From Sphingopyxis chilensis (GTDB lineage: Bacteria; Pseudomonadota; Alphaproteobacteria; Sphingomonadales; Sphingomonadaceae), in contig NZ_CP142394.1 of assembly GCF_035930445.1 (NCBI RefSeq), positions 1,149,501-1,213,500 on the forward strand: a stretch of DNA of 64,000 nucleotides. Direction: 5' to 3'. The position numbers and the translations under genes are program-made. Of this stretch, positions 1-64,000 are shown piece after piece (position 1 is the first letter of the stretch; each line of letters starts with the position of its first letter). The notes under the pieces are model-generated. The model did no database searches, was not told the DNA's origin, and was given only the letters and a program-made list of their open reading frames with translations.

Positions 1-2285
1 TCAACATGATCCCGGTCGCCGCGCTTGCGCGTACCGACGTGCTCAAGGACGGCGCATCGGCGATTTACGGTGCGGATGCGATGGCGGGCGTCGTCAACCT
101 CGTGACCCGAACCGACTATGAAGGCCTTGGACTCAGCGTTCGGCAGGGCATCACCGAAAAGGGCGATGGGTCGGATTTCACCGCCGATTTGTTATGGGGC
201 GTGCGCAACGATCGCGGCGGCTTCATGGCCGCGGTCACCTATCAGAAGACGAGTGCGGTCAATATGGCGACACGCGCGCCCTGTTCGCTCGCCGAGACGA
301 CACCGGGCGCCCTGGGCTGCGTCAACAGCGCTTCGACGATCGGTGGTCGTGCGGTGTTGCCGAACGGCCAGCAGATCAACTTCAACCAGCTACTCGGCGG
401 CAACGGCGATTTCTTCGAGCCCTACAGCGCCGCCAAGCACAACTTCAATTCGAACCCGTTCCTCAATGCGGTGAGCCCGGTCGAGCGTGTCAGCACGGCC
501 TTCTTCGCCGACTATGACCTGACCGACAACATCGAGGCGTTCGGCGAATTCCTCTACACCTTCCGCAAGTCGAACCAGATCGCGACGCCCGGCACGTTGC
601 GCAACCTGGCGATCGCCGCGAGCAATCCCACCAATCCCACGGGGCAGGATATCGTCCTGATCCAGCGCCGTCTCGCCGAACCGGGCCCGCGCCAGTTCTT
701 TCAGGAAACCGACACCTGGCAGGGAACCTTCGGTCTTCGCGGCAAGCTGTCGAATGACTGGGGCTGGGAAGTGGCGGGCGCCTTTGGTCGCAACACCGCG
801 GTCGATGGTTCGACCAACATTGCCAATCTTGAGCGCGTCCGGAATACGATCGATACCGGCGTCTGCAGCCCCGCGCCAGGCGCGGCCATTCCATGCGGCG
901 ACTATCTCGGGTTCGGCGACCTGACCCCGCAGGTGCTCGACTATATTCTCTTCACCTCGCGCGACCGCGGCGGGAACGAGCTCGCGACGGTCACCGCCGA
1001 CCTCAACGGCGACCTTTTCAAGCTGCCCGCGGGTCCCGTCTCCTTCGCGGCCGGTGTCGTCTATCGTAAGGAAAAGGGCTGGCGCGATCCCGATCCGCTT
1101 ACCGTTCTGGGGATCGCCAATACAAACCAGCAGAGTCCGATTTCGGGAACGAGCGTCGCCAAGGAGGCCTATCTCGAACTTTCGGTGCCCATTCTCGCCG
1201 ATACGCCCTTCTTCCAGGCGCTGACCGCTGGCGGGGCGGTACGCTATTCGAACTACGACCTGTTCGGCAGCGACTGGAACTACAAGGCGAGCCTCGACTG
1301 GGTTATCAATGACAGCTTCCGTTTGCGCGGCACCTATGGCACCGGCTTTCGTATCCCGAACGTCCCTGAACTATTCGGCGGTGTGTCGGAAGGCAATCTG
1401 ACGACGACCGACCCTTGCTCGCGTTATTCGACCAGCGGCAACGCGACGTTGATCGCAAACTGCCAGGCGTCGGGCGTGCCAGCCAATTATGTTCAGCTCG
1501 GCACCACCATCCTGACCACGGTCGGGGGCAATGAGGACCTCCAGCCCGAGAGCTCGACGACATGGACGGTCGGTACGGTCGTCACGCCCAAGGGACTGGT
1601 TCCGGGACTGTCGCTCACCGCCGACTGGTTCGACATCAAAATCAAGGATGCGATCCGCGCCATTCCAGGATCGACCAAGCTTGCCATCTGTTATGCCAGC
1701 GCCAACCTGTCGCATCCCTTCTGCGATGATTTTACGCGCAGCCCATTGACCGGGGAGGTCACCTTCCTCTCCGCGCAGCCGATCAACACCGGTCGCGAAG
1801 AGATGAACGGCCTCGATCTCGGCCTAGTCTACAATAACGATATCGGCGCCTTGAATGTCTCGCTCGACGTCAACCTGACCTACCTCAACAAATATGTCGT
1901 CCTGCCCTTCCCCGGGGGCGCACCGATCGATTTCGACGGATTCATCGGCGGGGGGAACGGCGGTTATCCGAAGTGGCGCGGCTATGGCGTCCTGACCGCG
2001 GAAAAGGACGGCATCAGTGCGACCTGGTCGACGCAGTGGATCGGCAAGGCGACCGACTTCAACGCGGCCCCCGGGGAGATCGGCTACCGAACGCCCAACG
2101 TCTTCTATCACAATCTCCAGGTCGCATTTGAGATCGACGAGAAGACGCGGTTCCAGGTTGGTGTCGACAATCTTTTCGATCGGAAGGCTCCCTATATCCA
2201 GAGTTTCACCGATGCGAACACCGACACGATGACATACGACCTGCTCGGACGGCGTTTCTACGTCGGCTTCCGAACCGCGTTCTGA
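1..2285 (+). CDS. TonB-dependent receptor, 5' end outside window
   Basis: Outer-membrane TonB-dependent receptor for energised uptake of a bulky ligand. The frame is open from the window edge, and the first residues already lie inside the plug domain (VLKDGASAIYG, then AGVVNLVTR), so the start codon and signal peptide are upstream and not visible. About 760 residues follow and form a beta-barrel ending in a terminal aromatic residue (FRTAF), the usual outer-membrane C-terminus. NLFDRKAPY near the end is a typical late-barrel motif. Two PepSY membrane genes follow after 11 bp, an arrangement often seen with iron or siderophore receptors. The ligand cannot be told from sequence. Confidence 0.93.
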   Translation, partial: NMIPVAALARTDVLKDGASAIYGADAMAGVVNLVTRTDYEGLGLSVRQGITEKGDGSDFTADLLWGVRNDRGGFMAAVTYQKTSAVNMATRAPCSLAETTPGALGCVNSASTIGGRAVLPNGQQINFNQLLGGNGDFFEPYSAAKHNFNSNPFLNAVSPVERVSTAFFADYDLTDNIEAFGEFLYTFRKSNQIATPGTLRNLAIAASNPTNPTGQDIVLIQRRLAEPGPRQFFQETDTWQGTFGLRGKLSNDWGWEVAGAFGRNTAVDGSTNIANLERVRNTIDTGVCSPAPGAAIPCGDYLGFGDLTPQVLDYILFTSRDRGGNELATVTADLNGDLFKLPAGPVSFAAGVVYRKEKGWRDPDPLTVLGIANTNQQSPISGTSVAKEAYLELSVPILADTPFFQALTAGGAVRYSNYDLFGSDWNYKASLDWVINDSFRLRGTYGTGFRIPNVPELFGGVSEGNLTTTDPCSRYSTSGNATLIANCQASGVPANYVQLGTTILTTVGGNEDLQPESSTTWTVGTVVTPKGLVPGLSLTADWFDIKIKDAIRAIPGSTKLAICYASANLSHPFCDDFTRSPLTGEVTFLSAQPINTGREEMNGLDLGLVYNNDIGALNVSLDVNLTYLNKYVVLPFPGGAPIDFDGFIGGGNGGYPKWRGYGVLTAEKDGISATWSTQWIGKATDFNAAPGEIGYRTPNVFYHNLQVAFEIDEKTRFQVGVDNLFDRKAPYIQSFTDANTDTMTYDLLGRRFYVGFRTAF

Positions 2286-2296
2286 GGGTAATCGAA

Positions 2297-3001
2297 ATGG
2301 CGATCCGTTGGCCGCTGCTTGTCCGGCGAACGCACAAATGGCTGGCCTTGGTGGTCGGGGTCCAGGCGCTGCTCTGGACGCTGACCGGCTTTTACATGGT
2401 GGTCGTGCACATCGACACCATCCATGGCGATCATCTGGTGCGCGCGCCTGCTTTCCGGCCATTCGAGCTGGCCGGGCTGGCGCCGCCGTCGCAGATCGTG
2501 GCGGCCGCGCCCGGCGCGTCCGAGGTTCGATTGCAGCGATTGTTCGATCGTGCCGTCTGGCGTGCTGAAACGCCCGATGGTGCGAGGCTGTTCGATGCTC
2601 GCTCGGGTGCGCCGCTACCTGCTTTGACCGAGTCCCAGGTCCGCGAGCAGGCGCGGCGCATCTATACCGGCGACGGCAAGATCGTATCGGTCAAGCTGCT
2701 GGCCGTGGCGCCGCTGGAAATGCAAGCGCGCAAGCCGCCTTATTGGCAGGTCGAGTTCGAGGGATGGAACCGTCCCACCCTCTACCTCTCGCCCCAGACC
2801 GGCGAGCTGATTTCACGGCGCCACGCGCTGTGGCGCGTCTTCGATTTCGCCTGGATGCTCCACATCATGGACTATGATGAACGAACCGACGTCAATAATC
2901 CGCTGCTTCGTGTCGCGACCTGGAGCGCCTTCGCCATGGCGCTGAGCGGAGCGTGGCTCCTGATCTGGTCCTTCAAGCGTCGCAAAGGGAAGAAGGCATG
3001 A
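2297..3001 (+). CDS. PepSY-domain inner-membrane protein
   Basis: Protein of 234 residues. It has an N-terminal membrane segment (about residues 13-38, LALVVGVQALLWTLTGFYMVV), a periplasmic PepSY-like middle (QVEFEGWNRPTLYLSPQTGEL), then RRHALWRVFDFAWMLHIMDY and a second membrane segment close to the C-terminus. PepSY-associated membrane proteins of this short type are usually found beside TonB receptors and are thought to help reduce ferric siderophores in the periplasm or inner membrane; that role is inferred here. It lies 11 bp after the receptor and overlaps the next PepSY gene by 4 bp (ATGA), so the three probably form one operon. Confidence 0.85.
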   Translation: MAIRWPLLVRRTHKWLALVVGVQALLWTLTGFYMVVVHIDTIHGDHLVRAPAFRPFELAGLAPPSQIVAAAPGASEVRLQRLFDRAVWRAETPDGARLFDARSGAPLPALTESQVREQARRIYTGDGKIVSVKLLAVAPLEMQARKPPYWQVEFEGWNRPTLYLSPQTGELISRRHALWRVFDFAWMLHIMDYDERTDVNNPLLRVATWSAFAMALSGAWLLIWSFKRRKGKKA

Positions 3002-3732
3002 AGAAGATACGCCTGACGCCGCTGCTTTTCCGCCGCATCCACAAATGGGTTGGCCTGATCCTGGGTCTTCAGTTCCTGCTGTGGGCCTTGAGCGGCTCGG
3101 TGATGGCGCTGCTCGATAAGGACCGGGTCGGCGGTCATGGCGGCGGAATGTCGCACGCCCACCCCCTGCCGCCCGGGGACTATTTCGATCTCGCCTCGCT
3201 GCCGCGTCATGAACCCGTGACAGCTGTCGTCCTGCGCGATCTCGGTGCTCGCCCGATTTACGAACTTCGGACTACGAAAGGCGTGCGCCTCGTGGATGCG
3301 ACGGATGGCAAGACAGTCCTGGTGGACGAGCAAATGGCCCGCGATGTCGCCTCGATGATGAACGACGCCCCGATCCGCAAGATCAGCATACTCACGAGGC
3401 CGAACCTCGAATCGCGTGATCACGAAGGTGCCATGTGGCGGGTCGACTTCGCCGATGCCGAGAATAGCAGCGCTTATGTTTCGCTCGACACCGCGCGCTT
3501 CCTCGTGATGCGCGGCGATACCTGGCGGACATGGGACTTTTTCTGGATGCTCCACAATATGGATTATCTGAACCGGAAAAGTTTCAACCATCCGCTCATC
3601 ATCTTCGTCGCGTTCGGGGCACTGTGGCTGTCGGGAACCGGATTCTACCTGCTGTTCAAAAGCTTCAGCCGCGCCGATTTTCGCTGGCTACGTCGCCGCC
3701 GCAAGCCTGTCGAGACCCGCGGCGCAGCATGA
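2998..3732 (+). CDS. second PepSY-domain inner-membrane protein
   Basis: Paralogue of the preceding gene (244 residues) with the same plan: an N-terminal membrane helix (GLILGLQFLLWALSGSVMALL), a PepSY-type periplasmic domain (WRVDFADAENSSAYVSLD), the sequence TWDFFWMLHNMDYLNRK matching the family's conserved WMLHxMDY, and a C-terminal helix. The ATG at 2998 overlaps the previous stop codon (ATGA), which favours it over an upstream in-frame start at 2953. A His-rich stretch near residues 42-55 (GGHGGGMSHAHP) could bind metal. It probably works with its neighbour on the ligand imported by the receptor. Confidence 0.85.
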   Translation: MKKIRLTPLLFRRIHKWVGLILGLQFLLWALSGSVMALLDKDRVGGHGGGMSHAHPLPPGDYFDLASLPRHEPVTAVVLRDLGARPIYELRTTKGVRLVDATDGKTVLVDEQMARDVASMMNDAPIRKISILTRPNLESRDHEGAMWRVDFADAENSSAYVSLDTARFLVMRGDTWRTWDFFWMLHNMDYLNRKSFNHPLIIFVAFGALWLSGTGFYLLFKSFSRADFRWLRRRRKPVETRGAA

Positions 3733-3743
3733 CCCGTCAGCCC

Positions 3744-4544
3744 TCAGTCGTCGATCGAGAAGGCAGCCGACAATTCGAAGCGTGATCCGGGGTGCGTCAG
3801 CCAGGCATGTGAGACGAGGCGCGAATGGCTCCAGGTACGGCGCGTCATCCGTAGCACCGGCTCGCCGTTCGACAGCCCCAGCATGGTGTGCGTCCGCGCG
3901 TCTGGCATCTCCGCGCGGACGCGATGTTCAACCCGCTCCAAGGGCGCAGTGCGCGTCAGATACTCGTTCGGCGTCGTCTGGGTGAAGTCCATCTTTCCAT
4001 AGTCGGGAGCGGCCGACGCGAGCACAAATCGCTCTTCGAGCTGGATTGGGAACTCGGCCTCATGATGCACGATGATCGAGTGGAACAATCTTGTCCCGAC
4101 CGGAACTTCCAGAAGCGCCGCCGTGTCGGCGCTAGCCCGTATTTCGTTATTCTGTACGACGCGGGCACGATAAACATGCCCCCGCGCCCTTATTTCGTCA
4201 GCAATATTACGAATCTCGATCATCTGGCCGATCGGTTTCGGCTCGGCGACGAACGAACCGCTGCCGGCGCGGCGTACCAGAATACCCGCGGCTTGGAGTT
4301 CGCGAAGCGCCCGGTTTGCAGTCATGCGCGACACGTCGAACTGGTGGACCAATTCGGCCTCCGACGGCACCCGATCGCCCGGTTTCAGGAGTCCGTCTCT
4401 AACGGCGTTGCAGATGCTCTGCTTGATCGCTGCATAGCGCGGCCCGGTGCGAGCTTCTTTGTCATCGGTTTCACTTCGCCGGGACGTAGTTGAACCCTTT
4501 GAAAAGCTTGAACCGCTCCCGGGCGTGCGCGCAATGGAATCCAT
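3744..4544 (-). CDS. GntR-family regulator, HutC/UTRA type
   Basis: Transcription factor of 266 residues. An N-terminal GntR winged helix (RYAAIKQSICNAVRDGLLKPGDRVPSEAELVHQF, then SRMTANRALREL) is followed by a UTRA ligand-binding domain. The motif VHHEAEFPIQLEERFV and the ending SHAWLTHPGSRFEL are those of histidine-utilisation repressors (HutC), whose effector is urocanate. No hut enzyme genes are in the window, so it may control the neighbouring receptor/PepSY genes or distant hut genes. The ATG at 4544 is preferred; an in-frame TTG at 4580 adds 12 residues without a clear ribosome site. It is tail to tail with the PepSY gene, 11 bp apart. Confidence 0.85.
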   Translation of the reverse strand: MDSIARTPGSGSSFSKGSTTSRRSETDDKEARTGPRYAAIKQSICNAVRDGLLKPGDRVPSEAELVHQFDVSRMTANRALRELQAAGILVRRAGSGSFVAEPKPIGQMIEIRNIADEIRARGHVYRARVVQNNEIRASADTAALLEVPVGTRLFHSIIVHHEAEFPIQLEERFVLASAAPDYGKMDFTQTTPNEYLTRTAPLERVEHRVRAEMPDARTHTMLGLSNGEPVLRMTRRTWSHSRLVSHAWLTHPGSRFELSAAFSIDD

Positions 4545-4746
4545 AACCCGTCTATACAGGTCGCTGCGATAAAATTCCAAGCGCCCGAACCGGAAAATCG
4601 GATCGGCGCAAGCTTGCCGAGCACTCTGTTAGTTCACGAGGCCTGCGAGGGTCTGCTTCCCGGTCAACGTCGGAAAGCGGAATGGCTTCTAATGGGCAAC
4701 GAAGGCGATCCGCGAATGCCGCTTCACGCTAGTTTGCCCACGCCGC

Positions 4747-4881
4747 CTAGCAATTGCCTTCGACCCCATCAGCACAGTCTCCGACGGATTCAACGTCTTT
4801 TCCCGCGCCTTCAACAGTGTTGCAAGCCGACATAAGCAACATCGAGCTGCCAATTGCGAAAATTGTCAGAAGCTTTTTCAT
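4747..4881 (-). CDS. entericidin-like small lipoprotein
   Basis: A 44-residue reading frame. It has a lipoprotein signal peptide (MKKLLTIFAIGSSMLLMSAC) whose lipobox LMSAC would make the Cys at position 20 the lipidated residue. The mature part reads NTVEGAGKDVESVGDCADG, the hallmark of the entericidin EcnA/EcnB family of short cell-envelope lipoproteins linked to stationary-phase or stress physiology. A GGAGAG ribosome site lies just upstream of the ATG. Two further cysteines in the mature part could form a disulfide. It stands alone between the HutC-type regulator and the large TonB receptor, all on the minus strand. Confidence 0.85.
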   Translation of the reverse strand: MKKLLTIFAIGSSMLLMSACNTVEGAGKDVESVGDCADGVEGNC

Positions 4882-5289
4882 TTCTCTCTCTCCGACGGCA
4901 AGGGCGAACTACCCTCCGTTCGAGTTTCAACTGCTGCTCGTAACGATCGTTCCGTTGCATCGGCCAGCGCTGGCCGAAGCGTTCAAAATGAACGCTAGGC
5001 TGGAGAGAATGAAAATTGTCGCCGTCGCTTGTCCGGGGCGTCAATATCGCGACCGCGGTCGGCGTGTTTCATCCCAAACGGGAGGAACGGCCGTTGAACG
5101 AAGCCTGTAGATGCGGTGCCTTGTCCGTCATCGCTCCGGCGAGCTTTCCCCGCAAGGCGATCCGCCTTGGCGCCGCGACATCGCCGGCCATCGTCCGTGG
5201 AGAACCTGTAATCGGATGGTGGCGGCCACGGGCAGCGATCGTCGCCCGTGGCCGCGCGAAACGGGGCAAATGGCTCCTTGCGGATCGGC
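4882..5289 (+). other. intergenic region, no gene recognised
   Basis: About 400 bp between the entericidin start and the stop of the large receptor. It should hold the entericidin promoter (minus strand) and contains the hairpin at 5222-5255. No further reading frame with family signatures was seen on either strand. Confidence 0.5.
5222..5255 (-). terminator. strong hairpin after TonB receptor gene
   Basis: Perfect 12-bp inverted repeat, GCGGCCACGGGC (5222-5233) and GCCCGTGGCCGC (5244-5255), with a 10-nt loop, 34 bp past the receptor stop on the minus strand. There is no U-tract after the stem, so it is either a non-canonical terminator or an mRNA 3'-end stabiliser. Confidence 0.55.
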
Positions 5290-8200
5290 TCACTTCGTTC
5301 GGAATCGGATTCCGACGCGGAACTGGCGGCCGAGGAGGTCCGAATAGGTGCTGTTCGCGGCCAGGCCGGTTTCGGGCAGCAGCAGCGGATCGGCATCGAA
5401 CAAATTGGTGACGTTGAAGAAGATTTCGGCCTGCGATCCGCTCTTCGTCTGGACCTTCTGCATCAGGTTGAGGTCGACGTAGAAGGTGCCTTTGACATGG
5501 TTGTTGTCATAAGTCGGCGCCTGGCTGGTCGAAGTCGGGCAGCCGCTCGTGCATTCGATGGCATTCGCCAGATATTTGCCCGAACTGACACCCCGACCGG
5601 TGATCGTGCCCGAGAAGGCCGGTGTTTCGTAGTTGAGGCTCCCGCGGAATATCCACTTCGGCGTCGCGGACTGGCTGCCGTTCGCGCCGACGGTATTGAC
5701 GGGCGTGACGCCGGCAATCCCGGTGTCCGACAGATTCTCGATATAGCGCGTTGCATTACCCCGCAGCGTGATGATGCTTTCTCCGCCGACCGGCACGCGA
5801 TAGGCAGCATCGAAGTCGATGCCGCGCACCAGCTTGCTGACGAAGTTGAAGGGTTGACTGCGGATCAGCAGATAGGGGACGCGCGGCGGACCGGGTTGTT
5901 CGCGCGTCGGATCCTCGGTAATCGCGTCGCAATATTCCTGTCGTCCTTCGTCGCAGCGGTTGACGATTTCCTGCGCGGAAATCGTATCGATAGCATCCTC
6001 CAGATCGATGCGGAAATAATCGACCGAAGCACTGAAGCCGGGGAGGAAACGCGGCGTAACCACCGCGCCGATATTCCACGAATCGGCCTTCTCAGGCTTC
6101 AGGTCGGGATTGCCCGTCGTCAGGCCCGAATAAGGGAAGAATTGCGGGCCGCTGCTGGGGTCGCCCTGAACGAACGCGGGATTGCGCACCGAATCGCTGT
6201 TGGCGGTGCCCGCCTGGAACAGTTCGTTGAGGTTGGGCGCGCGAATGTCGCGCGACCGAGTGACGCGGAAGCGGATATCCTCGATCGGCGCCCAGGTCGC
6301 GCCAAGCTTCCATGTGGTGACATAGCCCGAGGTCGAATAGTCGGTCGCGCGCACCGCGCCGTTGAACTCGAGGCCCAGGCCCAGCGGGACCACGGTCTCG
6401 AGATAGGCTTCCTTCACATTATAGCTGCCCTTGAACGGCAGATAGTTGCCGACCGACCACCGGTTCGACGTCGTCCCGTCGGCGTTGCGGGCGGGCTGGA
6501 ATTCTTCTGGCACGCTGCCGCGAATCTTCTCTTCACGATATTCGCCGCCAATCGCGATGCTCACGTCGCCCGCCCATGTCGCGAACGGCGTCAGCGACAG
6601 GTTGGCGCCGGCGACATATTGCTGCATTACCTGCTTGCGATAGGGGTCGCCGAGCACATAGTCGATCGCCGCCGGGTCGGCGACGCCGATACCCAGGCGG
6701 TTGAGCGGCACGCAGTCGGGATCGTTGTTGTTGGCGTCCGCATCGACGTTGATCAGACACTGGATCGAACCGGTCGCATAGCCGCCCGCGTTGCCGGCCG
6801 GCGCGAAGGCCGCGTTGGTCGCGTCTCGCATCCGGGCAACATGCATGATGTTGCGAAGCTGTTCGCGCAGGTCCGAGCGGCTATATTGGCCATAAACATC
6901 CCAGCGCGCCGCCTTGCCGAACGCGTCGAACTCGCCCTCGGCGCCGATCACGTAGCGCTGGACCTCGCGTTTGTTGTTGATACCGCGGAACGGCAGGTCC
7001 GCCGCCGTGGTCGTGATGCTCACGCTGTCGACGCCGGCAAGCCGGTCGGCACCCAGCGTCTGCAGCGCGAAAGCATTGCAGGTCGTGGGAACCGGAACGG
7101 TCGTGCAGCCGATCGTTCCGAGCGTTGCCGAGCCCAAATTGGGGCCGGCGTTGAAGAAGACTTCCTGCCGGTTGTACGAGCCTTCGGCGAAGATTTCGAC
7201 ACCATCGGCGATTTCATAGCTCAGGCGGCCATAGGCGCCCCAGCGATCGTCCTTGGGGCTGAGGCCGATGCGGCGGCCCGAATCGTTGACCCGCCAGTCG
7301 CCGCCGACGGTACGCGTTACCGCGGAGCCGCTGTTCAGCGCGGGCGAGTTGAACGAGCCATAGTTGAACGGAATGACTTCACCGTTCTGGCCGAAATAGA
7401 GACCGCGCAGCGCGTTGTTGTTGCCCGCCGAACCGGTGATGAAACCGCCGGGCGCCTGGTTCGTCTGCCCGGCATTGCGGCGGAAGGTGATGAACGCTGG
7501 CTCGCCGTTTCCTACCCCGTCCGTTACGGCATAAGCCGGGTTTGCGAAGGACAGATAGCCGCGGTGGTTCCAAGGGCGATCATTGGGATCGATCTCGTAA
7601 ATGCCGTCCTGATGCGCGATCTCGGCGTTGAAGACGGCGTGGCCGCGACCCTCGGCGAAGGACATGCCGCCCGCGATGCTGCCCGAATAGTTAAACCCGT
7701 CGCCCTTGTCGGTGAGACCGATGTCGCCGGCGATACGGAGCCCCTCCATCCTCTTGTTGAGAACGAAATTGACCACGCCGGTGACCGCATCGGAGCCATA
7801 GGCGGACGATGCCCCCCCGGTCACCACCTCGACACGTTCGACCAGCGCCTGCGGGATGGTGTTGATGTCGACCCAGCCAAAGATTGTGGAACCGACCGAA
7901 CGGCGACCGTCGACGAGAACGAGCACGCGGCTTTCGCCGAGGTTGCGCATGTTGAGCGCGTTGATACCCGCCGAGCCGTTCGAAATATTGAGGCGCGAGT
8001 TGGCTGGCCGCGTTGAACCGGCGAGCTGCGGAAGCTGGTTGACGAAATCGGCGATATTGTTCGACGGCGAGGTGTTCTGGATGTCCTGTTGCGTCAGCAC
8101 GACCAGCGGGGTCGGCGCCTCGAAGCCGTCGCGAGCGACGCGCGAGCCAGTGACAATGATCTGGTCGGTCGGCGCCGCTTCGGTGCTGTTGGCAGCGGCT

Positions 8201-8304
8201 TCCTCCTCCTGCGCCAGCGCCGGCGCAGCCTGCACCAGCGCCAGTGCGGTCATCGCCGCGCCGAAACGGCCCAGCGGCTGACGAATATATTCAAGATCAC
8301 GCAT
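5290..8304 (-). CDS. large TonB-dependent receptor
   Basis: Outer-membrane receptor of 1004 residues. A signal peptide (ALVQAAPALAQ) is followed by a TonB-box-like segment (DQIIVTGSRV), a plug domain with RVLVLVDGRRSVGSTIFGWV and RVEVVTGGASSAYGSDAVTG, and a long barrel ending RQFRVGIRFRTK. It belongs to the sphingomonad/Xanthomonas-type large receptors, which often import glycans or peptides. The start chosen is the ATG at 8304, preceded by AGGGGA at a sensible distance; an upstream extension to 8343 lacks this. It diverges from the penicillin-acylase-family gene, with 414 bp between the two starts, so the two may be co-regulated. Substrate unknown. Confidence 0.93.
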   Translation of the reverse strand: MRDLEYIRQPLGRFGAAMTALALVQAAPALAQEEEAAANSTEAAPTDQIIVTGSRVARDGFEAPTPLVVLTQQDIQNTSPSNNIADFVNQLPQLAGSTRPANSRLNISNGSAGINALNMRNLGESRVLVLVDGRRSVGSTIFGWVDINTIPQALVERVEVVTGGASSAYGSDAVTGVVNFVLNKRMEGLRIAGDIGLTDKGDGFNYSGSIAGGMSFAEGRGHAVFNAEIAHQDGIYEIDPNDRPWNHRGYLSFANPAYAVTDGVGNGEPAFITFRRNAGQTNQAPGGFITGSAGNNNALRGLYFGQNGEVIPFNYGSFNSPALNSGSAVTRTVGGDWRVNDSGRRIGLSPKDDRWGAYGRLSYEIADGVEIFAEGSYNRQEVFFNAGPNLGSATLGTIGCTTVPVPTTCNAFALQTLGADRLAGVDSVSITTTAADLPFRGINNKREVQRYVIGAEGEFDAFGKAARWDVYGQYSRSDLREQLRNIMHVARMRDATNAAFAPAGNAGGYATGSIQCLINVDADANNNDPDCVPLNRLGIGVADPAAIDYVLGDPYRKQVMQQYVAGANLSLTPFATWAGDVSIAIGGEYREEKIRGSVPEEFQPARNADGTTSNRWSVGNYLPFKGSYNVKEAYLETVVPLGLGLEFNGAVRATDYSTSGYVTTWKLGATWAPIEDIRFRVTRSRDIRAPNLNELFQAGTANSDSVRNPAFVQGDPSSGPQFFPYSGLTTGNPDLKPEKADSWNIGAVVTPRFLPGFSASVDYFRIDLEDAIDTISAQEIVNRCDEGRQEYCDAITEDPTREQPGPPRVPYLLIRSQPFNFVSKLVRGIDFDAAYRVPVGGESIITLRGNATRYIENLSDTGIAGVTPVNTVGANGSQSATPKWIFRGSLNYETPAFSGTITGRGVSSGKYLANAIECTSGCPTSTSQAPTYDNNHVKGTFYVDLNLMQKVQTKSGSQAEIFFNVTNLFDADPLLLPETGLAANSTYSDLLGRQFRVGIRFRTK

Positions 8305-8718
8305 ATCAGCAGTCCCCTTTTTGACCCAAGGGCCTGAGCCCACGCCGCCCGAGACGTGTCCCGGCCCATCGCCGGCTTGGCTTGCCCTCTCGTCCGCCTG
8401 ACCATCTGGCGGAGGTCTTGCTCCGCCCTTTTATTTTAGTGATAAGCGCCGTACCCGACCGGCCACTGCCCTGCACAAGGCTGGCGAGGGTCGGTTTCAT
8501 GACGGGGAGGTTACAGGGTGGTTTCGGCAGGTCAACAACTACGCTAATAACCTGAATATATGGATATATAACCTTGAGGAATGGTGTCGCGGCAGCGCGG
8601 GCGGCAAAGATGGATAGCTTGCAGTTATAGGACGAGATCCGCTTGTTATGGCTCCACCACGGCGAGGTGCGATAGGGTCGCCGTTCGTTATACCTGTTCG
8701 ATAGTGGAGGGGCCCCTG
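8305..8718 (+). other. divergent intergenic region
   Basis: About 414 bp between two divergent starts, presumably holding both promoters. An AT-rich stretch near 8553-8575 (AATATATGGATATATAACC) stands out against the GC-rich surroundings and is a likely core promoter area for the plus-strand gene. No reading frame with recognisable features. Confidence 0.4.
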
Positions 8719-11127
8719 TTGATCCAGCGCCGTGCGTTCCTGCTGGCTTCCGCCGCGCTTGTCGCGATGCCGGCAAGCCTGATGGCGAAACCCAAGGTGA
8801 CGGGAGTCAAGGTGGCCGCGAGGTCCGTCCGGCTGTCGGGCGCGCAGGCGCCGATCGAGGTGGTCGAGGACGAGTTGGGCGTGCCGCACGTCCGTGCCGC
8901 GTCGCTGCACGATGCCTTTTTCGGGCAGGGCTACCTCGTCGCGCGCGACCGGCTGTTCCAGATCGACATGGATCACCGCCGCGACATGGGGCGAATGGCT
9001 GAAGCCTTCGGCCCGCGTTTCGTCGCGGCCGACAAGGCGGCGCGGCTCTTCCTCTATCACGGCGACATCGACGCCGAACTCGCCGCGCTACCTCCCGACG
9101 TGCTCGAATGTGCGCGCGGCTATGTCGCCGGCGTCAACGCCCGCATCGACGAACTGGCCGCCGATCCAGCGGAGTTGCCGCTTGAATATGGCATTCTCGG
9201 GATAAGTCCGCTGCGCTGGGACGTGCGCGACCTTGTGCGTGACCGCGGCATCAGCATGGGCGACGCCGACGACGAGGTGCGCCGAGCGCAACTTCAGGCG
9301 CGCGGCCTGCTCGATGCCGACCAGCTGATGATGCCGCTGCGCCCCGCCTGGTCCTTCACCGTCCCCGACGGACTGGATGTCGCGGCGGTGAGCGAAGCCG
9401 ATCTCGGTATCCTCGACCCGGCCAACCGACGTGCGAGCTTCGCTCCGATCCAGGAAACGCAGCTCGACCGCGCCGAGCGCGGTTCCGACCGCTTCGCGCT
9501 CGGCAGCAACGCGTGGACCGTCGCGCCGTCGCGCAGCGCGACCGGCCGGCCGATTCTGGCCAACGACCCCCATCTCGGCATCGGCGGATCGAGCCCGCGT
9601 CACATGGTCCATCTGACCGCGCCGGGGCTCGACGTGATCGGGGCGGGTGCGCCGGGGCTGCCCGGCATCATGCAGGGCCACACCGACCGCTTCGCCTTCG
9701 GTCGCACCAATTTCCATATCGATCAGACCGACCTCTTCATCCTCCGCACCAAAAGGGACGATCCCGGCCGCTATTGGCACAAGGGCGAATGGAAGGCGTT
9801 CGAGACGGTCGAAGAGGAGATTGCGGTCAAGGGTGCGCCGGCCGAGCGCGTGACCCTGCGCTATGCGGGCGGCCGCCCGATCGTGTCCGAGGATGCGGCG
9901 CGCGAGCGCGCGGTCGCTTTCGCCACGGTCAGCATGCTGCCCGGCGCGAACATGCGATTCGCGATCATCGCGATCAACCTGTCGACGGACTGGGCGTCGT
10001 TACGCCAGGCATTCAGGCTGCACGTTTCGCCGACCAATTTCCATTATGCCGATGTCGACGGCAACACCGGCTGGCAGACGATCGGTTTCGTCCCGCGCCG
10101 GCCCAGGCATGACGGGCTGTTCCCGGCGCCCGGCGACGGGTCGTTCGACTGGACGGGCATCCTGCCCGTCGAGGATATGCCGCACCTTTATAACCCACCC
10201 GAAGGCTGGTTCGCCTCGGCGAACCAGATGAACCTGCCGGCGGGCTATCCCTATCGCGAGCGGATCATCAGCTTCAGCTGGAGCGACCCTTTCCGGTACG
10301 ATCGCTGCGCCGAGATATTGCGTGCCCAGCCGAAACACCGGATCGAGGACAGCATCGCGCTTCAGCACGACGTCCAGTCGCTTCCCGCGCGCGCGATCGT
10401 CAAGCTGCTCCCGGCCGTTCCCTCGCCCGAGGCCGCCAGCGCCGCGGCGCTGCTTCGCCGCTGGAATTGCGGGATCGAGGCCGACAGCGCCGCAACCTTG
10501 CTCTATGAGATGGTGATGGCGGCGCTGTCGACGGCCTTTTACGACCGGATCGTTCCGGCGGCTGCGCGCGACCTGATCCCATCGGTCAACCTGTCCGAAA
10601 TGCTGCGCATCCTCGGCTCACCCGACAAGCGTCTCGGCGACGATCCCGTGGCCGCGCGCGATGCGATGATCGATGGCGCGCTGGCGGCGGGTTGGAAGCG
10701 CGCGGTCGAGCTGGCCGGCTCCGATCCCGCGGACTGGCGCTGGGGCGACCTCCACCGCGTGACGATCGGGCATCCGCTGGCGTCGTCGAACCCGGCGATC
10801 GCCGCGGCCTTCCCGCGAATCGAGGGCGGCCGTTCGGGCGGCGACTGGAACACGCCGATGGCGCGCGGTTTCAACGCCAAGCGCGGCTTCGACGTCTCGC
10901 ACGGCGCGAGCTACCTCTTCGTCGCCGACGTCGGCGCGTGGGACAATAGTCGCTTCCTGTTGCTGCCCGGCCAGTCGGCCGATCCGCGCTCGCCGCGCTA
11001 TCGCGATTTCTATCCCAGATGGATCGCGGGCGAGATGCAGCCCCTGTGGTTCAGCAAGGGGGCGGTTGAACAGCACGCCGCCGCGCGTCAGATTCTCACG
11101 CCGGCAGCTAAAGCGCCTCGGCGATAG
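8719..11127 (+). CDS. penicillin acylase family Ntn-hydrolase, Tat-exported
   Basis: Hydrolase of 802 residues of the S45 penicillin/acylhomoserine-lactone acylase family, which cleaves amide bonds of acylated substrates. The TTG at 8719 is preferred because GGAGG ends 8 nt before it and it opens directly on a twin-arginine signal (QRRAFLLASAALVAMPASLMA). The alpha-chain part carries DELGVPHVRAASLHDAFFGQGY. Autocatalytic maturation should occur before Ser263 in ALGSNAWTV, the new N-terminal nucleophile. The C-terminal part has the usual GDWNTP and SYLFVADVG region. It overlaps the end of the convergent D-Ala-D-Ala carboxypeptidase gene by 20 bp. Substrate could be beta-lactams, acyl-homoserine lactones or N-acylated peptides; sequence alone does not decide. 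Confidence 0.9.
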   Translation: MIQRRAFLLASAALVAMPASLMAKPKVTGVKVAARSVRLSGAQAPIEVVEDELGVPHVRAASLHDAFFGQGYLVARDRLFQIDMDHRRDMGRMAEAFGPRFVAADKAARLFLYHGDIDAELAALPPDVLECARGYVAGVNARIDELAADPAELPLEYGILGISPLRWDVRDLVRDRGISMGDADDEVRRAQLQARGLLDADQLMMPLRPAWSFTVPDGLDVAAVSEADLGILDPANRRASFAPIQETQLDRAERGSDRFALGSNAWTVAPSRSATGRPILANDPHLGIGGSSPRHMVHLTAPGLDVIGAGAPGLPGIMQGHTDRFAFGRTNFHIDQTDLFILRTKRDDPGRYWHKGEWKAFETVEEEIAVKGAPAERVTLRYAGGRPIVSEDAARERAVAFATVSMLPGANMRFAIIAINLSTDWASLRQAFRLHVSPTNFHYADVDGNTGWQTIGFVPRRPRHDGLFPAPGDGSFDWTGILPVEDMPHLYNPPEGWFASANQMNLPAGYPYRERIISFSWSDPFRYDRCAEILRAQPKHRIEDSIALQHDVQSLPARAIVKLLPAVPSPEAASAAALLRRWNCGIEADSAATLLYEMVMAALSTAFYDRIVPAAARDLIPSVNLSEMLRILGSPDKRLGDDPVAARDAMIDGALAAGWKRAVELAGSDPADWRWGDLHRVTIGHPLASSNPAIAAAFPRIEGGRSGGDWNTPMARGFNAKRGFDVSHGASYLFVADVGAWDNSRFLLLPGQSADPRSPRYRDFYPRWIAGEMQPLWFSKGAVEQHAAARQILTPAAKAPRR

Positions 11128-12595
11128 CGACCAGCGCGCGGTCGACCGCGGCGGTTGCCTGGCCGTCGGTGTCCTCGGGCATGTCGTTCGCCAGCGCCGA
11201 AAAGACGAGCGTTTTTCCGCTGCGCGTCACAAGATAGCCCGACAGCGCGCGCGATGCGTTGAGCGAGCCGGTCTTCGCGAACAATCTTCCTTCGAGGATC
11301 GTGCCCTTGAACCGGTTCTGCAAGGTCCCGTCGCGTCCGGCGATTGGCAGCGTCTCGCGCCACGCCGCGCCCCATGGCTGACGTGTGATCCAGCCGAGCA
11401 GGCCGACCGCGGCGCGCGGGCTGAGGCGATTATAGCTCGACATGCCCGACCCGTCGGCGAAGTGATAGCCTGCCTCGGACAGGCCGGCCCCGGTCATGAC
11501 CCTGTGCATCACCGCCTGTCCGTCGGCGATCGAACCGCTCCCTGCGTGTCGGGCAACGCGCCGCAGCATCAGCTCGGTATGGAGATTCTGGCTCTCCTTG
11601 TTGATCCGTACCATATTTTCGGCAAGCGATGGCGCGGGCAATTCGGCGAGCATCGCGGGTTCGAGGGGCAGGATGGCCGGTGCGCCCCTGCGCTTTTCGG
11701 GATCGTCGGCGGCGGTCAGCGGCCGGTGACGCACCGTAATGTCACCCTCGATGTGCACGCCGCGCGCGCGCAGCAGTTCGCCAAAGCGCCACGCGGCATA
11801 ATGCGCGGGATCGTCGATCCCGTAGCGGAGCGTCATCGGCGCGACCTCGGCGCCGACCGTTCCGGTCAGGCGGAGGAGCCGGCTGTTCGGCATGCGGGAG
11901 GCGTCGATCGCGTCTTCTTTGCCCGCGACAGTGACGACGCGATTTTCGATCTCGTAATAGCCGGACGCCTGCACGCTCGGCGCCGCGCCGACGGCCCCCG
12001 GCGCCAGCTTTACCACCAGCTCGTTGTCATCGAGCGTCAGCGCCGATACGCCCGTGCCGTAACGCGACTGGATATTGTTCCAGCTCATTCCCGGGCTCCA
12101 GCGCTCGTCGGGAAACCAGCTATCGTCGCCGACGATGTTGCGGACGTGGCCCGTCTTCGCGGCGACCGCGTCGGCGAGCGTCTGGAGGCAGTCGGTCTGG
12201 CAGTTGTCGGCGCTCGACAGCATCGCGTCGCCGCGGCCGTGCAGCACGACGTCCACCTCGCCGTCAGCTACGGTTTCGAGCTGCACGCCCGTGCCCTTTG
12301 CCGTGCGCTGGAGCAAAGGCAGTTCGGTATAGGCAATCGCAGTCGTGAACATTTTGGTGTTCGACGCGGGGATGAAACGCTGATCGGGGGCGATCGACAC
12401 CAGCACCTCGCCGTCGAGCGTCGCGACCAGCATGCCGATGCGCGAACCCGCTGGCCCCTCGGCCAGTTTTTGCTCGACAGCGGTCAGCAGCGGGGCAGGC
12501 GCCAGGCTCGTAGCCGTCTGCGCCTGCACCGCCACCGACGAAAACGACAGCGCGAGCGTGGCAGCCAGGGCGAACTTGTTGATCGATGCGTTCAT
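11108..12595 (-). CDS. dacB: D-alanyl-D-alanine carboxypeptidase/endopeptidase, PBP4 type
   Basis: Periplasmic low-mass penicillin-binding protein of 495 residues (peptidase family S13). A signal peptide (ALAATLALSFSSVAVQAQ) precedes the three active-site motifs: SNTK in PASNTKMFTTAIAYTELP, SYN in DGSGMSSYNRLSPRAAV, and KTG in LFAKTGSLNASRALSGYL. Such enzymes trim or cleave D-Ala-mDAP cross-links in peptidoglycan. The ATG at 12595 forms an ATGA overlap with the upstream beta-lactamase-fold gene, so it is translationally coupled as the last gene of a three-gene operon. Its 3' end overlaps the convergent penicillin-acylase-family gene by 20 bp. Confidence 0.9.
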   Translation of the reverse strand: MNASINKFALAATLALSFSSVAVQAQTATSLAPAPLLTAVEQKLAEGPAGSRIGMLVATLDGEVLVSIAPDQRFIPASNTKMFTTAIAYTELPLLQRTAKGTGVQLETVADGEVDVVLHGRGDAMLSSADNCQTDCLQTLADAVAAKTGHVRNIVGDDSWFPDERWSPGMSWNNIQSRYGTGVSALTLDDNELVVKLAPGAVGAAPSVQASGYYEIENRVVTVAGKEDAIDASRMPNSRLLRLTGTVGAEVAPMTLRYGIDDPAHYAAWRFGELLRARGVHIEGDITVRHRPLTAADDPEKRRGAPAILPLEPAMLAELPAPSLAENMVRINKESQNLHTELMLRRVARHAGSGSIADGQAVMHRVMTGAGLSEAGYHFADGSGMSSYNRLSPRAAVGLLGWITRQPWGAAWRETLPIAGRDGTLQNRFKGTILEGRLFAKTGSLNASRALSGYLVTRSGKTLVFSALANDMPEDTDGQATAAVDRALVAIAEAL

Positions 12596-13620
12596 GAATT
12601 CGTCTCGTCGTCCCATGCAGTGATGACCCGATCGCCCACTGCGGGGCGCAGGGTCGTAATGCCGCTATCGGCGTGGCGGGTCGGATGCACCCGGTTGGAG
12701 AGAAGGGTCCAGGCGAGGCCGCGTTCGAAATCGATCCAGAGGCCGGTGCCGGTAAATCCGGTATGGCCGATCGTCTCCGCCGAACAGGCATCGCCGCCGT
12801 GCCATCCGGCAAAGGCGCGTTCCCAGCCACAGGTGCGATGGCGATCGCCCGCGGTGCGGACCTCGGTCATCATGCCATGCGACAGGATTTCGCCCCGCAG
12901 CATTGCGCGCGCAAAGCCCAGCACGCCGTCGACTGTGCCGAACATCCCTGCATGTCCCGCGGCGCCGCCAAGCGCGAAGGCGTTTTCGTCATGCACTTCG
13001 CCTTTCATCACGCGCCCGCGCCAACTGCAATATTCGGTCGCGACGGCCGAGCCCGGCGGCGGGCCGAAACCAAGCCCATCACCGAGCGGCCAGTCCGGCA
13101 ACGTCGCGCCGGTAAGGCGTTCGATCGCGATGCCGAGCAGGATAAAATTGATATCGGAATAGACGGGCGGTCCATGCCGCCACTCGCGCTGAAGCACGAA
13201 GGCGCGCAGCCGCGCCGGATCGTCACCATAGGTGTAGATCGGCTCGACCGCGGGCAGGAAGCTGCGGTGCATCAGGCAATCGCGAAAGGTCAGCTTGCGC
13301 TCGGAGGCGCCCGCGACGTCATATTGGCGCAGGTCGGGGATCGCATCGGTCAGCGGCCGGTCGAGCTCGAGACGGCCTTGCTCGGCGAGCGTCAGGATCA
13401 TCGTCGTTGTTGCGATCACCTTGCTGAGCGAGGCAAGGTCGAACCAATGGTCGCGCGTCAGTGTCTCGCGCGCGGGAATGATCGCGGCCATGCCCGCCAA
13501 GCGCACCGCACTCTGGCCGTCGGCATCGACCACGCCCAGCGCTGCTCCGGGAATGCGCCCGCTTTCGACCGCCGCGCGCACGGGGGCGAATCCCGCCTCG
13601 CAAACAGCTTCGACTCTCAT
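12592..13620 (-). CDS. class-C beta-lactamase-fold serine hydrolase
   Basis: Protein of 342 residues of the beta-lactamase/transpeptidase fold (AmpC/EstB-like). The Ser-x-x-Lys motif is in DLASLSKVIATTTMIL, the second motif is probably YSD in VYSDINFILLGIAIERLTG, and the third is HTG in GHTGFTGTG. No clear signal peptide is present, so it may act in the cytosol or need another route; family members include beta-lactamases, D-aminopeptidases and esterases. It overlaps the AmpG-like gene upstream and the PBP4 gene downstream by 4 bp each. The operon suggests action on muropeptides or D-amino-acid peptides rather than plain antibiotic resistance. Confidence 0.85.
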   Translation of the reverse strand: MRVEAVCEAGFAPVRAAVESGRIPGAALGVVDADGQSAVRLAGMAAIIPARETLTRDHWFDLASLSKVIATTTMILTLAEQGRLELDRPLTDAIPDLRQYDVAGASERKLTFRDCLMHRSFLPAVEPIYTYGDDPARLRAFVLQREWRHGPPVYSDINFILLGIAIERLTGATLPDWPLGDGLGFGPPPGSAVATEYCSWRGRVMKGEVHDENAFALGGAAGHAGMFGTVDGVLGFARAMLRGEILSHGMMTEVRTAGDRHRTCGWERAFAGWHGGDACSAETIGHTGFTGTGLWIDFERGLAWTLLSNRVHPTRHADSGITTLRPAVGDRVITAWDDETNS

Positions 13621-15152
13621 GCCGGCGTACGTCCTTTCACGCGCGCGATCACCGGCAGCAGGAAGATCGCGGCGAAGCTGAGCGCACCCGACAGCAGGAA
13701 GAAGCCGTCATAGCCGATCTGCGTCTGCATCGATCCCGAGGCACCGGCAAGCAGGCGCGGCAGCAGGAAGGCGAAGCCCGAGAGCAGGGCGTATTGCGCA
13801 CCAGCATTGGTCGGGCTCACCAGCATCGAGAGATAGACGACGAAGACCGTGCCCGCGAAGCCGTTGCCGAACTGGTCGACCGCGACCGAGGTGTAGAGGA
13901 CGACCGCCGACGGGTCGGCGTGCCACAACCAGACATAGATCCAATTGCCCACGGCCGCTGTCACCGCGCCGATGGCGAGAGTCCAGCCGAGCGATAGCCG
14001 CGTCGAGAGGAAGCCGCCGAGCGCGACGCCCGCCATGCTGGCCGACAGCGCGACGGCGCCGTCGGCGACGCCGATCTGGTGCAGCGTATAGCCCTTGGCG
14101 TTCCACAGCGGATGCGACAGCGTCAGCGTCAGCACGTCGCCCATGCGGTAGAGCGACACGAAGGCGAGCATTGCGAGCACTGCATAGCCGTAGCGCCAGA
14201 ACAGCTCTACATAGGGCGCGGCAAAGGAGGGCAGGGTGGCCGCTGTGCCGGCGGGAAGGCGATTGATCCGCGGCAACGCCAGCGCCAGCGCCGCAAAGGG
14301 AAGCAGTGCCATCGCCAGCACGACGGGCGTTACATTGGTGGTCGCCGACAGCCCTATACCCTCAGCGGCCGACAGCAGGGCCCAGCCGGCCGCCGCAGTG
14401 ATCAGCGCGGCGGTAAGCAGGATCAGCAGGCTGGCACCGATCCCGCTCGCCAGCGCCAGGGCGCGGCCGCCCGCGCCTTCGCGTTCGGGACGCATCGCCG
14501 CGAGGAGGGGGAAGGGCGCAAATGCCGCGACGGCGATGACCAGATAGGCGATCGTCCAGTCGGCCCAGGCCGCGACAAGAATCGCGCCGCTCCCCGCCGC
14601 GACCATCGCGCTGCGATAGCCCCACAGGTTGGCGGCGACGATCGGCGCCTGTGCGGCTTGGCCAGGCGCGAGTTCGATCCGCCAGCCATCGGCTGCGACC
14701 TCGAGCGTTGTCGTCCAGAAAGCGAGCAGGATCGCGAACAAGGCGGTGAGCGGCAAGCTTTCATCGCTCGACGTGAGCGCCATCGCGACCATCGAGAAAA
14801 AAATGCCGAGTTGCGACAGCATGATCCACCCGCGGCGGCGGCCCCAAAAGCGGGAAAAACCGGGTATATCATAGCGCTCGATAAATGGCGCCCAGGCGAA
14901 TTTGAAGGTTGGCAGCAACGCGATCCACGCGAAGAAGCCAATGATCACGATGTCGACCCCGTGCCGCGCAAGGCGCAGCGTCAGCACCGCGTTGAACATG
15001 TAAAAAGGCAGCCCCGCCGAAAAACCGAGCAGCAGATAGAGGCCGAGCAGGCGTCTTGCCGACGGTTGGGCGGGCGCGTCGTGAGGAAGCGCCGGCGCGT
15101 CGGCGCCAAGTGCCGCGGTCACTGCATTCGCCTCGATCGCCGAAGCGGTCAC
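13617..15152 (-). CDS. AmpG-like MFS permease
   Basis: Inner-membrane transporter of 511 residues with about 12-14 hydrophobic segments. The N-terminal part (GLYLLLGFSAGLPFYMF, then WAPFIERYDIPGFSRFWGRRRGWI) has the AmpG signature: AmpG imports GlcNAc-anhydroMurNAc peptides released during wall turnover. The proposed GTG start at 15152 overlaps the stop of a short upstream frame. It overlaps the hydrolase gene downstream by 4 bp. Together with the beta-lactamase-fold hydrolase and PBP4 genes, the operon would cut, import and process wall peptides. A different small-peptide substrate is possible. Confidence 0.85.
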   Translation of the reverse strand: MTASAIEANAVTAALGADAPALPHDAPAQPSARRLLGLYLLLGFSAGLPFYMFNAVLTLRLARHGVDIVIIGFFAWIALLPTFKFAWAPFIERYDIPGFSRFWGRRRGWIMLSQLGIFFSMVAMALTSSDESLPLTALFAILLAFWTTTLEVAADGWRIELAPGQAAQAPIVAANLWGYRSAMVAAGSGAILVAAWADWTIAYLVIAVAAFAPFPLLAAMRPEREGAGGRALALASGIGASLLILLTAALITAAAGWALLSAAEGIGLSATTNVTPVVLAMALLPFAALALALPRINRLPAGTAATLPSFAAPYVELFWRYGYAVLAMLAFVSLYRMGDVLTLTLSHPLWNAKGYTLHQIGVADGAVALSASMAGVALGGFLSTRLSLGWTLAIGAVTAAVGNWIYVWLWHADPSAVVLYTSVAVDQFGNGFAGTVFVVYLSMLVSPTNAGAQYALLSGFAFLLPRLLAGASGSMQTQIGYDGFFLLSGALSFAAIFLLPVIARVKGRTPA

Positions 15153-15434
15153 GCGCCGGGCCCTGGTCCGGCAGGCTCTTGGCCCTGTGGCACCGCGAGC
15201 CCGCGGCGGAATAACCCTCTCATCGACCCGTTTGCCCCGATCTGCTTGCTTCGATCCTGAGCGTACGATCCTTCGGCGAGCGGAACCTGTCCGTCAAGTT
15301 CGGCGAAAGCGGCGGCAGCTTTCCTATAATCGTCGTTTATGGGCTCGCCTCGCCTTTGAAGGCGCGCCGGGTTGCAACCGACCGTCGGTCGCACGGGCGA
15401 TATACGCGACGCCGCGAAATTGTCCCAATGGGCA
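15153..15434 (-). other. upstream region of ampG-like operon, possible gene remnant
   Basis: A minus-strand frame of 81 codons (15149-15394) ends with its stop overlapping the GTG start of the AmpG-like gene. Its residues (for example DDYRKAAAAFAELDGQVPLAEG) look protein-like but match no family I recognise. It could be the surviving 3' end of an operon partner cut away when the adjacent mobile element arrived, or chance. The operon promoter should lie here too. Confidence 0.25.
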
Positions 15435-16108
15435 ATGAGCAGAGACGATCTGGAGTATTCTCCGGTCCAAGGCTTGGGTGCTCCTCCGCCACTGAAACCC
15501 CGAAATCGGTACCTCGCAACCGAAGAATTACGTTGCGCCTGGAAAACGAGTTTCCGGCTTCCGGGGCAATATGGTCCAGCGTTTCGGTTGATGATTTATG
15601 GCCGGACAGCGGCGTGGCGAAGCGATCGGGCTGGACTGGTCGGAATTGCGCCGTGAAGGCAATCGATGGGACTTGCCAGCCAAAAGATCAAAGAATGGCC
15701 GTCCGCATCTTGTTCTACTTGGCAACAGGCGATCGCGCTGCTCGATGCCATCGCCGGTAGGAAAGATTGGCCGTCACGCGGCTTGATGTTCCTGTCGAGC
15801 TACGGAACGCGCCTGGGTGCATTCTCGAAAGTTAAAGAGAAATGGGACGCGGTGATCTTCAGAGAAATGAGGTCAGCGGGGGAGGGCGCCGTTTTAGCTC
15901 CTTGGCGGATTCACGACATTCGCCGAACCGTTGCCACGGGATGCAGGCATTGCAGATCAGAACGGAAATCATCGAGTCCGTTCTCAATCATCTCTCCGGG
16001 ACGAAGAGCGGCATTGTTGGCGCGTATCAATGCTATCCATATCGGGAGGAGAAGCGACAAACGATGAAGCGATGGGGGAGACACATCAAAAAGCTGACTG
16101 CTTTGTGA
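15435..16108 (+). pseudogene. frameshifted tyrosine recombinase (integrase)
   Basis: C-terminal part of a phage/ICE-type tyrosine integrase spread over at least four segments joined by three frameshifts. The order is RYLATEELRCAWKTSF and FRLMIY (near 15515-15600), GQRRGEAIGLDWSEL (from 15604, first catalytic Arg), then LFLSSYG-like sequence through APWRIHDIRRTVATG (15730-15940, catalytic H-x-x-R), and finally EIIESVLNHLSGTKSGIVGAYQ (15965-16030, catalytic His and Tyr) up to a tail of YREEKRQTMKRWGRHIKKL. All catalytic positions survive as codons, but the frame is broken, so the enzyme is dead unless the assembly is wrong. It sits about 160 bp from a tRNA-Lys 3' fragment, consistent with a former integration module. 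Confidence 0.8.
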
Positions 16109-16643
16109 CATTTCGACCCGCAATTAGGCAAGGAGAATTGGCTGAAACCACCGATAATGTTTGATTAAATCAGATGTGTACCGTTGATTGCGTGCTTGCC
16201 CGGTGCTTGCACGGCATTTTGCGGCGGTTGAGAAGCCGCTCAAGATTGACCTCTAAGTCATTGTAAAAATGGTGGACGCACTAGGGCTCGAACCTAGGAC
16301 CCGCTGATTAAGAGTTTCTTCTAATTTCAATAAGTTATGGCGCTTGGCTGCATTCGTGTTTAATATGATTTAGAAATGGGACAGGGTTTGACACCGAAAG
16401 ACTGGTAGTAACGACACAAAATCACCTACACCGAACCACGCAATCCACGTCATTCGAAGACGGAGCAACGCTTTGAAGATCGGGGGGCCTTATCCTCTTG
16501 ATTTAGATGCCGCCCTGATGCGTAGTTTTCGCTACCGTATCCGCAATTGCTCGGGCTGGATTCGCGCGATCGCTTTGATCTTAGAATCGAATCCTGGAAG
16601 CTGCTTACGCTGCCTGGCGAGATAAGTCGGCGCATCGCTTGCT
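16109..16643 (+). other. junction region with tRNA fragment, no gene
   Basis: About 530 bp between the integrase remnant and the DUF2285 gene. Apart from the tRNA-Lys 3' half at 16270-16315 it shows no coding features; base composition is mixed with AT-rich patches, as expected at an old recombination junction. Confidence 0.5.
16270..16315 (-). repeat. 3' half of tRNA-Lys(CUU), attachment-site remnant
   Basis: Read on the minus strand this is the anticodon loop CTCTTAA (anticodon CUU, Lys), the variable loop, a perfect T-arm (CTAGG TTCGAGC CCTAG), the 3' acceptor strand and an encoded CCA. The 5' half is absent: past the anticodon the sequence diverges. Elements that integrate at tRNA 3' ends leave exactly such a half-tRNA at one boundary, so this is probably an att copy of an integrated element; the intact tRNA-Lys would lie outside the window. 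Confidence 0.85.
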
Positions 16644-17411
16644 TCACTCGAACCAGGGACCCGCTAGCGGGTGAGCGAGGCGTATCCTCGCGCGTCGCAC
16701 GAGACGTTGAATTCGCAGCCGATAAGACGTACTTTCGAGCCGCCAATTTTCGCGGGCAACTGCACTGCCGAATAGACGCCGCGCCATCGTCTGCTGCGTT
16801 GCGCCCGCGAGGATCGCATCGGCGACGCGCAGTTCGAGAATCCACTGTGCAGCGCGGCGTTCGCGCGGCATTAACGAACGAGGCAATTTGCCTCGTTCCG
16901 CAACGCTGGCCAGCTGTTTGAGCGCTTCAAGTCGCGGTCGAAGCGACCGCAGCCCTGTGAGGTGGTGTTCGATGAGAAGCGGCCCGCCGAGCAATGTCCC
17001 GTCGTGAAGATCGAGGCGGATCGTCCAACGACCGTCGCTAAGCAGCCAGTGTTCGGCTCGGGCGGTGACTTCGACCGAAACCAGCGGCGCTATCGACAGG
17101 ATATCGAGGGTATCGCCGGTCGCGTAATATGGGTCGGCTTGTCCGGCAGGGCGGCTGTCGATTACCGCCGGATCGGTGTTCACGCTCCAGATCGGTCGCG
17201 CGATGGGCGCCGGGATGGCGGGATCGATCCACGCAACCAACCCTAATCGCGCGGCCGCGTCGCCCGGCAATCGATTACGCCGGGTCCAGCTTTCTCGATA
17301 GGCGGCGCTGCGGCGTAGCCATTCCCAAGCAAAGAACCGCCTGTCGCAAGATAGGAGCGCGGTATAGGCTTCGGCCGATCGCCAGTCGGCCCCTGGCGGG
17401 GCGGTGGTCAC
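16644..17411 (-). CDS. DUF6499-DUF2285 protein, FseA-like ICE excision regulator candidate
   Basis: Protein of 255 residues. It starts with a DUF6499 segment (ADWRSAEAYTALLSCDRRFFAWEWLRR) and ends with a DUF2285 helical domain (RRAAQWILELRVADAILAGATQQTMARRLFG through the Arg-rich RIQRLVRRARIRLA). In the symbiosis ICE of Mesorhizobium, two such reading frames are fused by programmed frameshifting to make FseA, the activator of element excision under quorum control. Here both domains are in one uninterrupted frame. It lies beside a tRNA att remnant, a RadC gene and a luxI gene, all fitting an ICE control region. Function is inferred from family and context. Confidence 0.75.
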   Translation of the reverse strand: MTTAPPGADWRSAEAYTALLSCDRRFFAWEWLRRSAAYRESWTRRNRLPGDAAARLGLVAWIDPAIPAPIARPIWSVNTDPAVIDSRPAGQADPYYATGDTLDILSIAPLVSVEVTARAEHWLLSDGRWTIRLDLHDGTLLGGPLLIEHHLTGLRSLRPRLEALKQLASVAERGKLPRSLMPRERRAAQWILELRVADAILAGATQQTMARRLFGSAVARENWRLESTSYRLRIQRLVRRARIRLAHPLAGPWFE

Positions 17412-17622
17412 GCAAAATATCCAGAATATATTCCGAATATAGGCATGCCGCGACGACCTGACCGGAGCGCGCGCGGCTCAAGACCGTGCCGGAGCGGTGA
17501 GGGTCAGGCTCGCCGGCGCAATGCGATTGGGCCGGGGTGCCCGAATATCGCGGGGGAGCATGGAGGAGGGCGGGAAGCGCCCGGCTTCACGCTCCGACTG
17601 CGGCCGACCCGGCGCGCGGTGC

Positions 17623-18687
17623 CTATTCGCCGCCTTCGGCAAAATAGGCGCGCAGCTGGTGCGCCACATCGGGCGCGAGTTTCATGAAACTGCGGCGGCC
17701 GTCCTCGGGGTCGGGTAGTCGAACCAGCAGCCCTGCGTCGCACAGCCGCTGCGCCAGTCGCATCGCACTGCTTTCGGGTATTGCCGCAGCGGTGCAGAGC
17801 GAGGACATCGATAGCGCCCTTTCTTCGCATTCGTGGATGAACAGTTCGAGGAGCATGTCCCACGCCGGCTCGCCGAACAATTCCTCCCATCCCAGCAATT
17901 GCCGACGGAGGATCCGTCTTCGCAGCGTTGCCTTGGCATTGCCGAGTATATGGTCATCGACGTTGCCCCTTTGCGGTTCGGCAGGGCTTCGCAGGGCGAA
18001 GCGACGTGGCAGCGGGGCCGTGGACGTCTTCGTTTTTCCGCTCCGAATATGGTGCGTTTCGGTCGATGTGACGACGATGTGGTCCAGCAGTTCGATATCG
18101 AGCGATCGGCCAAGCTGTTCGATCATTGCCGTGGCGCCGATATCTTCCGCGCTAGGCCGGGGGTCGCCGCTCGGATGGTTGTGGACGAGGATGATGCTGG
18201 CGGCGTTGAGTTCGAGCGCGCGCCGGAAGATGGTACGCGGATAGATCGACATGTGCGCGAGCGTGCCCTGTTGCAATTGCTCGTCGGCGAGAAGCGTCCG
18301 CGCCGCGTCTAGGAACAGGACGCGGAGCCGCTCTTCGGGAAGCGATCCCATCGAGGCGGTCAGATAGCGCCTCAGACCCGCGTCAAGCGGATCGATCCTG
18401 CGGGATGCGAGATCGCCCTTCACCAACTCGTCCCATGCGCCGCGTGCGCTTGCCAGCAGTTCGACGACGGACGGCTTGCCGCGGAGCGTCCGGGCATGTT
18501 CTTCGGAGGTTTGCGACCACAGCCGGGACAGGCTGCGATATTCGCCCAGAAGCGTAGCCGCTACCGCTTCGGCATGCTCGGGTTCGACCATGGCCACGAG
18601 CCGCGCCAGGACCGATCGCTGCCGCAAATTTGCAGCCGTTTGCGATGCCGCCAGGTTGCGAGGGCCAGCAGCGGCGGGAGAAGCCAT
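17623..18687 (-). CDS. RadC/JAB protein fused to a winged-helix domain
   Basis: Protein of 354 residues. Residues about 25-45 resemble the degenerate helix-hairpin-helix of RadC proteins (HAEAVAATLLGEYRSLSRLW). The JAB/MPN-like domain carries the metal motif in LVHNHPSGDPRPSAEDI. The last 100 residues resemble a MarR-type winged helix (SSLCTAAAIPESSAMRLAQRLCDAGLLVRLPDPEDGRRSF, split by the usual wing). RadC homologues are common on ICEs and plasmids but their biochemical role is unsettled; the added DNA-binding domain suggests regulation. The ATG at 18687 is chosen; the frame stays open upstream but there it overlaps a convincing membrane-protein gene. That gene still overlaps this one by 127 bp. 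Confidence 0.75.
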   Translation of the reverse strand: MASPAAAGPRNLAASQTAANLRQRSVLARLVAMVEPEHAEAVAATLLGEYRSLSRLWSQTSEEHARTLRGKPSVVELLASARGAWDELVKGDLASRRIDPLDAGLRRYLTASMGSLPEERLRVLFLDAARTLLADEQLQQGTLAHMSIYPRTIFRRALELNAASIILVHNHPSGDPRPSAEDIGATAMIEQLGRSLDIELLDHIVVTSTETHHIRSGKTKTSTAPLPRRFALRSPAEPQRGNVDDHILGNAKATLRRRILRRQLLGWEELFGEPAWDMLLELFIHECEERALSMSSLCTAAAIPESSAMRLAQRLCDAGLLVRLPDPEDGRRSFMKLAPDVAHQLRAYFAEGGE

Positions 18688-19037
18688 GAGGCAAAAACCT
18701 GCATCGACAGATAGGCGATCGGATGCATCGAAAGGTCCACCACTCGGCTGAAATGAGCGAGAAGCGGCAGAATCTGGAGTGCCGCCGCTGCTAGCGGCCA
18801 GAAGCGGTGGGCCCTCAATGCCAGGACCAGCGTCGCGGTCGCTGCCGCGAGGTCGATCGCGAGATGTCCCGCATCGAGCACCGTGAAGCGTGCCGGGACG
18901 ATGAGATGAAGCGCCTGATCGGAGGCCAGCATCGCGATCAGGATATAGGCCATCGTCCGCTCGGGCCCGCCGCCCTTTCTCAGCGCATAGAATGTCGCGA
19001 GGAAGAGGAGGGTCAGGAAGCAGGCGATCCGCAACAT
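18561..19037 (-). CDS. small polytopic membrane protein, unknown function
   Basis: About 158 residues with four or five hydrophobic segments (ACFLTLLFLATFYAL, TMAYILIAMLASDQALHLIV, HLAIDLAAATATLVLALRA, FWPLAAAALQILPLL, and YLSMQVFASWLLPPLLALA) and a basic, non-hydrophobic tail. I do not recognise a family. The start at 19037 is taken because it opens directly on the first helix; an in-frame ATG at 19088 is an alternative that would overlap the upstream gene by 20 bp. The last 127 bp overlap the start of the RadC-like gene in another frame. It lies in a same-strand run with the LuxR-type and RadC genes. Confidence 0.6.
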   Translation of the reverse strand: MLRIACFLTLLFLATFYALRKGGGPERTMAYILIAMLASDQALHLIVPARFTVLDAGHLAIDLAAATATLVLALRAHRFWPLAAAALQILPLLAHFSRVVDLSMHPIAYLSMQVFASWLLPPLLALATWRHRKRLQICGSDRSWRGSWPWSNPSMPKR

Positions 19038-19068
19038 TTCGGCCTGAAACCATGAGCTCCGCTCCCGG

Positions 19069-19404
19069 TCAACCGGCCGCGCGGCCATCCCGTGCGTCAT
19101 CGGCGTGCGCGACCGCGGGACACTCATGCAAATCGAGCCCCGCGGCTTCGCGCGCGATATCGGCCAGCTCGCCGTGGACGCGCAGGACCCCGCCGCTCGC
19201 GTCGATGAGCGCCATCTGAGCCTTGGCGAGACGCTGGATCGTCGCCTGTCCCTTCGCGGGCCGGACCCGGCTTACGTCCCGGCGCGCGGTCACGATGGTG
19301 GTCATAAGCGACGATACCGCGATCAGCGCATCGTCGATGCGCGTTTCGGTGACGGGCACCTGATGCTGCAGCTTTCTGGCTACGAACATGATCGTATCGG
19401 ACAT
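19069..19404 (-). CDS. hypothetical protein
   Basis: Soluble protein of 111 residues, mostly helical by composition, with no signal peptide and no recognised motif (begins MSDTIMFVARKLQHQVPVTE; central AQMALIDASGGVLRVHGELADIA). It sits 60 bp after the LuxR-type gene and just before the small membrane protein on the same strand, so it probably shares their transcript. Codon use is that of a real GC-rich gene and the opposite strand offers no better candidate. Confidence 0.6.
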   Translation of the reverse strand: MSDTIMFVARKLQHQVPVTETRIDDALIAVSSLMTTIVTARRDVSRVRPAKGQATIQRLAKAQMALIDASGGVLRVHGELADIAREAAGLDLHECPAVAHADDARDGRAAG

Positions 19405-19464
19405 GATCTCTCCTCCGCCGGAGCAGGGGCGCTCCGGTCGCTATTCGGTTGAACTTGAGAAGCG

Positions 19465-19983
19465 TCAGCCGGAGATGAGCCGCGTCAGCGCCTGCGCGAT
19501 GCCCAGCCCGCCGAGGAGGCTGATGACCATGACCACGAGCATCGTCGCCACGATCGCCAGTCTCGCTGAAGAGCCATGATCGTGGCTCCCGATCTTCCCG
19601 AACGGCAGGCCTGTGCCCCAGGAGCCAACCGGAATTCCCCCGTCGGCATTCGCCTGCATGGGCTCCGATGGATCGCCGTCCGCGAAGTCGGATGGCACGA
19701 AGGTGGGCGCGGAGGGAATATCCATCGGATCATATGTGATCCGATCATATGTCCGTTTGAGACGCGCATAGCGCCGTGCCGCGTCATGACGGTCGGTGGC
19801 GCCAAGTATATTTCGCGCCGTGGTAATCCGCTGATCGACCGTCGGTTTGGAAATGTCGAGCTCGATCGCGATCTGCTTCGATGTCTTGCGCTCGAGGAGG
19901 AGGTCGAGGCAGGCGCGCTGTTTCTCGGTCAGCCGATCCCAGCACGCGCGGTCGGCGAGTTCAGAAGATTGCGACCCTTCCAT
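19465..19983 (-). CDS. membrane-anchored LuxR-type HTH regulator
   Basis: Protein of about 172 residues. An N-terminal LuxR/NarL-type helix-turn-helix (LTEKQRACLDLLLERKTSKQIAIELDISKPTVDQRITTAR) is followed by a flexible linker and a C-terminal membrane segment (LAIVATMLVVMVISLLGGLGIA). It has no autoinducer-binding domain, so it is not a classical AHL receptor despite the luxI gene next door. DNA-binding domains tethered by a C-terminal helix can respond to membrane or periplasmic cues. The ATG at 19983 is chosen; a GTG at 20016 would add 11 residues. It diverges from luxI across a region holding a 17-bp palindrome. Confidence 0.75.
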   Translation of the reverse strand: MEGSQSSELADRACWDRLTEKQRACLDLLLERKTSKQIAIELDISKPTVDQRITTARNILGATDRHDAARRYARLKRTYDRITYDPMDIPSAPTFVPSDFADGDPSEPMQANADGGIPVGSWGTGLPFGKIGSHDHGSSARLAIVATMLVVMVISLLGGLGIAQALTRLISG

Positions 19984-20165
19984 CCTGGCAGTTTCAGGAT
20001 AAAAGCGCGTGTACACAAGTCTTTAATCAAGCGCCCCGCACGGCAACCTGGCAATAGCCGGTCACAGGACCGGTTGGAAGCGATTGCAGAGACTTGGCAG
20101 GGCGGCGGTGCGCACCGGATCGGTTCCAGCGATCGCGGCGCGGGAAGTGGCCGCATTCAAGAACA

Positions 20166-20182
20166 ACTCTCAAATTGAGAGT
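20166..20182. promoter_or_regulatory. 17-bp palindrome between luxR-type and luxI genes
   Basis: ACTCTCAAATTGAGAGT: two perfect 8-bp arms around one central base, midway between divergent regulator and synthase genes. The shape fits an operator for a dimeric regulator. Which protein binds it is unknown. Confidence 0.5.
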
Positions 20183-20367
20183 AACCCTACGAATATAATG
20201 GAAATATATGGGCGGCCGGATAGCCTGAGGGTTCGAATCGCCGTCCGACCAGCGGCGATGCGCCACCGCCGGTCCGCCGCCTGGTTGAGAAGGCCCGCGG
20301 CCGGCCCGATGGGGGCAATGCCGGACCGGCAGGCTTGAGGACGCCGCCCGGCTTGCCAAGGGTTGCC

Positions 20368-21081
20368 ATGCCGACATGCGATGCCGCGCCGCCGCGCGGC
20401 TGGATTGATATTCGACGCGCCCAGGCGGAAAGTCGCCGCGCGCGCGCCGCCGATGCCGCGCCGCGCCGCGCTTCACCGGTGATGCTGGTCGTCGATCAGA
20501 CCATGCGCGCGCATGAGCATGTCGCGCTCCGGTCGATGTTCGCCGCGCGCAAGCGGGTCTTCGTCGATCTCCTGAACTGGGACCTACCGGTGCTCGCCGG
20601 CCGCTATGAGGTCGATCGCCGCGATCGTCCCGGTGCGACCTATCTGATCATAGCCGGCGCCGACGGGGAACATCTCGCGTCGGCGCGCCTGCTTCCCGAA
20701 ACCGCGGCCAGTCTCCGCCGGTTCGAAGAGCGCATATTCGAACCGGGTGCTTCGAACGCGGGGGTCGCCGAAGTGACGCATTTCTGTCTTTCGCCCGATA
20801 TCACTTCCGACGCGAGGCGCCGCGCGCGCGATCAGTTGCTTTACGGGCTCGTCGATCATGCGCTTGCCCGGCACATTCAGTGCTTCCTCGGAATCGCCGA
20901 GCCGCGGTTAGCGCGACGGATCGAGGGTCTGGGATGGGCGTGTCGCCGCCTGGGTGCGATCCACTCGTCCGGCGGACGGGATATGGTGGCAGTCGCCGTC
21001 GATGTCGATGCCGCGACGCCAGCGCGGCTTGCAGGGGCAGGGATCGCCAGGCCGACGGCGTCCTGGCCAATGTCGTCATGA
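20368..21081 (+). CDS. acyl-homoserine-lactone synthase (LuxI family)
   Basis: Makes N-acyl-homoserine lactones from S-adenosylmethionine and acyl-ACP. The family core is clear: LRSMFAARKRVFVDLLNWDLPV with its conserved Arg and Phe, the acidic YEVDRRDRPGATYLI, ASARLLPET, and FEPGASNAGVAEVTHFCLSP. The start is uncertain: the ATG at 20368 has AAGGG 5 nt upstream and gives 237 residues, while the ATG at 20482 (MLVVDQTM) gives 199 residues, closer to usual LuxI length, but has a poor ribosome site. The stop overlaps the start of a GntR regulator (ATGA). No classical LuxR receptor with an autoinducer domain is visible in the window. Confidence 0.87.
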   Translation: MPTCDAAPPRGWIDIRRAQAESRRARAADAAPRRASPVMLVVDQTMRAHEHVALRSMFAARKRVFVDLLNWDLPVLAGRYEVDRRDRPGATYLIIAGADGEHLASARLLPETAASLRRFEERIFEPGASNAGVAEVTHFCLSPDITSDARRRARDQLLYGLVDHALARHIQCFLGIAEPRLARRIEGLGWACRRLGAIHSSGGRDMVAVAVDVDAATPARLAGAGIARPTASWPMSS

Positions 21082-21701
21082 GCCCTGGCGCGACGATGGA
21101 GCGTGTCTACCGCGAACTCAAGGCGCGCGCCATGCGAGGCGAATTCGCGCCGGGCGATCGCCTCGACCCTTCGGTTCTCGCGCGCGATCTCGGCGCGAGC
21201 GCAACTCCGGTGCGCGATGCCCTCCATCGCCTGTCGGGCGAGCGGATCGTCGACAGTTGGCACCAGGAAGGATTTCGGCAGCCGATCCTCGCCGAGGCGG
21301 ATCTCCACGATCTTTATGAATGGGCGGCGTCGCTTCTCGCGCTGGCGCTCGCTGGGCAGATGCCCGACGCGGCTTTGCCCGATCGGGTAGCGGGCGAAAT
21401 TCGCGACTCCGACTATGCCGGCGAGGTCGCCCGTCTGTTCCGCGCGACTGCCTGGCTCAGCGACAATCGCGAACTGCGCTTTGCGGTTTCAAATCTGGTC
21501 GAGCGATCGCACGTCTTTCGCGCAGCCGAACTGCGGGTCGATCCCGGCTGCGGCGCGGAGATCGCGGCGATGGACGAGGATTTTCGGTTCGGCCGCTGGA
21601 GTGCGCTGCGCGCCAGGATCACGCGTTTTCATCACCGCCGCCTGGAGTTTGCCGGGCGCGTCGTGGCCGAGATGCGTCCGCGCGAACAGCCGCTCGGATG
21701 A
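21078..21701 (+). CDS. GntR-family regulator coupled to luxI
   Basis: Regulator of 207 residues. It opens with a GntR winged helix (MERVYRELKARAMRGEFAPGDRLDPSVLARDLGASATPVRDALHRLSGERIVDS). The remaining 130 residues are helical and resemble a short or diverged FCD-type effector domain, with His and Arg near the C-terminus (RITRFHHRRLEFAG). The ATG at 21078 overlaps the luxI stop codon, so it is translationally coupled to the AHL synthase. It ends about 110 bp before the lasso precursor gene on the same strand, making it a candidate regulator of that locus. The ligand is unknown. Confidence 0.82.
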   Translation: MSPGATMERVYRELKARAMRGEFAPGDRLDPSVLARDLGASATPVRDALHRLSGERIVDSWHQEGFRQPILAEADLHDLYEWAASLLALALAGQMPDAALPDRVAGEIRDSDYAGEVARLFRATAWLSDNRELRFAVSNLVERSHVFRAAELRVDPGCGAEIAAMDEDFRFGRWSALRARITRFHHRRLEFAGRVVAEMRPREQPLG

Positions 21702-21809
21702 GCTGCAGAATATATTCGAACAATATTGGAATTATAAAATTCCTATATGAAATCATGCGTTTAACTATCAGGGCGCTGCAATTCCGCGGCACCGTGAAAG
21801 GAAATGAAG
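21702..21809 (+). promoter_or_regulatory. lasso precursor promoter region with palindromes
   Basis: AT-rich 108 bp in a GC-rich locus. It holds the palindrome GAATATATTC (21708-21717) and an inverted repeat GGAATT/AATTCC with a 4-bp spacer (21728-21743), both upstream of the precursor start. The same 10-mer also occurs at 17424-17433, upstream of the DUF2285 gene. AAGGA at 21798-21802 is the ribosome site for the ATG at 21810. Confidence 0.45.
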
Positions 21810-21932
21810 ATGGAACGCAATGATGCGCTCGAAACGGTCGATCTCGGCCAGGTCAGCACCGACACGCACGGCGAGGAAGGCCGTCCGATCGAAGGTGCGG
21901 GACTGCTTCCCGTGACCGGCATCAGCGACTGA
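21810..21932 (+). CDS. lasso peptide precursor
   Basis: A 40-residue peptide, below normal gene-calling size. The leader is MERNDALETVDLGQVSTDTH and the predicted core GEEGRPIEGAGLLPVTGISD. It has the class features: the leader motif DLG-x-V-x(3)-T, Thr at position -2 before the cut, Gly as core residue 1, and an acidic residue (Glu8) placed to close an eight-residue macrolactam with the Gly1 amine. The ATG at 21810 has AAGGA 7 nt upstream; an ATG at 21804 is too close to it. B and C maturation genes follow at once. By hand calculation the cyclised core has a monoisotopic mass of about 1948.0 Da. The core matches no lasso sequence I recall. Confidence 0.9.
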   Translation: MERNDALETVDLGQVSTDTHGEEGRPIEGAGLLPVTGISD

Positions 21933-21940
21933 CACTCCGG

Positions 21941-21974
21941 GTCGGGCGCCCGCTCTTCGGTGCAGGCGCCCGAC
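21941..21974 (+). terminator. hairpin between lasso precursor and B gene
   Basis: Perfect 10-bp inverted repeat GTCGGGCGCC (21941-21950) and GGCGCCCGAC (21965-21974) with a 14-nt loop, starting 8 nt after the precursor stop. No U-tract follows. It probably reduces read-through into B and C or stabilises the precursor mRNA so that much more peptide than enzyme is made. Confidence 0.65.
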
Positions 21975-21987
21975 GAGGCGCGCAGCC

Positions 21988-22629
21988 ATGAACATGCAGC
22001 TTTCCCCCGGCATTTCCTATTGTCGAACGCCACATGGATTTGTCTTCCTGGACCTGCGGCGCGATCGATATTTTCAGCTCGCCCCGTGCGAGGGCGACAT
22101 ATTCGAGCGGCTCTTGCGTGGAGAAGCCGCCGAAGGCGCGCTCCAGCCTTTTGTCGATGCCGAGATCCTGCAGCGCGTCGAAGGAGATTTCGCTTGCGCT
22201 CCAGCGGAGGCGAAGATCGCTCCCGACGACATTTATGGTCTGGAACCAGTGCGTCCTTCGTTGGCGGTTGCGTTCGAGACCGGATATCATGTGCTATGCG
22301 CACGCTCGGCCATTCGGGCCGCCCGGCTGGAGACGGCGATCGTCGCCCTGTCTCGCCGGAAAGCCAAGGCACGGTGGGACTTGGGCGCAATCACCGGCGC
22401 GGCGTTGCGATTCGACGCCAATCGCTCATCGATCCCGGTCGCGCGCCGCTGCCTGATCGATTCCGTCGCGCTGATGCGCATGCTGTTGGCCCGCGGGCTT
22501 GCGGCCGACCTCATATTCGGTGTTCGTACCGGTCCGTTCGCGGCTCACTGCTGGCTGCAGGCCGGCGATCATGTGCTCACCTGTGCGCAGGATGAAGCGC
22601 GCAACTTCACGCCGATCCTCGTCATATGA
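21988..22629 (+). CDS. lasso peptide B protein (RRE plus leader peptidase)
   Basis: Protein of 213 residues that binds the precursor leader and cleaves it. The N-terminal 80 residues are PqqD/RRE-like (GISYCRTPHGFVFLDLRRDRYFQLAPCEGDIFERLL), the leader-recognition part. The C-terminal part is the transglutaminase-like cysteine protease: RRCLIDSVALMRMLLARGL with the likely nucleophile Cys155, then GPFAAHCWLQAGDHVLT with His187. Fusion of both modules in one chain is normal for proteobacterial loci. It starts 55 bp after the precursor stop, past a hairpin, and its stop overlaps the start of the cyclase gene. Confidence 0.9.
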   Translation: MNMQLSPGISYCRTPHGFVFLDLRRDRYFQLAPCEGDIFERLLRGEAAEGALQPFVDAEILQRVEGDFACAPAEAKIAPDDIYGLEPVRPSLAVAFETGYHVLCARSAIRAARLETAIVALSRRKAKARWDLGAITGAALRFDANRSSIPVARRCLIDSVALMRMLLARGLAADLIFGVRTGPFAAHCWLQAGDHVLTCAQDEARNFTPILVI

Positions 22630-24323
22630 TGAAACGCGGGATCCTGCTAGCATTCGGGACGCATGACCTTGGTGATGTCGAGGTCACCGCCGACGACGCA
22701 GGCCTGGTCGCGCATGCGACGCCATTTGCCAACGTCCATGTCGGGCGGGAACTCCCGGTCGAATTGCTGTCCGACACCGCCGTGGTGGGGGATTGCTTTG
22801 CCTATTCCGGGGAGAGCCGACGCGTCTGGGGGGATTATCTCCGCTTTTCCCTCGTCGGGCATGGCGCGCTCCGGGTGGAACGGGCGCCGGTTACCGGGAT
22901 GCCGCTCTATTGGACTCGGTGGCGGCGCGGCATTCTCTGTTTCTCGCATCTCGAACTCGCGGCCCGCCTGGGAGTCGATCTTGCTGTAGACTGGGACTTC
23001 GTCCGCCACAGCCTTGCCTACCGCAACTTTCGCACCGAACGAACGGGGATCGCGGGTGTCGCCGAGATTCTGCCCGGAACCGCCCTGACATTCGATGGCG
23101 TGGAGCCTTCCGCAGCCCCGTTCTGGTCACCCTGGTCGCATGTGGCCCGGGACTCTGGCGCCGGTCTTGAGAGCGCCGCGGCGGTGGTCGAGGACTGCAC
23201 CCTGATGTGTGTCGATCGCTGGGCGAAGCAGTCCGAGGATCGATGGTTGGAGCTTTCCGGCGGGCTCGACAGTTCGATCATCGCATCTTCGCTCACGGCC
23301 TGTGGTTATAGTTTCAGAGCCGTAACCGCGGTCACAGCGACACCAGACGGCGATGAACGGCGCTATGCTCGCGACGTCGCCCGTCAGTGCGGCGCGAGCC
23401 TCGTCGAGGCGCCGATCGACGAGGCGGCGATCGACCTGCTCTCAGAGCCTGAACATCTGACCGTGCGACCCGCCGCCGCGTCGATACTTGCCGGATTTGA
23501 TCGGGCCATCGCGCGAGCGGTCAGCGCGCGAGACGGCGACCAAATCTGGAGCGGCATCGGCGGGGACAATATCTTTGGCTACAGCCATTCGGTCTCGCCG
23601 GCGATCGATGCCTGGCAAGCGAAGGGATTGCGCGCGCCCCTGTTCCGTCTGCTCGGAGACATTGCCGCCGTGGCGGGGACGACGCGGTGGCATGCGGCAA
23701 GGGCTCTGGGGCGCAGGCTTCGTGCGCGAACGTCGCGCCCGCTTTGGCCGCGCGACGATATCTTCGCAGAAAGATCGGCGTTGCCCGCTACTCCGTTCAG
23801 ACATCCTTGGCACGAAGCCGCCAGCGACTTTCCACCGGGGAAGCGGCAGCATGTCGAGGCGCTGATGCGCATCGCCGACTTCATGGACAGGCCCGACCGT
23901 TGGCATGACAGAAAAGTGGTGGCTCCGCTTCTGTCACAGCCGCTCGTCGAGGCCTGCCTCGCTATCCCGAGCTGGCTCTGGATTTCGGGCGGGCGTGACC
24001 GCGCGGTCGCGCGCGCGGCTTTCGCGCGTCAATTGCCGCCGTCGGTCCTGCATCGCCGCACCAAGGGCCGCCTCGAGGCGATGTGCGCCGCCGCCTTCCA
24101 GCGCGAGCGGGCGCGTCTGGCGCCATTCCTGCTCGAAGGCCGGATCGCGACGCATGGGCTGCTCGATCGCCCGGAAATAGAGCGCTATTTTTCCCGGGAA
24201 GGCGTCGATGCCGAGTTTGCCTATTTTCGGCTCCTTGAGATCGCGGACCTCGAGCGCTGGGTCCGGTTGGTCGAGTCCCGGTCCTGCTCGACGGGCAAAA
24301 GCGACGCCCAGCGCGCATATTGA
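22626..24323 (+). CDS. lasso cyclase, asparagine-synthetase-like C protein
   Basis: ATP-dependent enzyme of 565 residues that activates the side-chain carboxylate of the core's ring residue (Glu8 here) as an acyl-adenylate and closes the lactam onto Gly1. The N-terminal part resembles the glutaminase domain of asparagine synthetase B but lacks its Cys1. The synthetase domain has the pyrophosphate-loop motif SGGLDSS at residues 211-217 and the later WSGIGGDNIFGYSHS. The start overlaps the B stop. The last 103 bp overlap the 3' end of the convergent isopeptidase gene, so the two C-terminal tails are read from both strands of the same DNA. Confidence 0.9.
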   Translation: MMKRGILLAFGTHDLGDVEVTADDAGLVAHATPFANVHVGRELPVELLSDTAVVGDCFAYSGESRRVWGDYLRFSLVGHGALRVERAPVTGMPLYWTRWRRGILCFSHLELAARLGVDLAVDWDFVRHSLAYRNFRTERTGIAGVAEILPGTALTFDGVEPSAAPFWSPWSHVARDSGAGLESAAAVVEDCTLMCVDRWAKQSEDRWLELSGGLDSSIIASSLTACGYSFRAVTAVTATPDGDERRYARDVARQCGASLVEAPIDEAAIDLLSEPEHLTVRPAAASILAGFDRAIARAVSARDGDQIWSGIGGDNIFGYSHSVSPAIDAWQAKGLRAPLFRLLGDIAAVAGTTRWHAARALGRRLRARTSRPLWPRDDIFAERSALPATPFRHPWHEAASDFPPGKRQHVEALMRIADFMDRPDRWHDRKVVAPLLSQPLVEACLAIPSWLWISGGRDRAVARAAFARQLPPSVLHRRTKGRLEAMCAAAFQRERARLAPFLLEGRIATHGLLDRPEIERYFSREGVDAEFAYFRLLEIADLERWVRLVESRSCSTGKSDAQRAY

Positions 24324-26194
24324 GCGGCCTTTTCGGGGTCCGGATCGATGCGATCCTGTAACCAATAGCGAAACCAGTCGAAATTGCGGACATAGGCCGC
24401 GAATTTCTGCCGGGGTGCTACCTTGATGTGCGGCGCGAGCGGGAAGATGTGGAGCTCGCCCTTGCGCCCCGCAATCAACCTGGCATGAAGTTCGGGCGAA
24501 AGGCGGGCCTCCTTCTCGGGCAATTGCATGAGAACCGGCGCTTCGATCGTCGAGACATTCGCGGCGGGCGACAGGCGTCTCCACAACTCCCTGTTCTCGT
24601 CAGGCGACCCGAGCCCCCAATATTTGCGAAAATTATCTTTGAAGCGACCGTGATCGGCGATGATATTGAACCAGTAATAGGCGGGCTCGATCTGCGCCGA
24701 GGCTATCGAGGCCGCACGAAGCAAATTGCTATTTGCGGCGATCCACATCGTTACTTCGCTGCCAAAGCTGAGACCGCCCATGCCGACGCGGCGGCGGTCG
24801 ATCCGTCCTTGCCGGTCGAGCATCTCGACGGCGGTTCGGACCGCCTCGAGTCCGTTATCGTAACGTACTTGGGCGCTTTCGTCGGTGACGGGCAGGGCGT
24901 TGATGCAGAGCGCGGCGATGCCACTTGCCGCCAGCGCGCGCAGCGGCCATTCGTCGCCGAGACCGCCGCGCAGAAAGCCGGCACAGCGGTAATAGCTAAC
25001 GAAAAGCGGCAGCCGCCCGGGGATCTTCGGGCGAAGGAGCCAGCCCGACGCGCGGCTGCCGCCCACCCGCCATGCGACGGGTTCGACGATGAGCTTGTCG
25101 CGGGCGCGATTCAAATTGGGTGCGGCCACGACGTGAAGCGGATCGCCGTCGAACGCCACCCGAACGAGGCGCGGGGGCTGATCGGCCGCAGCCTCGACGC
25201 AAAAGAGCGCATCTTGGGAGGCGGCGCATCGCGAGCCTTCACGCCGCCCGCCGTTGAGAAATCCTCGGGCCGTGCGCAGAATCTTGAGGCGCTTCGCCCG
25301 GTCGTCCCAGATGTCGATGCGCTGTCCGAGGACGCCGTCGATGGTCGTAACTGCCCAGCGGCCGTCACCGAGGGGCAGCGACGACGACAGGCGACGGGGG
25401 CCGCATCGGGGCATCGTGCGATTGCACGCGGTGGTTGCGATCGCCGCGGCTATGGCATCTTCGGGGGGCGCCGGCGGCTTGGCGTCGAGCAGAGCGCGCT
25501 CCCTGGCCACAGCGACGGCGTCGATTCCCGCATTGGGGTCATGCGCGACGACCTTTCGGGGAGCATCCCAAAGCAGGGGTGCGCTATCGAACCACTCTCC
25601 CGTCCAGCGCTCGCTGCCAGTCTCGTTGCCATGGAGGGCATCCCGATAAATTCCCCCGGCAAGATTGACCTGTTCGTCCATCAGCACGCCGCGATCGCGC
25701 GCCTCGCTGTTCGCGCGCAGAATCGCATCGCGCGGCGGTCCGATCTCCGCGATGAGCTTGCCGTCGGGCGCGACCGCGAAGCGCTCGACATCGCCGTCGG
25801 CCTCGAAGGCCGGCGAGGAAGGCCCCGCGATGCGCATCGACCAAATCCCGATGCGGCCATCTCGCCGAGCGCGGACGAGGAAACTCTTGCTGTCCGGCAT
25901 CCAAATCGCTTGTCCCGGTTCGATAACGCCGGCCGAATCCCAGGTCGCGTGGGCGCCACGCCCGACAGGGCGAGGCGGCGATCGGCCATCCGCGGCAACA
26001 ATGTACCATTGGGTATCGATAACATTGTGCGCGATCGACGGGCGTTCGATCCGGTAGGCGATCCACTGCCCGTCGGGCGATGCCGCAAGCCCGGAAATAT
26101 CGGCGACTTCGGTGACCCTTTCGATTTCCTGCACCGCGGCGCCGGGTGACGTGGCAGCAAGCGCCACTGCCGCAATCGTCATGCCGCTCACCAT
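24221..26194 (-). CDS. lasso peptide isopeptidase (AtxE2-like, S9 fold)
   Basis: Prolyl-oligopeptidase-fold hydrolase of 657 residues that opens the macrolactam of its cognate lasso peptide, as AtxE2 does for astexins. A signal-like N-terminus (GMTIAAVALAATSPGAA) implies export. A beta-propeller region with repeated blade motifs (AASPDGQWIAYRIERP, AVAPDGKLIAEIG) precedes the alpha/beta-hydrolase domain. The nucleophile is Ser476 in GLSFGSE, and His589 in APHIK is the likely base. It occurs only with lasso loci of this TonB/FecR type. The ATG at 26194 overlaps the receptor stop; the ATG at 26182 is a possible alternative. The C-terminal 34 codons overlap the cyclase gene. Confidence 0.9.
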   Translation of the reverse strand: MVSGMTIAAVALAATSPGAAVQEIERVTEVADISGLAASPDGQWIAYRIERPSIAHNVIDTQWYIVAADGRSPPRPVGRGAHATWDSAGVIEPGQAIWMPDSKSFLVRARRDGRIGIWSMRIAGPSSPAFEADGDVERFAVAPDGKLIAEIGPPRDAILRANSEARDRGVLMDEQVNLAGGIYRDALHGNETGSERWTGEWFDSAPLLWDAPRKVVAHDPNAGIDAVAVARERALLDAKPPAPPEDAIAAAIATTACNRTMPRCGPRRLSSSLPLGDGRWAVTTIDGVLGQRIDIWDDRAKRLKILRTARGFLNGGRREGSRCAASQDALFCVEAAADQPPRLVRVAFDGDPLHVVAAPNLNRARDKLIVEPVAWRVGGSRASGWLLRPKIPGRLPLFVSYYRCAGFLRGGLGDEWPLRALAASGIAALCINALPVTDESAQVRYDNGLEAVRTAVEMLDRQGRIDRRRVGMGGLSFGSEVTMWIAANSNLLRAASIASAQIEPAYYWFNIIADHGRFKDNFRKYWGLGSPDENRELWRRLSPAANVSTIEAPVLMQLPEKEARLSPELHARLIAGRKGELHIFPLAPHIKVAPRQKFAAYVRNFDWFRYWLQDRIDPDPEKAAQYARWASLLPVEQDRDSTNRTQRSRSAISRSRK

Positions 26195-29136
26195 CGGAAG
26201 CTCGCCGACAACGACATCATGCGGCCGACGGCATTGGCCTTGTCGGGATCATAGCCGAGCGCCGAGGTGTTCGTCCGGTTGGTCACATAGGGCGGTGCCT
26301 TGTCGAACAGGTTCGTCGCCGACAGCGCCAACCGCAGGTGACGGCTATCCTCGCTGCCGATCCGTTGCGCGATCTGCAGATCGAAAGTGGTCCAGCTCGC
26401 GACCTGCTCGGCAATAGCGGGGATCTGATTGCGATAGCCGCCGATAAAGTTGGCAAAACTGCTGATCGAGAAGCCATCGCGCGTCCAGCCGAGCCGGCCA
26501 CGCAGCCGCCACTTCGAGGGGCTGGCAAATGTGCCGACGACGTCATCGACGGGCGCGCCCGCAGCGAGTTCGCGGTCGATATGAAAGATGCGGCTGCCGG
26601 CGATGCCGGCGTCGAGTGTGCCTCCGGCGAAGGCGGGCGCAAAGCCGAGGTCGAAATCGAGCCCGGTCTGTCGCACGCGCGAAAGGTTGCGGATGCGCCC
26701 GTCGAGAATCGCGCTGATTTGGTCCGGCGCGAGCCCGAGCGGGTTCGAAAAGGTCGGTTGAGCGAAATAATAGGCGAGATTGGCGGCCGTGGGCGGCTCT
26801 TCGATCAGCCCGCCGAAGACGTCGCGCCGGTTGAGAAAATTGGCGAAATCCTCGTTCGCTGTCCCGATGCGGTCGCGATAATCGACGTGATAATAGGTGA
26901 TCGACGCGCGCAGTGCGGGGATTGTCGGCGGACTAAGGTCGAGTCCGGCGGTCCAGGTCTTCGCCTTCTCGGGGCGGATGTCGGGCGCATAGCCGAAGAG
27001 GGCGAGAACATTGGCCTGACCGCTGGCTGCGCTTGGATCGGCGACTTGCGTCGCGAGATAGAGCGAAACGGTCGGGCCGATCAGCTCCTCGAAACTCGGC
27101 GCGCGAAACGAGGTGCCATAAGATCCGCGCAGCGCAACGCCCTCGAGCGGCTCCCAGCGCACGCCGATCTTCGGATTGGTGGTGCGGCCGACGTCGCTAT
27201 AATCCTCGATCCGGGCGGCGAGCGACAGATCGAGCCGGTGGACGCCGGGCATCGCAGCGTCGGCGTCGATCAGCGGCACATTGAGTTCCGCATAGGCCGA
27301 CCGCACATGGCGCGGTCCCGGAAGCTCGGGGTTGAGGTTCTCGACCGGCGCGAGCGAACTGATGTCCGACAGCGACCGGGCGCGATAATGTTCGCGCCGA
27401 TATTCCGCGCCGATCGCGAGCCGGATGTCGCCGGCGGGCAGGGTGAAGACCGGGCCGTCGGCACGCAGGGCCACCGACCGGCTGTCGAAGCGCGTTGTCG
27501 CGATGCGTCCGCCGCGGATGAAGGCGACCGTCGCCGGATTGTTCGCGGCTCCGTCGCCGAAGACATTGAGCGCGGTCGCCGGGTTGGTGTCCGCGAGCGC
27601 CTGCGCGATGCGCGCCCGGTTGGGCACATTGAGATCGGTTCGTTTTTCGACCTGGCGGCCATAGGCACCGCCAATTGCGATCCGCCATGGACCGACCTCG
27701 CGTTCGAGGTTGGCGGCGGCAGAAATGCCTTTCACCCGTCCGCGGTCGATCTCCGGCCCCAAATCGTTGACGAAGCTGTAGCGTACCGAAACCGGGCGGC
27801 CGGTGCCGACGGGATCGACGTAAAAGGGATTGGTCACCGGAACGGTGACCGCGCTCGACGTCTCGGGCAGCGCGCGCTTTTCATAGGTCCGGTGCGTGGC
27901 GAGGAGGCTGGCACGGAGCGTCAACCGCTCGGCCAACGCGAACTCGCCCGCGGCGTAGAGGCTGTGGGTCCGCTGATGGGGTATGATGTCGGTAGCCGCG
28001 CGCGCGTCGCGATAATTGACCGTGCCCGGGGTCAGGTCGGCGGGAGACAGACCGGTTCCGTCCTGACCGGCCGGGATCGCGTAGGGATCGGTGCCGACGA
28101 AGATTGTCCCTGGCACCCCGTAGGTGGAGCGATAGTCGAGGCCCCCGAAGGGGCGGAGGTCTTCGGTAACGAAAGGTCGCTTCGACGCTGCAAGCCGACC
28201 GCGATCCTCGAATTGATAGGCAAGGACGACATGCGCTTTCGACCATCGGCGGCCCACGATCTGACTTGCGAGCAGGTTGGTCATGTCCCCGTCGGCGGTG
28301 CCCGCAGTCAATGTCGTCTCGGCGCCTTCGAAGCGGTTCCTGAGCCTGAGATTGACGACGCCCGCGACCGCGTCGGCGCCATAGATCGCCGAAGCGCCGT
28401 CGGTGAGCACCTCGATCCGCTCGACGGCGCCGAGCGGGATCATCGACAGGTCGGCGAACACGCCTCCGAGCCCGCCCAGGGCAGGGCGCGTGCCGTCGAT
28501 CAGGACGAGGGTCGAGGAGGCGCCGAGACCCTTGAGATTGATGCTCGATCCATAGCCGCCATTGGAGCCCGCCCCGTTGCGCGTACCCGAGCCCAGCGTC
28601 GATTCATTGGGACCCGCGCCGAAATTTTGCGGAAGCGACTGGACGACCTGCTGGACGGAAGAAAGGCCGCTGCGCTCGATCGCGGTTCGATCGATCGTGG
28701 TGACCGGCGAACCGACCGGCCCCGTCCCGCGAATTCGGGTGCCCGTGACGACGATCGCTTCGCTCGCGGGCGTGTCGGTCGCTGGCGCGCTCGCTTCGCT
28801 CGGAGCCGCTGCCGCGAGCGGGGCGTCCTTTCGCTTGCGCAGGACGAGCGCCCCATCGACGCGTTCGGCGACGAGGCCGGTGCCCGAAAGAAGTCGTTCG
28901 AGAGCCGCGTCGGGGGCGAGGCGGCCATGGACGCCCCGGCTGCGGCGGCCCTCGACCAGCGTGGCCGCCGCGACGACGTCGCGCCCCGACACCCGCGAAT
29001 ATTCGTTGAGGGCGTCGGCGAGGCGCTGCGCCGCGATATTGTAGTCCGCCTCGCCGGTCTGCGCCTGCGCGCTCGGCGCGCCTGTCGCGAGACCGCTTGC
29101 CGTCGTGAGCAAGGCCGCCAGATAAAGTCTTTTCAT
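26188..29136 (-). CDS. TonB-dependent receptor with STN domain, lasso locus
   Basis: Outer-membrane receptor-transducer of 982 residues. After the signal peptide (LLTTASGLATGAPSAQAQ) comes a secretin/TonB N-terminal (STN) domain (NIAAQRLADALNEYSRVSGRDVV, then GTGLVAERVDGALVL), which contacts a FecR-type anti-sigma factor. The TonB box region is EAIVVTGTRIRGTG, the plug contains RIEVLTDGASAIYGADAVAGVVN, and the barrel ends SLSASFRW. In lasso loci such receptors are thought to bind the secreted peptide or a complex of it and trigger the sigma cascade. The ATG at 29136 has AGGGAGGG upstream. The isopeptidase gene starts within its stop. Confidence 0.93.
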   Translation of the reverse strand: MKRLYLAALLTTASGLATGAPSAQAQTGEADYNIAAQRLADALNEYSRVSGRDVVAAATLVEGRRSRGVHGRLAPDAALERLLSGTGLVAERVDGALVLRKRKDAPLAAAAPSEASAPATDTPASEAIVVTGTRIRGTGPVGSPVTTIDRTAIERSGLSSVQQVVQSLPQNFGAGPNESTLGSGTRNGAGSNGGYGSSINLKGLGASSTLVLIDGTRPALGGLGGVFADLSMIPLGAVERIEVLTDGASAIYGADAVAGVVNLRLRNRFEGAETTLTAGTADGDMTNLLASQIVGRRWSKAHVVLAYQFEDRGRLAASKRPFVTEDLRPFGGLDYRSTYGVPGTIFVGTDPYAIPAGQDGTGLSPADLTPGTVNYRDARAATDIIPHQRTHSLYAAGEFALAERLTLRASLLATHRTYEKRALPETSSAVTVPVTNPFYVDPVGTGRPVSVRYSFVNDLGPEIDRGRVKGISAAANLEREVGPWRIAIGGAYGRQVEKRTDLNVPNRARIAQALADTNPATALNVFGDGAANNPATVAFIRGGRIATTRFDSRSVALRADGPVFTLPAGDIRLAIGAEYRREHYRARSLSDISSLAPVENLNPELPGPRHVRSAYAELNVPLIDADAAMPGVHRLDLSLAARIEDYSDVGRTTNPKIGVRWEPLEGVALRGSYGTSFRAPSFEELIGPTVSLYLATQVADPSAASGQANVLALFGYAPDIRPEKAKTWTAGLDLSPPTIPALRASITYYHVDYRDRIGTANEDFANFLNRRDVFGGLIEEPPTAANLAYYFAQPTFSNPLGLAPDQISAILDGRIRNLSRVRQTGLDFDLGFAPAFAGGTLDAGIAGSRIFHIDRELAAGAPVDDVVGTFASPSKWRLRGRLGWTRDGFSISSFANFIGGYRNQIPAIAEQVASWTTFDLQIAQRIGSEDSRHLRLALSATNLFDKAPPYVTNRTNTSALGYDPDKANAVGRMMSLSASFRW

Positions 29137-29212
29137 CAAACCCTCCCTTGCAGCCGCATTCCGGCTGTCTGGTTGGCTCGATGACGTGGGGAAACCTGGC
29201 CCCCCGTTTTTC

Positions 29213-30127
29213 TTACGGGTGCTTGAGAATCGGACCGCTTGGGCCGGTGTCGAGCCCGAGGTCGAGCGCGGCGGCGAGCTTGCGCGCGAGCGCATCGCCA
29301 TCGCCGATCTCGAACCGACCGCTCACCCGAAGGGCGGCGAGCGCGGGATCGGCGAGGCCGATCTTTCGCCTATTCACGCGATTGGCGCGATCGACGATCG
29401 CGCCGAGCGGGAGATTGTCGGCGTCGAGCTTGCTCGTCGCGACGGGGCTGGCCATCGCCGGCACGCGGCGCGGGCCATCGGCACCGACCTCGGCGCTTTC
29501 GCCGGGCGCGAGGCGCAGCGCCGGACTACCCGCCGACCGGCGCGCGACGTCGACCGAGCCTTCGAGCAAACGAATGCGCGGGGCGGCGCCGCGCATATCG
29601 ATCTCGAACACCGTACCGAGCGCGGTTGTCACCGACGTTCCCGCGACGACGCGGAAGGGGCGGCTCGCATCATGGGCGACGGTGAAGCGGGCGCGGCCGC
29701 CGGTCATCGTCACCACGCGTTCGCTGCGCGTGAACTGGGTCTCGACCTTGGCGCCGTCGAGCAGCGCGACCAGCGTGCCGTCGTCGAGGCGCTGCTCGCC
29801 CGTCGGTCCCGTAATTGCGATCACCGGCTTCGCGGCGTCGGGACCGATCGCGGTCCAGGCGAAACCCGCCGAAAGCGAGAGCATTATGGCGGCGGCTATC
29901 GCCCATTGCTGATGGCGTTTCCGCCGCGCTGCGTCGTACGGGCCCGCGAGGCTGGCGATCTCCTGGGCCGAAAGCTGCGAGGTGGCCTCGAAATCGCGGC
30001 GCAGGATCGCATAAGCTTTCGCATTGGCGGGATCGTCGTGCCACGCTTCGAACGCCGCGCGATACCGCTCGGCATCGGGGCCCTCCATCAATGCGAGCCA
30101 GTCTTCGGCGTTACGCCCGCCGATCAT
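29213..30127 (-). CDS. FecR-type anti-sigma factor / sigma regulator
   Basis: Single-pass inner-membrane protein of 304 residues. A cytoplasmic N-terminal part (residues 1-70, with the conserved DWLALMEGPDAERYRAAFEAW and AYAILRRDFEA) binds the sigma factor. A membrane helix follows (WAIAAAIMLSLSAGFAWTAI), then a periplasmic FecR domain (GPTGEQRLDDGTLVALLDGAKVETQF; GTVFEIDMRG) that senses the STN domain of the receptor. It lies 76 bp upstream of the receptor gene and overlaps the sigma gene by 4 bp (ATGA). Confidence 0.92.
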   Translation of the reverse strand: MIGGRNAEDWLALMEGPDAERYRAAFEAWHDDPANAKAYAILRRDFEATSQLSAQEIASLAGPYDAARRKRHQQWAIAAAIMLSLSAGFAWTAIGPDAAKPVIAITGPTGEQRLDDGTLVALLDGAKVETQFTRSERVVTMTGGRARFTVAHDASRPFRVVAGTSVTTALGTVFEIDMRGAAPRIRLLEGSVDVARRSAGSPALRLAPGESAEVGADGPRRVPAMASPVATSKLDADNLPLGAIVDRANRVNRRKIGLADPALAALRVSGRFEIGDGDALARKLAAALDLGLDTGPSGPILKHP

Positions 30128-30702
30128 CTGCCGTCCCGCCGCGAGCGGCGGATCGCCCCGAGCGCCTTGGCCATCTGCTTTTCCACGCCTTTCACGCTCA
30201 TCCCCTGTGCGGCAGCGATCTCCTCATAACTGAGGCCATCGAGTCGATGCATCAGGAAAATGGTCCGTGTCTTCGGCTTGAGGCGGGCGACCACATCGGC
30301 GAGGCGGCGGATCGTATCGCGCGCCTCAAGCGCCGCGTGCGGGTCGGGGCCGGCATGGTCGTCCTCATCGAACGAGCCGTGATCGGCCTGCATCCGGCGA
30401 CCGTCGGCGCGTGCGCGCTCGGCGAGCAGGTTGCGCGCGGTCTGGACGAGATAGGCTGCGGGCCGGTCGATCAGGCTGGCGGCTGCGCCGCGACTCTGGG
30501 TGAAGCGGCGAAAGCATTCCTGCACCAGATCGGAAACGTCTTGTGCCGGCGCCCGGCGGCGGAAATAGCGGGCGAGCTCCGGGCCATGGGCGGTGTAGAT
30601 CGCCTCGACGCGCGTGCCGGCTGCGAAGCCGTTCCACTCGTCGGGCGGCAAGGGGTCGCCTTCCGCGATACTTCGCCTGCCTTGGTCTTCGTCGTAATCC
30701 AT
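30124..30702 (-). CDS. ECF sigma factor, FecI type
   Basis: Extracytoplasmic-function sigma factor of 192 residues. Region 2 is YTAHGPELARYFRRRAPAQDVSDLVQECFRRF with a tail AAYLVQTARNLLAERAR. Region 4 is LKPKTRTIFLMHRLDGLSYEEIAAAQGMSVKGVEKQMAKALGAI. With FecR and the STN receptor it forms a cell-surface signalling cascade that would switch on the receptor and isopeptidase genes. The ATG at 30702 has GGAAGG at proper spacing; an in-frame ATG at 30723 lacks a ribosome site. Confidence 0.92.
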   Translation of the reverse strand: MDYDEDQGRRSIAEGDPLPPDEWNGFAAGTRVEAIYTAHGPELARYFRRRAPAQDVSDLVQECFRRFTQSRGAAASLIDRPAAYLVQTARNLLAERARADGRRMQADHGSFDEDDHAGPDPHAALEARDTIRRLADVVARLKPKTRTIFLMHRLDGLSYEEIAAAQGMSVKGVEKQMAKALGAIRRSRRDGR

Positions 30703-31155
30703 CGCCTCCGCCTTCCCGCGCATCGGCGGAAAGGCGGCTTTGAAGCCGGGTGTTAAGAATAAGCTTGAGGCTTACGCCGCAACCTTTAGCCCGAGGGCCT
30801 GAACATGCGCAGCGGCCACCCGGCAGGATGGCGATTGGGATTTCGTCTCAAGCGGGCTTCTTACGACCCGGCATCGCGCGCCTCGGGCTCGATGCGCCTT
30901 CAGCATAGCCCGCCGTAGCGTCGGGGCAAGAGTCTGGGAAAAAATTGGTCCGAACCGAATCAAATGGCGGAGCAAACGCGCATGTCGGTGGTGCCGAGCG
31001 CCGTCTCGATTGCCTCCCGCGTTAGCGCCGCCTTGGTCGTCGATGCGCTTTGCCGTGGCCCTGCCGTGCCTGCCGTCGGTGCACCGCGCCTGTCGGCGCG
31101 CATGCGGGGGAGAGGCTTGCCAGCAGCGACAATGTCGGCAAGAATCGCGGCGGAC
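30703..31155 (+). other. intergenic region, no gene recognised
   Basis: About 450 bp between the divergent sigma-factor and nucleotidyltransferase genes. It should hold the promoter of the sigma/FecR operon. Short open frames exist on both strands but none has a ribosome site plus family features. Confidence 0.4.
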
Positions 31156-32070
31156 ATGAAAACGGATATCGATCATCTACCCGCCCGGCAGCAGGACGAA
31201 CTCCAGCGCATCAAAGAGACATTGATGGAGGAGTTCGCGCGCTCGATCGAGCGCGCGACGCAGGACTGGAAGCGCAACGGCAAGATCCTCAAGATCATAT
31301 TGTTCGGAAGCTATGCGCGCGACGACTGGGTCGACGAGCCGGAGAATGGCTATCAGTCGGATTATGATCTGCTGATTGTCGTCAGCCACGAGAATCTGAC
31401 CGACATCGCCGACCATTGGTATATTGCCGAGGACCGCATTCTTCGCGATGCGTCGATCGGCCGGACGCTCAATATCATCGTCCACACGCTTGACGATGTG
31501 AACAGGGCGCTGAGCCGCGGTGAATATTTCTGGGTCGATATCATTCGCGACGGGATCGCGCTTTACGAGCTGCCGAACCACGCGCTGGCCTTGCCAAAAC
31601 CTCTAACCCCCGCTGACGCTCTGGAGATGGCGAACGTTTATTTTGAAGCGGGATTTGCGGAGGCGGGACGGAGGATCGAATCCTTCGAGTTCGAGTTTGG
31701 GCGGGCGCGGGATGACGCTGGCTGGCTGAAAGGAGCCGCCTTTGCTCTCCACCAAGCCGTTGAACGCCTCTATGCGTGCTACCTGCTCACCACCACATTC
31801 TATTTTCCGAGATCTCATAACATAAAGTTTTTGCGCTCGCTGGCAGAGGATCGGGAACCCGCGATAATCGAAGCTTGGCCACGCGAAAGCAAATTGGACC
31901 GACGCCGCTTCGAACTGCTGAAGCGGGCGTATGTCGAGGCGCGATATTCCCCGAATTTCGAAATTGGTGCGGAAGATCTTGAAGCCCTTGCCGCCTCTGT
32001 GAAAAGACTGCGGGATCTGGTCGCACTGCTCACCAAACGGCGCCTGGAAGAGCTTCAAGCCGCCGCTTGA
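31156..32070 (+). CDS. nucleotidyltransferase-HEPN protein
   Basis: Protein of 304 residues. The N-terminal half is a Pol-beta-type minimal nucleotidyltransferase with ILFGSYARDDWVD and the metal-binding pair in SDYDLLIVV. The C-terminal half is a helical HEPN domain (KGAAFALHQAVERLYACYLLTTTFYFPRSHNIKFL, then LLKRAYVEARYSPNFEI). Separate MNT and HEPN proteins form toxin-antitoxin pairs in which the MNT part modifies the HEPN RNase; fused forms are common in sphingomonads and their role is unproven. The ATG at 31156 is taken; an ATG at 31132 and further upstream codons are alternatives. It begins the defence-like region. Confidence 0.75.
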   Translation: MKTDIDHLPARQQDELQRIKETLMEEFARSIERATQDWKRNGKILKIILFGSYARDDWVDEPENGYQSDYDLLIVVSHENLTDIADHWYIAEDRILRDASIGRTLNIIVHTLDDVNRALSRGEYFWVDIIRDGIALYELPNHALALPKPLTPADALEMANVYFEAGFAEAGRRIESFEFEFGRARDDAGWLKGAAFALHQAVERLYACYLLTTTFYFPRSHNIKFLRSLAEDREPAIIEAWPRESKLDRRRFELLKRAYVEARYSPNFEIGAEDLEALAASVKRLRDLVALLTKRRLEELQAAA

Positions 32071-32174
32071 TGTGTTCTGGTTTAATGCCACCGGTTTTTG
32101 TCGGATCCACATGTCACTTGTCGGGAAAAGGGTTTGCAATGCCTGCTTCTCGGCAAGGTCGAGGCCGCCCTATA

Positions 32175-32211
32175 ACCCACAGGGTATAATTTCTTTTAAT
32201 ACCCTGTGGGT
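32175..32211. promoter_or_regulatory. twin palindromic operator-like repeat
   Basis: A perfect 13-bp inverted repeat, ACCCACAGGGTAT (32175-32187) and ATACCCTGTGGGT (32199-32211), with an 11-nt AT-rich spacer. Each arm is nearly palindromic itself (ATACCC-TGT-GGGTAT), so it resembles two adjacent operators of a dimeric regulator. It directly precedes the hipA remnant. Confidence 0.6.
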
Positions 32212-32450
32212 ATATACAAACTTGCGATGTCGGCGGGGACGAACCGCAAGTACAAGACCCTCGATATCCGGGGGCGGCATTTCGTCGAAACCGGCCGCGC
32301 GACCGGAATGAGTAAATCGCAAATTCGGGCTACTGTCGAGGAAGTGATCGCTGCCGCGCCCGATGCAGCCAACCGTGTGCTTCTGCCAATGCCCAGCGAT
32401 CTTACATGCGGTATTCACGATGGTATCGCGCGCGCAATGTTAATTGTCTT
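32206..32450 (+). pseudogene. hipA C-terminal remnant
   Basis: The frame encodes YKLAMSAGTNRKYKTLDIRG, RHFVETGRATGMSKSQIRATVEEV, and then MPSDLTCGIHDGIARAM, which follows the C-terminal end of HipA toxin kinases (RHF..., then helices and a PsDFP-like segment). The kinase core and N-terminal domain are missing, and the tail after about 32445 no longer resembles HipA. The GTG at 32206 lies inside the palindrome just upstream, so the surviving piece may have been fused by deletion to the old promoter/operator. Unlikely to be functional. Confidence 0.6.
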
Positions 32451-32539
32451 CCGCGCCTCGATCACGCCTTGGAGGCCTGACGACAGCCAATTAGCCCACT
32501 GTTATCGTAGTTACGTCTGGAAATTTCGGACACCTTAAG

Positions 32540-32873
32540 TCTGCGGTGAAGGCAGCTATGCGCCTCATCCCAGTCATAGCCGGCCGCGAAACCGATGCCT
32601 GAGAGCTGCCGTTCGGGCCTTCAGAACTTACCGGCAGGAACGCGCCTCAGGCCGGCCGTTCCGGCTTTGACCGAGCTGTACCCGATAGCGGTCATTCGAT
32701 AGGCCCGCGGACAGCGAGCGCTTCGCGCCCTATCAAGTCCTTACCGGCTACAAAATGGGCGGCCCCGGAGCCACCGTACGTTCGCGCTTGGACATAGGTT
32801 CATACCGTGACCGCTTCGAGTTCATGGCTCCGCCGAAGGTGGGAAAGGCGGCGCAGCTGTACGCTGCGCGGTC
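32540..32873 (+). other. intergenic region with possible gene fragment
   Basis: No complete gene seen. From about 32685 to the stop at 32878-32880 the plus strand is open for some 65 codons with protein-like content (ERFAPYQVLTGYKMGG, then FEFMAPPKVGKAAQLYAARSY) but no convincing start; it may be the 3' end of a lost gene. It meets the convergent restriction-endonuclease-like gene tail to tail with a few bp of overlap. Confidence 0.3.
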
Positions 32874-33821
32874 TTATTGACCGTTGCCGGGCTCTGGCCA
32901 AGCACTGCCGATCTTGATCTCTTCGATCGAATTCGCATCGATTCTGGTTTGCAGCGAGACCCGTTGTTCGTCCGCGGATCGCAGCGATGCGAACTCGATC
33001 CGGTGATGGCCGGCGTCGTCGCGGCCGCCATAGGCGACTTTCGTGGCATCGGCACGACCCACGGGTTCATCCTCGAACCAGAGGCGCACGGTCATGATGA
33101 CGTCGCCAAGCATCTTCACGCCCATCGGTGTCTCGACGCTGACATTGCGAGGATAGGGAAATGCGGCCGTGCGAATGATTGGAGGGCCGCCCCTCCTTGC
33201 TTCTGCAAAAGGGTTCGCCGCATCCTGCATTTGCAGCCAGACGTCGTTGAGTGACCATGTATGACCTTCATCGATATTGCGGAATATCGGTGCGAAGAGG
33301 TCGGTATCGTGAGAGAAGGTGAAGTCGACATTCGCGGGATCAGGCATGGTCCACTCGCCGCCATCGGCGAATCGCAATCCAATGGTGACCGGCTCGGCGC
33401 GCTGATGCCAAAAGAGGACGAAATCCAGACCGAGAAATGGATGGAGGTCGATCTCCGTGAGTTCGTGCAGTTCCTTCAGCTCGATCGCATTCTCGCAGGC
33501 GATGGCGTGGGCGGCTTCGGAAAAGCCGCTCGCGCTCACGGCGATCGTCCGTTTGGCGCCGATCGATCTCCTTTTCGTTGCGAGCTGCTCGATCCAGGTG
33601 ACATCCTGCCGGGCCCGGCGCTTGCGGCATTCGATCGTGACAAGTGAACCATCCGGCGTTCGGAGGCTGGCGTCGACCTCGCGCGACCGGCCCGTCACTC
33701 GGCAAGGGATCCGGTCTGGCGAGCGGACGATTGCGCCCAGGTCCGCAGCATCGCCTTCGAGCCGGGACACAAGCTGTTCGAACTGGCGCCACTCGGGATC
33801 GACACGCCGCGCGCGCGACAT
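32874..33821 (-). CDS. restriction-endonuclease-like protein
   Basis: Protein of 315 residues. The N-terminal 130 residues look like an Mrr/PD-(D/E)xK nuclease domain: VDASLRTPDGSLVTIECRKR gives the Asp and the E-x-K/R-like pair, followed by QDVTWIEQLATKRRSIGAKRTIAVSASGFSEAA, the helix typical of Mrr-like enzymes. The remaining part is a predicted beta-rich domain of unknown kind (FLGLDFVLFWHQRAEPVTIGLRF onward). It is the last gene of the five-gene array; its ATG overlaps the TcmP stop (TGATG), so the two are translationally coupled. No methyltransferase for a classical restriction pair is in the window. Confidence 0.65.
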   Translation of the reverse strand: MSRARRVDPEWRQFEQLVSRLEGDAADLGAIVRSPDRIPCRVTGRSREVDASLRTPDGSLVTIECRKRRARQDVTWIEQLATKRRSIGAKRTIAVSASGFSEAAHAIACENAIELKELHELTEIDLHPFLGLDFVLFWHQRAEPVTIGLRFADGGEWTMPDPANVDFTFSHDTDLFAPIFRNIDEGHTWSLNDVWLQMQDAANPFAEARRGGPPIIRTAAFPYPRNVSVETPMGVKMLGDVIMTVRLWFEDEPVGRADATKVAYGGRDDAGHHRIEFASLRSADEQRVSLQTRIDANSIEEIKIGSAWPEPGNGQ

Positions 33822-35077
33822 CAGCTCTTACCCGGCGGCGATCCGAGAAACATCGGAAAAAAGCTTTGCTGCTTCTTGAGCCGCAGCACATCGCCCACCG
33901 CGATCGTGCTTGCGCGTCGACGGGTCCCGCCTCCTGGCGTCAGCACCTCGAGATCCGGATTGTCGATGATCGCCTGGTGGATGTCATCTGCGTGTGCAGG
34001 CGTCGCGTTATAAATGCCCTCGTAGAATTCAGCCACGGGAAGAACGTCGCCTGAATCGGAAATCAGCCGCGGGATGTCTTCGAGCAACTGGTCCTTGGCG
34101 CGCTCACGTCCGTCCAGATCGAAGAGATAGAGTTCGCCGTCATGGTGTCGCGGGTCATAGCTCAGCATGTCGAGGCCTGACCGGCCGAAATGCGCCTGCA
34201 TGCTGCTATTGGCATGCAGGATATTGTTATACTCCTGCCGGCCACGATAGGCGTTGGCGAAATGGATCAGCCAGTAACGCCATCCGCCGGGGTTGTTGAT
34301 CGAGAACGGGCTGACATAGGGAGCGCAACTCTCATAGGTTTCGAATACTATGCGCTCGGCCGTACCAAGCCAGTCGGTGTTGCTCATTGCCCCATTGAGG
34401 CGCTCCAATTGCTCGGGCGACGGCGCGACGGCTTTAAGCTGGGTTTGCAGCTTGCCCGGATCAGCCTTCTTCAGGAAACCAAGCAGCGCCGTGATCATGA
34501 AAGTGTAGAATATCTCCGCTGAGGGATAAGTGCGCATGATACGCACCAGGGTCTGCCGCTCCACATGGCTATGCCCGCATTGGTCGAGATTGAAGACGAC
34601 GTTGCGATAGCGACCCGCTGCCAGCGTGGCTTCGATCGACGGAAAAATGGTCTCGAATGCGCCGTTGAAATAGCAGATCTGTACATGCAGCCGAGGTGTA
34701 GTTTCCTGAAGCTCCCCCAGAACCGGCGCCATATGCCCTTTGAGACTGTCGAGGGCGTCGGCTTCCCAATCGTTAAGGATCATCAGGCATTCGATATCGA
34801 TCGCGCCAAGGCCGCTCGCGGCGCGGTGCAGATTGACGGCATCGAGCGCCTTTTTCAGCTCTTCGAGGATGATGATCGGTGAGCCTGGCGCTCCGCATTT
34901 ATACCGACCGCCGCCGGCGAATCCGTCGACAAACGCGAGACGGAATTTGGTTTGCTGGGGAACCTGGCAACGAACAATCAGGTAGCGGAAGAAATACTCG
35001 CGAAGGATCTTATGCTTGCACTTCGAATGCTCTTCGAGGACCGCGCCATCTTTCCATTCGTAGATCTTCTCTGTCAT
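33821..35077 (-). CDS. tcmP: three-Cys-motif partner protein TcmP
   Basis: Protein of 418 residues of the TcmP family, named for constant pairing with a three-Cys-motif protein, here the adjacent DUF5131 gene. Typical features are the N-terminal KHKILREYFFRYL, the Rossmann/methyltransferase-like RLAFVDGFAGGGRY, LMILNDWEADALDSL, and VVFNLDQCGHSHVERQTL. The C-terminal third (IPRLISDSGDVLPVAEFYEGIYNATP) looks like a winged helix. Biochemical function is not established; the pair is often found in defence-rich regions. It starts 29 bp after the DUF5131 stop and overlaps the nuclease-like gene start by 1 bp. Confidence 0.85.
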   Translation of the reverse strand: MTEKIYEWKDGAVLEEHSKCKHKILREYFFRYLIVRCQVPQQTKFRLAFVDGFAGGGRYKCGAPGSPIIILEELKKALDAVNLHRAASGLGAIDIECLMILNDWEADALDSLKGHMAPVLGELQETTPRLHVQICYFNGAFETIFPSIEATLAAGRYRNVVFNLDQCGHSHVERQTLVRIMRTYPSAEIFYTFMITALLGFLKKADPGKLQTQLKAVAPSPEQLERLNGAMSNTDWLGTAERIVFETYESCAPYVSPFSINNPGGWRYWLIHFANAYRGRQEYNNILHANSSMQAHFGRSGLDMLSYDPRHHDGELYLFDLDGRERAKDQLLEDIPRLISDSGDVLPVAEFYEGIYNATPAHADDIHQAIIDNPDLEVLTPGGGTRRRASTIAVGDVLRLKKQQSFFPMFLGSPPGKS

Positions 35078-35106
35078 CCATGCTCCATGCCATAGTTGAC
35101 AGAGAA

Positions 35107-35886
35107 TTACAGTCCCAACTGACTCCCTGGCATTTCATCCCAAGTACGGCCTCGATACTCGCGGCCGTTCGCCTTTTTCGACCGGCGCTTGTTGTCTTTG
35201 CCCCAGGTTCCCCACTGCTTGAAGAAGAACAGCGTACCGTGCCGGGCGCATTGATGGTGGATTTCGTCGATCCAGCTTTCACGGATCGGACGCGCCGCGC
35301 GGCCACTTTCGCCGCCGACGATCGCCCAGTCGATCCCGGTAAGATCGATCAAGCCAACCGGGCCGATCAGTGGCTCGAAGGATATGAACCGGATCGCCGC
35401 AGGGACGGACCGCAAGAGATCGATGCGCGGCACGGCCGCCCGATCCTCGACGCTAGTGCCAAGCCAGACATTGGGCAGCACGTCGCGGATCACTTCGGTC
35501 AGAATATGGGCCATACGCTCCGGGCGCTTGGTCAAAATCTGATAATTATGGTGCGGCGTGTCGCGCATGACCTGCCACACGTCGAGGATGAATTCCTCGG
35601 AGACGGCCTCATGGAACAGATCGCTCATCGAGTTGACGAAAATCTTCCGCGCCTTGCGCCACCGGCGCGGAATTTCCAGGGCATCGCGGTCTTCGCGTAC
35701 GACTCCGGACCAGATAGTGCGCTTGCCGCTCCGGCGGGTGAGGTCGCGATATTTGTCGATCCGCATCGCCTCGAGCCGCCGCGCCATCTCCATGGCGTAG
35801 CAATTGGTGCAGCCCGCCGAGACGATTGAACAGCCCGCCACCGGATTCCAAGTCGCGTCGGTCCATTCAATCTGCGTTTCCGCCAT
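35107..35886 (-). CDS. DUF5131 / phage Gp37-Gp68 three-Cys-motif protein
   Basis: Protein of 259 residues. The N-terminus IEWTDATWNPVAGCSIVSAGCTNCYA places Cys19, Cys26 and Cys29 in a C-x6-C-x2-C motif that probably holds an iron-sulfur cluster, as in radical-SAM-like proteins. WLGTSVEDRAAVPRIDLLRSVPA, FISFEPLIGP and IVGGESGRAARP are the other signature blocks of this family, also present in phages. It is the cognate partner of TcmP next door. It lies 19 bp downstream of the DarG gene on the same strand. Confidence 0.87.
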   Translation of the reverse strand: MAETQIEWTDATWNPVAGCSIVSAGCTNCYAMEMARRLEAMRIDKYRDLTRRSGKRTIWSGVVREDRDALEIPRRWRKARKIFVNSMSDLFHEAVSEEFILDVWQVMRDTPHHNYQILTKRPERMAHILTEVIRDVLPNVWLGTSVEDRAAVPRIDLLRSVPAAIRFISFEPLIGPVGLIDLTGIDWAIVGGESGRAARPIRESWIDEIHHQCARHGTLFFFKQWGTWGKDNKRRSKKANGREYRGRTWDEMPGSQLGL

Positions 35887-35905
35887 CGGACTTCTCCTGC
35901 CTCAG

Positions 35906-36991
35906 TTAGGCGCTGGCTGCGGCCAGCCGGCTCGCGGGCCATTCGGACAGGCGTACCAGTGCAACTTCGATCATGCGCTCGTCGAAGATTCCGAGCTTGC
36001 GGACGGCTGCATCTTGACCAGTTGGCCACGCCTTGATGCCAGCGCGCACGCCGGCAATGCTCGCTTCGGCGCCGTTTTCTATCAACCAGTCGACGGTGGC
36101 GAGCAGCTCCATGCCGAGCGGCGTTTCGAAGCCGTCAATGAGCTCGTCAGTGAGCGTAAGAGCAGGCAGATATTCCTTCCCCTCCGACCCCAGATAGGCA
36201 GCGATCCGATCGCGCTTGCTGTCGTCGAACCAAATCGTGTCGAGCGGCCCGGCATCCGCCATGCGCTTGTCGCTATGCAGATAACTGCCGTCGAGCGAAT
36301 CCAGCAAATGACGAAGCCGCGGCGCATAGGGGCCGAAGCGGTTGGCTTCGAAGCGCAGATCGAGATCGTTCTGAATGCCAAGCTTGGCGAGGCTGCGCTC
36401 CGCGAAATAGGCCAGCTTCTGGATTTCGAGCAGTGAGCATTCGAAGCCGAGCACCGCATAGCGACGGACAAGGTCGGCTACCATTGCCCGTGCCGGCGTC
36501 AGTTTCTCGACCCCGGTGCGCTTCGCGACATTCTGATAGGCCGCGGTCGGCTCGTAAACTACCACTTCGACATCGAGGTCGCCGAGTTTGTCCGCTATCA
36601 ATTTGCGCACCACCGGCCAATCGAGTCCGCCATTGCCGCTGCCGAGTGGCGGCAAAGCGATCGAGCGAATCTCCTGCTCACGGATTACCCGCTTGAGATC
36701 GTCGAGCCCCTTTTCGATCCATTCCAGCTTCGACGGATTGCGCCAGTGTTGCTTCGTGGGGAAGTTGATGATCCATTTGGGGCCGAGCAGCTCGCGCCGT
36801 TCGGTGACGAACATGTGCCCGACCTTCACGTCGCCAGCTTTGCAGGCGGCCATATAGGCCTTGAGGTTCAGCGGGAAATTCTCCTTGAACATGAGAGCAA
36901 TGCCCTTGCCCATCACGCCAACGGTATTGACGGTGTTGACCAGCGCATCGACGTCGGCCTCGAGAAGATTTCCCTGCGTATAGCTGATCAT
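35906..36991 (-). CDS. darG: DarG-type macrodomain antitoxin
   Basis: Protein of 361 residues. Residues 1-150 form a macrodomain (GNLLEADVDALVNTVNTVGVMGKGIALMFK; ALPPLGSGNGGLDWPVV), which in DarG removes ADP-ribose from thymidine bases in DNA. The C-terminal 190 residues, helical with RYAVLGFECSLLEIQKLAYFAERSLA, match the position of the DarG domain that holds the toxin. The ATG at 36991 shares bases with the DarT stop (TGATG), so toxin and antitoxin are coupled. A macrodomain rather than a NADAR domain makes it the DarTG2 type, known as a phage-defence toxin-antitoxin system. Confidence 0.87.
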   Translation of the reverse strand: MISYTQGNLLEADVDALVNTVNTVGVMGKGIALMFKENFPLNLKAYMAACKAGDVKVGHMFVTERRELLGPKWIINFPTKQHWRNPSKLEWIEKGLDDLKRVIREQEIRSIALPPLGSGNGGLDWPVVRKLIADKLGDLDVEVVVYEPTAAYQNVAKRTGVEKLTPARAMVADLVRRYAVLGFECSLLEIQKLAYFAERSLAKLGIQNDLDLRFEANRFGPYAPRLRHLLDSLDGSYLHSDKRMADAGPLDTIWFDDSKRDRIAAYLGSEGKEYLPALTLTDELIDGFETPLGMELLATVDWLIENGAEASIAGVRAGIKAWPTGQDAAVRKLGIFDERMIEVALVRLSEWPASRLAAASA

Positions 36992-37629
36992 CAGAAATAC
37001 CATCCCGGTCTTGCGACCACTCTTAAATCCACGCCCGCTTCGTCAATCCGTTCCTGCGTCGCCGCCGCTTCTGCGTCATTGCAGCACGCAATGCCGAGCA
37101 AGGCGCCGACCGGAACATGATGATGCACAAGCGCTTCGGCCTGATAACGATCGAACTTGCCCAAATCATCATTATCGCGCTTGAAATCACTGTCCCGCAA
37201 TATAGCCCAATCTATCGCATCAAGTCGAGCTAAATCTTTATAAAATTGAGATGTTTGAAGGTATGCATGGCCATTCGTAAACAAATATTCCATCAGTTGA
37301 TCACGAATATGAAAAAGACTGGAAACAAGAATTAGAATCTCTTCATTGCTGCGCTTTGGAATGCCATTGAATCCTGTTTTTATGTTCAGAAGCATTGGCG
37401 ATCTAGGTGTGAAATAGAAGGGAACATAGTCGCTCAACGTCCCCTCCGGCGCGATCGGCACCTGTCGGCCATTGCGTTTTCCGATCAGTTCCGGATTGCC
37501 GATGTCGACGTAATTGGGGTCGACCAATTCTGAACTGCGGCAATGAACACCGTTTGCGAGAATCCAGTCCAGATTGTCGCGGTGGACGATCCGGAAAATG
37601 AGACCCTTGTCTGGTCCGAGGATCTTCAC
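36991..37629 (-). CDS. darT: DarT DNA ADP-ribosyltransferase toxin
   Basis: Toxin of 212 residues (DUF4433) that transfers ADP-ribose from NAD onto thymidine in single-stranded DNA, blocking replication. Family blocks are GLIFRIVHRDNLDWILANGVHCR, VPFYFTPRSPMLLNI, and the catalytic region DRYQAEALVHHHVP with Glu165 as the expected catalytic residue. The start is a GTG at 37629. It is the first gene of the minus-strand array and overlaps darG by one base. All key residues seem intact, so the toxin is probably active. Confidence 0.88.
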   Translation of the reverse strand: MKILGPDKGLIFRIVHRDNLDWILANGVHCRSSELVDPNYVDIGNPELIGKRNGRQVPIAPEGTLSDYVPFYFTPRSPMLLNIKTGFNGIPKRSNEEILILVSSLFHIRDQLMEYLFTNGHAYLQTSQFYKDLARLDAIDWAILRDSDFKRDNDDLGKFDRYQAEALVHHHVPVGALLGIACCNDAEAAATQERIDEAGVDLRVVARPGWYF

Positions 37630-37899
37630 CGGCCGCGCCGACGGGCAGCGGGAGGCTGCGCCACCCCAATATCCGTCTCGATGATGATCGGCCCTGCCCG
37701 CATGGCGTGTCCTTATCGACTTCCATCAAGGACGGGAAGTCGCCAGCGACATCGTGCCGGGAGCAGCCGACAGCCCGCTGCCATACCGTTTCCGGTTCGA
37801 GGTGGCGCGATAAGAACATAAGGAGAACATATAGGAATTCGGAGGGCCGGGATACAATGAATAATGCGGAGGGATGCCAGCGAATGCTAAGGCGGCATT

Positions 37900-39768
37900 A
37901 TGACGAAAACACCCTCTATTGATGATGCCGCCAGGCTGGATGAGCTCGCCGGCAAGATGATCGCCGAGGCGACATCGAAATCCAGTCCGCGCATCCTTTC
38001 GGCTACCGGGTTCGCGCGTGAGAACATCTCCATCTTGCATCAGCAGCGCCGCGCGACGAACCTTGCGTGGGCGCTTTCCCGCACCGGTCGGGTGGCACCA
38101 GGGGATGTGATCGGGGTCGTCGGGGGCTCATTTTCGGGGCTGATGCTCGCGGTCATCCTGGCGATGGTGAACGACGCGATCGTCTATGTCTTTGAGAAGG
38201 AGTACCGACTGCTCCACCGCTTTCGCGACAAGGCGCATCGTCACTTGTCGCCAGTGCTGAATTCGCGCGCTCTTGGCACTCGCTTCGATCCCGAATGGTC
38301 GTCGGCGGAGTTTCGGTCACCAATTTTTGCGTGGGAGGCCGCGAACGCCAGCGAGGTCGCTTACGCCTGGCTGAACGAATTTGCGACCTATGACCGCGAC
38401 CTTCCCATCTTCGCATTCACCGGCTCGGAGGTGCTTCCCCAGAAGCTGCATCCGCGGCATGACGGGGTAGATATTGATTTCTCTTCCGGTAACCCGAACT
38501 ACGGCTTTGTTTCGGTCGACCTGCTCATCGACGCGACGGGATATGGCGAGGAGGCCAACCCGCTGGGGGTCACCGACTACAGCTACTGGGATTCGGGGCA
38601 CCAGCTCATCTACGACCATCTCGTTCCGCCAGCAAAAGTGCTGATATCGGGCTGCGGCGACAGCGGAGTCATTGAGGGCCTTCACTACGCCTTCGGCGAG
38701 TTTCGCCACAGTTATGTGAAGGCGCTTTGGCGATACCGCGAAGGTCTTGAGGCGCAGATTGACGAGGGTCTGCGACGCTCACGTTTAGAAGCGATATTCG
38801 ACAGCGGGGAACCCGAGGCCCGTTACGAACCGGAAATCCTGTCCGAGATCGTCTGGTGGCTCGATCAGCGATATTTCATGGCGTACAACAGAGTTTCTTG
38901 GCCGCCCGGCGGTGAGTTGCATCTGCCGCCGATCTACGAGCGCCTCGATGCGTTGCTGAAACCCCATTTTGTGGCTGGCGCGCGGGTCGAGCCGTTCGAG
39001 ACTGCTGAATGGGAAACGCTTGAGGACTTCGTGCTTGAGCTGCCTCTTGCCGACCAGCTGGTAATCCGCGAGGTGATGCGGCCACTTGCCGAGGAATGGA
39101 TCAGCCGGCTGACCGAAGAGCTTGCGGAGTCGATACCGCTTCCTGAAAACATTGCAGCTTACACCGACTTGGCCCGACCCGATGTCAGCATCGTGTTAAA
39201 CGGTCGTATGCCGACGGCCTATACCCGGCAGCTCTCGCCCTACAATGTCTGGACCATGCGCCTGCTCCTCGCCTTTCCGTCCGTCCAATACCGTCAGGGC
39301 GCGATCAGCAGCGTTCGGTTGCGGCCCGACCGGCGCTTCGAAGTCCAATTTGCCGATGGGAAGACAGACATCTTCGATCGGGTGGTTACGCGCTACGGTC
39401 CAGAATCGCGCGAAGGCAAAATGATCGCACAGCAGTACCTGCGCGATACGCAGCGCGGAGACATGTTACTCTTTATACCCATGACGCTGGTCCCTCATGC
39501 GACCGACCCGCATCGCGGACGCTATGTCGATCATGCCCGGGCGGCAGTGGTCGACGGCCTGTTTGCGCTCGAAGCCCGAAGCCGGTCGGGCGAGAGTGTC
39601 AGCAAGGAGCAAATCGTCGGGCGGATATTATTCGGCCCGGACACTTTGCCCAAAAACGGCAACCTGTATGACGATCCGATCGCTTGGCTTGCCGGCGAGC
39701 TGCGCGCCGGTCGCTATCCGCGGTTTGACGTGGATAGCGACCTCAACGTGGCTATGGTTCGAGGGTGA
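37900..39768 (+). CDS. FAD/NAD(P)-binding protein, unknown role
   Basis: Protein of 622 residues. A dinucleotide-binding fold starts near residue 68 (DVIGVVGGSFSGLMLAVILAMVNDAIVYVFEKE, with a GG-x-x-SG turn and a trailing acidic residue), and a second nucleotide-binding stretch is LISGCGDSGVIEGLHYAF. VSVDLLIDATGYG is the usual late FAD-contact motif of flavin monooxygenase and FAD-NAD(P)-binding families. The long C-terminal part has no recognised features. It diverges from darT with a 270-bp gap between starts, so it may be co-regulated with the array. The substrate is unknown. Confidence 0.6.
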   Translation: MTKTPSIDDAARLDELAGKMIAEATSKSSPRILSATGFARENISILHQQRRATNLAWALSRTGRVAPGDVIGVVGGSFSGLMLAVILAMVNDAIVYVFEKEYRLLHRFRDKAHRHLSPVLNSRALGTRFDPEWSSAEFRSPIFAWEAANASEVAYAWLNEFATYDRDLPIFAFTGSEVLPQKLHPRHDGVDIDFSSGNPNYGFVSVDLLIDATGYGEEANPLGVTDYSYWDSGHQLIYDHLVPPAKVLISGCGDSGVIEGLHYAFGEFRHSYVKALWRYREGLEAQIDEGLRRSRLEAIFDSGEPEARYEPEILSEIVWWLDQRYFMAYNRVSWPPGGELHLPPIYERLDALLKPHFVAGARVEPFETAEWETLEDFVLELPLADQLVIREVMRPLAEEWISRLTEELAESIPLPENIAAYTDLARPDVSIVLNGRMPTAYTRQLSPYNVWTMRLLLAFPSVQYRQGAISSVRLRPDRRFEVQFADGKTDIFDRVVTRYGPESREGKMIAQQYLRDTQRGDMLLFIPMTLVPHATDPHRGRYVDHARAAVVDGLFALEARSRSGESVSKEQIVGRILFGPDTLPKNGNLYDDPIAWLAGELRAGRYPRFDVDSDLNVAMVRG

Positions 39769-40288
39769 GCCGACCATGTAGGGCGAGCGATGTCGCTGAT
39801 GCGACGATGTGCAGGAAGTGTCTTCGTTGAAGATGTTTCGGTCAGAACCGACACCGCTTCGGATCGTATCGGCCGGGAGAATATGCTTGCAGGTCGTACC
39901 GCACGAAGTTGCGAGCGAGCATGGACTTGACCATCCCCATGTCCCAACGTTCCAGAATATTGCCTGGTCGTGTAGCCATACCCCCTTCTAACTACATGAA
40001 TGGCGCAAGGTCGTGCGTCGACAAGCCATAAGCTCTGAAAGGCCACGGGGCTCTTGAACCATCCCGAAACAGCCAGAGCAAGGAACTGCCCCGCCGCCGT
40101 CGCCATTGTTGCGACAGCTATCCCATACTTCTTTTTCTAAAGCCGGCGGTCCGAAACCCGCCAGAGAGTCGATTTCGCTGCCAACGGGACTAGCGGCGAA
40201 GCATTGATGGCGTGGTTGAAATTTGCCCGCGCGACCACACTTTGGAGGGCAGAGCGGAGCAATTCCGCCCGAGGAGGGAGAGGACAGA
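39769..40288 (+). other. intergenic region, no gene recognised
   Basis: About 520 bp of mixed composition between the FAD protein and a small hypothetical gene. Open frames on either strand lack ribosome sites and family features. A purine-rich GAGGAGGGAGAGG block just before 40289 is the ribosome site of the next gene. Confidence 0.4.
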
Positions 40289-40606
40289 ATGTCAGCGAGC
40301 GATGAAGTTGATGAGATGCATCTGACACCCAACGGTTGGTTGCAGGGCAGCACCAAGATTGATTTTTCGGGTTGGACGCATCGGGACACGCCTTCGGACC
40401 GGCTGCTCACGGTGAGTTTCCGGGAATATATGTCCTCGGGCTTCTCCAAGATGGAACTCACGGCAGACGAGACCAAGCATGCCAACGATGCCGAGATTCT
40501 TATCGCGCTGGACAAACACGGGGCCGATCCGCGCCCCAGCGCCGAGCGGTACTATGGCTGGCCTGAATTCTTGCGCAAGATTGGCTACAAGAAGGCCGCG
40601 GCCTAG
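40289..40606 (+). CDS. hypothetical protein
   Basis: Soluble protein of 105 residues (begins MSASDEVDEMHLTPNGWLQG; contains FSGWTHRDTPSDRLLTVSFREYM; ends FLRKIGYKKAAA). A strong GGGAGAGG ribosome site precedes the ATG at 40289. No domain is recognised. It is followed after 66 bp by the HEPN-like gene on the same strand, and may form a pair with it. Confidence 0.55.
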   Translation: MSASDEVDEMHLTPNGWLQGSTKIDFSGWTHRDTPSDRLLTVSFREYMSSGFSKMELTADETKHANDAEILIALDKHGADPRPSAERYYGWPEFLRKIGYKKAAA

Positions 40607-40672
40607 CTGGCACTCAACCCCTCCGATACCCCGGTCGCGACGGCGTTACGGCACACATAGGAGCGATGTCAT

Positions 40673-41317
40673 TTGAACGGGCTCGCAGTGGAACGGAGAC
40701 CTACGGGATTTGACGCAAGAGACGCTGCTCTTTTGGCGCGTCTCGGTGCTCAGTTTGACGAGAACCCTGACGCATTCATCGAAGCATCAAAGCGACCTAC
40801 CGCCAAAGATTTTCAACTCATTGGCACATTCGTGCAGGTTTATTGCTTCGCGGAGCTTAGTGCTCGGCAGATTATTGAGATGATCGACTCCGTCATACCT
40901 AGCCAGAGCAAAGAAGCTGCTTCGCGGCTCTCCGGACATGACGTTTTCCCACATTTGATTCTGGCCGCGAACCGATTGAAAAATAATAGCAAGGGCAATG
41001 TAAAGGAAACGCTCATACGAGCCGCGGGAATCATTGGAATGCACCGACAAATGCGACATACTTTCGCTCACTGGGCGGTGCGACGCGTTGAAGGCGACAA
41101 GGCCTTTTTGCTTCTCTCCAAGAATGCGCAGGAAGGGAAAAAGCGAACCGGTACAATGCCTATGGTGCGCTGTATGAACTACGGGATCGTAGCCAAGGAG
41201 ACCTTACGCAGGGAACTGCGAAAACTGGAGGAGCATACCCAAAACTTGTCGGTTGTCGCGGCTCATATGAACAAAGATTCCGCGACGTTGGCTAGGATGG
41301 TTCAAGCTTCGATCTAG
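40673..41317 (+). CDS. HEPN-like protein, unknown function
   Basis: Mostly helical protein of 214 residues. The segment MRHTFAHWAVRR contains R-x4-H, the active-site pattern of HEPN RNases, placed near residue 125 within a helical context (HDVFPHLILAANRLKNN before it). No second domain is seen. The start is a TTG at 40673 with AGGAG 9 nt upstream; a GTG at 40688 is possible. Lying with DarTG and TcmP genes it may be another toxin-like component, but the R-x4-H match alone is weak evidence. Confidence 0.5.
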   Translation: MNGLAVERRPTGFDARDAALLARLGAQFDENPDAFIEASKRPTAKDFQLIGTFVQVYCFAELSARQIIEMIDSVIPSQSKEAASRLSGHDVFPHLILAANRLKNNSKGNVKETLIRAAGIIGMHRQMRHTFAHWAVRRVEGDKAFLLLSKNAQEGKKRTGTMPMVRCMNYGIVAKETLRRELRKLEEHTQNLSVVAAHMNKDSATLARMVQASI

Positions 41318-41387
41318 CTCCGACCTGTCGGAGTCCGATGGCAGCTTTTGCGATTTCGTCGTCAAAAGCTGACCGACTGAAAGCGGC

Positions 41388-41413
41388 CAAACCTCGCCGA
41401 TCGGCGAGGTTTG
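41388..41413 (-). terminator. 26-bp perfect palindrome, terminator-like
   Basis: CAAACCTCGCCGA (41388-41400) is followed directly by its exact complement TCGGCGAGGTTTG (41401-41413). It lies 3 bp past the stop of the dehydrogenase fragment on the minus strand, so it is probably that gene's old terminator. A 7-bp stem at 41318-41333 and an 8-bp inverted repeat at 41343-41370 lie beside it and may end the HEPN-like gene. Confidence 0.6.
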
Positions 41414-41416
41414 AGC

Positions 41417-41560
41417 TCAGGCCAGCGCGCCGCCGTCGACGTTCACGGTGGTTCCGGAGATCTGGCGGGCAACGGGACTTGCGAGAACGGCGACGGCTGC
41501 GGCGACATCCGCTGGGATGCCGTACCATCTCAGAGGAATGAGACTGCGTTGAAAGCCCGA
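41417..41560 (-). pseudogene. C-terminal fragment of short-chain dehydrogenase
   Basis: About 40 codons encoding RSLIPLRWYGIPADVAAAVA, then VLASPVARQISGTTVNVDGGALA and a stop. This is the standard C-terminal end of an SDR oxidoreductase (PEDVA-like helix, then SGTTVNVDGG). The Rossmann core and catalytic Tyr-x3-Lys are absent, so only the 3' end remains. It marks a deletion or insertion boundary between the defence-like region and the catabolic region. Confidence 0.75.
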
Positions 41561-41587
41561 AAATCCGCACATTGCCGGATTCTGGAC

Positions 41588-42271
41588 TTACCGATCGGTC
41601 GATGCAACGCCGTTCATGATCGCTGCCACCATCGGTGCCATCAATTCCCGGAAATCGCGGCCCATGACGAGTTTACGCGAGGCTTCGAGCGAGACGAGGC
41701 CGTGGAGGCTGGCCCAGATGAGGTGCGCGGCTGTCATAGGGTCGTCGTCCTCGCCCGTGTCGGCGAAATAGGCCTCGACGACTTCGAGCACGACATTCCA
41801 CGCGCCCGACTGACGGCGGATCGCGTCGCCGAAATCTTCGAGCATCCGGCTCGGGCTGTCATAGACCCAATAATCGAACATCAGCCGGTAGGAGCGGCGC
41901 TCGCGCAGGCCGAACTCCAGATAGGCGATCAGCATTCGCTCAAGCTTTTCGCGGCCGGTGCCGGCATCGGCCACCGCGTCGCGCAGCGCGGCCTCGAATT
42001 GCAGGAATGCGTGCGTGCGCAGTTCCTGGAGCAAATGGTCCTTCGTGGGAAAATATTTATAGGGCATCATCGGCGAAGCGCCGATCACGCCCGCAATCTC
42101 CCGCATCGAAATCGCATCGATCCCGCCGCGGTCGAACAATGTCAGCGCTGCGCCGCAGATCCGGTCACGCGCGGCGCTGTGTGCGACCCGCAGATCGTCC
42201 GCCGACGCGGGTGGGCGCCCGCGCCGCCGCTTGACCGGCACTGCGTCACCAGTTTTCTCTACCGCCGACAA
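41588..42271 (-). CDS. TetR-family regulator
   Basis: Regulator of about 227 residues. The N-terminal HTH domain follows a basic tail (KRRRGRPP): SAARDRICGAALTLFDRGGIDAISMREIAGVIGASPMMPYKYFPTKDHLLQEL. The C-terminal ligand domain is of the TetR_C type found with lipid and aromatic catabolism (RRSYRLMFDYWVYDSPSRM; HLIWASLHGLVSLEASRKL). A TTG at 42271 with GGAGAAGGGG upstream is the best start; in-frame ATGs further up (42328, 42388) lack this. It lies downstream of the fumarylacetoacetase-family gene on the same strand. Confidence 0.82.
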   Translation of the reverse strand: MSAVEKTGDAVPVKRRRGRPPASADDLRVAHSAARDRICGAALTLFDRGGIDAISMREIAGVIGASPMMPYKYFPTKDHLLQELRTHAFLQFEAALRDAVADAGTGREKLERMLIAYLEFGLRERRSYRLMFDYWVYDSPSRMLEDFGDAIRRQSGAWNVVLEVVEAYFADTGEDDDPMTAAHLIWASLHGLVSLEASRKLVMGRDFRELMAPMVAAIMNGVASTDR

Positions 42272-42400
42272 GATTGCCCCTTCTCCAAGTCGCCGGCGTG
42301 TCCGGCGTCTGGAGACTCTATTCGGCATCGCCTGCGGTTGGCAAATCATTGCTGGGCAATGAAGCGGCGCGGTTGCTCTCTCGAGCAAGGCGAATACGGG

Positions 42401-43573
42401 TTATGGCGCGACCAGCCGGACCACCAGCGCGCCCATCGTCGACGACAGATGTTCGACCGTGTCGCCGACCTTCATGTAACGCCCGGCCTTGAGCTCATTC
42501 CGCACGAAGCGATTGATAACCGAGAAGAACGGCGATTTTCCGCGCAGGAAGCGGCCGAGCAGGATGTGGTCGATGATCCCGCCTTTCTTGTCCTCGGGCA
42601 TCGGGGGCATGAAGAGCACACCTTCGCTCGTCCCCGACATCACCGCCGCGCCGCGGGGGATCGTGTCCTGTTCGAGCAGCGGTACCTTGCTGCCCTTGTA
42701 CGTGTAGTTGCCGCCGCCCCCGTTCGTCAGGGCCTTTGCGACCAGCGCCTCGAAATCGAGGATCATCGCGCTGCCGCGGGCGTCCTGCTTCACCGTGCCG
42801 TTGACGCGCGTCACGATGCGTTCGTCCTTTACGAAGGCGCGCCAGTCGTGCGGGACGACGAGAAATGGTCCGGTCGGGAAATAGTCGGGGCCGCTTTTGG
42901 CGTCACTGAACCCACGACCTGACGGAACGTTCTGCGGATCGATCTCGCGCAGCAAGGTCGCGCGGTCGGTGAAATCGCCGCAGAGGAAAAAGCCTTTCCG
43001 CGCGGCTTCGAAATCGGCGAGCGAGGCGACGTCGCGGTCGAAGCGCACGCTGATCTCGACCTCATAATCCATTAGCGTCCCGGGATGAACGACCAGCGTC
43101 GTGCGCGCCGGGGACGGTTTGCCGAATTTTGGGAAGTTGAAGACCGTGTTGCTCCCCGCTTCCTTGGCATGTTCTGCAAAATTGGTGCCCGTCGCAAGAT
43201 GGCGATCGGTCATCGCACCCGAAGGAAGCAGGTTGCCCAGCGCATAGCGCGATTGTGATCCGCCGGCCATCTGCAGCGCATGCAGCTTGTCGTCGCCGAC
43301 AGCGGCGATCGCGTCGAAGATATCGGCGCCGGCAGGCGCGCCTTCTGTCGTCAGGTCGATCGCCTCGATGGTGTCGCCGCCTTCATAGGTCGTCACCAGC
43401 AAGGTCACAGTCTCGCCCGCGTCGTTCACCGTCTGTGCAAGGGTGAAGGCGACCGACGCGGGAGCGAGACGGGGCGCTATCGGCTTCGCTTCCGGCGAGA
43501 TTTGGTTCGACCGCGTCGATCGATCGGCACTCAGCGGCAGCGGAAATGCGATGGCGGAAGTGAGGCGGCTCAT
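42401..43573 (-). CDS. fumarylacetoacetate hydrolase family protein
   Basis: Enzyme of 390 residues of the FAH fold, which hydrolyses or decarboxylates beta-diketones and oxo-acids with a divalent metal. LATGTNFAEHAKEAG is the substrate-entry motif, MDYEVEISVRF carries the E-x-E metal ligands, and DYFPTGPFLVVP is the conserved late block. It is longer than the minimal FAH family because of a 110-residue N-terminal domain with VTLLVTTYEGGDTIEAIDLT. It starts 25 bp after the TonB receptor stop, so both are probably on one mRNA and act on the same imported substrate. Confidence 0.82.
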   Translation of the reverse strand: MSRLTSAIAFPLPLSADRSTRSNQISPEAKPIAPRLAPASVAFTLAQTVNDAGETVTLLVTTYEGGDTIEAIDLTTEGAPAGADIFDAIAAVGDDKLHALQMAGGSQSRYALGNLLPSGAMTDRHLATGTNFAEHAKEAGSNTVFNFPKFGKPSPARTTLVVHPGTLMDYEVEISVRFDRDVASLADFEAARKGFFLCGDFTDRATLLREIDPQNVPSGRGFSDAKSGPDYFPTGPFLVVPHDWRAFVKDERIVTRVNGTVKQDARGSAMILDFEALVAKALTNGGGGNYTYKGSKVPLLEQDTIPRGAAVMSGTSEGVLFMPPMPEDKKGGIIDHILLGRFLRGKSPFFSVINRFVRNELKAGRYMKVGDTVEHLSSTMGALVVRLVAP

Positions 43574-43598
43574 GCAGGATATTTTCCTTGTCTAATGG

Positions 43599-45773
43599 TC
43601 AGAAATGGAAGGAGAGGTTGGCGCCCCAGGTGCGCGGCGGGCCGTAGGAAACGAAGCGCTGCTCGAGGATGCCCTGCGGGAAGACATAGTTCATCTCGGC
43701 CTTGTCGAGCAGGTTGCGGACGAAGATGGCCGCCTCCCACTTGCCCGAATCGGGCACCCAGGCGAGGCGGAGGTCGACGATGTCCTTGCCCTTGCGGATG
43801 CCGAATTCCAGGTCGGCGGGGGCATCGTTGGCGATGCTGCTGCGCGTGTTGTAATCGGCGCGCAGGCGAACCACGCCCGCCCCGGCGATCTGGGGCGAGT
43901 CCGCCACCGCCGACACAGCGAGCGTCCATTTGGGCATTTTGGCAAGCCGCGTGCCCGCGAGATCATTGCCGTCGAGATCGACATAGTCGTCGAATTCGCC
44001 GTCATAGCGGGCAGCACCCAGCGACAGCGTCAGATTGCGGCTGGGCCGTGCAACGGCTTCTATCTCGATCCCCCGGATCGTGGCGCTGGCGGCGTTGGTG
44101 GTGATCTCGATGCTGTTCGAATTGAAGGCCGACACCTGGATATCATCATATTGCATGTCGAAGGCGGTGAGGTTCAGGTGCAGGCGGTTGTCGAAGAGCT
44201 TGGTGCGCACCCCAGCCTCGATATTGCGCACTGTTTCCTCGTCGAACGGCGTCGTTGCCGAGACGATATTGAGCGGTTCGGAATTGAACCCGCCCGACTT
44301 ATAGCCTTGCGACACGGCGCCATAGATCATGAAGGCGTCGCTCGGGCGGAATTGCAGCGAGGCGCGACCCGTCGGCTTGCCCCAGCTGTCGCTGACCGCC
44401 GCGATCAGCGGCTGTGACGGATCTTCGACAAAGAAGCCCGCGAACGGCCCCTGCGCGCGGCTGTCGATCGCGAAATCCTTTTCGTCGTGCGAATAACGGC
44501 CACCGACGGTCAGCGTCAGTTGCGGCGTAATGTCCCACGCGACTTCGCCGAAGACGCCATAGCCCTGAGCCTCGCTCGACTGGCGAAGCTGCTGCGTCGT
44601 CGGCCCGAAATTGGTCGCGGCGCCGCCGAACCGGTCGAAGCCGTAGCGCATCGTCTCGTCGAGATAGAAGAGGCCCGCGACCCAATAGATGCTGTCGTTC
44701 GCGGCATCGCCTTCCAGCCGGATTTCCTGCGTGAAGACCTTGGCATTGTTGCGCACGTCGAGATTATTGTAAGCAAGCGGCGAGCTCTGAAAAAAATGAT
44801 TGTCGCCGTGCCGGTACGACGTCAGCGCGGTAAGCTTTGACCAACCGAAATCGATGACCAGCTCGTTCGATATTCCCCAGATGTCGCGGTCGAAGAAGCT
44901 GCCGCCTGGCGTGGTCATGATCTTGTACGGATCGGTGCTCGGCTCGAAGATCGGGTCGGAGAAGGGCGGGCCGAGGACCGGCAAGGTCGGGTCATAGGCC
45001 TTCAGCGGCGAGGTATCGTCGTGGCGTTCGAAGCTGCCATGGACGCGCAGCGTCGAGATGACATTCTCGCCGAATTTCTGCTCGATCGTCAGGCGGCCGG
45101 CGAGCGAGGCGCGGTCGTCGACGTCGCGGCCCGTCGCCACATCCTCGAAATAGCCATCGCGGCGACTGTACTGAAAGGCGAAGCGCGAAAGCGTCGAAGG
45201 GCCAACCGGAATGTCGAATCCCGCGTCGAATTTGACCGTGCCATAGGTGCCGACGTCGAGTGAGAGGTCACCGCCCGCGGTGTCGCCGGGCCGGCGATTG
45301 ATCACATGAAAGACGCCGCCGGTGGCGTTGCGGCCATAGGTCGTGCCCTGCGGCCCGCGCAGCACCTCGACCCGCTGGACATCGAAGATCGGCGCCGAGC
45401 GCATGAAGTCGCGCGAAATGACCTCGCCGTCGATCATCATCAGCACGCCCGAATCCGACGCGGCGCCTTCGCCGCCCGACGCGATGCCGCGCACCGACAG
45501 CACGGGTTCGGCGGCATTATAGGAGGTGAAAGCGGTGCCGGGAGTGAGGGCGAGGATATCGCGCACATCGTTGAGGCCGCGCTCCTGGAGGTCGCTGCCC
45601 GAAACGGCGCTGATCGCCAGCGGCACGTCCTGCAGCGCTTCGGCGCGGCGCTGCGCGGTCACGACGATTTCGGACACGCCGGCCTCGTTCGCCCTTTCGC
45701 TTTCCTGCGCCTGCGCTTCGGCCGCCAGGCACAAGGTCATCGCTCCCGCCAAGAAATAGGCTTTCTTCCCCAT
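43599..45773 (-). CDS. TonB-dependent receptor, catabolic cluster
   Basis: Outer-membrane receptor of 724 residues. Signal peptide FLAGAMTLCLAAEAQAQ, TonB-box region VSEIVVTAQRRAEALQDVP, plug with RVEVLRGPQGTTYGRNATGGVFHVINRRPGD, and a barrel ending in SFHF. It belongs to the ferric-pesticin-type subfamily that in sphingomonads is often linked to aromatic, terpenoid or steroid-like substrates rather than iron. The ATG at 45773 has GAGGGAGAG upstream. The FAH-family gene follows at 25 bp. An AT-rich stretch upstream (45890-45940) probably holds the promoter. Confidence 0.93.
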   Translation of the reverse strand: MGKKAYFLAGAMTLCLAAEAQAQESERANEAGVSEIVVTAQRRAEALQDVPLAISAVSGSDLQERGLNDVRDILALTPGTAFTSYNAAEPVLSVRGIASGGEGAASDSGVLMMIDGEVISRDFMRSAPIFDVQRVEVLRGPQGTTYGRNATGGVFHVINRRPGDTAGGDLSLDVGTYGTVKFDAGFDIPVGPSTLSRFAFQYSRRDGYFEDVATGRDVDDRASLAGRLTIEQKFGENVISTLRVHGSFERHDDTSPLKAYDPTLPVLGPPFSDPIFEPSTDPYKIMTTPGGSFFDRDIWGISNELVIDFGWSKLTALTSYRHGDNHFFQSSPLAYNNLDVRNNAKVFTQEIRLEGDAANDSIYWVAGLFYLDETMRYGFDRFGGAATNFGPTTQQLRQSSEAQGYGVFGEVAWDITPQLTLTVGGRYSHDEKDFAIDSRAQGPFAGFFVEDPSQPLIAAVSDSWGKPTGRASLQFRPSDAFMIYGAVSQGYKSGGFNSEPLNIVSATTPFDEETVRNIEAGVRTKLFDNRLHLNLTAFDMQYDDIQVSAFNSNSIEITTNAASATIRGIEIEAVARPSRNLTLSLGAARYDGEFDDYVDLDGNDLAGTRLAKMPKWTLAVSAVADSPQIAGAGVVRLRADYNTRSSIANDAPADLEFGIRKGKDIVDLRLAWVPDSGKWEAAIFVRNLLDKAEMNYVFPQGILEQRFVSYGPPRTWGANLSFHF

Positions 45774-46039
45774 GATGATCTCTCCCTCTCGTGGAGCGGT
45801 GCAGGATCGCATCCGCTCTCCGGCCGCTTGGGCGGCTCTCCCTCGATGCTGCTGGGCAGCAATCGGATGTACGGTGTAATCGAAAAAATCGAAGACGGTC
45901 AATTAAAATCGATATTAGTAAAAAAAACCGATTTACATCAACCGCGATATCGGCGACGCAATCATGGTAGGACGGCATGAATGGAGCGCCTTGCAGGGCC
46001 GGATATTGGGGCTCTAAGGTGCGTCCGGAGGGATATGCG

Positions 46040-46723
46040 ATGAACCAATTGAGCGAGCCGGGCAGCTCGACCCTGTCGGCGTCTGCCGCCGACACGATTT
46101 CTTCAGCGATTGTGGGCGGCGATCTGGCGCCAGGATCGCGGCTAGCGATCCGCGATCTATCGGCCGAGCTGGGAATCGGCCCGACCCCCATTCGCGAAGC
46201 GCTCACCGGCCTCGCCGGACGCGGGCTCGTCGTCGCTTATGGGCAGCGCGGCTTTCGCGTCGCGCAGGTCAGTCGTCAGGATCTGCTCGACCTCATTCGC
46301 GCGCGCAACGCGATCGAGACGGGCGCGCTACGCGAGGCGATCGCGCGCGGCGACGCCGATTGGGAGGCCGAGGTCGCGGCGGCATTGCAGCGGCTCAAAT
46401 ATTTCTCCGCCAACCCGCCCGCGTCGGTCGAGGAGCGGGTGGCGACCTTCGAGCGGCTCAACCTCGGTTTTCACAAGGCGCTGCTCGCGGGCTGCGGCTC
46501 GCCGCGGCTGATCGCGATGGCAGACGATTTGCACCGGCAGGCCGAGCGGTATCGCAACCTGATGCTGCGCATGCGCGACGTCAGCCCGAACGTTTATGAC
46601 GAGCATCGCGAACTCGCCGAGCTGGCGCTTGCGCGCGACGCCGATGGCGCGTGTGCTTGGCTGGCCGAGCATAACCAGATCACGCTGCGCCTCATTTACG
46701 ACGATCCGTCGATCGGGGGCTGA
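46040..46723 (+). CDS. GntR-family regulator, FCD type
   Basis: Regulator of 227 residues with a GntR winged helix (AADTISSAIVGGDLAPGSRLAIRDLSAELGIGPTPIREALTGLAGRGLVVAYGQRGFRVAQVS) and an FCD all-helical ligand domain (IRARNAIETGALREAIARGD; FHKALLAGCGSPRLIAMADDLHRQAERYR; DEHRELAELALARDADGACAWLAEH). These bind small organic acids, usually through metal-coordinating Asp/His. The ATG at 46040 has GGAGGG upstream. It is divergent from the TonB receptor and is the natural candidate to control it. Confidence 0.88.
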   Translation: MNQLSEPGSSTLSASAADTISSAIVGGDLAPGSRLAIRDLSAELGIGPTPIREALTGLAGRGLVVAYGQRGFRVAQVSRQDLLDLIRARNAIETGALREAIARGDADWEAEVAAALQRLKYFSANPPASVEERVATFERLNLGFHKALLAGCGSPRLIAMADDLHRQAERYRNLMLRMRDVSPNVYDEHRELAELALARDADGACAWLAEHNQITLRLIYDDPSIGG

Positions 46724-46728
46724 CGCGA

Positions 46729-47706
46729 TCAGGCCGGCTCCGGAACAGGCGCGTTGAGCATCAGGATCGCCTCGGCCTCAGCCATGATCCGGTCGAGCAA
46801 CGCCTGCACCGTCGGAATATCGTCGATCAGTCCCGCGACCATGCCGCAGCTCCAGGCACCGGCGTCGACGATGCCGTCGCGCATAACCTTCGGATAGACG
46901 CCCGCTACCTCGTCGGCGATGTCGGCAAAGCGCAACTTGGACCCCATTTCTTCTTCCCGGACGAGGATACGCTCGACCGCGACATTGTTGAGCACGCGTT
47001 CGGTGTTGCGTAGCGGGCGCATCACCAGCCGCGTGTCGAGTTCGGTCGCGTCGAGGATGGCCTGCTTGACGTTGGGATGCACCGGCGCCTCCTCGGTTGC
47101 GATGAATCGCGTGCCCATGTTGATGCCGTCCGCTCCCAGCGCGAGCGCCGCGACAAGCGAGCGCCCATCGACCATCCCGCCCGAGGCGATGAAGGGGACC
47201 GACAGCGCGCGCGCGGCGGCGGGCAGCAGGATGAAGTTCGGAATATCGTCCTCGCCCGGGTGGCCGCCGCATTCGAAGCCGTCGACGCTGACCGCGTCGC
47301 AGCCGATCGCCTCGGCCTTCAGCGCGTGGCGAACCGAAGTGCATTTGTGGATAACCTTGATCCCCGCAGCCTTGAGCGCGGGCAGGATTTCGGCGGGATT
47401 GTTGCCCGCGGTCTCGACCGCCTTCACCCCGCCTTCGATGATCGCGGCGACATAGCCGGGGTAATCGGGCGGATTGACCGACGGCAAGAAGGTCAGGTTC
47501 ACGCCGATCGGCTTGTCTGTCATCTTGCGGCAGCGTTTGATCTCTTCGAGCAACGCGGGGCCATTGGGAAAAGTCAGCGCGGTGATCATCCCGAGCCCGC
47601 CGGCGTTGGAGACGGCGGCTGCCATTTCGGCGAAGCCTACATAATGCATGCCCCCCTGCACGATGGGCCGCTCGATGCCGAAAAGCTCGGTGATTCGTGT
47701 ACGCAT
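46729..47706 (-). CDS. nitronate monooxygenase family flavoprotein
   Basis: FMN-dependent TIM-barrel enzyme of 325 residues (2-nitropropane dioxygenase/enoyl-reductase-like family). Key blocks: IERPIVQGGMHYVGFAEMAAAVSNAGGLGMI at the N-terminus, HKCTSVRHALKAEAIGCDAVSVDGFECGGHPGED for FMN binding, PFIASGGMVDGRSLVAALALGADGINMGTRFIATEEA for the phosphate-binding loop. Real substrates in catabolic clusters are rarely nitronates and may be enoyl-CoA or keto acids. The ATG at 47706 follows AGGGACAGG. Divergent from the ligase gene across a region with two palindromes. Confidence 0.85.
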   Translation of the reverse strand: MRTRITELFGIERPIVQGGMHYVGFAEMAAAVSNAGGLGMITALTFPNGPALLEEIKRCRKMTDKPIGVNLTFLPSVNPPDYPGYVAAIIEGGVKAVETAGNNPAEILPALKAAGIKVIHKCTSVRHALKAEAIGCDAVSVDGFECGGHPGEDDIPNFILLPAAARALSVPFIASGGMVDGRSLVAALALGADGINMGTRFIATEEAPVHPNVKQAILDATELDTRLVMRPLRNTERVLNNVAVERILVREEEMGSKLRFADIADEVAGVYPKVMRDGIVDAGAWSCGMVAGLIDDIPTVQALLDRIMAEAEAILMLNAPVPEPA

Positions 47707-47725
47707 ATCCTGTCCCTTCAAAATG

Positions 47726-47785
47726 TTTACGACGTAAATATGAAAATCTGGGCGGCTTTGTCAAGATTGACATATACGATGTATA
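47726..47785. promoter_or_regulatory. pair of related palindromes in divergent promoter
   Basis: TTTACGACGTAAA (47726-47738) and TATACGATGTATA (47773-47785) share the pattern T-N-TAC-GAY-GTA-N-A and are 47 bp apart centre to centre, between the divergent monooxygenase and CoA-ligase starts. They look like two half-occupied operator sites of one dimeric regulator, for example a TetR-type protein. Confidence 0.55.
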
Positions 47786-47825
47786 ATTTATTTATGTCGA
47801 ACGAGAAACGGAGAGGATGCGGACA

Positions 47826-49874
47826 ATGAAAGCGAGGATCGCCGAGGTGGATGCACATCGCGAAACGGGAACGGCGCAGCCTGTCCCGGTGATGCGCTTG
47901 TTTGGCGAATTCGCCTCCGGCCGGACCGGGCGCCGGTTCGACAGCTATCACGACCTCCATCGCTGGTCGGTCGAAAAGCCCGATGCCTTCTGGCGCGCGG
48001 TGTGGGATTTTGATGGCATCGTGTCGCCCGACACGCCGCCCGACCGCGTCCTCATCGGCAAGGCGATGCCCGGCGCCACCTGGTTTCCCGGCTGCCGCGT
48101 CAACTATGCCGCGCAAATCCTGCGCCATGTCGACGCGGCCGAGGCCGCGGGGCACCCCGCGATCGTCGCCGAGGACGAGCTTGGGCCGATCGCGCAGATG
48201 GGCTGGCGCGATCTACGCGATCGTGTCGCAGCGATTGCGCTGGCGCTGAAGGAACTCGGCATCACGCGCGGCGACCGGGTCGTCGCCTATCTTCCCAACC
48301 GGCCCGAAGCGATCGTCGCCTTCCTCGCCTGCGCGTCGATCGGCGCGATCTGGGCGATCTGCTCGCCCGACATGGGCATTCCCGCGATCCTCGAACGCTT
48401 TCGTCAGATCGATCCCAAGCTGTTCATCGCGACCGACGGCGTGACCTATGGCGGCAAGCCGCTCGACCGCAGCGGCGCGGTGGCGGAGATTCGTGCGGCG
48501 CTGCCCTCGCTCGATCATTTCATCCTCGTGCCGTCGGGGCTCGGCTCGCAGGATTTTCCCGGCGCGATCGACTTTTACAGCTTGCTGGCGGCGGAGGGTC
48601 GCGACCTCGACGGCTTCGAACCCGAATGGCTGCCCTTCGATCATCCGCTGTGGATCGTCTATTCGAGCGGGACGACGGGCAAGCCCAAGGCGCTCGTCCA
48701 CGGCCATGGCGGCATATTGATGATGTCGGCGGCGGGCCGTATCCATTCGGACCTCGGCGCCAGCTATGACCCGCGGACACCCGGCGAGCGCTTCCACTGG
48801 TTCAGCTCGACGGGGTGGATGATGTGGAACCTGCAGGTCGGCGGCCTGCTCGGCGGGACGACGATCTGCATCTTCGACGGCAGCCCGACGGGATCGCGCG
48901 ACGCGCCCGACTGGGGACTGCTCTGGCGCTTTGCGGCGCGCAACAAGGTCAGCTTTTTCGGCGCCGGGGCCCAATATTATACCCTAGCGGTCAAGGCGGG
49001 TGTCGATTTGACCAAGGCTGGCGACCTGTCGGCGGTGCGCGCGCTCGGCAGCACAGCGTCGCCGCTTCCCGCACTGGTCCAGACGAACCTGTCGCATATG
49101 ATCGCGCAGGCGGGCGCGGCGCGTGTCTGGTGGTTCAACAGCTCGGGCGGCACGGACATCTGCGGGGCTTTCTGCACCGGCAACCGCGAACTGCCCGAAG
49201 CACCGGGCAAGCTGCAATGCCGCCAACTTGGCGCCGCGGTCGAGGCATGGGACGAGGAGGGGCGCGCGTTGCTCGGTGAAGTTGGCGAGCTGGTCTGCAC
49301 CCGGCCGTTGCCGAGCATGCCGCTGTTCCTGTGGGGCGACACCGACGGGTCGCGCTACCGCGAATCCTATTTCGACGCTTACGACGGCATCTGGCGCCAT
49401 GGCGACTGGCTCCGCATCGAGGCGAGCGGCGCGTGCGAAATCTTCGGGCGCAGCGATGCGACAATTAACCGCGGCGGGCACCGGATGGGGACGAGCGAAA
49501 TCTATGACGCGGTCGAACGGCTGGGCGATGTTGCCGACACGCTGGTGATCGACGCGCGCACGAACGACAGCGACAGCGAATTGCTGCTGTTCGTCTTGCC
49601 CGCACCCGGTGCCGTGCGCGGCCTCGCGCTGACCGCAAAGATACGCGATGCGATCCGCACCGGCCTGTCGCCGCGCTTCCTGCCCGACCGGATCATCGAG
49701 GTCGCCGCGATCCCGCGCACGCTGTCGTCGAAGAAGCAGGAACTGCCGATCAAGCGATTGTTCGAGGGCGCCGATCTGGACAAGGTGATCGACCCGTCGG
49801 CCATGGCCAATCCAGAGAGCCTCGAAGAATATGCAGCGCTCGCCGCCGAATTTCGCGAGCGCGCGGCCGCTTAG
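47826..49874 (+). CDS. acetoacetyl-CoA synthetase-like ligase
   Basis: AMP-forming acyl-CoA ligase of 682 residues, of the acetoacetyl-CoA synthetase subgroup by length and by WFPGCRVNYAAQILRH near the N-terminus. The ATP motif is IVYSSGTTGKPKALVHGHGG; later blocks are WWFNSSGGTDICGAF, WRHGDWLRIEASGACEIFGRSDATINRGGHRMGTSEIYDAVE, and the catalytic Lys in TLSSKKQELPIKRLF. It joins CoA to a keto acid with ATP. The ATG at 47826 has GGAGAGG 9 nt upstream; the ATG at 47817 is too close to it. Its stop overlaps the convergent ketopantoate-reductase-like gene by 4 bp. Confidence 0.87.
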   Translation: MKARIAEVDAHRETGTAQPVPVMRLFGEFASGRTGRRFDSYHDLHRWSVEKPDAFWRAVWDFDGIVSPDTPPDRVLIGKAMPGATWFPGCRVNYAAQILRHVDAAEAAGHPAIVAEDELGPIAQMGWRDLRDRVAAIALALKELGITRGDRVVAYLPNRPEAIVAFLACASIGAIWAICSPDMGIPAILERFRQIDPKLFIATDGVTYGGKPLDRSGAVAEIRAALPSLDHFILVPSGLGSQDFPGAIDFYSLLAAEGRDLDGFEPEWLPFDHPLWIVYSSGTTGKPKALVHGHGGILMMSAAGRIHSDLGASYDPRTPGERFHWFSSTGWMMWNLQVGGLLGGTTICIFDGSPTGSRDAPDWGLLWRFAARNKVSFFGAGAQYYTLAVKAGVDLTKAGDLSAVRALGSTASPLPALVQTNLSHMIAQAGAARVWWFNSSGGTDICGAFCTGNRELPEAPGKLQCRQLGAAVEAWDEEGRALLGEVGELVCTRPLPSMPLFLWGDTDGSRYRESYFDAYDGIWRHGDWLRIEASGACEIFGRSDATINRGGHRMGTSEIYDAVERLGDVADTLVIDARTNDSDSELLLFVLPAPGAVRGLALTAKIRDAIRTGLSPRFLPDRIIEVAAIPRTLSSKKQELPIKRLFEGADLDKVIDPSAMANPESLEEYAALAAEFRERAAA

Positions 49875-50869
49875 CGGGCGCGGGCGCGGTCGGCGAGGGC
49901 GATCGCCTGGGCGGCGACGGCGTCGAGCGCCGGGGTCGCGACGCCGGCGTGGCGGGCAAAGGCCAGCGGTGCACGGACCAGCGCATCGATTTCCATCGCG
50001 CGGCCGGCCTCGTAATCCTGAAGGATCGACGGTTTGTGATCGGGCGCGGCCCGGCGCAGCCCTTCGCGATCGACCGGGCCGAAATCATAGCCGAGTGACG
50101 CGGCGACCGCGCGCGCTTCGGCCATCAGGACCAGCAAGGTTTCGGCCAGCTGATCATCGGCGGCGAGGTCGCTGACCTTGCGCCCGGTGAGAAGGCAGAG
50201 CACCGACGCCGTCATATTGTTGATCAGCTTTGACCAGAGCACGGCGCGAATATCGGGGGCGGACGGGGAGTCGATGCCGCTTGCAGTAAGCGCGGCGCGG
50301 ATTTCGGTGATCCGCTCGCTGGCGCGATCGTCGATCTCACCGACGACCAGCGCGTTGCGCGCTGGGGAATCATTGTGGACGACGCCGGGCTCGACGAGCT
50401 GGTTCGACGAGAAAATGACCCCGCCGATCGTCCGCGCAGGGCCGATAGCTCCCGCCAGCGTGGCATCCGGATCGAGCCATCCGAGGTCGGGCGCCCCGCA
50501 TTCGGAGCCCGACAGGCCCATTCCATACCACCATGGTATGCCATTTTGAGCGAAGATGACCGGCGTATGGTCGGCGAGCAGCGGCGCGATGCCGTCGGCG
50601 AGGACGGGCAGGGCGGTTGCCTTCACCGTCGATATCACCAAGTCCTGCGGTCCGAGGTCGGCGGGATTATCGGATGCCGCCACCGATGCCTGAATGACTT
50701 GTTCGCCCGAAATAAGCGTGAGCCCGTTTTCCCGAATCGCCGGCAGCTGCGAGCCCCGTGCAACCACCGACACATCTTGACCGGCCGCAGCAAGCCGCGC
50801 GGCAAAATGGCCGCCAACGGCCCCAGCGCCGAAAATACAGATACGCAAATCGGGATCCTTTTCGTTCAT
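49871..50869 (-). CDS. 2-dehydropantoate 2-reductase family protein
   Basis: NADPH-dependent reductase of 332 residues of the ApbA/PanE family. Nucleotide-binding motif ICIFGAGAVGGHFAARLAAAGQDVSVVAR at the N-terminus; then DLVISTVKATALPVLADGIAPLL, and the catalytic Lys in LWSKLINNMTASVLCLLTGRKVSDL. The C-terminal domain is the usual 6-phosphogluconate-dehydrogenase-like bundle. Because it sits with an aldolase, a Crp regulator and a transporter, it is more likely a catabolic 2-keto-acid reductase than the pantothenate enzyme, but this is inference. The aldolase gene lies 49 bp upstream. Confidence 0.85.
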   Translation of the reverse strand: MNEKDPDLRICIFGAGAVGGHFAARLAAAGQDVSVVARGSQLPAIRENGLTLISGEQVIQASVAASDNPADLGPQDLVISTVKATALPVLADGIAPLLADHTPVIFAQNGIPWWYGMGLSGSECGAPDLGWLDPDATLAGAIGPARTIGGVIFSSNQLVEPGVVHNDSPARNALVVGEIDDRASERITEIRAALTASGIDSPSAPDIRAVLWSKLINNMTASVLCLLTGRKVSDLAADDQLAETLLVLMAEARAVAASLGYDFGPVDREGLRRAAPDHKPSILQDYEAGRAMEIDALVRAPLAFARHAGVATPALDAVAAQAIALADRARAR

Positions 50870-50918
50870 CGGAGCCGCGGCCAGAAAAGCAGAACAACCG
50901 GCCGCGGCGCCCCTTTCG

Positions 50919-51710
50919 CTAGGTGCGAAAGCCGGGGTCGATCCGGTCGAGCTTGCGCAGCAGCGCCGGCCAGATCAGATGTTCGGCGAGATTGCGCATG
51001 CCCTCTGCGCTGGCGGGCGAGGCGACCTGTTCGGCGACTTTTTCGGCGACGCCGTCGTTGGGCTCGTTGAGCCCGTCGCGGCCGGCGACTAGCATCAGAA
51101 CCTGCGCTTCGCACGCGCGCTCGAGGAAATACATGCGTATGAACGCTTGCGAGACGGTGCGGCCGACGGTGAGTGTGCCGTGGTTGCGCAGGATCATCGC
51201 ATGTCTGGCGCCAAGGTCGGCGAGGAGCCGTTCGCGCTCGCCGATGTCGGTCGCGATGCCCTCGAAGTCGTGATAGGCGATGTCGTGGATGGCCGCCATC
51301 GCGGTCTGGGTGTGCGGCAGCAGGCCGCTCGCCATCGCCGACACTGCCTGTCCGTGCGGCGTATGCAGGTGAATGACCGCGGCGGCATCATCGCGCCCGG
51401 CATGGATCGCCGAATGGATGACGAAGCCGGCCCGGTTCACCGGCGCCGGGGAATCGCCGACCTTGTTGCCGTCGAGGTCGATCTTGACCAGCGACGACGC
51501 AGTGATCTCGTCGAACATATGCGTATAGGGGTTGATCAGATAATGATGATCGGGGCCCGGCACCCGCGCTGACAAATGGGTGAAGACAAGGTCGTCCCAG
51601 CCAAAATGGGCGACGAGCCGATAGGCCGCAGCCAGATCGATGCGCAGCGCCCATTCCTCCGCCGAAATGGCGGTGTCGCTGGGCTGGGGAATCTCCAATA
51701 AGCTAGCCAT
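50919..51710 (-). CDS. class II aldolase/adducin family protein
   Basis: Zinc-dependent enzyme of 263 residues. It has the family's N-terminal WALRIDLAAAYRLVAHFGWDDLVFTHLSARVPG, the Zn-binding pair in VIHLHTPHGQAVSAM, and the third ligand His in AMILRNHGTLTVGRTV. Members cleave hydroxylated aldol substrates or act as decarboxylases and hydratases in catabolic pathways. It lies in a minus-strand series transporter - Crp - aldolase - reductase, suggesting the four handle one compound. Confidence 0.87.
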   Translation of the reverse strand: MASLLEIPQPSDTAISAEEWALRIDLAAAYRLVAHFGWDDLVFTHLSARVPGPDHHYLINPYTHMFDEITASSLVKIDLDGNKVGDSPAPVNRAGFVIHSAIHAGRDDAAAVIHLHTPHGQAVSAMASGLLPHTQTAMAAIHDIAYHDFEGIATDIGERERLLADLGARHAMILRNHGTLTVGRTVSQAFIRMYFLERACEAQVLMLVAGRDGLNEPNDGVAEKVAEQVASPASAEGMRNLAEHLIWPALLRKLDRIDPGFRT

Positions 51711-51806
51711 GTCATATCTCCTGCTTGGCGGGAAACGGGGTAGGGCGGGGCGCGGCGCGAGACTGCCAAGGATATGGCAATTGGCGCGGTACGTGGGAGC
51801 GAGCCG

Positions 51807-52508
51807 TCATCGGACGCCATCCGGCCGGGCGTGCTGCGCCAGCCGTTCGGGGTCGAGTATCTCCATGCGTCCATAAGCGATCGCAATGACGCCGCCCTCC
51901 TTCAGCTCCGACAACAGATTGCCGAGATGCTGGCGTGACAGGCCGACACGGCCCGCCAGATCCTCCTGGCTCATCCGCAGAACCGGATGCGGGATGCGCG
52001 GATCGGGGCCGGCCATCGCGAGGATCATGCCCGCCACCCGTTCGCGGCCCGGCCGGCCCGTCGTCGACCCGATATAGGCGAGCGCCGCGCGCTGATGATC
52101 GCAGCCGATCAGTGCGACCTGGCCGATGAAGGCCGGATCGTTCCCGGCATGCGCGGCGATGGCGGACGCCGGTAGATGCAGCAGCGAAACCGGTCCGTGG
52201 CAAACCGCATCGTGCGGGCGGGGGCCATGGTCGATCACCGACAATTCGCCAAACCATTGCCCGCCGCGTGCGACGAAGGTCACCATCTCGCGCCCTACTG
52301 CCGGATAGGCCATGAGCCGGACCTCGCCGTCGATCACGCGGTAGAGGCCGTCGCCCGCGTCGCCCGCCGAATAGACGCGGGCGCGGTCGGGGAAATGCCG
52401 CAGGCTGACTTGCGCCTGGACGAAGTCGCGCGAGCGCTGCGACAGGCGCGCGAACCATCGGTCCGCGCCGCCGAGCGTCTCGCGCGCGACCCGGGCGCTA
52501 CTATTCAC
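51807..52508 (-). CDS. Crp/Fnr-family regulator
   Basis: Regulator of 233 residues. The cyclic-nucleotide-binding-type beta-roll is seen in LRHFPDRARVYSAGDAGDGLYRVIDGEVRLMAYPAVGREMVTFVARGGQWFGELSVIDHGPRPHDAVCHGPVSLLHLP; the GELS...R cAMP-contact site is only partly kept (GELSVIDHGPRPH). The C-terminal helix-turn-helix is MSQEDLAGRVGLSRQHLGNLLSELKEGGVI. The GTG at 52508 overlaps the transporter stop by 8 bp, implying coupling; an upstream in-frame start would intrude far into that gene. It probably controls the transporter-aldolase-reductase series. Confidence 0.85.
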   Translation of the reverse strand: MNSSARVARETLGGADRWFARLSQRSRDFVQAQVSLRHFPDRARVYSAGDAGDGLYRVIDGEVRLMAYPAVGREMVTFVARGGQWFGELSVIDHGPRPHDAVCHGPVSLLHLPASAIAAHAGNDPAFIGQVALIGCDHQRAALAYIGSTTGRPGRERVAGMILAMAGPDPRIPHPVLRMSQEDLAGRVGLSRQHLGNLLSELKEGGVIAIAYGRMEILDPERLAQHARPDGVR

Positions 52509-53889
52509 CCTGAAGGCCACGGGCCCGCCTGTCCTGCTCAGCGCCGCGCGTCGCCTTGTCGACATCCTCCTCCGCCAGATCGAACTTGCGGAGCGGCCAG
52601 CGCGCGATCAGCGCGGCCCAGGCCGGGATCAGGCTGGCCGCGAAAACGATGCCCATGATCGCGACCGCGGGTTGCTGGACGACCGTGTCGTCGGCGGTCG
52701 AAATGAACCCGGTAAAGGTCAGGACGAGCGCGAACAATGCGGCGCCGAATCCGCCCGAGATCGTCTCCGTCGCGTTCGACAGGCCGACCATCGCGCCGAC
52801 GCTCGATTCGCCGCGCACCGAGGTTTCATAGGCGAGCGCGTCGGCGAACATCGCCTGCGGCAGCATCGAGGTGCCGGCAAAACCGGTGCCGATGATGAAC
52901 ACCGAGACAAAGGTCAGCCCCGTTCGCATATCGGCGGGGGCCACCGACAAGGCCGCCAGCAGCAGCGCGCCGAGAGCATAGAGCATCAGCGCGGTGCTGA
53001 GCGCCGCGCGCTTGCCGCGGCGCACCGCGAACATGCGCCAAAGCGGCATGGTCAAGAGCAGCGGGATGGTCAGGATGATGAACATCGGCGCCACCGCTTC
53101 GGGATCGCCGAGCACATAGTCGGCAAGGTAGGGCGTGCTCGCGAGCGACACCGACGAGGCGATCTCGGTCAGCGCGACCAGCCACAGCATCGCGCGCAGC
53201 GATGGGCTGGATTTCAATATGGCGATGCTCGCCTTATATGCGGTGGGCGCGGCGGGCTGCGTCGTCGCCGGGGTCGAGCGCCGCGCGCCGACGAAGGCGA
53301 CGATCAGCGTCGCGGCGATCATCATCGTGCCGATAAAGAGCGCCATGTCGCGATAGCCGTCGCGGGCATTGTCGCCATTTTCGACGATGGTCGGGGCGAG
53401 GCCGCCCGAGATGAGCACCGCGATCGCGAGGAACGCGATGCGCCACGCCGCCATCGACGCGCGGGCACGGGTGTGCGGGGCGATCTCGGCGGGAAGCGAG
53501 GACCAGGGAACCACAAAGGTCGAAAAGGTCATGCTTGCGAGCGTGAAACTGATCGCAACCCACAGCGCGGCGGCATTGCCCGAATAGGGCGTCCAGAAGG
53601 TCGCCATGAAGGCGAGCGGGAAGACGAGTCCCCCGAAGACGATCCATGGACGGCGGGCACCGAAGCGGGTGCGCGTGCGGTCGGACAGGCGGCCGACGAG
53701 CGGGTTGGCGAAGACGTCGAACAGCTTGGGGATGAAGACGATCAGCCCCGCGAGCCCCGCCGGGACAGCGAGCGTATCGGTCAGATAATAGAGCAGGATG
53801 AGCCCCGGTACGGTCGAGAAGCTGGCGCTCGCCAGGGCCCCGACGCCGTAACAGGCCTCATCCAGATGTCTTTTCGATGTCACGCTCAT
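52501..53889 (-). CDS. GPH/MelB-type MFS transporter
   Basis: Inner-membrane secondary transporter of 462 residues with about 12 helices, of the glycoside-pentoside-hexuronide group: YGVGALASASFSTVPGLILLYYLTD at the N-terminus, FDVFANPLVGRLSDRTRTRFGARRPWIVFGG as the signature loop, and PWSSLPAEIAPHTRARASMAAWR. In sphingomonads such carriers often accompany TonB receptors and aromatic or glycoside catabolism. The ATG at 53889 has GGGAGAGG upstream; the frame is open for another 100 codons but with no membrane or family features. Crp starts within its end. Confidence 0.88.
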   Translation of the reverse strand: MSVTSKRHLDEACYGVGALASASFSTVPGLILLYYLTDTLAVPAGLAGLIVFIPKLFDVFANPLVGRLSDRTRTRFGARRPWIVFGGLVFPLAFMATFWTPYSGNAAALWVAISFTLASMTFSTFVVPWSSLPAEIAPHTRARASMAAWRIAFLAIAVLISGGLAPTIVENGDNARDGYRDMALFIGTMMIAATLIVAFVGARRSTPATTQPAAPTAYKASIAILKSSPSLRAMLWLVALTEIASSVSLASTPYLADYVLGDPEAVAPMFIILTIPLLLTMPLWRMFAVRRGKRAALSTALMLYALGALLLAALSVAPADMRTGLTFVSVFIIGTGFAGTSMLPQAMFADALAYETSVRGESSVGAMVGLSNATETISGGFGAALFALVLTFTGFISTADDTVVQQPAVAIMGIVFAASLIPAWAALIARWPLRKFDLAEEDVDKATRGAEQDRRARGLQGE

Positions 53890-54112
53890 ATGCCTCTCCC
53901 TGTTGTTTTGATTGGTGCCGGCGCTGCGGCGGCTCGCTAAAAATTGGTCCCACTGAGCGGGATTGCCCAAGGGGGCCGGACTGGCAGGCGCGGCGGGGAT
54001 ACCCCGCGTGCCAGCCCGGCTAGTCGGCTCATATGGTCCGGATCCGTATGTCATGCCGCGCGGCCTTCGTCGTTGAAGGGGAGAAATCCGGCGAAGAAGC
54101 GCGGCACGGCGA

Positions 54113-54970
54113 TCAGAACCGATATGAGACGGCAAGTCCGCCGACGGCCTGGATCTTCGAACCCTCATCGACGATGGGGCTGTCCTTTGCGTCGCCGACA
54201 TAATAATTGGCGCCGGCGCGGGCGATGACGCCCCAGCGCTGGTTGAACTGGTAACCGATGGTCGTGCCGATCCCGATGTCGCGGATGCCGCCGCCGGGGC
54301 GATAGGCGGCGAGGCCCGACGCGACCGCCTCGGCCGGGGTCACGCCGAAATAGGCGCGCGTATATTTCTTGTCGGCCCAGGTCGTCTGTGCATCGAGATT
54401 GACGAACCACTTCTGGCTGCGGTGCGCGGCGTAGGAGACCTGCGCGGTGCCGAGCAGGCCGTCGTGCCCGTCGGAGACGTCCTTGACGAGGCTGAGGTCG
54501 AATTCGATCTCGCCCTGGCCATATTGGTTGCCGCCGAAGCGGTATCCGATGTGCCCGCCGACTTCCATCGCCGAGTCGACGTCGTTGAGCAATTTGACCC
54601 GGCCGTTGCCGTCCTTGTCGCTGTTGCGCTTGCCGCGGAAGTTGAACACCGGACCGATCTGGACCGGGCTGTTGCCGAGCAGGTCGAGCCGCGCGCCAAG
54701 GCCGCGGATTTCGAGCGCGACGCCCTTCCATTCGACGTCCGCGATCATCAGCGGCACGAGTTCATATTTCTTCGAGCCGTCGTAGACGGGGACCATGCCC
54801 GGCCCGATCGCGAAAAAGCCGTCGATACCGCCGCTCTTTTTGTCCTCGTCGTCGCTGTCATCGCCGGGCCCTTCGGCGACCCTGGGGCTGCCGGGCGATT
54901 CCTGCGCATGGGCGGGTGGGCTGAAGAGGGCGGCAGCGAGCACCGCCAAGGGGAGAGTTGCCTGTTTCAT
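54113..54970 (-). CDS. MipA/OmpV family outer-membrane protein
   Basis: Protein of 285 residues. Signal peptide LAVLAAALFSPPAHAQ, then an acidic linker (EGPGDDSDDEDKKSGG) and a beta-barrel of the MipA/OmpV type (GPGMVPVYDGSKKYELVPLMIADVEWKGVALEIRGLG; GPVFNFRGKRNSDKDGNGRVK; ending AVGGLAVSYRF). Members act as porins or scaffolds; one interacts with murein enzymes in E. coli. The ATG at 54970 has GGAGC upstream. The frame is open much further upstream but that part overlaps other features and lacks coding signs. Confidence 0.87.
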   Translation of the reverse strand: MKQATLPLAVLAAALFSPPAHAQESPGSPRVAEGPGDDSDDEDKKSGGIDGFFAIGPGMVPVYDGSKKYELVPLMIADVEWKGVALEIRGLGARLDLLGNSPVQIGPVFNFRGKRNSDKDGNGRVKLLNDVDSAMEVGGHIGYRFGGNQYGQGEIEFDLSLVKDVSDGHDGLLGTAQVSYAAHRSQKWFVNLDAQTTWADKKYTRAYFGVTPAEAVASGLAAYRPGGGIRDIGIGTTIGYQFNQRWGVIARAGANYYVGDAKDSPIVDEGSKIQAVGGLAVSYRF

Positions 54971-55120
54971 CTTTTTTGCTCCTTGCGACAACCAGTCCGA
55001 TGCGGCCGGCCGTTCGAAGCAGCGACTAGGATGACGGAAAAATACGGGCCACCGCGCATTCGCGGTTGCGTAGTTTACTTCGTATAATCTAAATAGCGCA
55101 GGCTTGGAGTATGGTTCACG

Positions 55121-55954
55121 ATGCGCGATTTCGCGAATTCCCGAATGGAGAATGGGCTGGTGCGGCTGATTGGGCACGCCGGGCTGACCATGTTGTTCGT
55201 GGCCTTGCTCTCTTTCCTTTCGCCGTTCGGCACCTATCGTTTCGATCCCATCGAGCGCATCGGCTATTGGACGGTGCAGATGACCGCGTGGGTCCTCTTC
55301 TCGCTGGCGAGCGGAGTGCTGGTCGAGCGCTTGCCAAGGCTGCGCGATGCCAGCCCGACGGTGCAGAAGATCGCGGCGACCGTCATGGCGGCGCTGCCGC
55401 AGCTCGTCGTAACGGGTACGTCGAACCATATCCTGCATGGCTGGCAGCCATTGCCGACCGAAGTGATCGAACTCTTCTTCTCGATCTCGCTGATCGGCGG
55501 TGCTTATGTGTTCCTCGCTGAGCGGGTGCTGGCGGGGTTGCAGCTGGCGCCGGCGCGGTCCGCGTCCTTTGCCGTTCTGGGATCCGATAACGACAATGGG
55601 CCTTCGATAAGCGACAGCGACCCCAGTGACCCCGGCTTGTTCGATCGCCTGCCGCCGCCATTGCGCAGCGACATTCTGTGCCTCCAAGTCGAGGATCATT
55701 ATGTCCGCGTCCATGCGGCGCAGGGCAGTGCGATGGTGCTGATCCGTTTTTCCGATGCGATGCGCGGGCTCGACCATATCGCCGGGTCGCAGGTACATCG
55801 CAGCTGGTGGGTGGCGAACGACGCGGTGCGAACGCTGCGCCGGTCGGGCCGCACGGCGCAGCTGATCCTGTCGAACGATATGACGGTGCCGGTGTCGCAG
55901 CCTTATGTCGCCGACGCGGTCGGCCGCTGGGGCACGCTGGAATCCGCGGCCTGA
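55121..55954 (+). CDS. membrane-bound LytTR regulator
   Basis: Regulator of 277 residues. Four hydrophobic helices fill the first 150 residues (LTMLFVALLSFLSPFG; VQMTAWVLFSLASGVLVE; IAATVMAALPQLVVTG; VIELFFSISLIGGAYVFL). The C-terminal LytTR DNA-binding domain is DILCLQVEDHYVRVHAAQGSAMVLIRFSDAMRGLDHIAGSQVHRSWWVAND through QPYVADAVGRWG. Such proteins bind DNA from the membrane in response to unknown cues. It diverges from the MipA-type gene (150 bp between starts) and converges on the acyl-CoA ligase, so the MipA gene is a likely target. Confidence 0.88.
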   Translation: MRDFANSRMENGLVRLIGHAGLTMLFVALLSFLSPFGTYRFDPIERIGYWTVQMTAWVLFSLASGVLVERLPRLRDASPTVQKIAATVMAALPQLVVTGTSNHILHGWQPLPTEVIELFFSISLIGGAYVFLAERVLAGLQLAPARSASFAVLGSDNDNGPSISDSDPSDPGLFDRLPPPLRSDILCLQVEDHYVRVHAAQGSAMVLIRFSDAMRGLDHIAGSQVHRSWWVANDAVRTLRRSGRTAQLILSNDMTVPVSQPYVADAVGRWGTLESAA

Positions 55955-55973
55955 CCCCGCGGGCCGGCGGCGC

Positions 55974-57503
55974 TCATATCGTCCGCCCGGCATCGGTCCA
56001 ATAAGGCTCGCGAAGGCGGCGCTTGAAGATCTTGCCCGAATCCTCGCGCGGCAGGTCGGCGGCGAATTCGATCGTCCTGGGCAATTTGTAGCGCGACAGC
56101 GTTTCGGCCAGCCGCCCGTGGACATCGCCGGCATCGAGCGTCACCCCTTCTTCGGGCTGGACATAGGCGCAGACCGCCTCACCGAATTCGGGGTCGGGGA
56201 TGCCGAAGACGGCGGCGTCGCGAACGCCGTCGATCGCCAGCAGCGCGGCCTCGACCTCGGCGGGGTAGATGTTGACCCCGCCCGATATGATCATGTCGCG
56301 GCGGCGGTCGCAGAGGAACAGGAAGCCGTCCTCGTCGATCCATCCGATATCGCCGACGGTGATGAAGCCGTCGCGCTCGATCTCCGTCCGCTCGTCGTCG
56401 CGGCCGTGATAGGTGAAGTCGGGCACCGACCGCGATTTTACATAGATATCGCCGATCTCGCCCGGCGTGGCTTCGTTGTCCGCCTCGGTGAACACGCGAA
56501 TGCTGATACCGGGCAGCGCGCGGCCGACGGTGCCCGGTCGGGCAATCGCGTCCGCCGATCCATGGCCGGTGATCAGCCCGGTTTCGGTCGACCCGTAATA
56601 TTCGTGGATGACCGGGCCCCACCAGTCGATCATCTGGCGCTTGACCTCGATCGGGCAGGGGGCCGCGCCATGTACGACGAAGCGGAGCGACGATGTGTCA
56701 TATGCTTCGCGTACGTCAGCGGGCAGTTTCAGCAGGCGCACGAACATCGTCGGCACGACATGCATATGGGTGATGCGATGCTCGGCTATGAAGGCAAGCA
56801 ATTGCTCGGCATCGAAACGCGGTTGCAGGACGATCGTCGCGGCAAAGCCCGCGGCGGCGAGACCATAGCTATTCGGCGCCGAATGATACATCGGCCCGGT
56901 CATCAGGATGCGCATCGTCTCGCCGGGCTGGAGGCCATAGCCATGGATGAGCATGTCGACCTGCGCGGCAAGATGTTCGGGCTGGAGCGGACGGCGGCGC
57001 ACGCCCTTTGGCTTGCCCGTGGTGCCGGACGTATAGATGACGACCGACGCCCCGCCCGGACCCTGCGGGGGCGCCCCGCTCGCCACGTCGGCGAGCCAGT
57101 CGGCCCAGGGAGTGGCTTCGGGCAAGGGCGCCGAAACGGCCAAGCCATAAGCGGCGGCGATCTCGGGCGGAGTGGGCACGCTGACCAGCCGGGTCTGCCC
57201 GAGCTGTCCGGCGAGCGGCGCCGCGAGATCGTCGTGCGCCACTATCAGGCGCGCTCCGCTATCCGCCAAGACATAGCCGATCTCGTCGGGGGTCGCGTGC
57301 CAGTTGATCGGCGTTGCGAAAGCGCCGATCCAGCGCGCGGCAAGGCTGGCGACGAAAAATTCAAAATCGTTGCGCAGCAGGATCGCGACCGCATCGCCCG
57401 CGCCGATGCCCGACGCCAGCATGGCAGCCGCTGCCCGCTCGATCTGACGTTCGAAGGCGGCGGGTTCAAGGGTACGATCACCCGAAATTAGGGTCGCCGT
57501 CAT
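55974..57503 (-). CDS. acyl-CoA synthetase (AMP-forming)
   Basis: Ligase of 509 residues that activates a carboxylic acid as its CoA thioester. ATP motif SVVIYTSGTTGKPKGVRRR, then IHEYYGSTETGLITGHG, GDIGWIDEDGFLFLCDRRRDMIISGGVNIYPAEVEAALL, and the catalytic Lys in LPREDSGKIFKRRLR. The ATG at 57503 overlaps the stop of the upstream isomerase-like gene (ATGA), so it is coupled in the order dehydrogenase - isomerase - ligase. Substrate unknown; the length and motifs suit medium-chain, bile-acid-like or aromatic acids. Confidence 0.9.
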   Translation of the reverse strand: MTATLISGDRTLEPAAFERQIERAAAAMLASGIGAGDAVAILLRNDFEFFVASLAARWIGAFATPINWHATPDEIGYVLADSGARLIVAHDDLAAPLAGQLGQTRLVSVPTPPEIAAAYGLAVSAPLPEATPWADWLADVASGAPPQGPGGASVVIYTSGTTGKPKGVRRRPLQPEHLAAQVDMLIHGYGLQPGETMRILMTGPMYHSAPNSYGLAAAGFAATIVLQPRFDAEQLLAFIAEHRITHMHVVPTMFVRLLKLPADVREAYDTSSLRFVVHGAAPCPIEVKRQMIDWWGPVIHEYYGSTETGLITGHGSADAIARPGTVGRALPGISIRVFTEADNEATPGEIGDIYVKSRSVPDFTYHGRDDERTEIERDGFITVGDIGWIDEDGFLFLCDRRRDMIISGGVNIYPAEVEAALLAIDGVRDAAVFGIPDPEFGEAVCAYVQPEEGVTLDAGDVHGRLAETLSRYKLPRTIEFAADLPREDSGKIFKRRLREPYWTDAGRTI

Positions 57504-58318
57504 GCTGTCTCTCCATATCGTGATGAATGTTGCGCGCGCCATTCGGCCAGCCAGCCTAGCCCATCGATGGTGTCAGCCGCGGGCCGATATTCCGCGCCGA
57601 ACCACCCGGCGTAACCTAACGCCCGAATAGCGGAGATCGCGGCGAGGATATCGACGGCGCCTGTCCCGGGCTCATGCCGGCCGGGGGCGTCCGAGAATTG
57701 TACATGGGGCGCGACATCGCCGTGTGCCGTCCATGCCGCGGCGATGTCGTCGCCGGTCATCGCGACATGATAAAGGTCGAACAGCAAGCCGAAACGCGGT
57801 GCACCGATCTGCCGTACCATGGCGGCTGCTTCGCCGATCGTGGCGAACAAGGCACCAGGAAAGTCGTTCGGGTTCGACTGTTCGACCAGCAATGCGGCGC
57901 CAAGTTCGAGTCGGTCGGCGATGGCGAGCGCGGTCTCGACGTTGCGGGCATAGGTCGCGAGGCATTCGGCACGGTCGGTTCCCGGCGTCATGCGGGACGG
58001 CCCCAGATGGACGAACGCCGCGCCCAGCTCACCGGCAGCGGCAAGGCCGCGCTCGGCCGCGGCGGCAAACTCCGCCTCGCGCCCCGGAATGCCGGACAGG
58101 CCGAGGCCGCCGGTCATCAGGTCGCCGAGCGGCAGGTTTATAAGGACGACGGGCATATTCGCTGCGCGTGCCGCGCGTGCCATTTCCGCAGGATCACCTT
58201 CCTCGACAAACTGGATTTCTACCCCGTCGAACCCGGCGTCTGCGGCGGCGGAAAAACGGTCGAGCAGCGGACGCTCGCGGAACATCATCGACACGCTGGC
58301 GCCAATCTTCAGCGTCAT
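57500..58318 (-). CDS. hydroxypyruvate isomerase family TIM-barrel protein
   Basis: Enzyme of 272 residues of the xylose-isomerase-like fold. The blocks FSAAADAGFDGVEIQFVEEGDPAEMARAA, LLVEQSNPNDFPGALFATIGEAAAMVRQIGAPRFGLLFDLYHVAMTGDDI, HVQFSDAPGRHEPGTGAVD and WFGAEYRPAADTIDGLGWL match Hyi, with the metal-binding Glu, Asp, His and Glu in place. Hyi interconverts hydroxypyruvate and tartronate semialdehyde. It overlaps both neighbours by 4 bp, and the next gene upstream is a tartronate-semialdehyde-reductase-like dehydrogenase, which supports the family role. Confidence 0.85.
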   Translation of the reverse strand: MTLKIGASVSMMFRERPLLDRFSAAADAGFDGVEIQFVEEGDPAEMARAARAANMPVVLINLPLGDLMTGGLGLSGIPGREAEFAAAAERGLAAAGELGAAFVHLGPSRMTPGTDRAECLATYARNVETALAIADRLELGAALLVEQSNPNDFPGALFATIGEAAAMVRQIGAPRFGLLFDLYHVAMTGDDIAAAWTAHGDVAPHVQFSDAPGRHEPGTGAVDILAAISAIRALGYAGWFGAEYRPAADTIDGLGWLAEWRAQHSSRYGETA

Positions 58319-59202
58319 TCGCCACTGTCCCGCTGCTGCTGCGTGCGCAGGGTGCGATGGATGGCGCTATGGTCAAGCTCGCCGTCGGGGCCTGCGGCCG
58401 CTTGCTCATACAATGCCGCCGCTTGATCCAACAGCGGCAGCGACAATGCCAGCTTCGCTGCGAGGCCGGTCGCCATGCGCAGGTCTTTGCGCTGGGTGGC
58501 GATCGTCGCACCCGGGGCATGGTTCCGCGACAGCATGCGCGCGCCGTGCTGGCGCAGCACCGTCGAATCCGCAAAACCGCCCTTGAGTGCGGCAAAGGCC
58601 GCCTCGGGATCGCCGCCGCCGCGTTCAATCAGCAGCAGCGCCTCGGCGATCGCCTCGATGCTTATTCCGACGATGATCTGGTTGGCAAGCTTGACCAGCT
58701 GGCCCGCGCCCACCCCGCCGACGCGGTTGACCCGGCCAAGCAATTCGAGCGCGGGGCGCGCGGCGTCGATCGACCGGACTGAGCCGCCCGCAAAGATTGT
58801 CAGCGCGCGCGCGATGGCGCCCCGCTCACCGCCCGACACGGGTGCGTCGATATAGTCGATGCCAAGCTCCGCCAGCCGTGCGGCCTGCTCGGTCGCGGTC
58901 TCGGGGTTGATCGAACTCATCATCGCCACGGTGGCGCCGGCGCGCATGGCGCGCGCGACCCCTCGTTCGCCGAACAGCGCTTCGCTCGTCGTCGGCCCGT
59001 CGCTGAGGAGGGAAATCACCAGATCGGCACCACTGACGGCCTCGGCGGCGGAGGCGGCAATCGCGACATCTTCGGCTGCGAGCGGCACGGCTTTCGCCGC
59101 GGTGCGGTTCCATACGGTGACCGGAAAACCCGAACGCGCGAGGTTGCGCGCAATGGGCGCGCCCATCAGCCCGGTGCCAAGCAATGCGATTTGGTCGACC
59201 AC
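58315..59202 (-). CDS. beta-hydroxyacid dehydrogenase (GlxR/MmsB-like)
   Basis: NAD(P)-dependent dehydrogenase of 295 residues. Nucleotide-binding IALLGTGLMGAPIARNLARSGFPVTVWNRT, substrate-binding DYIDAPVSGGERGAIARALTIFAGG, and catalytic Lys in GQLVKLANQIIVGISIEAIAEALLL. Tartronate semialdehyde reductase and 3-hydroxyisobutyrate dehydrogenase share this architecture and cannot be told apart here. It is the first gene of a coupled three-gene operon with the Hyi-like and acyl-CoA ligase genes; the promoter lies in the AT-rich region upstream. Confidence 0.87.
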   Translation of the reverse strand: MVDQIALLGTGLMGAPIARNLARSGFPVTVWNRTAAKAVPLAAEDVAIAASAAEAVSGADLVISLLSDGPTTSEALFGERGVARAMRAGATVAMMSSINPETATEQAARLAELGIDYIDAPVSGGERGAIARALTIFAGGSVRSIDAARPALELLGRVNRVGGVGAGQLVKLANQIIVGISIEAIAEALLLIERGGGDPEAAFAALKGGFADSTVLRQHGARMLSRNHAPGATIATQRKDLRMATGLAAKLALSLPLLDQAAALYEQAAAGPDGELDHSAIHRTLRTQQQRDSGE

Positions 59203-59783
59203 CTGGCCGCATTAGCACTGCAAGAGCAGGATGCAATGATTATCTATTTTATACAAAAAAATCGATATAATGTTCATGAGCCGCGATCGGAGATCATAGG
59301 CGTTCATACGCGGCAAGACCCGGGCTGATTATCTCGAAATCGCAGAAGCGATAGGTCCGAGATAGTCCATGTCGAGACTCGCGAGCCGAAAGCGAGTTTG
59401 GTGAACCTGATTTCGATCGGCGGGCGATTTGAACGGTTATCCTGCCGATGGTGAATGATCATCATCCATCTCCGGAATGTTGCCGCAGCCTTATCAAAAA
59501 ATGCGGGAATCCCTGATCCACAGGCCGCGCCCTCCCGATCTCACGCGGTCCATCTACAATCTGAATGATGGTTATTCACAAAATGGTCTCGAACCCAGCG
59601 GTTGCAGTGATACTGCCTTTGAGTGACGAATATTCATTTAGTAGTAATTGCGGTTATATCGGGACAAATATAAAAAGATATAAAGTAAAATTGTCCTAGT
59701 TGTAAATATTTACGCCATAATTTATCTGTTACTTGAGGAGCGTCACGAAATTTTATAAGCATATAATATTCAAGCGGAGAGTT
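59203..59783 (+). other. AT-rich divergent intergenic region with palindrome
   Basis: About 580 bp between the dehydrogenase and FadL-type genes, clearly more AT-rich than the surroundings, particularly 59630-59780. It holds the 12-bp perfect palindrome GTAAATATTTAC (59702-59713), about 70 bp before the FadL start. Both promoters should be here. No coding feature was seen. Confidence 0.45.
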
Positions 59784-60956
59784 ATGAAAAATTTCAACAT
59801 ATTCGGGATAGGATTCTGCTTTATCGGACTGACTGGCTCATTTCCGGCCCATGCTACAGACGGATATTATCTCACTGGTGCAAACACACGGGCCATGGGC
59901 ATGGGCGGGGTTGGCATCGCTCTGCCTCAAGGACCGGAGGCCGCGACTATCAACCCAGCTGGAGCGTCCTTCGTCGAGAGTGGTTTCGAGATCGGCACTC
60001 AGGTTTTTATCCTCAAGACCCGAACCACCGACCTGTTCTTCCCCGGCAACGATGTCAGCGGGCATCAATACCAGCCGATTCCCGACTTCGGGATCAACCT
60101 GCATCTAACCGACAGGGTGACGCTCGCTGTCACCTCGTTTGGCGGCGGTTTGGGCCAGAGCTATGACCAGCCGTTCGTGCCGGACCATGGCTTTTCCAAG
60201 GAGCGCGCCAATTTCATTCAAGCTGGGATCGCACCTACCCTCGCCTACAAGGTTCGCGATAATCTTGCGGTCGGTGCCGGAATCGGACTGATCAACGAAT
60301 TCTTCCGGGCGAGGGGCGTCATCGTGCCGACAGCCACTGGACCGGCCCAATTGCCAAATCACGGATGGAGCCACGCATTCGGAGTGGGCGGGAGGTTCGG
60401 TGTCCTGTGGAAACCGACGCCCTCTGTGGCCGTTGGCGCCACTTACATGACCAAAGTGCGGATGTCTCGCTTCAAAGGCTATGACGAGGATCTTCTGGCC
60501 GGGTCGGGCGGAAGCATAGATGCACCCGAACAGTTTGGCGCGGGAATCTCGGTCAAGCCGAACGCGCGACTGACCATCGGGTTCGACTTCGTCCGGACCA
60601 ATTGGAGCGGCGTCAAGGCCTTCAGCGAGCAGGCAGGCTTCGGCTGGCGGGATCACAACATCTATAAGTTCGGCGCGTCCTACGATCTGACGCCCGGGCT
60701 GACGGTTCGAGCCGGGACAAGCCTTGCCAAGCGGCATTTCGGCAGCGATTTCGTCCTTGCCAATGTCAACACGCCCGGCACGGCATCCCGTTCGCTGACC
60801 TTCGGGTTCACCAAGCGGTTGGGAGAGAAAAGCGAAATCTCGTTTAGCGCCGACTATGAACTGAATGGCAAGGTGAAGGGGACGGGGCCAAGCGCAGGGA
60901 CGACCCTCAATTCACATTACGGCTTCACCGGAATCAGCTTCTCTCGTCGTTTCTGA
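59784..60956 (+). CDS. FadL/OmpP1-type outer-membrane transporter
   Basis: Outer-membrane channel of 390 residues for hydrophobic compounds such as long-chain fatty acids or aromatic hydrocarbons. Signal peptide (FCFIGLTGSFPAHA), then TDGYYLTGANTRAMGMGGVGIALPQGPEAATINPAG, the N-terminal hatch sequence with the family's GaGga.iAlp.d...NPA pattern, and a barrel ending GFTGISFSRRF. The ATG at 59784 has GGAGAG upstream. The N-terminal codons are more AT-rich than the neighbours, in line with the AT-rich leader. With acyl-CoA ligase, dehydrogenase and thiolase genes nearby it supports uptake of a lipid-like substrate. Confidence 0.9.
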   Translation: MKNFNIFGIGFCFIGLTGSFPAHATDGYYLTGANTRAMGMGGVGIALPQGPEAATINPAGASFVESGFEIGTQVFILKTRTTDLFFPGNDVSGHQYQPIPDFGINLHLTDRVTLAVTSFGGGLGQSYDQPFVPDHGFSKERANFIQAGIAPTLAYKVRDNLAVGAGIGLINEFFRARGVIVPTATGPAQLPNHGWSHAFGVGGRFGVLWKPTPSVAVGATYMTKVRMSRFKGYDEDLLAGSGGSIDAPEQFGAGISVKPNARLTIGFDFVRTNWSGVKAFSEQAGFGWRDHNIYKFGASYDLTPGLTVRAGTSLAKRHFGSDFVLANVNTPGTASRSLTFGFTKRLGEKSEISFSADYELNGKVKGTGPSAGTTLNSHYGFTGISFSRRF

Positions 60957-60958
60957 AA

Positions 60959-61155
60959 TATATTCGTCCGTTGCTGCGTCCGGTTCGAAGGCACGGCGGT
61001 TGGCAAGGAACAGGAGACTACCGAGTTCCGGCAGGACGGGAGCAATGCGCAGCGGGATGATCTCGCTGTCATGCTCGCGCCCGCGGTGAATGTATCCGCC
61101 GATCTTGCGAAGAATGCGAGGTCCCGAGCGAAGTTTGAAGAAGCGTTGATGCGCG
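60959..61155 (-). pseudogene. possible gene remnant, family unknown
   Basis: After an in-frame stop near 61162, the minus strand reads about 65 codons of protein-like sequence (RFFKLRSGPRILRKIGGYIH, then SEIIPLRIAPVLPELGSLLF) and runs on into the 3' end of the FadL gene. No start codon exists in the open part. It may be the C-terminal end of a decayed gene; chance cannot be excluded. Confidence 0.25.
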
Positions 61156-61263
61156 TTGAGCTAAGGGGAGAATCCCGACAAGGGGACACTCCCGAACAGC
61201 CATGACCGCCAAACCGGATGGGCGGGCGAGGGGAAGCCGCCAACCTGTCGGTTCGATCAGGTC

Positions 61264-62424
61264 TCAGGCGTCTTCCATTCGGCGCACCAGTTCCTTGCCG
61301 ATGATCAGCTGTTGGATTTGCGTGGTGCCTTCGTAAATGCGGAAGACACGCACATCGCGGAAGAAGCGCTCGACCGCGGTCTCGCGCATATAGCCGGCGC
61401 CGCCATGGATCTGGACCGCCCTGTCGGCGATCCGGCCCACCATCTCGGTGCAGAACATCTTCGTGCACGAGGCCTCGAGCGACACGCGCTCGCCCGCGTC
61501 GTAGCGCCGCGCGACGTCGCGCAGCATGCACTCGGCCGCATAGAGATCGGCCTGGCTGTCGGCGAGCATCGCCTGGACGAGCTGATAATGGCCGATCGGT
61601 TCGCCGAACTGCTCGCGATCGGCGGCATAGCGCGTCGCCTCGTAGAGGATGCGCCGCGCCTGGCCGACGGCGACGCAGGCGACATTGATCCGGCCGCGAT
61701 CGAGCGATTTCATAGCGGTCGCGAAGCCGCGGCCTTCGATGCCGCCGATGATCGAAGTCGCGGGGACGCGGACATTCTTGAAGATCACGTCGCTGATCCA
61801 CGCGCCCGACTGGCCCATCTTCTTCTCGATCTTGCCGACCTCGATGCCCTCGGCATCGGCGGGCACGAGGAAGGCGCTTATATGGGCGTTTTTGGGGAGG
61901 CGCTCCCTCGACGTTCGCGCCATCACCAGAAACAGTCCGGCGAGCGGCGCGTTGGTGATGAAACGCTTCGTTCCGCTCAGCAGATAGTCGTCGCCGTCGC
62001 GCACGGCGCTGGTGATGAGAGCTGCGCTGTCAGAGCCCGAACCGGGTTCGGTGAGACAGAAGCTCACGATCACCTCGCCCGTCGCGATGCGCGGAAGCCA
62101 TTCGGCCTGCTGGTCCGGCGTTCCGTCGATCAGAAGCGCCTGCGATCCGAGGCCGAGGTTGATGCCGACGATCGAGCGGAACGCGGCCGAACTCCAGGTC
62201 AGTTCCATGATGACCTCGATTTCCTCCGAGGATCTCAAACCGAGCCCGCCATGTTCCTCGGGCGTCGTCAGGCCGAACAGCCCCATCTCGCGAAAGTCGC
62301 GCAGAATTTCCTCGGGGATGGCGTCGTCCTCGGCGACGCGCGCCTCGAGCGGAACGAGCTTCTCGCGGGTATAGCGCCGGACGGTATCGACAAGTTGGTC
62401 GAGCGTTTCTGGATCGACTGCCAT
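61264..62424 (-). CDS. acyl-CoA dehydrogenase
   Basis: FAD enzyme of 386 residues that introduces the alpha,beta double bond into an acyl-CoA. Typical blocks: FGLTTPEEHGGLGLRSSEEIEVIMELTW, ISFCLTEPG-like VSFCLTEPGSGSDSAALITSAVRDGDDYLLSGTKRFITNAP, QFGEPIGHYQLVQAMLADSQADLYAAECML, and the end RDVRVFRIYEGTTQIQQLIIGKEL with the catalytic-loop Glu. It begins 2 bp after the thiolase stop, so the order OB-fold - thiolase - dehydrogenase is one operon. Confidence 0.92.
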   Translation of the reverse strand: MAVDPETLDQLVDTVRRYTREKLVPLEARVAEDDAIPEEILRDFREMGLFGLTTPEEHGGLGLRSSEEIEVIMELTWSSAAFRSIVGINLGLGSQALLIDGTPDQQAEWLPRIATGEVIVSFCLTEPGSGSDSAALITSAVRDGDDYLLSGTKRFITNAPLAGLFLVMARTSRERLPKNAHISAFLVPADAEGIEVGKIEKKMGQSGAWISDVIFKNVRVPATSIIGGIEGRGFATAMKSLDRGRINVACVAVGQARRILYEATRYAADREQFGEPIGHYQLVQAMLADSQADLYAAECMLRDVARRYDAGERVSLEASCTKMFCTEMVGRIADRAVQIHGGAGYMRETAVERFFRDVRVFRIYEGTTQIQQLIIGKELVRRMEDA

Positions 62425-62426
62425 GA

Positions 62427-63632
62427 TCAGGCTCCTTCGAGGCCGACGATCGCAATCGCCGCGACATTCTGGTTCGGCATGCCGCCGAGGTTATGCGAGA
62501 GGCCGAAGGTCGGCGTGCCCGCCACCTGCCGGTCTCCGGCGCGGCCCAGGAGCTGCAGGTAATTTTCGTAGATCATGCGGATGCCCGATGCGCCGATCGG
62601 GTGGCCGAAACATTTGAGGCCGCCGTCGATCTGGCACGGGTTTTTCCCGTCGGCGTCGAACCGGCCGTCGAGAACATCCTTCCAGCCCTGGCCTTCGCGC
62701 GAAATGGCAAGATCCTCCATCGTCACCAGTTCGGTGATCGAGAAGCAGTCGTGCACCTCCATGAGACTGACCTGGCTGCCGGGATCGCTAATCCCCGCTT
62801 CCTTATAGGCCTTGGCGGCGGCGATGCGCGTGGTGTGGAGATAGCTTCCGTCCCAGCCGGCGCCCTGCAGCTCCCAGCCGTTCGAGACGGCAAGCTGGAG
62901 TGCTTTTACCGTGACGAGATCTGTCTTGCCGAGCGACCGTGCGATCTCCGGCGTGGTGACGATCGCGACGGCGGCGCCGTCCGAGACGCCGCAGCAATCA
63001 TAAAGACCGAGCGGTGCCGCGATCATCGGCGCGTTCATCACCGTCTCGATATCGACGGGTTTCCTGAGGTGCGCCTTGGGGTTTTTCGCGCCATTGGCGT
63101 GGCTCTTGACCGACACATGCGCCATCGCGCGCTTGAGGTCATCGGGCGCGATGCCATGTTTTGCCTGATAGGCCGAGGCGAGCTGGGCGAAATTACCGGG
63201 CGCCGAGCCCACGACGCCGATCATGTCGAACATGGTCCCGCGCGTGCGGACGGGAAGCCCGCCATAGCCCGTATCCTTGAGCTTCTCGACGCCGACTGCG
63301 AGCGCGATGTCCGCGGCGCCCGATGCCACGGCATAGACCGCGCCGCGAAACGCCTCGGTGCCGCTCGCGCAATAATTTTCGACTTTGGTGACCGCGCAAT
63401 TGGGCAAGCGCAGCGCGATGGCGGCGGGGATGCCCGAGGGCCCGACGTTCATCGCGTCGAAGCCGACCGATTGCCAGGCGGCATCGATCTGCGAGGGCTC
63501 GATGCCGGCGTCGGCCATTGCCTCGACATAGGCCTCGACCATGAGTTGCTCGGCGTCGTCGTTCCAGCGCTCGCCGAAGCGGGCGCAGCCCATGCCGAGG
63601 ATCGCCACCTTGTCCCTGATACCGCTAGCCAT
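62427..63632 (-). CDS. SCPx-type thiolase / acetyl-CoA acetyltransferase
   Basis: Thiolase-fold protein of 401 residues. Active-site Cys in KVENYCASGTEAFRGAVYAVASG, His in LKCFGHPIGASGIRM, and the later GQWKDV-like GQGWKDVLDGRFDADGKNPCQIDGG. This subfamily (lipid-transfer/SCPx-like) acts on sterol- or terpenoid-type CoA esters and normally needs an OB-fold (DUF35) partner, which is the next gene upstream. The ATG at 63632 has GGAGGG 8 nt before it and lies 1 bp after the partner's stop. Whether it cleaves by thiolysis or a retro-aldol route cannot be read from sequence. Confidence 0.9.
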   Translation of the reverse strand: MASGIRDKVAILGMGCARFGERWNDDAEQLMVEAYVEAMADAGIEPSQIDAAWQSVGFDAMNVGPSGIPAAIALRLPNCAVTKVENYCASGTEAFRGAVYAVASGAADIALAVGVEKLKDTGYGGLPVRTRGTMFDMIGVVGSAPGNFAQLASAYQAKHGIAPDDLKRAMAHVSVKSHANGAKNPKAHLRKPVDIETVMNAPMIAAPLGLYDCCGVSDGAAVAIVTTPEIARSLGKTDLVTVKALQLAVSNGWELQGAGWDGSYLHTTRIAAAKAYKEAGISDPGSQVSLMEVHDCFSITELVTMEDLAISREGQGWKDVLDGRFDADGKNPCQIDGGLKCFGHPIGASGIRMIYENYLQLLGRAGDRQVAGTPTFGLSHNLGGMPNQNVAAIAIVGLEGA

Positions 63633-63633
63633 C

Positions 63634-64000
63634 TCAATTGCCCTCCGCGGCCGGAACCGCTTTCCAGAAATATTTGACGAACCCGCTACGCTCGTCATGC
63701 GCCTTGATGCGGAACATCATTCGCACCGGCGCGCCAACGTAGATGCTCGCGGGATCGGCATCGGTGAATTCGATCATCATCCGCCCGCCGCCGTCGAACT
63801 CGATCATGCCGTAATAATTGGGCGGATCGGGGGTGTAGGTCAGACTGTCGGCGGTGTAGGTCAGCACCTTCGCGCGGCGGTGCGCGAAGGGATAATCCTC
63901 CTGCGTCCCGATCGCGGGTTCGTTCTGGTTGACGCTGATTTCCGAGCGCGGGAACTGGACCGTTCCCGTGACGGTGCAGCGTCCGCCGACAAGGCCGAGC
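63634..64000 (-). CDS. OB-fold / zinc-ribbon (DUF35) protein, 5' end outside window
   Basis: At least 121 residues; the frame is open to the window edge. The visible start (LVGGRCTVTGTVQFPR) is the zinc-ribbon area and the rest an OB-fold (VLTYTADSLTYTPDPPNYYGMIEFDGGGRMMIEFTD; VGAPVRMMFRIKAHDERSGFVKYFWKAVPA). DUF35 proteins form the second subunit of SCPx-type thiolases and aldolases. Only one Cys of the expected second knuckle is visible (GGRCTVTG where C-x2-C is usual), so zinc may be absent. It lies 1 bp upstream of the thiolase start. Confidence 0.85.
   Translation of the reverse strand, partial: LGLVGGRCTVTGTVQFPRSEISVNQNEPAIGTQEDYPFAHRRAKVLTYTADSLTYTPDPPNYYGMIEFDGGGRMMIEFTDADPASIYVGAPVRMMFRIKAHDERSGFVKYFWKAVPAAEGN

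Follow-up and report, generated by a model that had tools for sequence, protein, structure and literature searches.

Lasso peptide clusters of the isopeptidase type have been described with a GntR gene placed before the precursor gene, and with a TonB transporter and a sigma/anti-sigma pair after the isopeptidase gene; according to the same excerpts of the review, the known products of such clusters lack antimicrobial activity, with the exception of astexin-1 (PMC9266682). The sphingocin cluster of Sphingomonas sp. BPH likewise has A, B and C genes and no ABC transporter, and its isopeptidase and TonB receptor genes are divergent; disruption of its B gene by Tn5 left the strain unable to use phenanthrene, a possible role for comparable clusters (PMC11006600, in part). 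Sphingomonads also carry novR-novI-phyH modules with the order LuxR-LuxI-PhyH, and in the case of novINsub3 a GntR gene is found beside phyH (excerpts of PMC3704786 and PMC5012321). NovINsub3 makes mainly C8-OH and C10-OH acyl-homoserine lactones (AHLs), and the GntR gene comes after phyH (excerpts of PMC5012321). Here, we describe a locus in a 64,000-nucleotide stretch of Sphingopyxis chilensis DNA (the window) that resembles the astexin-2/-3, benenodin-1 and sphingopyxin clusters in having GntR, A, B and C genes, an AtxE2-type isopeptidase, a TonB receptor and a FecR/ECF pair. Compared with the novR-novI-phyH modules, it retains only a changed LuxI.

The precursor gene, A, is located at 21810–21932 on the forward strand and encodes a 40-residue protein comprising the leader MERNDALETVDLGQVSTDTH and the core GEEGRPIEGAGLLPVTGISD, followed by a stop codon; the assignment is based on the translation, a PF24178 match and an alignment of six sequences. 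The first-pass annotation had recognized a lasso precursor here with Thr at −2, Gly1 and Glu8, which the translation confirmed, and had placed the B and C enzyme genes directly 3' of A; B indeed starts 55 nt past the A stop. Thr −2 is the recognition residue for leader cleavage. Core positions 7–9 contain no acidic residue other than Glu8, and from the sequence the ring of GEEGRPIEGAGLLPVTGISD is predicted to join Gly1 to Glu8. The computed masses (1966.00 Da for the linear core and 1947.99 Da after dehydration) reproduce the expected product of about 1948.0 Da, 18 Da under the linear form. The gene had also been considered too short for routine calling, which is only partly correct, since database entries exist for two relatives, both under the name “hypothetical protein”, one from Sphingopyxis terrae and one from Sphingopyxis sp. 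MWB1. An alternative in-frame ATG at 21804 would give a 42-aa frame. The ribosome-binding site AAAGGA (21797–21802, forward strand) lies 7 nt before the ATG at 21810 and only 1 nt before that at 21804. We prefer the start at 21810 on account of this spacing and of the relatives, whose listed length is 40 aa.

The 42-aa frame matched PF24178 (Subterisin) from its residue 3 with 29.2 bits, a margin of only 2.2 bits over the cut-off of 27, and in a six-frame scan the score was 27.4 bits, 0.4 above the cut-off. The window precursor did not pass the NCBIfam benenodin model (NF033522; 26 vs. 33 bits), and BLASTP at E ≤ 100 failed to align it with the precursor of a subterisin-type locus, L118. The window core shares Gly1, Gly4, Ile7, Glu8 and Leu12 with the L118 core, GPPGDRIEFGVLAQLPGLDRD, but the two differ in the loop and tail, and the window locus is without the LuxR and PhyH of the subterisin-type locus. 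The window core also differs from the sphingocin core, GPGFINNDGVGGKLPFAGLSDD, as given in the available part of PMC11006600.

A search of 5.8 billion proteins at E ≤ 1 yielded five relatives of the window precursor, with identities of 95% (P0002), 88% (P0003), 83% (P0004), 83% (P0005, Sphingopyxis terrae) and 73% (P0006, Sphingopyxis sp. MWB1). In the alignment of the six orthologues, Thr −2, Gly1, Glu8 and the pattern GRP-x-EGAGL-x-PV-x-GI-x-D are invariant, and the variable core residues are 2, 3, 7, 13, 16 and 19. The P0002 core, GEEGRPIEGAGLFPVTGISD, differs from that of the window by L13F alone. The earlier suggestion that the core resembles none known was not supported: the precursor scores just over the Pfam subterisin cut-off, and near-identical precursors have been deposited. 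The GEEGRPIEGAGLLPVTGISD precursor adds a new member to a known family, and relatives of it are already in the databases. In a collection of genome contigs, none of the 99 stretches picked up with the C protein, and none of the 35 picked up with the precursor alignment, could be confirmed as a related locus. The strings GRPIEGAG, GDEGRPIEG, GEEGRPIEG and GRPFEGAG were absent from the open-licence PMC papers searched. PF24178 matches occur in 68 of 397 genomes of the family Sphingomonadaceae, and the window's own genome contains a single PF24178 match and a single C match. In G399, a second genome of this species, C has no relatives but distant ones (best 37% identity), and the cluster therefore varies within the species. 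G399, which is without the window's cluster, has two other lasso-like loci (L147 and L148) with LuxR, LuxI, PhyH and GntR genes.

The B gene (21988–22629, forward strand) encodes a protein with a PqqD-like (RRE) N-terminal half followed by a transglutaminase-like leader peptidase, identified by NF033537 (68.9 bits; cut-off 33) and PF13471 (63.4; cut-off 26). The N-terminal half gave only sub-cut-off matches, to NF033530 (28.5 bits; cut-off 70) and, as a single weak match in a PDB sequence search, to TfuB1 (E = 0.0024). The C gene (22626–24323, forward strand) overlaps B by 4 nt and encodes a 565-aa asparagine-synthetase-like lasso cyclase (PF00733, 95.4 bits; cut-off 21), which passed no lasso-specific model (NF033535, 27.6 vs. 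a cut-off of 525) and had no match in a PDB sequence search. On the reverse strand, E (24221–26194) encodes a lasso peptide isopeptidase of the AtxE2 family (NF033523, 443.3 bits; cut-off 400) that could be aligned with the AtxE2 structure, 5txc (E = 6.9e-38), including the GxSxG serine and the His region. C and E are convergent, with a tail-to-tail overlap of 103 nt (24221–24323). Beyond E, on the same strand, are genes for a TonB-dependent receptor with an N-terminal STN domain (26188–29301; PF00593, PF07715 and PF07660 above cut-off), a FecR-like anti-sigma factor (29213–30127; PF04773, 47.5 bits; cut-off 24) and an ECF sigma factor (30124–30723; PF08281, 54.2 bits, cut-off 25.7; PF04542, 30.9 bits, cut-off 24). 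Directly upstream of A is a GntR-family regulator (21078–21701, forward strand; PF00392, 49.4 bits; cut-off 27). An AtxE2-family E, a GntR gene ahead of A and, beyond E, a TonB receptor with a sigma/anti-sigma pair place the locus with the isopeptidase-type clusters, and this gene order recurs in many related loci. Pfam and NCBIfam profiles revealed no exporter among the ten proteins profiled. The isopeptidase, TonB receptor, FecR, sigma factor and LuxI-like genes had gone unmentioned in the first-pass annotation. A GerE/sigma-4-like HTH protein that ends in a hydrophobic C-terminal segment is encoded at 19465–20016 (reverse strand), and L112, L117, L131, L132 and others likewise have such a protein close to the cluster.

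We estimate at about 90% the probability that the 21810–21932 ORF encodes the precursor of a subterisin-kind lasso peptide from a cluster of the isopeptidase type (class II). Its shortness would be compatible with a chance reading frame; with five orthologues, a Pfam match and a position between GntR and B that is occupied by the precursor in related loci, the likelihood of this is negligible, and we consider it ruled out by the conservation. A genuine precursor could also give rise to a mature product that is branched-cyclic or easily unthreaded, with Leu12 and Leu13 too small to hold an eight-residue ring. The tail, which has no aromatic residue, Arg or Lys, would fit such a product, as would the Phe at position 13 in the closest relative. 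A tail without aromatics is not, however, as unusual as had been thought: no F, W, Y or H follows the ring acceptor in 31 of the 81 distinct related cores predicted from 86 distinct precursors. These were obtained by a pattern search of the 99 related loci, counting the window, in which B is present, and 11 of these loci gave no precursor; the pattern demands Thr −2, Gly1 and Asp or Glu at positions 7–9, and the survey is uninformative on those hallmarks. The cognate isopeptidase is also retained, and such enzymes need the threaded form (excerpts of PMC9266682). We therefore regard such a product as improbable and favor a threaded lasso peptide. Leu, Phe and Ile all occur at position 13 among the six orthologues, so that, judging by the alignment, this residue, together with Leu12, is likely to be at the lock.

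The precursor gene is flanked by hairpins. Just upstream of the ribosome-binding site is a 5' hairpin, GCTGC-AATTCC-GCGGC (21775–21790, forward strand), which includes one G-U pair. A hairpin ending 14–24 nt before the precursor start was present in 69 of 78 distinct upstream regions, compared to a mean of 3.05 and a maximum of 5 in 20 sets of dinucleotide shuffles, and to between 0 and 6 at other positions in the same sequences. The stems themselves vary, with 28 distinct inner 5-bp stems among 73. Covariation was measured on 58 of 77 rows, chosen after the hairpins had been seen (19 were left out); on these, 91.1% of the cells pair, double changes occur in all six pairs, and the score of 0.461 exceeded those of all 500 shuffles (mean 0.218) and of slid versions (≤0.158). 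The outermost pair fails in 26 of the 58 rows, and the count of further pair types (14 vs. 11.8) was reached by 28 of the 500 shuffles. RNAalifold recovered five of the six pairs on the 58 chosen rows and found no consensus fold when all 77 upstream 50-mers were aligned. Between A and B is a perfect 10-bp hairpin (21941–21974, forward strand), and a strong hairpin downstream of A was found in 75 of 77 regions (5.7 in shuffles, maximum 12). By single-strand folding, z was −2.22 for the window's 5' region and −2.05 for its A–B region, and only −0.39 for the 5' region of MWB1. No Rfam match was found in 21600–22100 at E ≤ 1. Our guess is that the 5' hairpin acts as a 5'-end stabilizer and the 3' hairpin as a block, keeping the precursor message in excess. 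Further upstream, sequence comparison revealed a candidate promoter or GntR operator, TATAAAATTCCTATA (21733–21747, forward strand), common to several relatives.

Many of the related loci include a LuxR-LuxI-PhyH module. Eighty regions were fetched around PF24178 matches, a part of all those that matched. LuxI was found in 32 of them, always together with PhyH and GntR, and was absent from the remaining 48. Such absence is not proof, as the pieces compared were no longer than 20 kb (30 kb in the case of the window) and contig ends truncated some of them. Most often, the genes run LuxR-LuxI-PhyH-GntR-A-B-C and are faced by E-TonB-FecR-ECF; L148 and L188 instead have the module on the far side of the sigma gene. 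Pfam confirmed LuxR (PF03472 and PF00196), LuxI (PF00765) and PhyH (PF05721) in L132 and L093. Across the genus, 94 of 127 LuxI-like matches were located within 16 kb of a C-like match on the same contig, 60 of these within 5 kb, where the C-like matches (E ≤ 1e-20) may include non-lasso cyclases. The other 33 LuxI-like matches were not within 16 kb of a C-like match. These unlinked LuxI, together with the 48 LuxI-free regions, disfavor a strict linkage rule.

The subterisin-type locus L118 also carries the module (L118:11671–12369), and both published novINsub3 primers match the ends of its luxI exactly. We take the L118 core to be subterisin, the lasso peptide of Sphingomonas/Novosphingobium subterranea, an assumption supported by this match to N. 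subterraneum primers. In the available text of PMC3704786 and PMC5012321, the word “lasso” does not occur, nor does “asparagine synth” in that of PMC5012321. For Qipengyuania pacifica, an antiSMASH region designated “Hserlactone, Lassopeptide” with an AtxE2 isopeptidase has been reported (excerpts of PMC9318849), so that co-location had already been seen in a single genome; in the literature searched, we found no account of a family-wide linkage between lasso peptides and quorum sensing.

In the window, this module has been largely lost. What remains is a gene for a LuxI-like protein (20482–21081, forward strand; PF00765, 52.7 bits; cut-off 24) with His at residue 100, preceded by a luxR remnant (20246–20400, forward strand) that consists of the 5' flank and about 11 codons from an ATG at 20368. 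The remnant is similar to the start of the L132 luxR (74.5% identity over 161 columns, E = 1.6e-20). The alignment then ends, and the luxI gene starts at 20482; most of luxR is therefore missing. Among 53 loci with LuxI, LuxR is absent only in the window and in L131 (from MWB1), and both are also without PhyH at the locus. By Pfam, the host genome has no PF03472 LuxR and no second PF00765 LuxI, and of a cognate LuxR with an autoinducer-binding domain the window contains only the stub. The HTH protein at 19465–20016 was considered as the lost LuxR and rejected, as it has a GerE domain but no autoinducer-binding domain.

The AlphaFold model of the LuxI-like protein had a pLDDT of 71.8, with residues 21–44 poorly predicted, and its top Foldseek matches (6wns, 3p2h and 1ro5) are AHL synthases, in agreement with the PF00765 match and a LuxI fold. 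The protein is changed at six of the 36 columns that are invariant in the 51 other cluster LuxI. The L131 LuxI is changed at 14 of the 36 and had no Pfam match at E ≤ 0.01. Of the 51 others, 50 are off at none or one of the invariant columns and one, L190, is off at five. L190 has LuxR and PhyH and is possibly another eroding copy. The Arg after the E-x-T motif, which is needed for catalysis of AHL synthesis, is invariant in the 51 other cluster LuxI and is replaced by His100 in the window. In a larger set of 129 LuxI sequences (the best 120 of 1017 matches, window included, plus L131 and eight loci), 26 have His at this position, and Arg is present in 103 of the 128 other than the window. The 26 His-type sequences make up one side of a branch with 99% support in a quick tree, in which MWB1 is on a very long branch. 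They have kept long open frames and most invariant residues. The LuxR-derived N-terminus of the window protein is also found in P0009, P0018 and P0022, and in the alignment the Glu of the E-x-D motif (residue 43) has been lost in P0013, P0018 and P0022. The LuxI P0084, taken as sharing the contig of the precursor P0004, has Arg; going by these sequences, the core type may predate the change from Arg to His.

An ordinary AHL synthase was rejected in view of the His at the invariant Arg and the lack of LuxR in the genome. A simple pseudogene was rejected as well, since the 26 His sequences share a well-supported branch, though erosion is plain in MWB1. The lasso peptide could instead be a quorum-sensing output, with the LuxI-like protein of the window lineage having taken on a new acyl-transfer role. 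The LuxR-LuxI-PhyH linkage in relatives, the persistence of the His-type sequences as long open frames with most invariant residues, and a host with no other LuxI and no LuxR would agree with such a change, but LuxI is absent from the 48 related loci noted above, the MWB1 copy is eroding, and the loss of the E-x-D Glu in three relatives makes slow decay equally possible; on balance, we consider the new role unlikely. A wider proposal holds that many sphingomonad isopeptidase clusters are quorum-sensing operons, in which AHL would switch on a lasso peptide that is re-imported and sensed through TonB, FecR and the sigma factor; in the window lineage, the AHL system would have been dismantled, LuxI turned to another acyl-transfer or regulatory role, and the lasso peptide left as the sole signal. 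We put this forward as a tentative idea that is decidedly unlikely to hold in full.

Based on the preferred reading, a subterisin-kind precursor with a threaded product, a pathway can be proposed. GntR would set transcription, and the hairpins flanking A would probably maintain more message for the precursor than for B and C. The B protein would bind the leader and cut after His20, and C would join Gly1 to Glu8 around the tail, yielding a 20-residue peptide (1947.99 Da) threaded through its eight-residue ring, with Leu12 and Leu13 as the probable lock. The peptide would then exit the cell and re-enter via the cognate TonB receptor, the STN domain of which would pass the signal via FecR to the ECF sigma factor; after uptake, the isopeptidase would open the ring. 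Genes, homology and conservation are what the sequences show; the biochemical steps, uptake, signaling and the role of the hairpins we infer. The chances that the uptake-and-sensing loop operates appear to us evenly balanced; if it does, it would constitute a self-sensed signal or a cargo loop and not an antibiotic. The cluster may also be silent.

The GEEGRPIEGAGLLPVTGISD core extends a known family, and what it leads to matters more than the core itself. The function of isopeptidase-type lasso peptides is left open in the available part of a review (PMC9266682). A working AHL synthase beside a subterisin-type cluster raises the concrete question of whether AHL switches on the lasso operon, and the loss of the module in the window lineage offers a natural comparison. 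The hairpins around the precursor gene are testable candidates for control elements. The quorum-sensing linkage and its loss in the window deserve follow-up.
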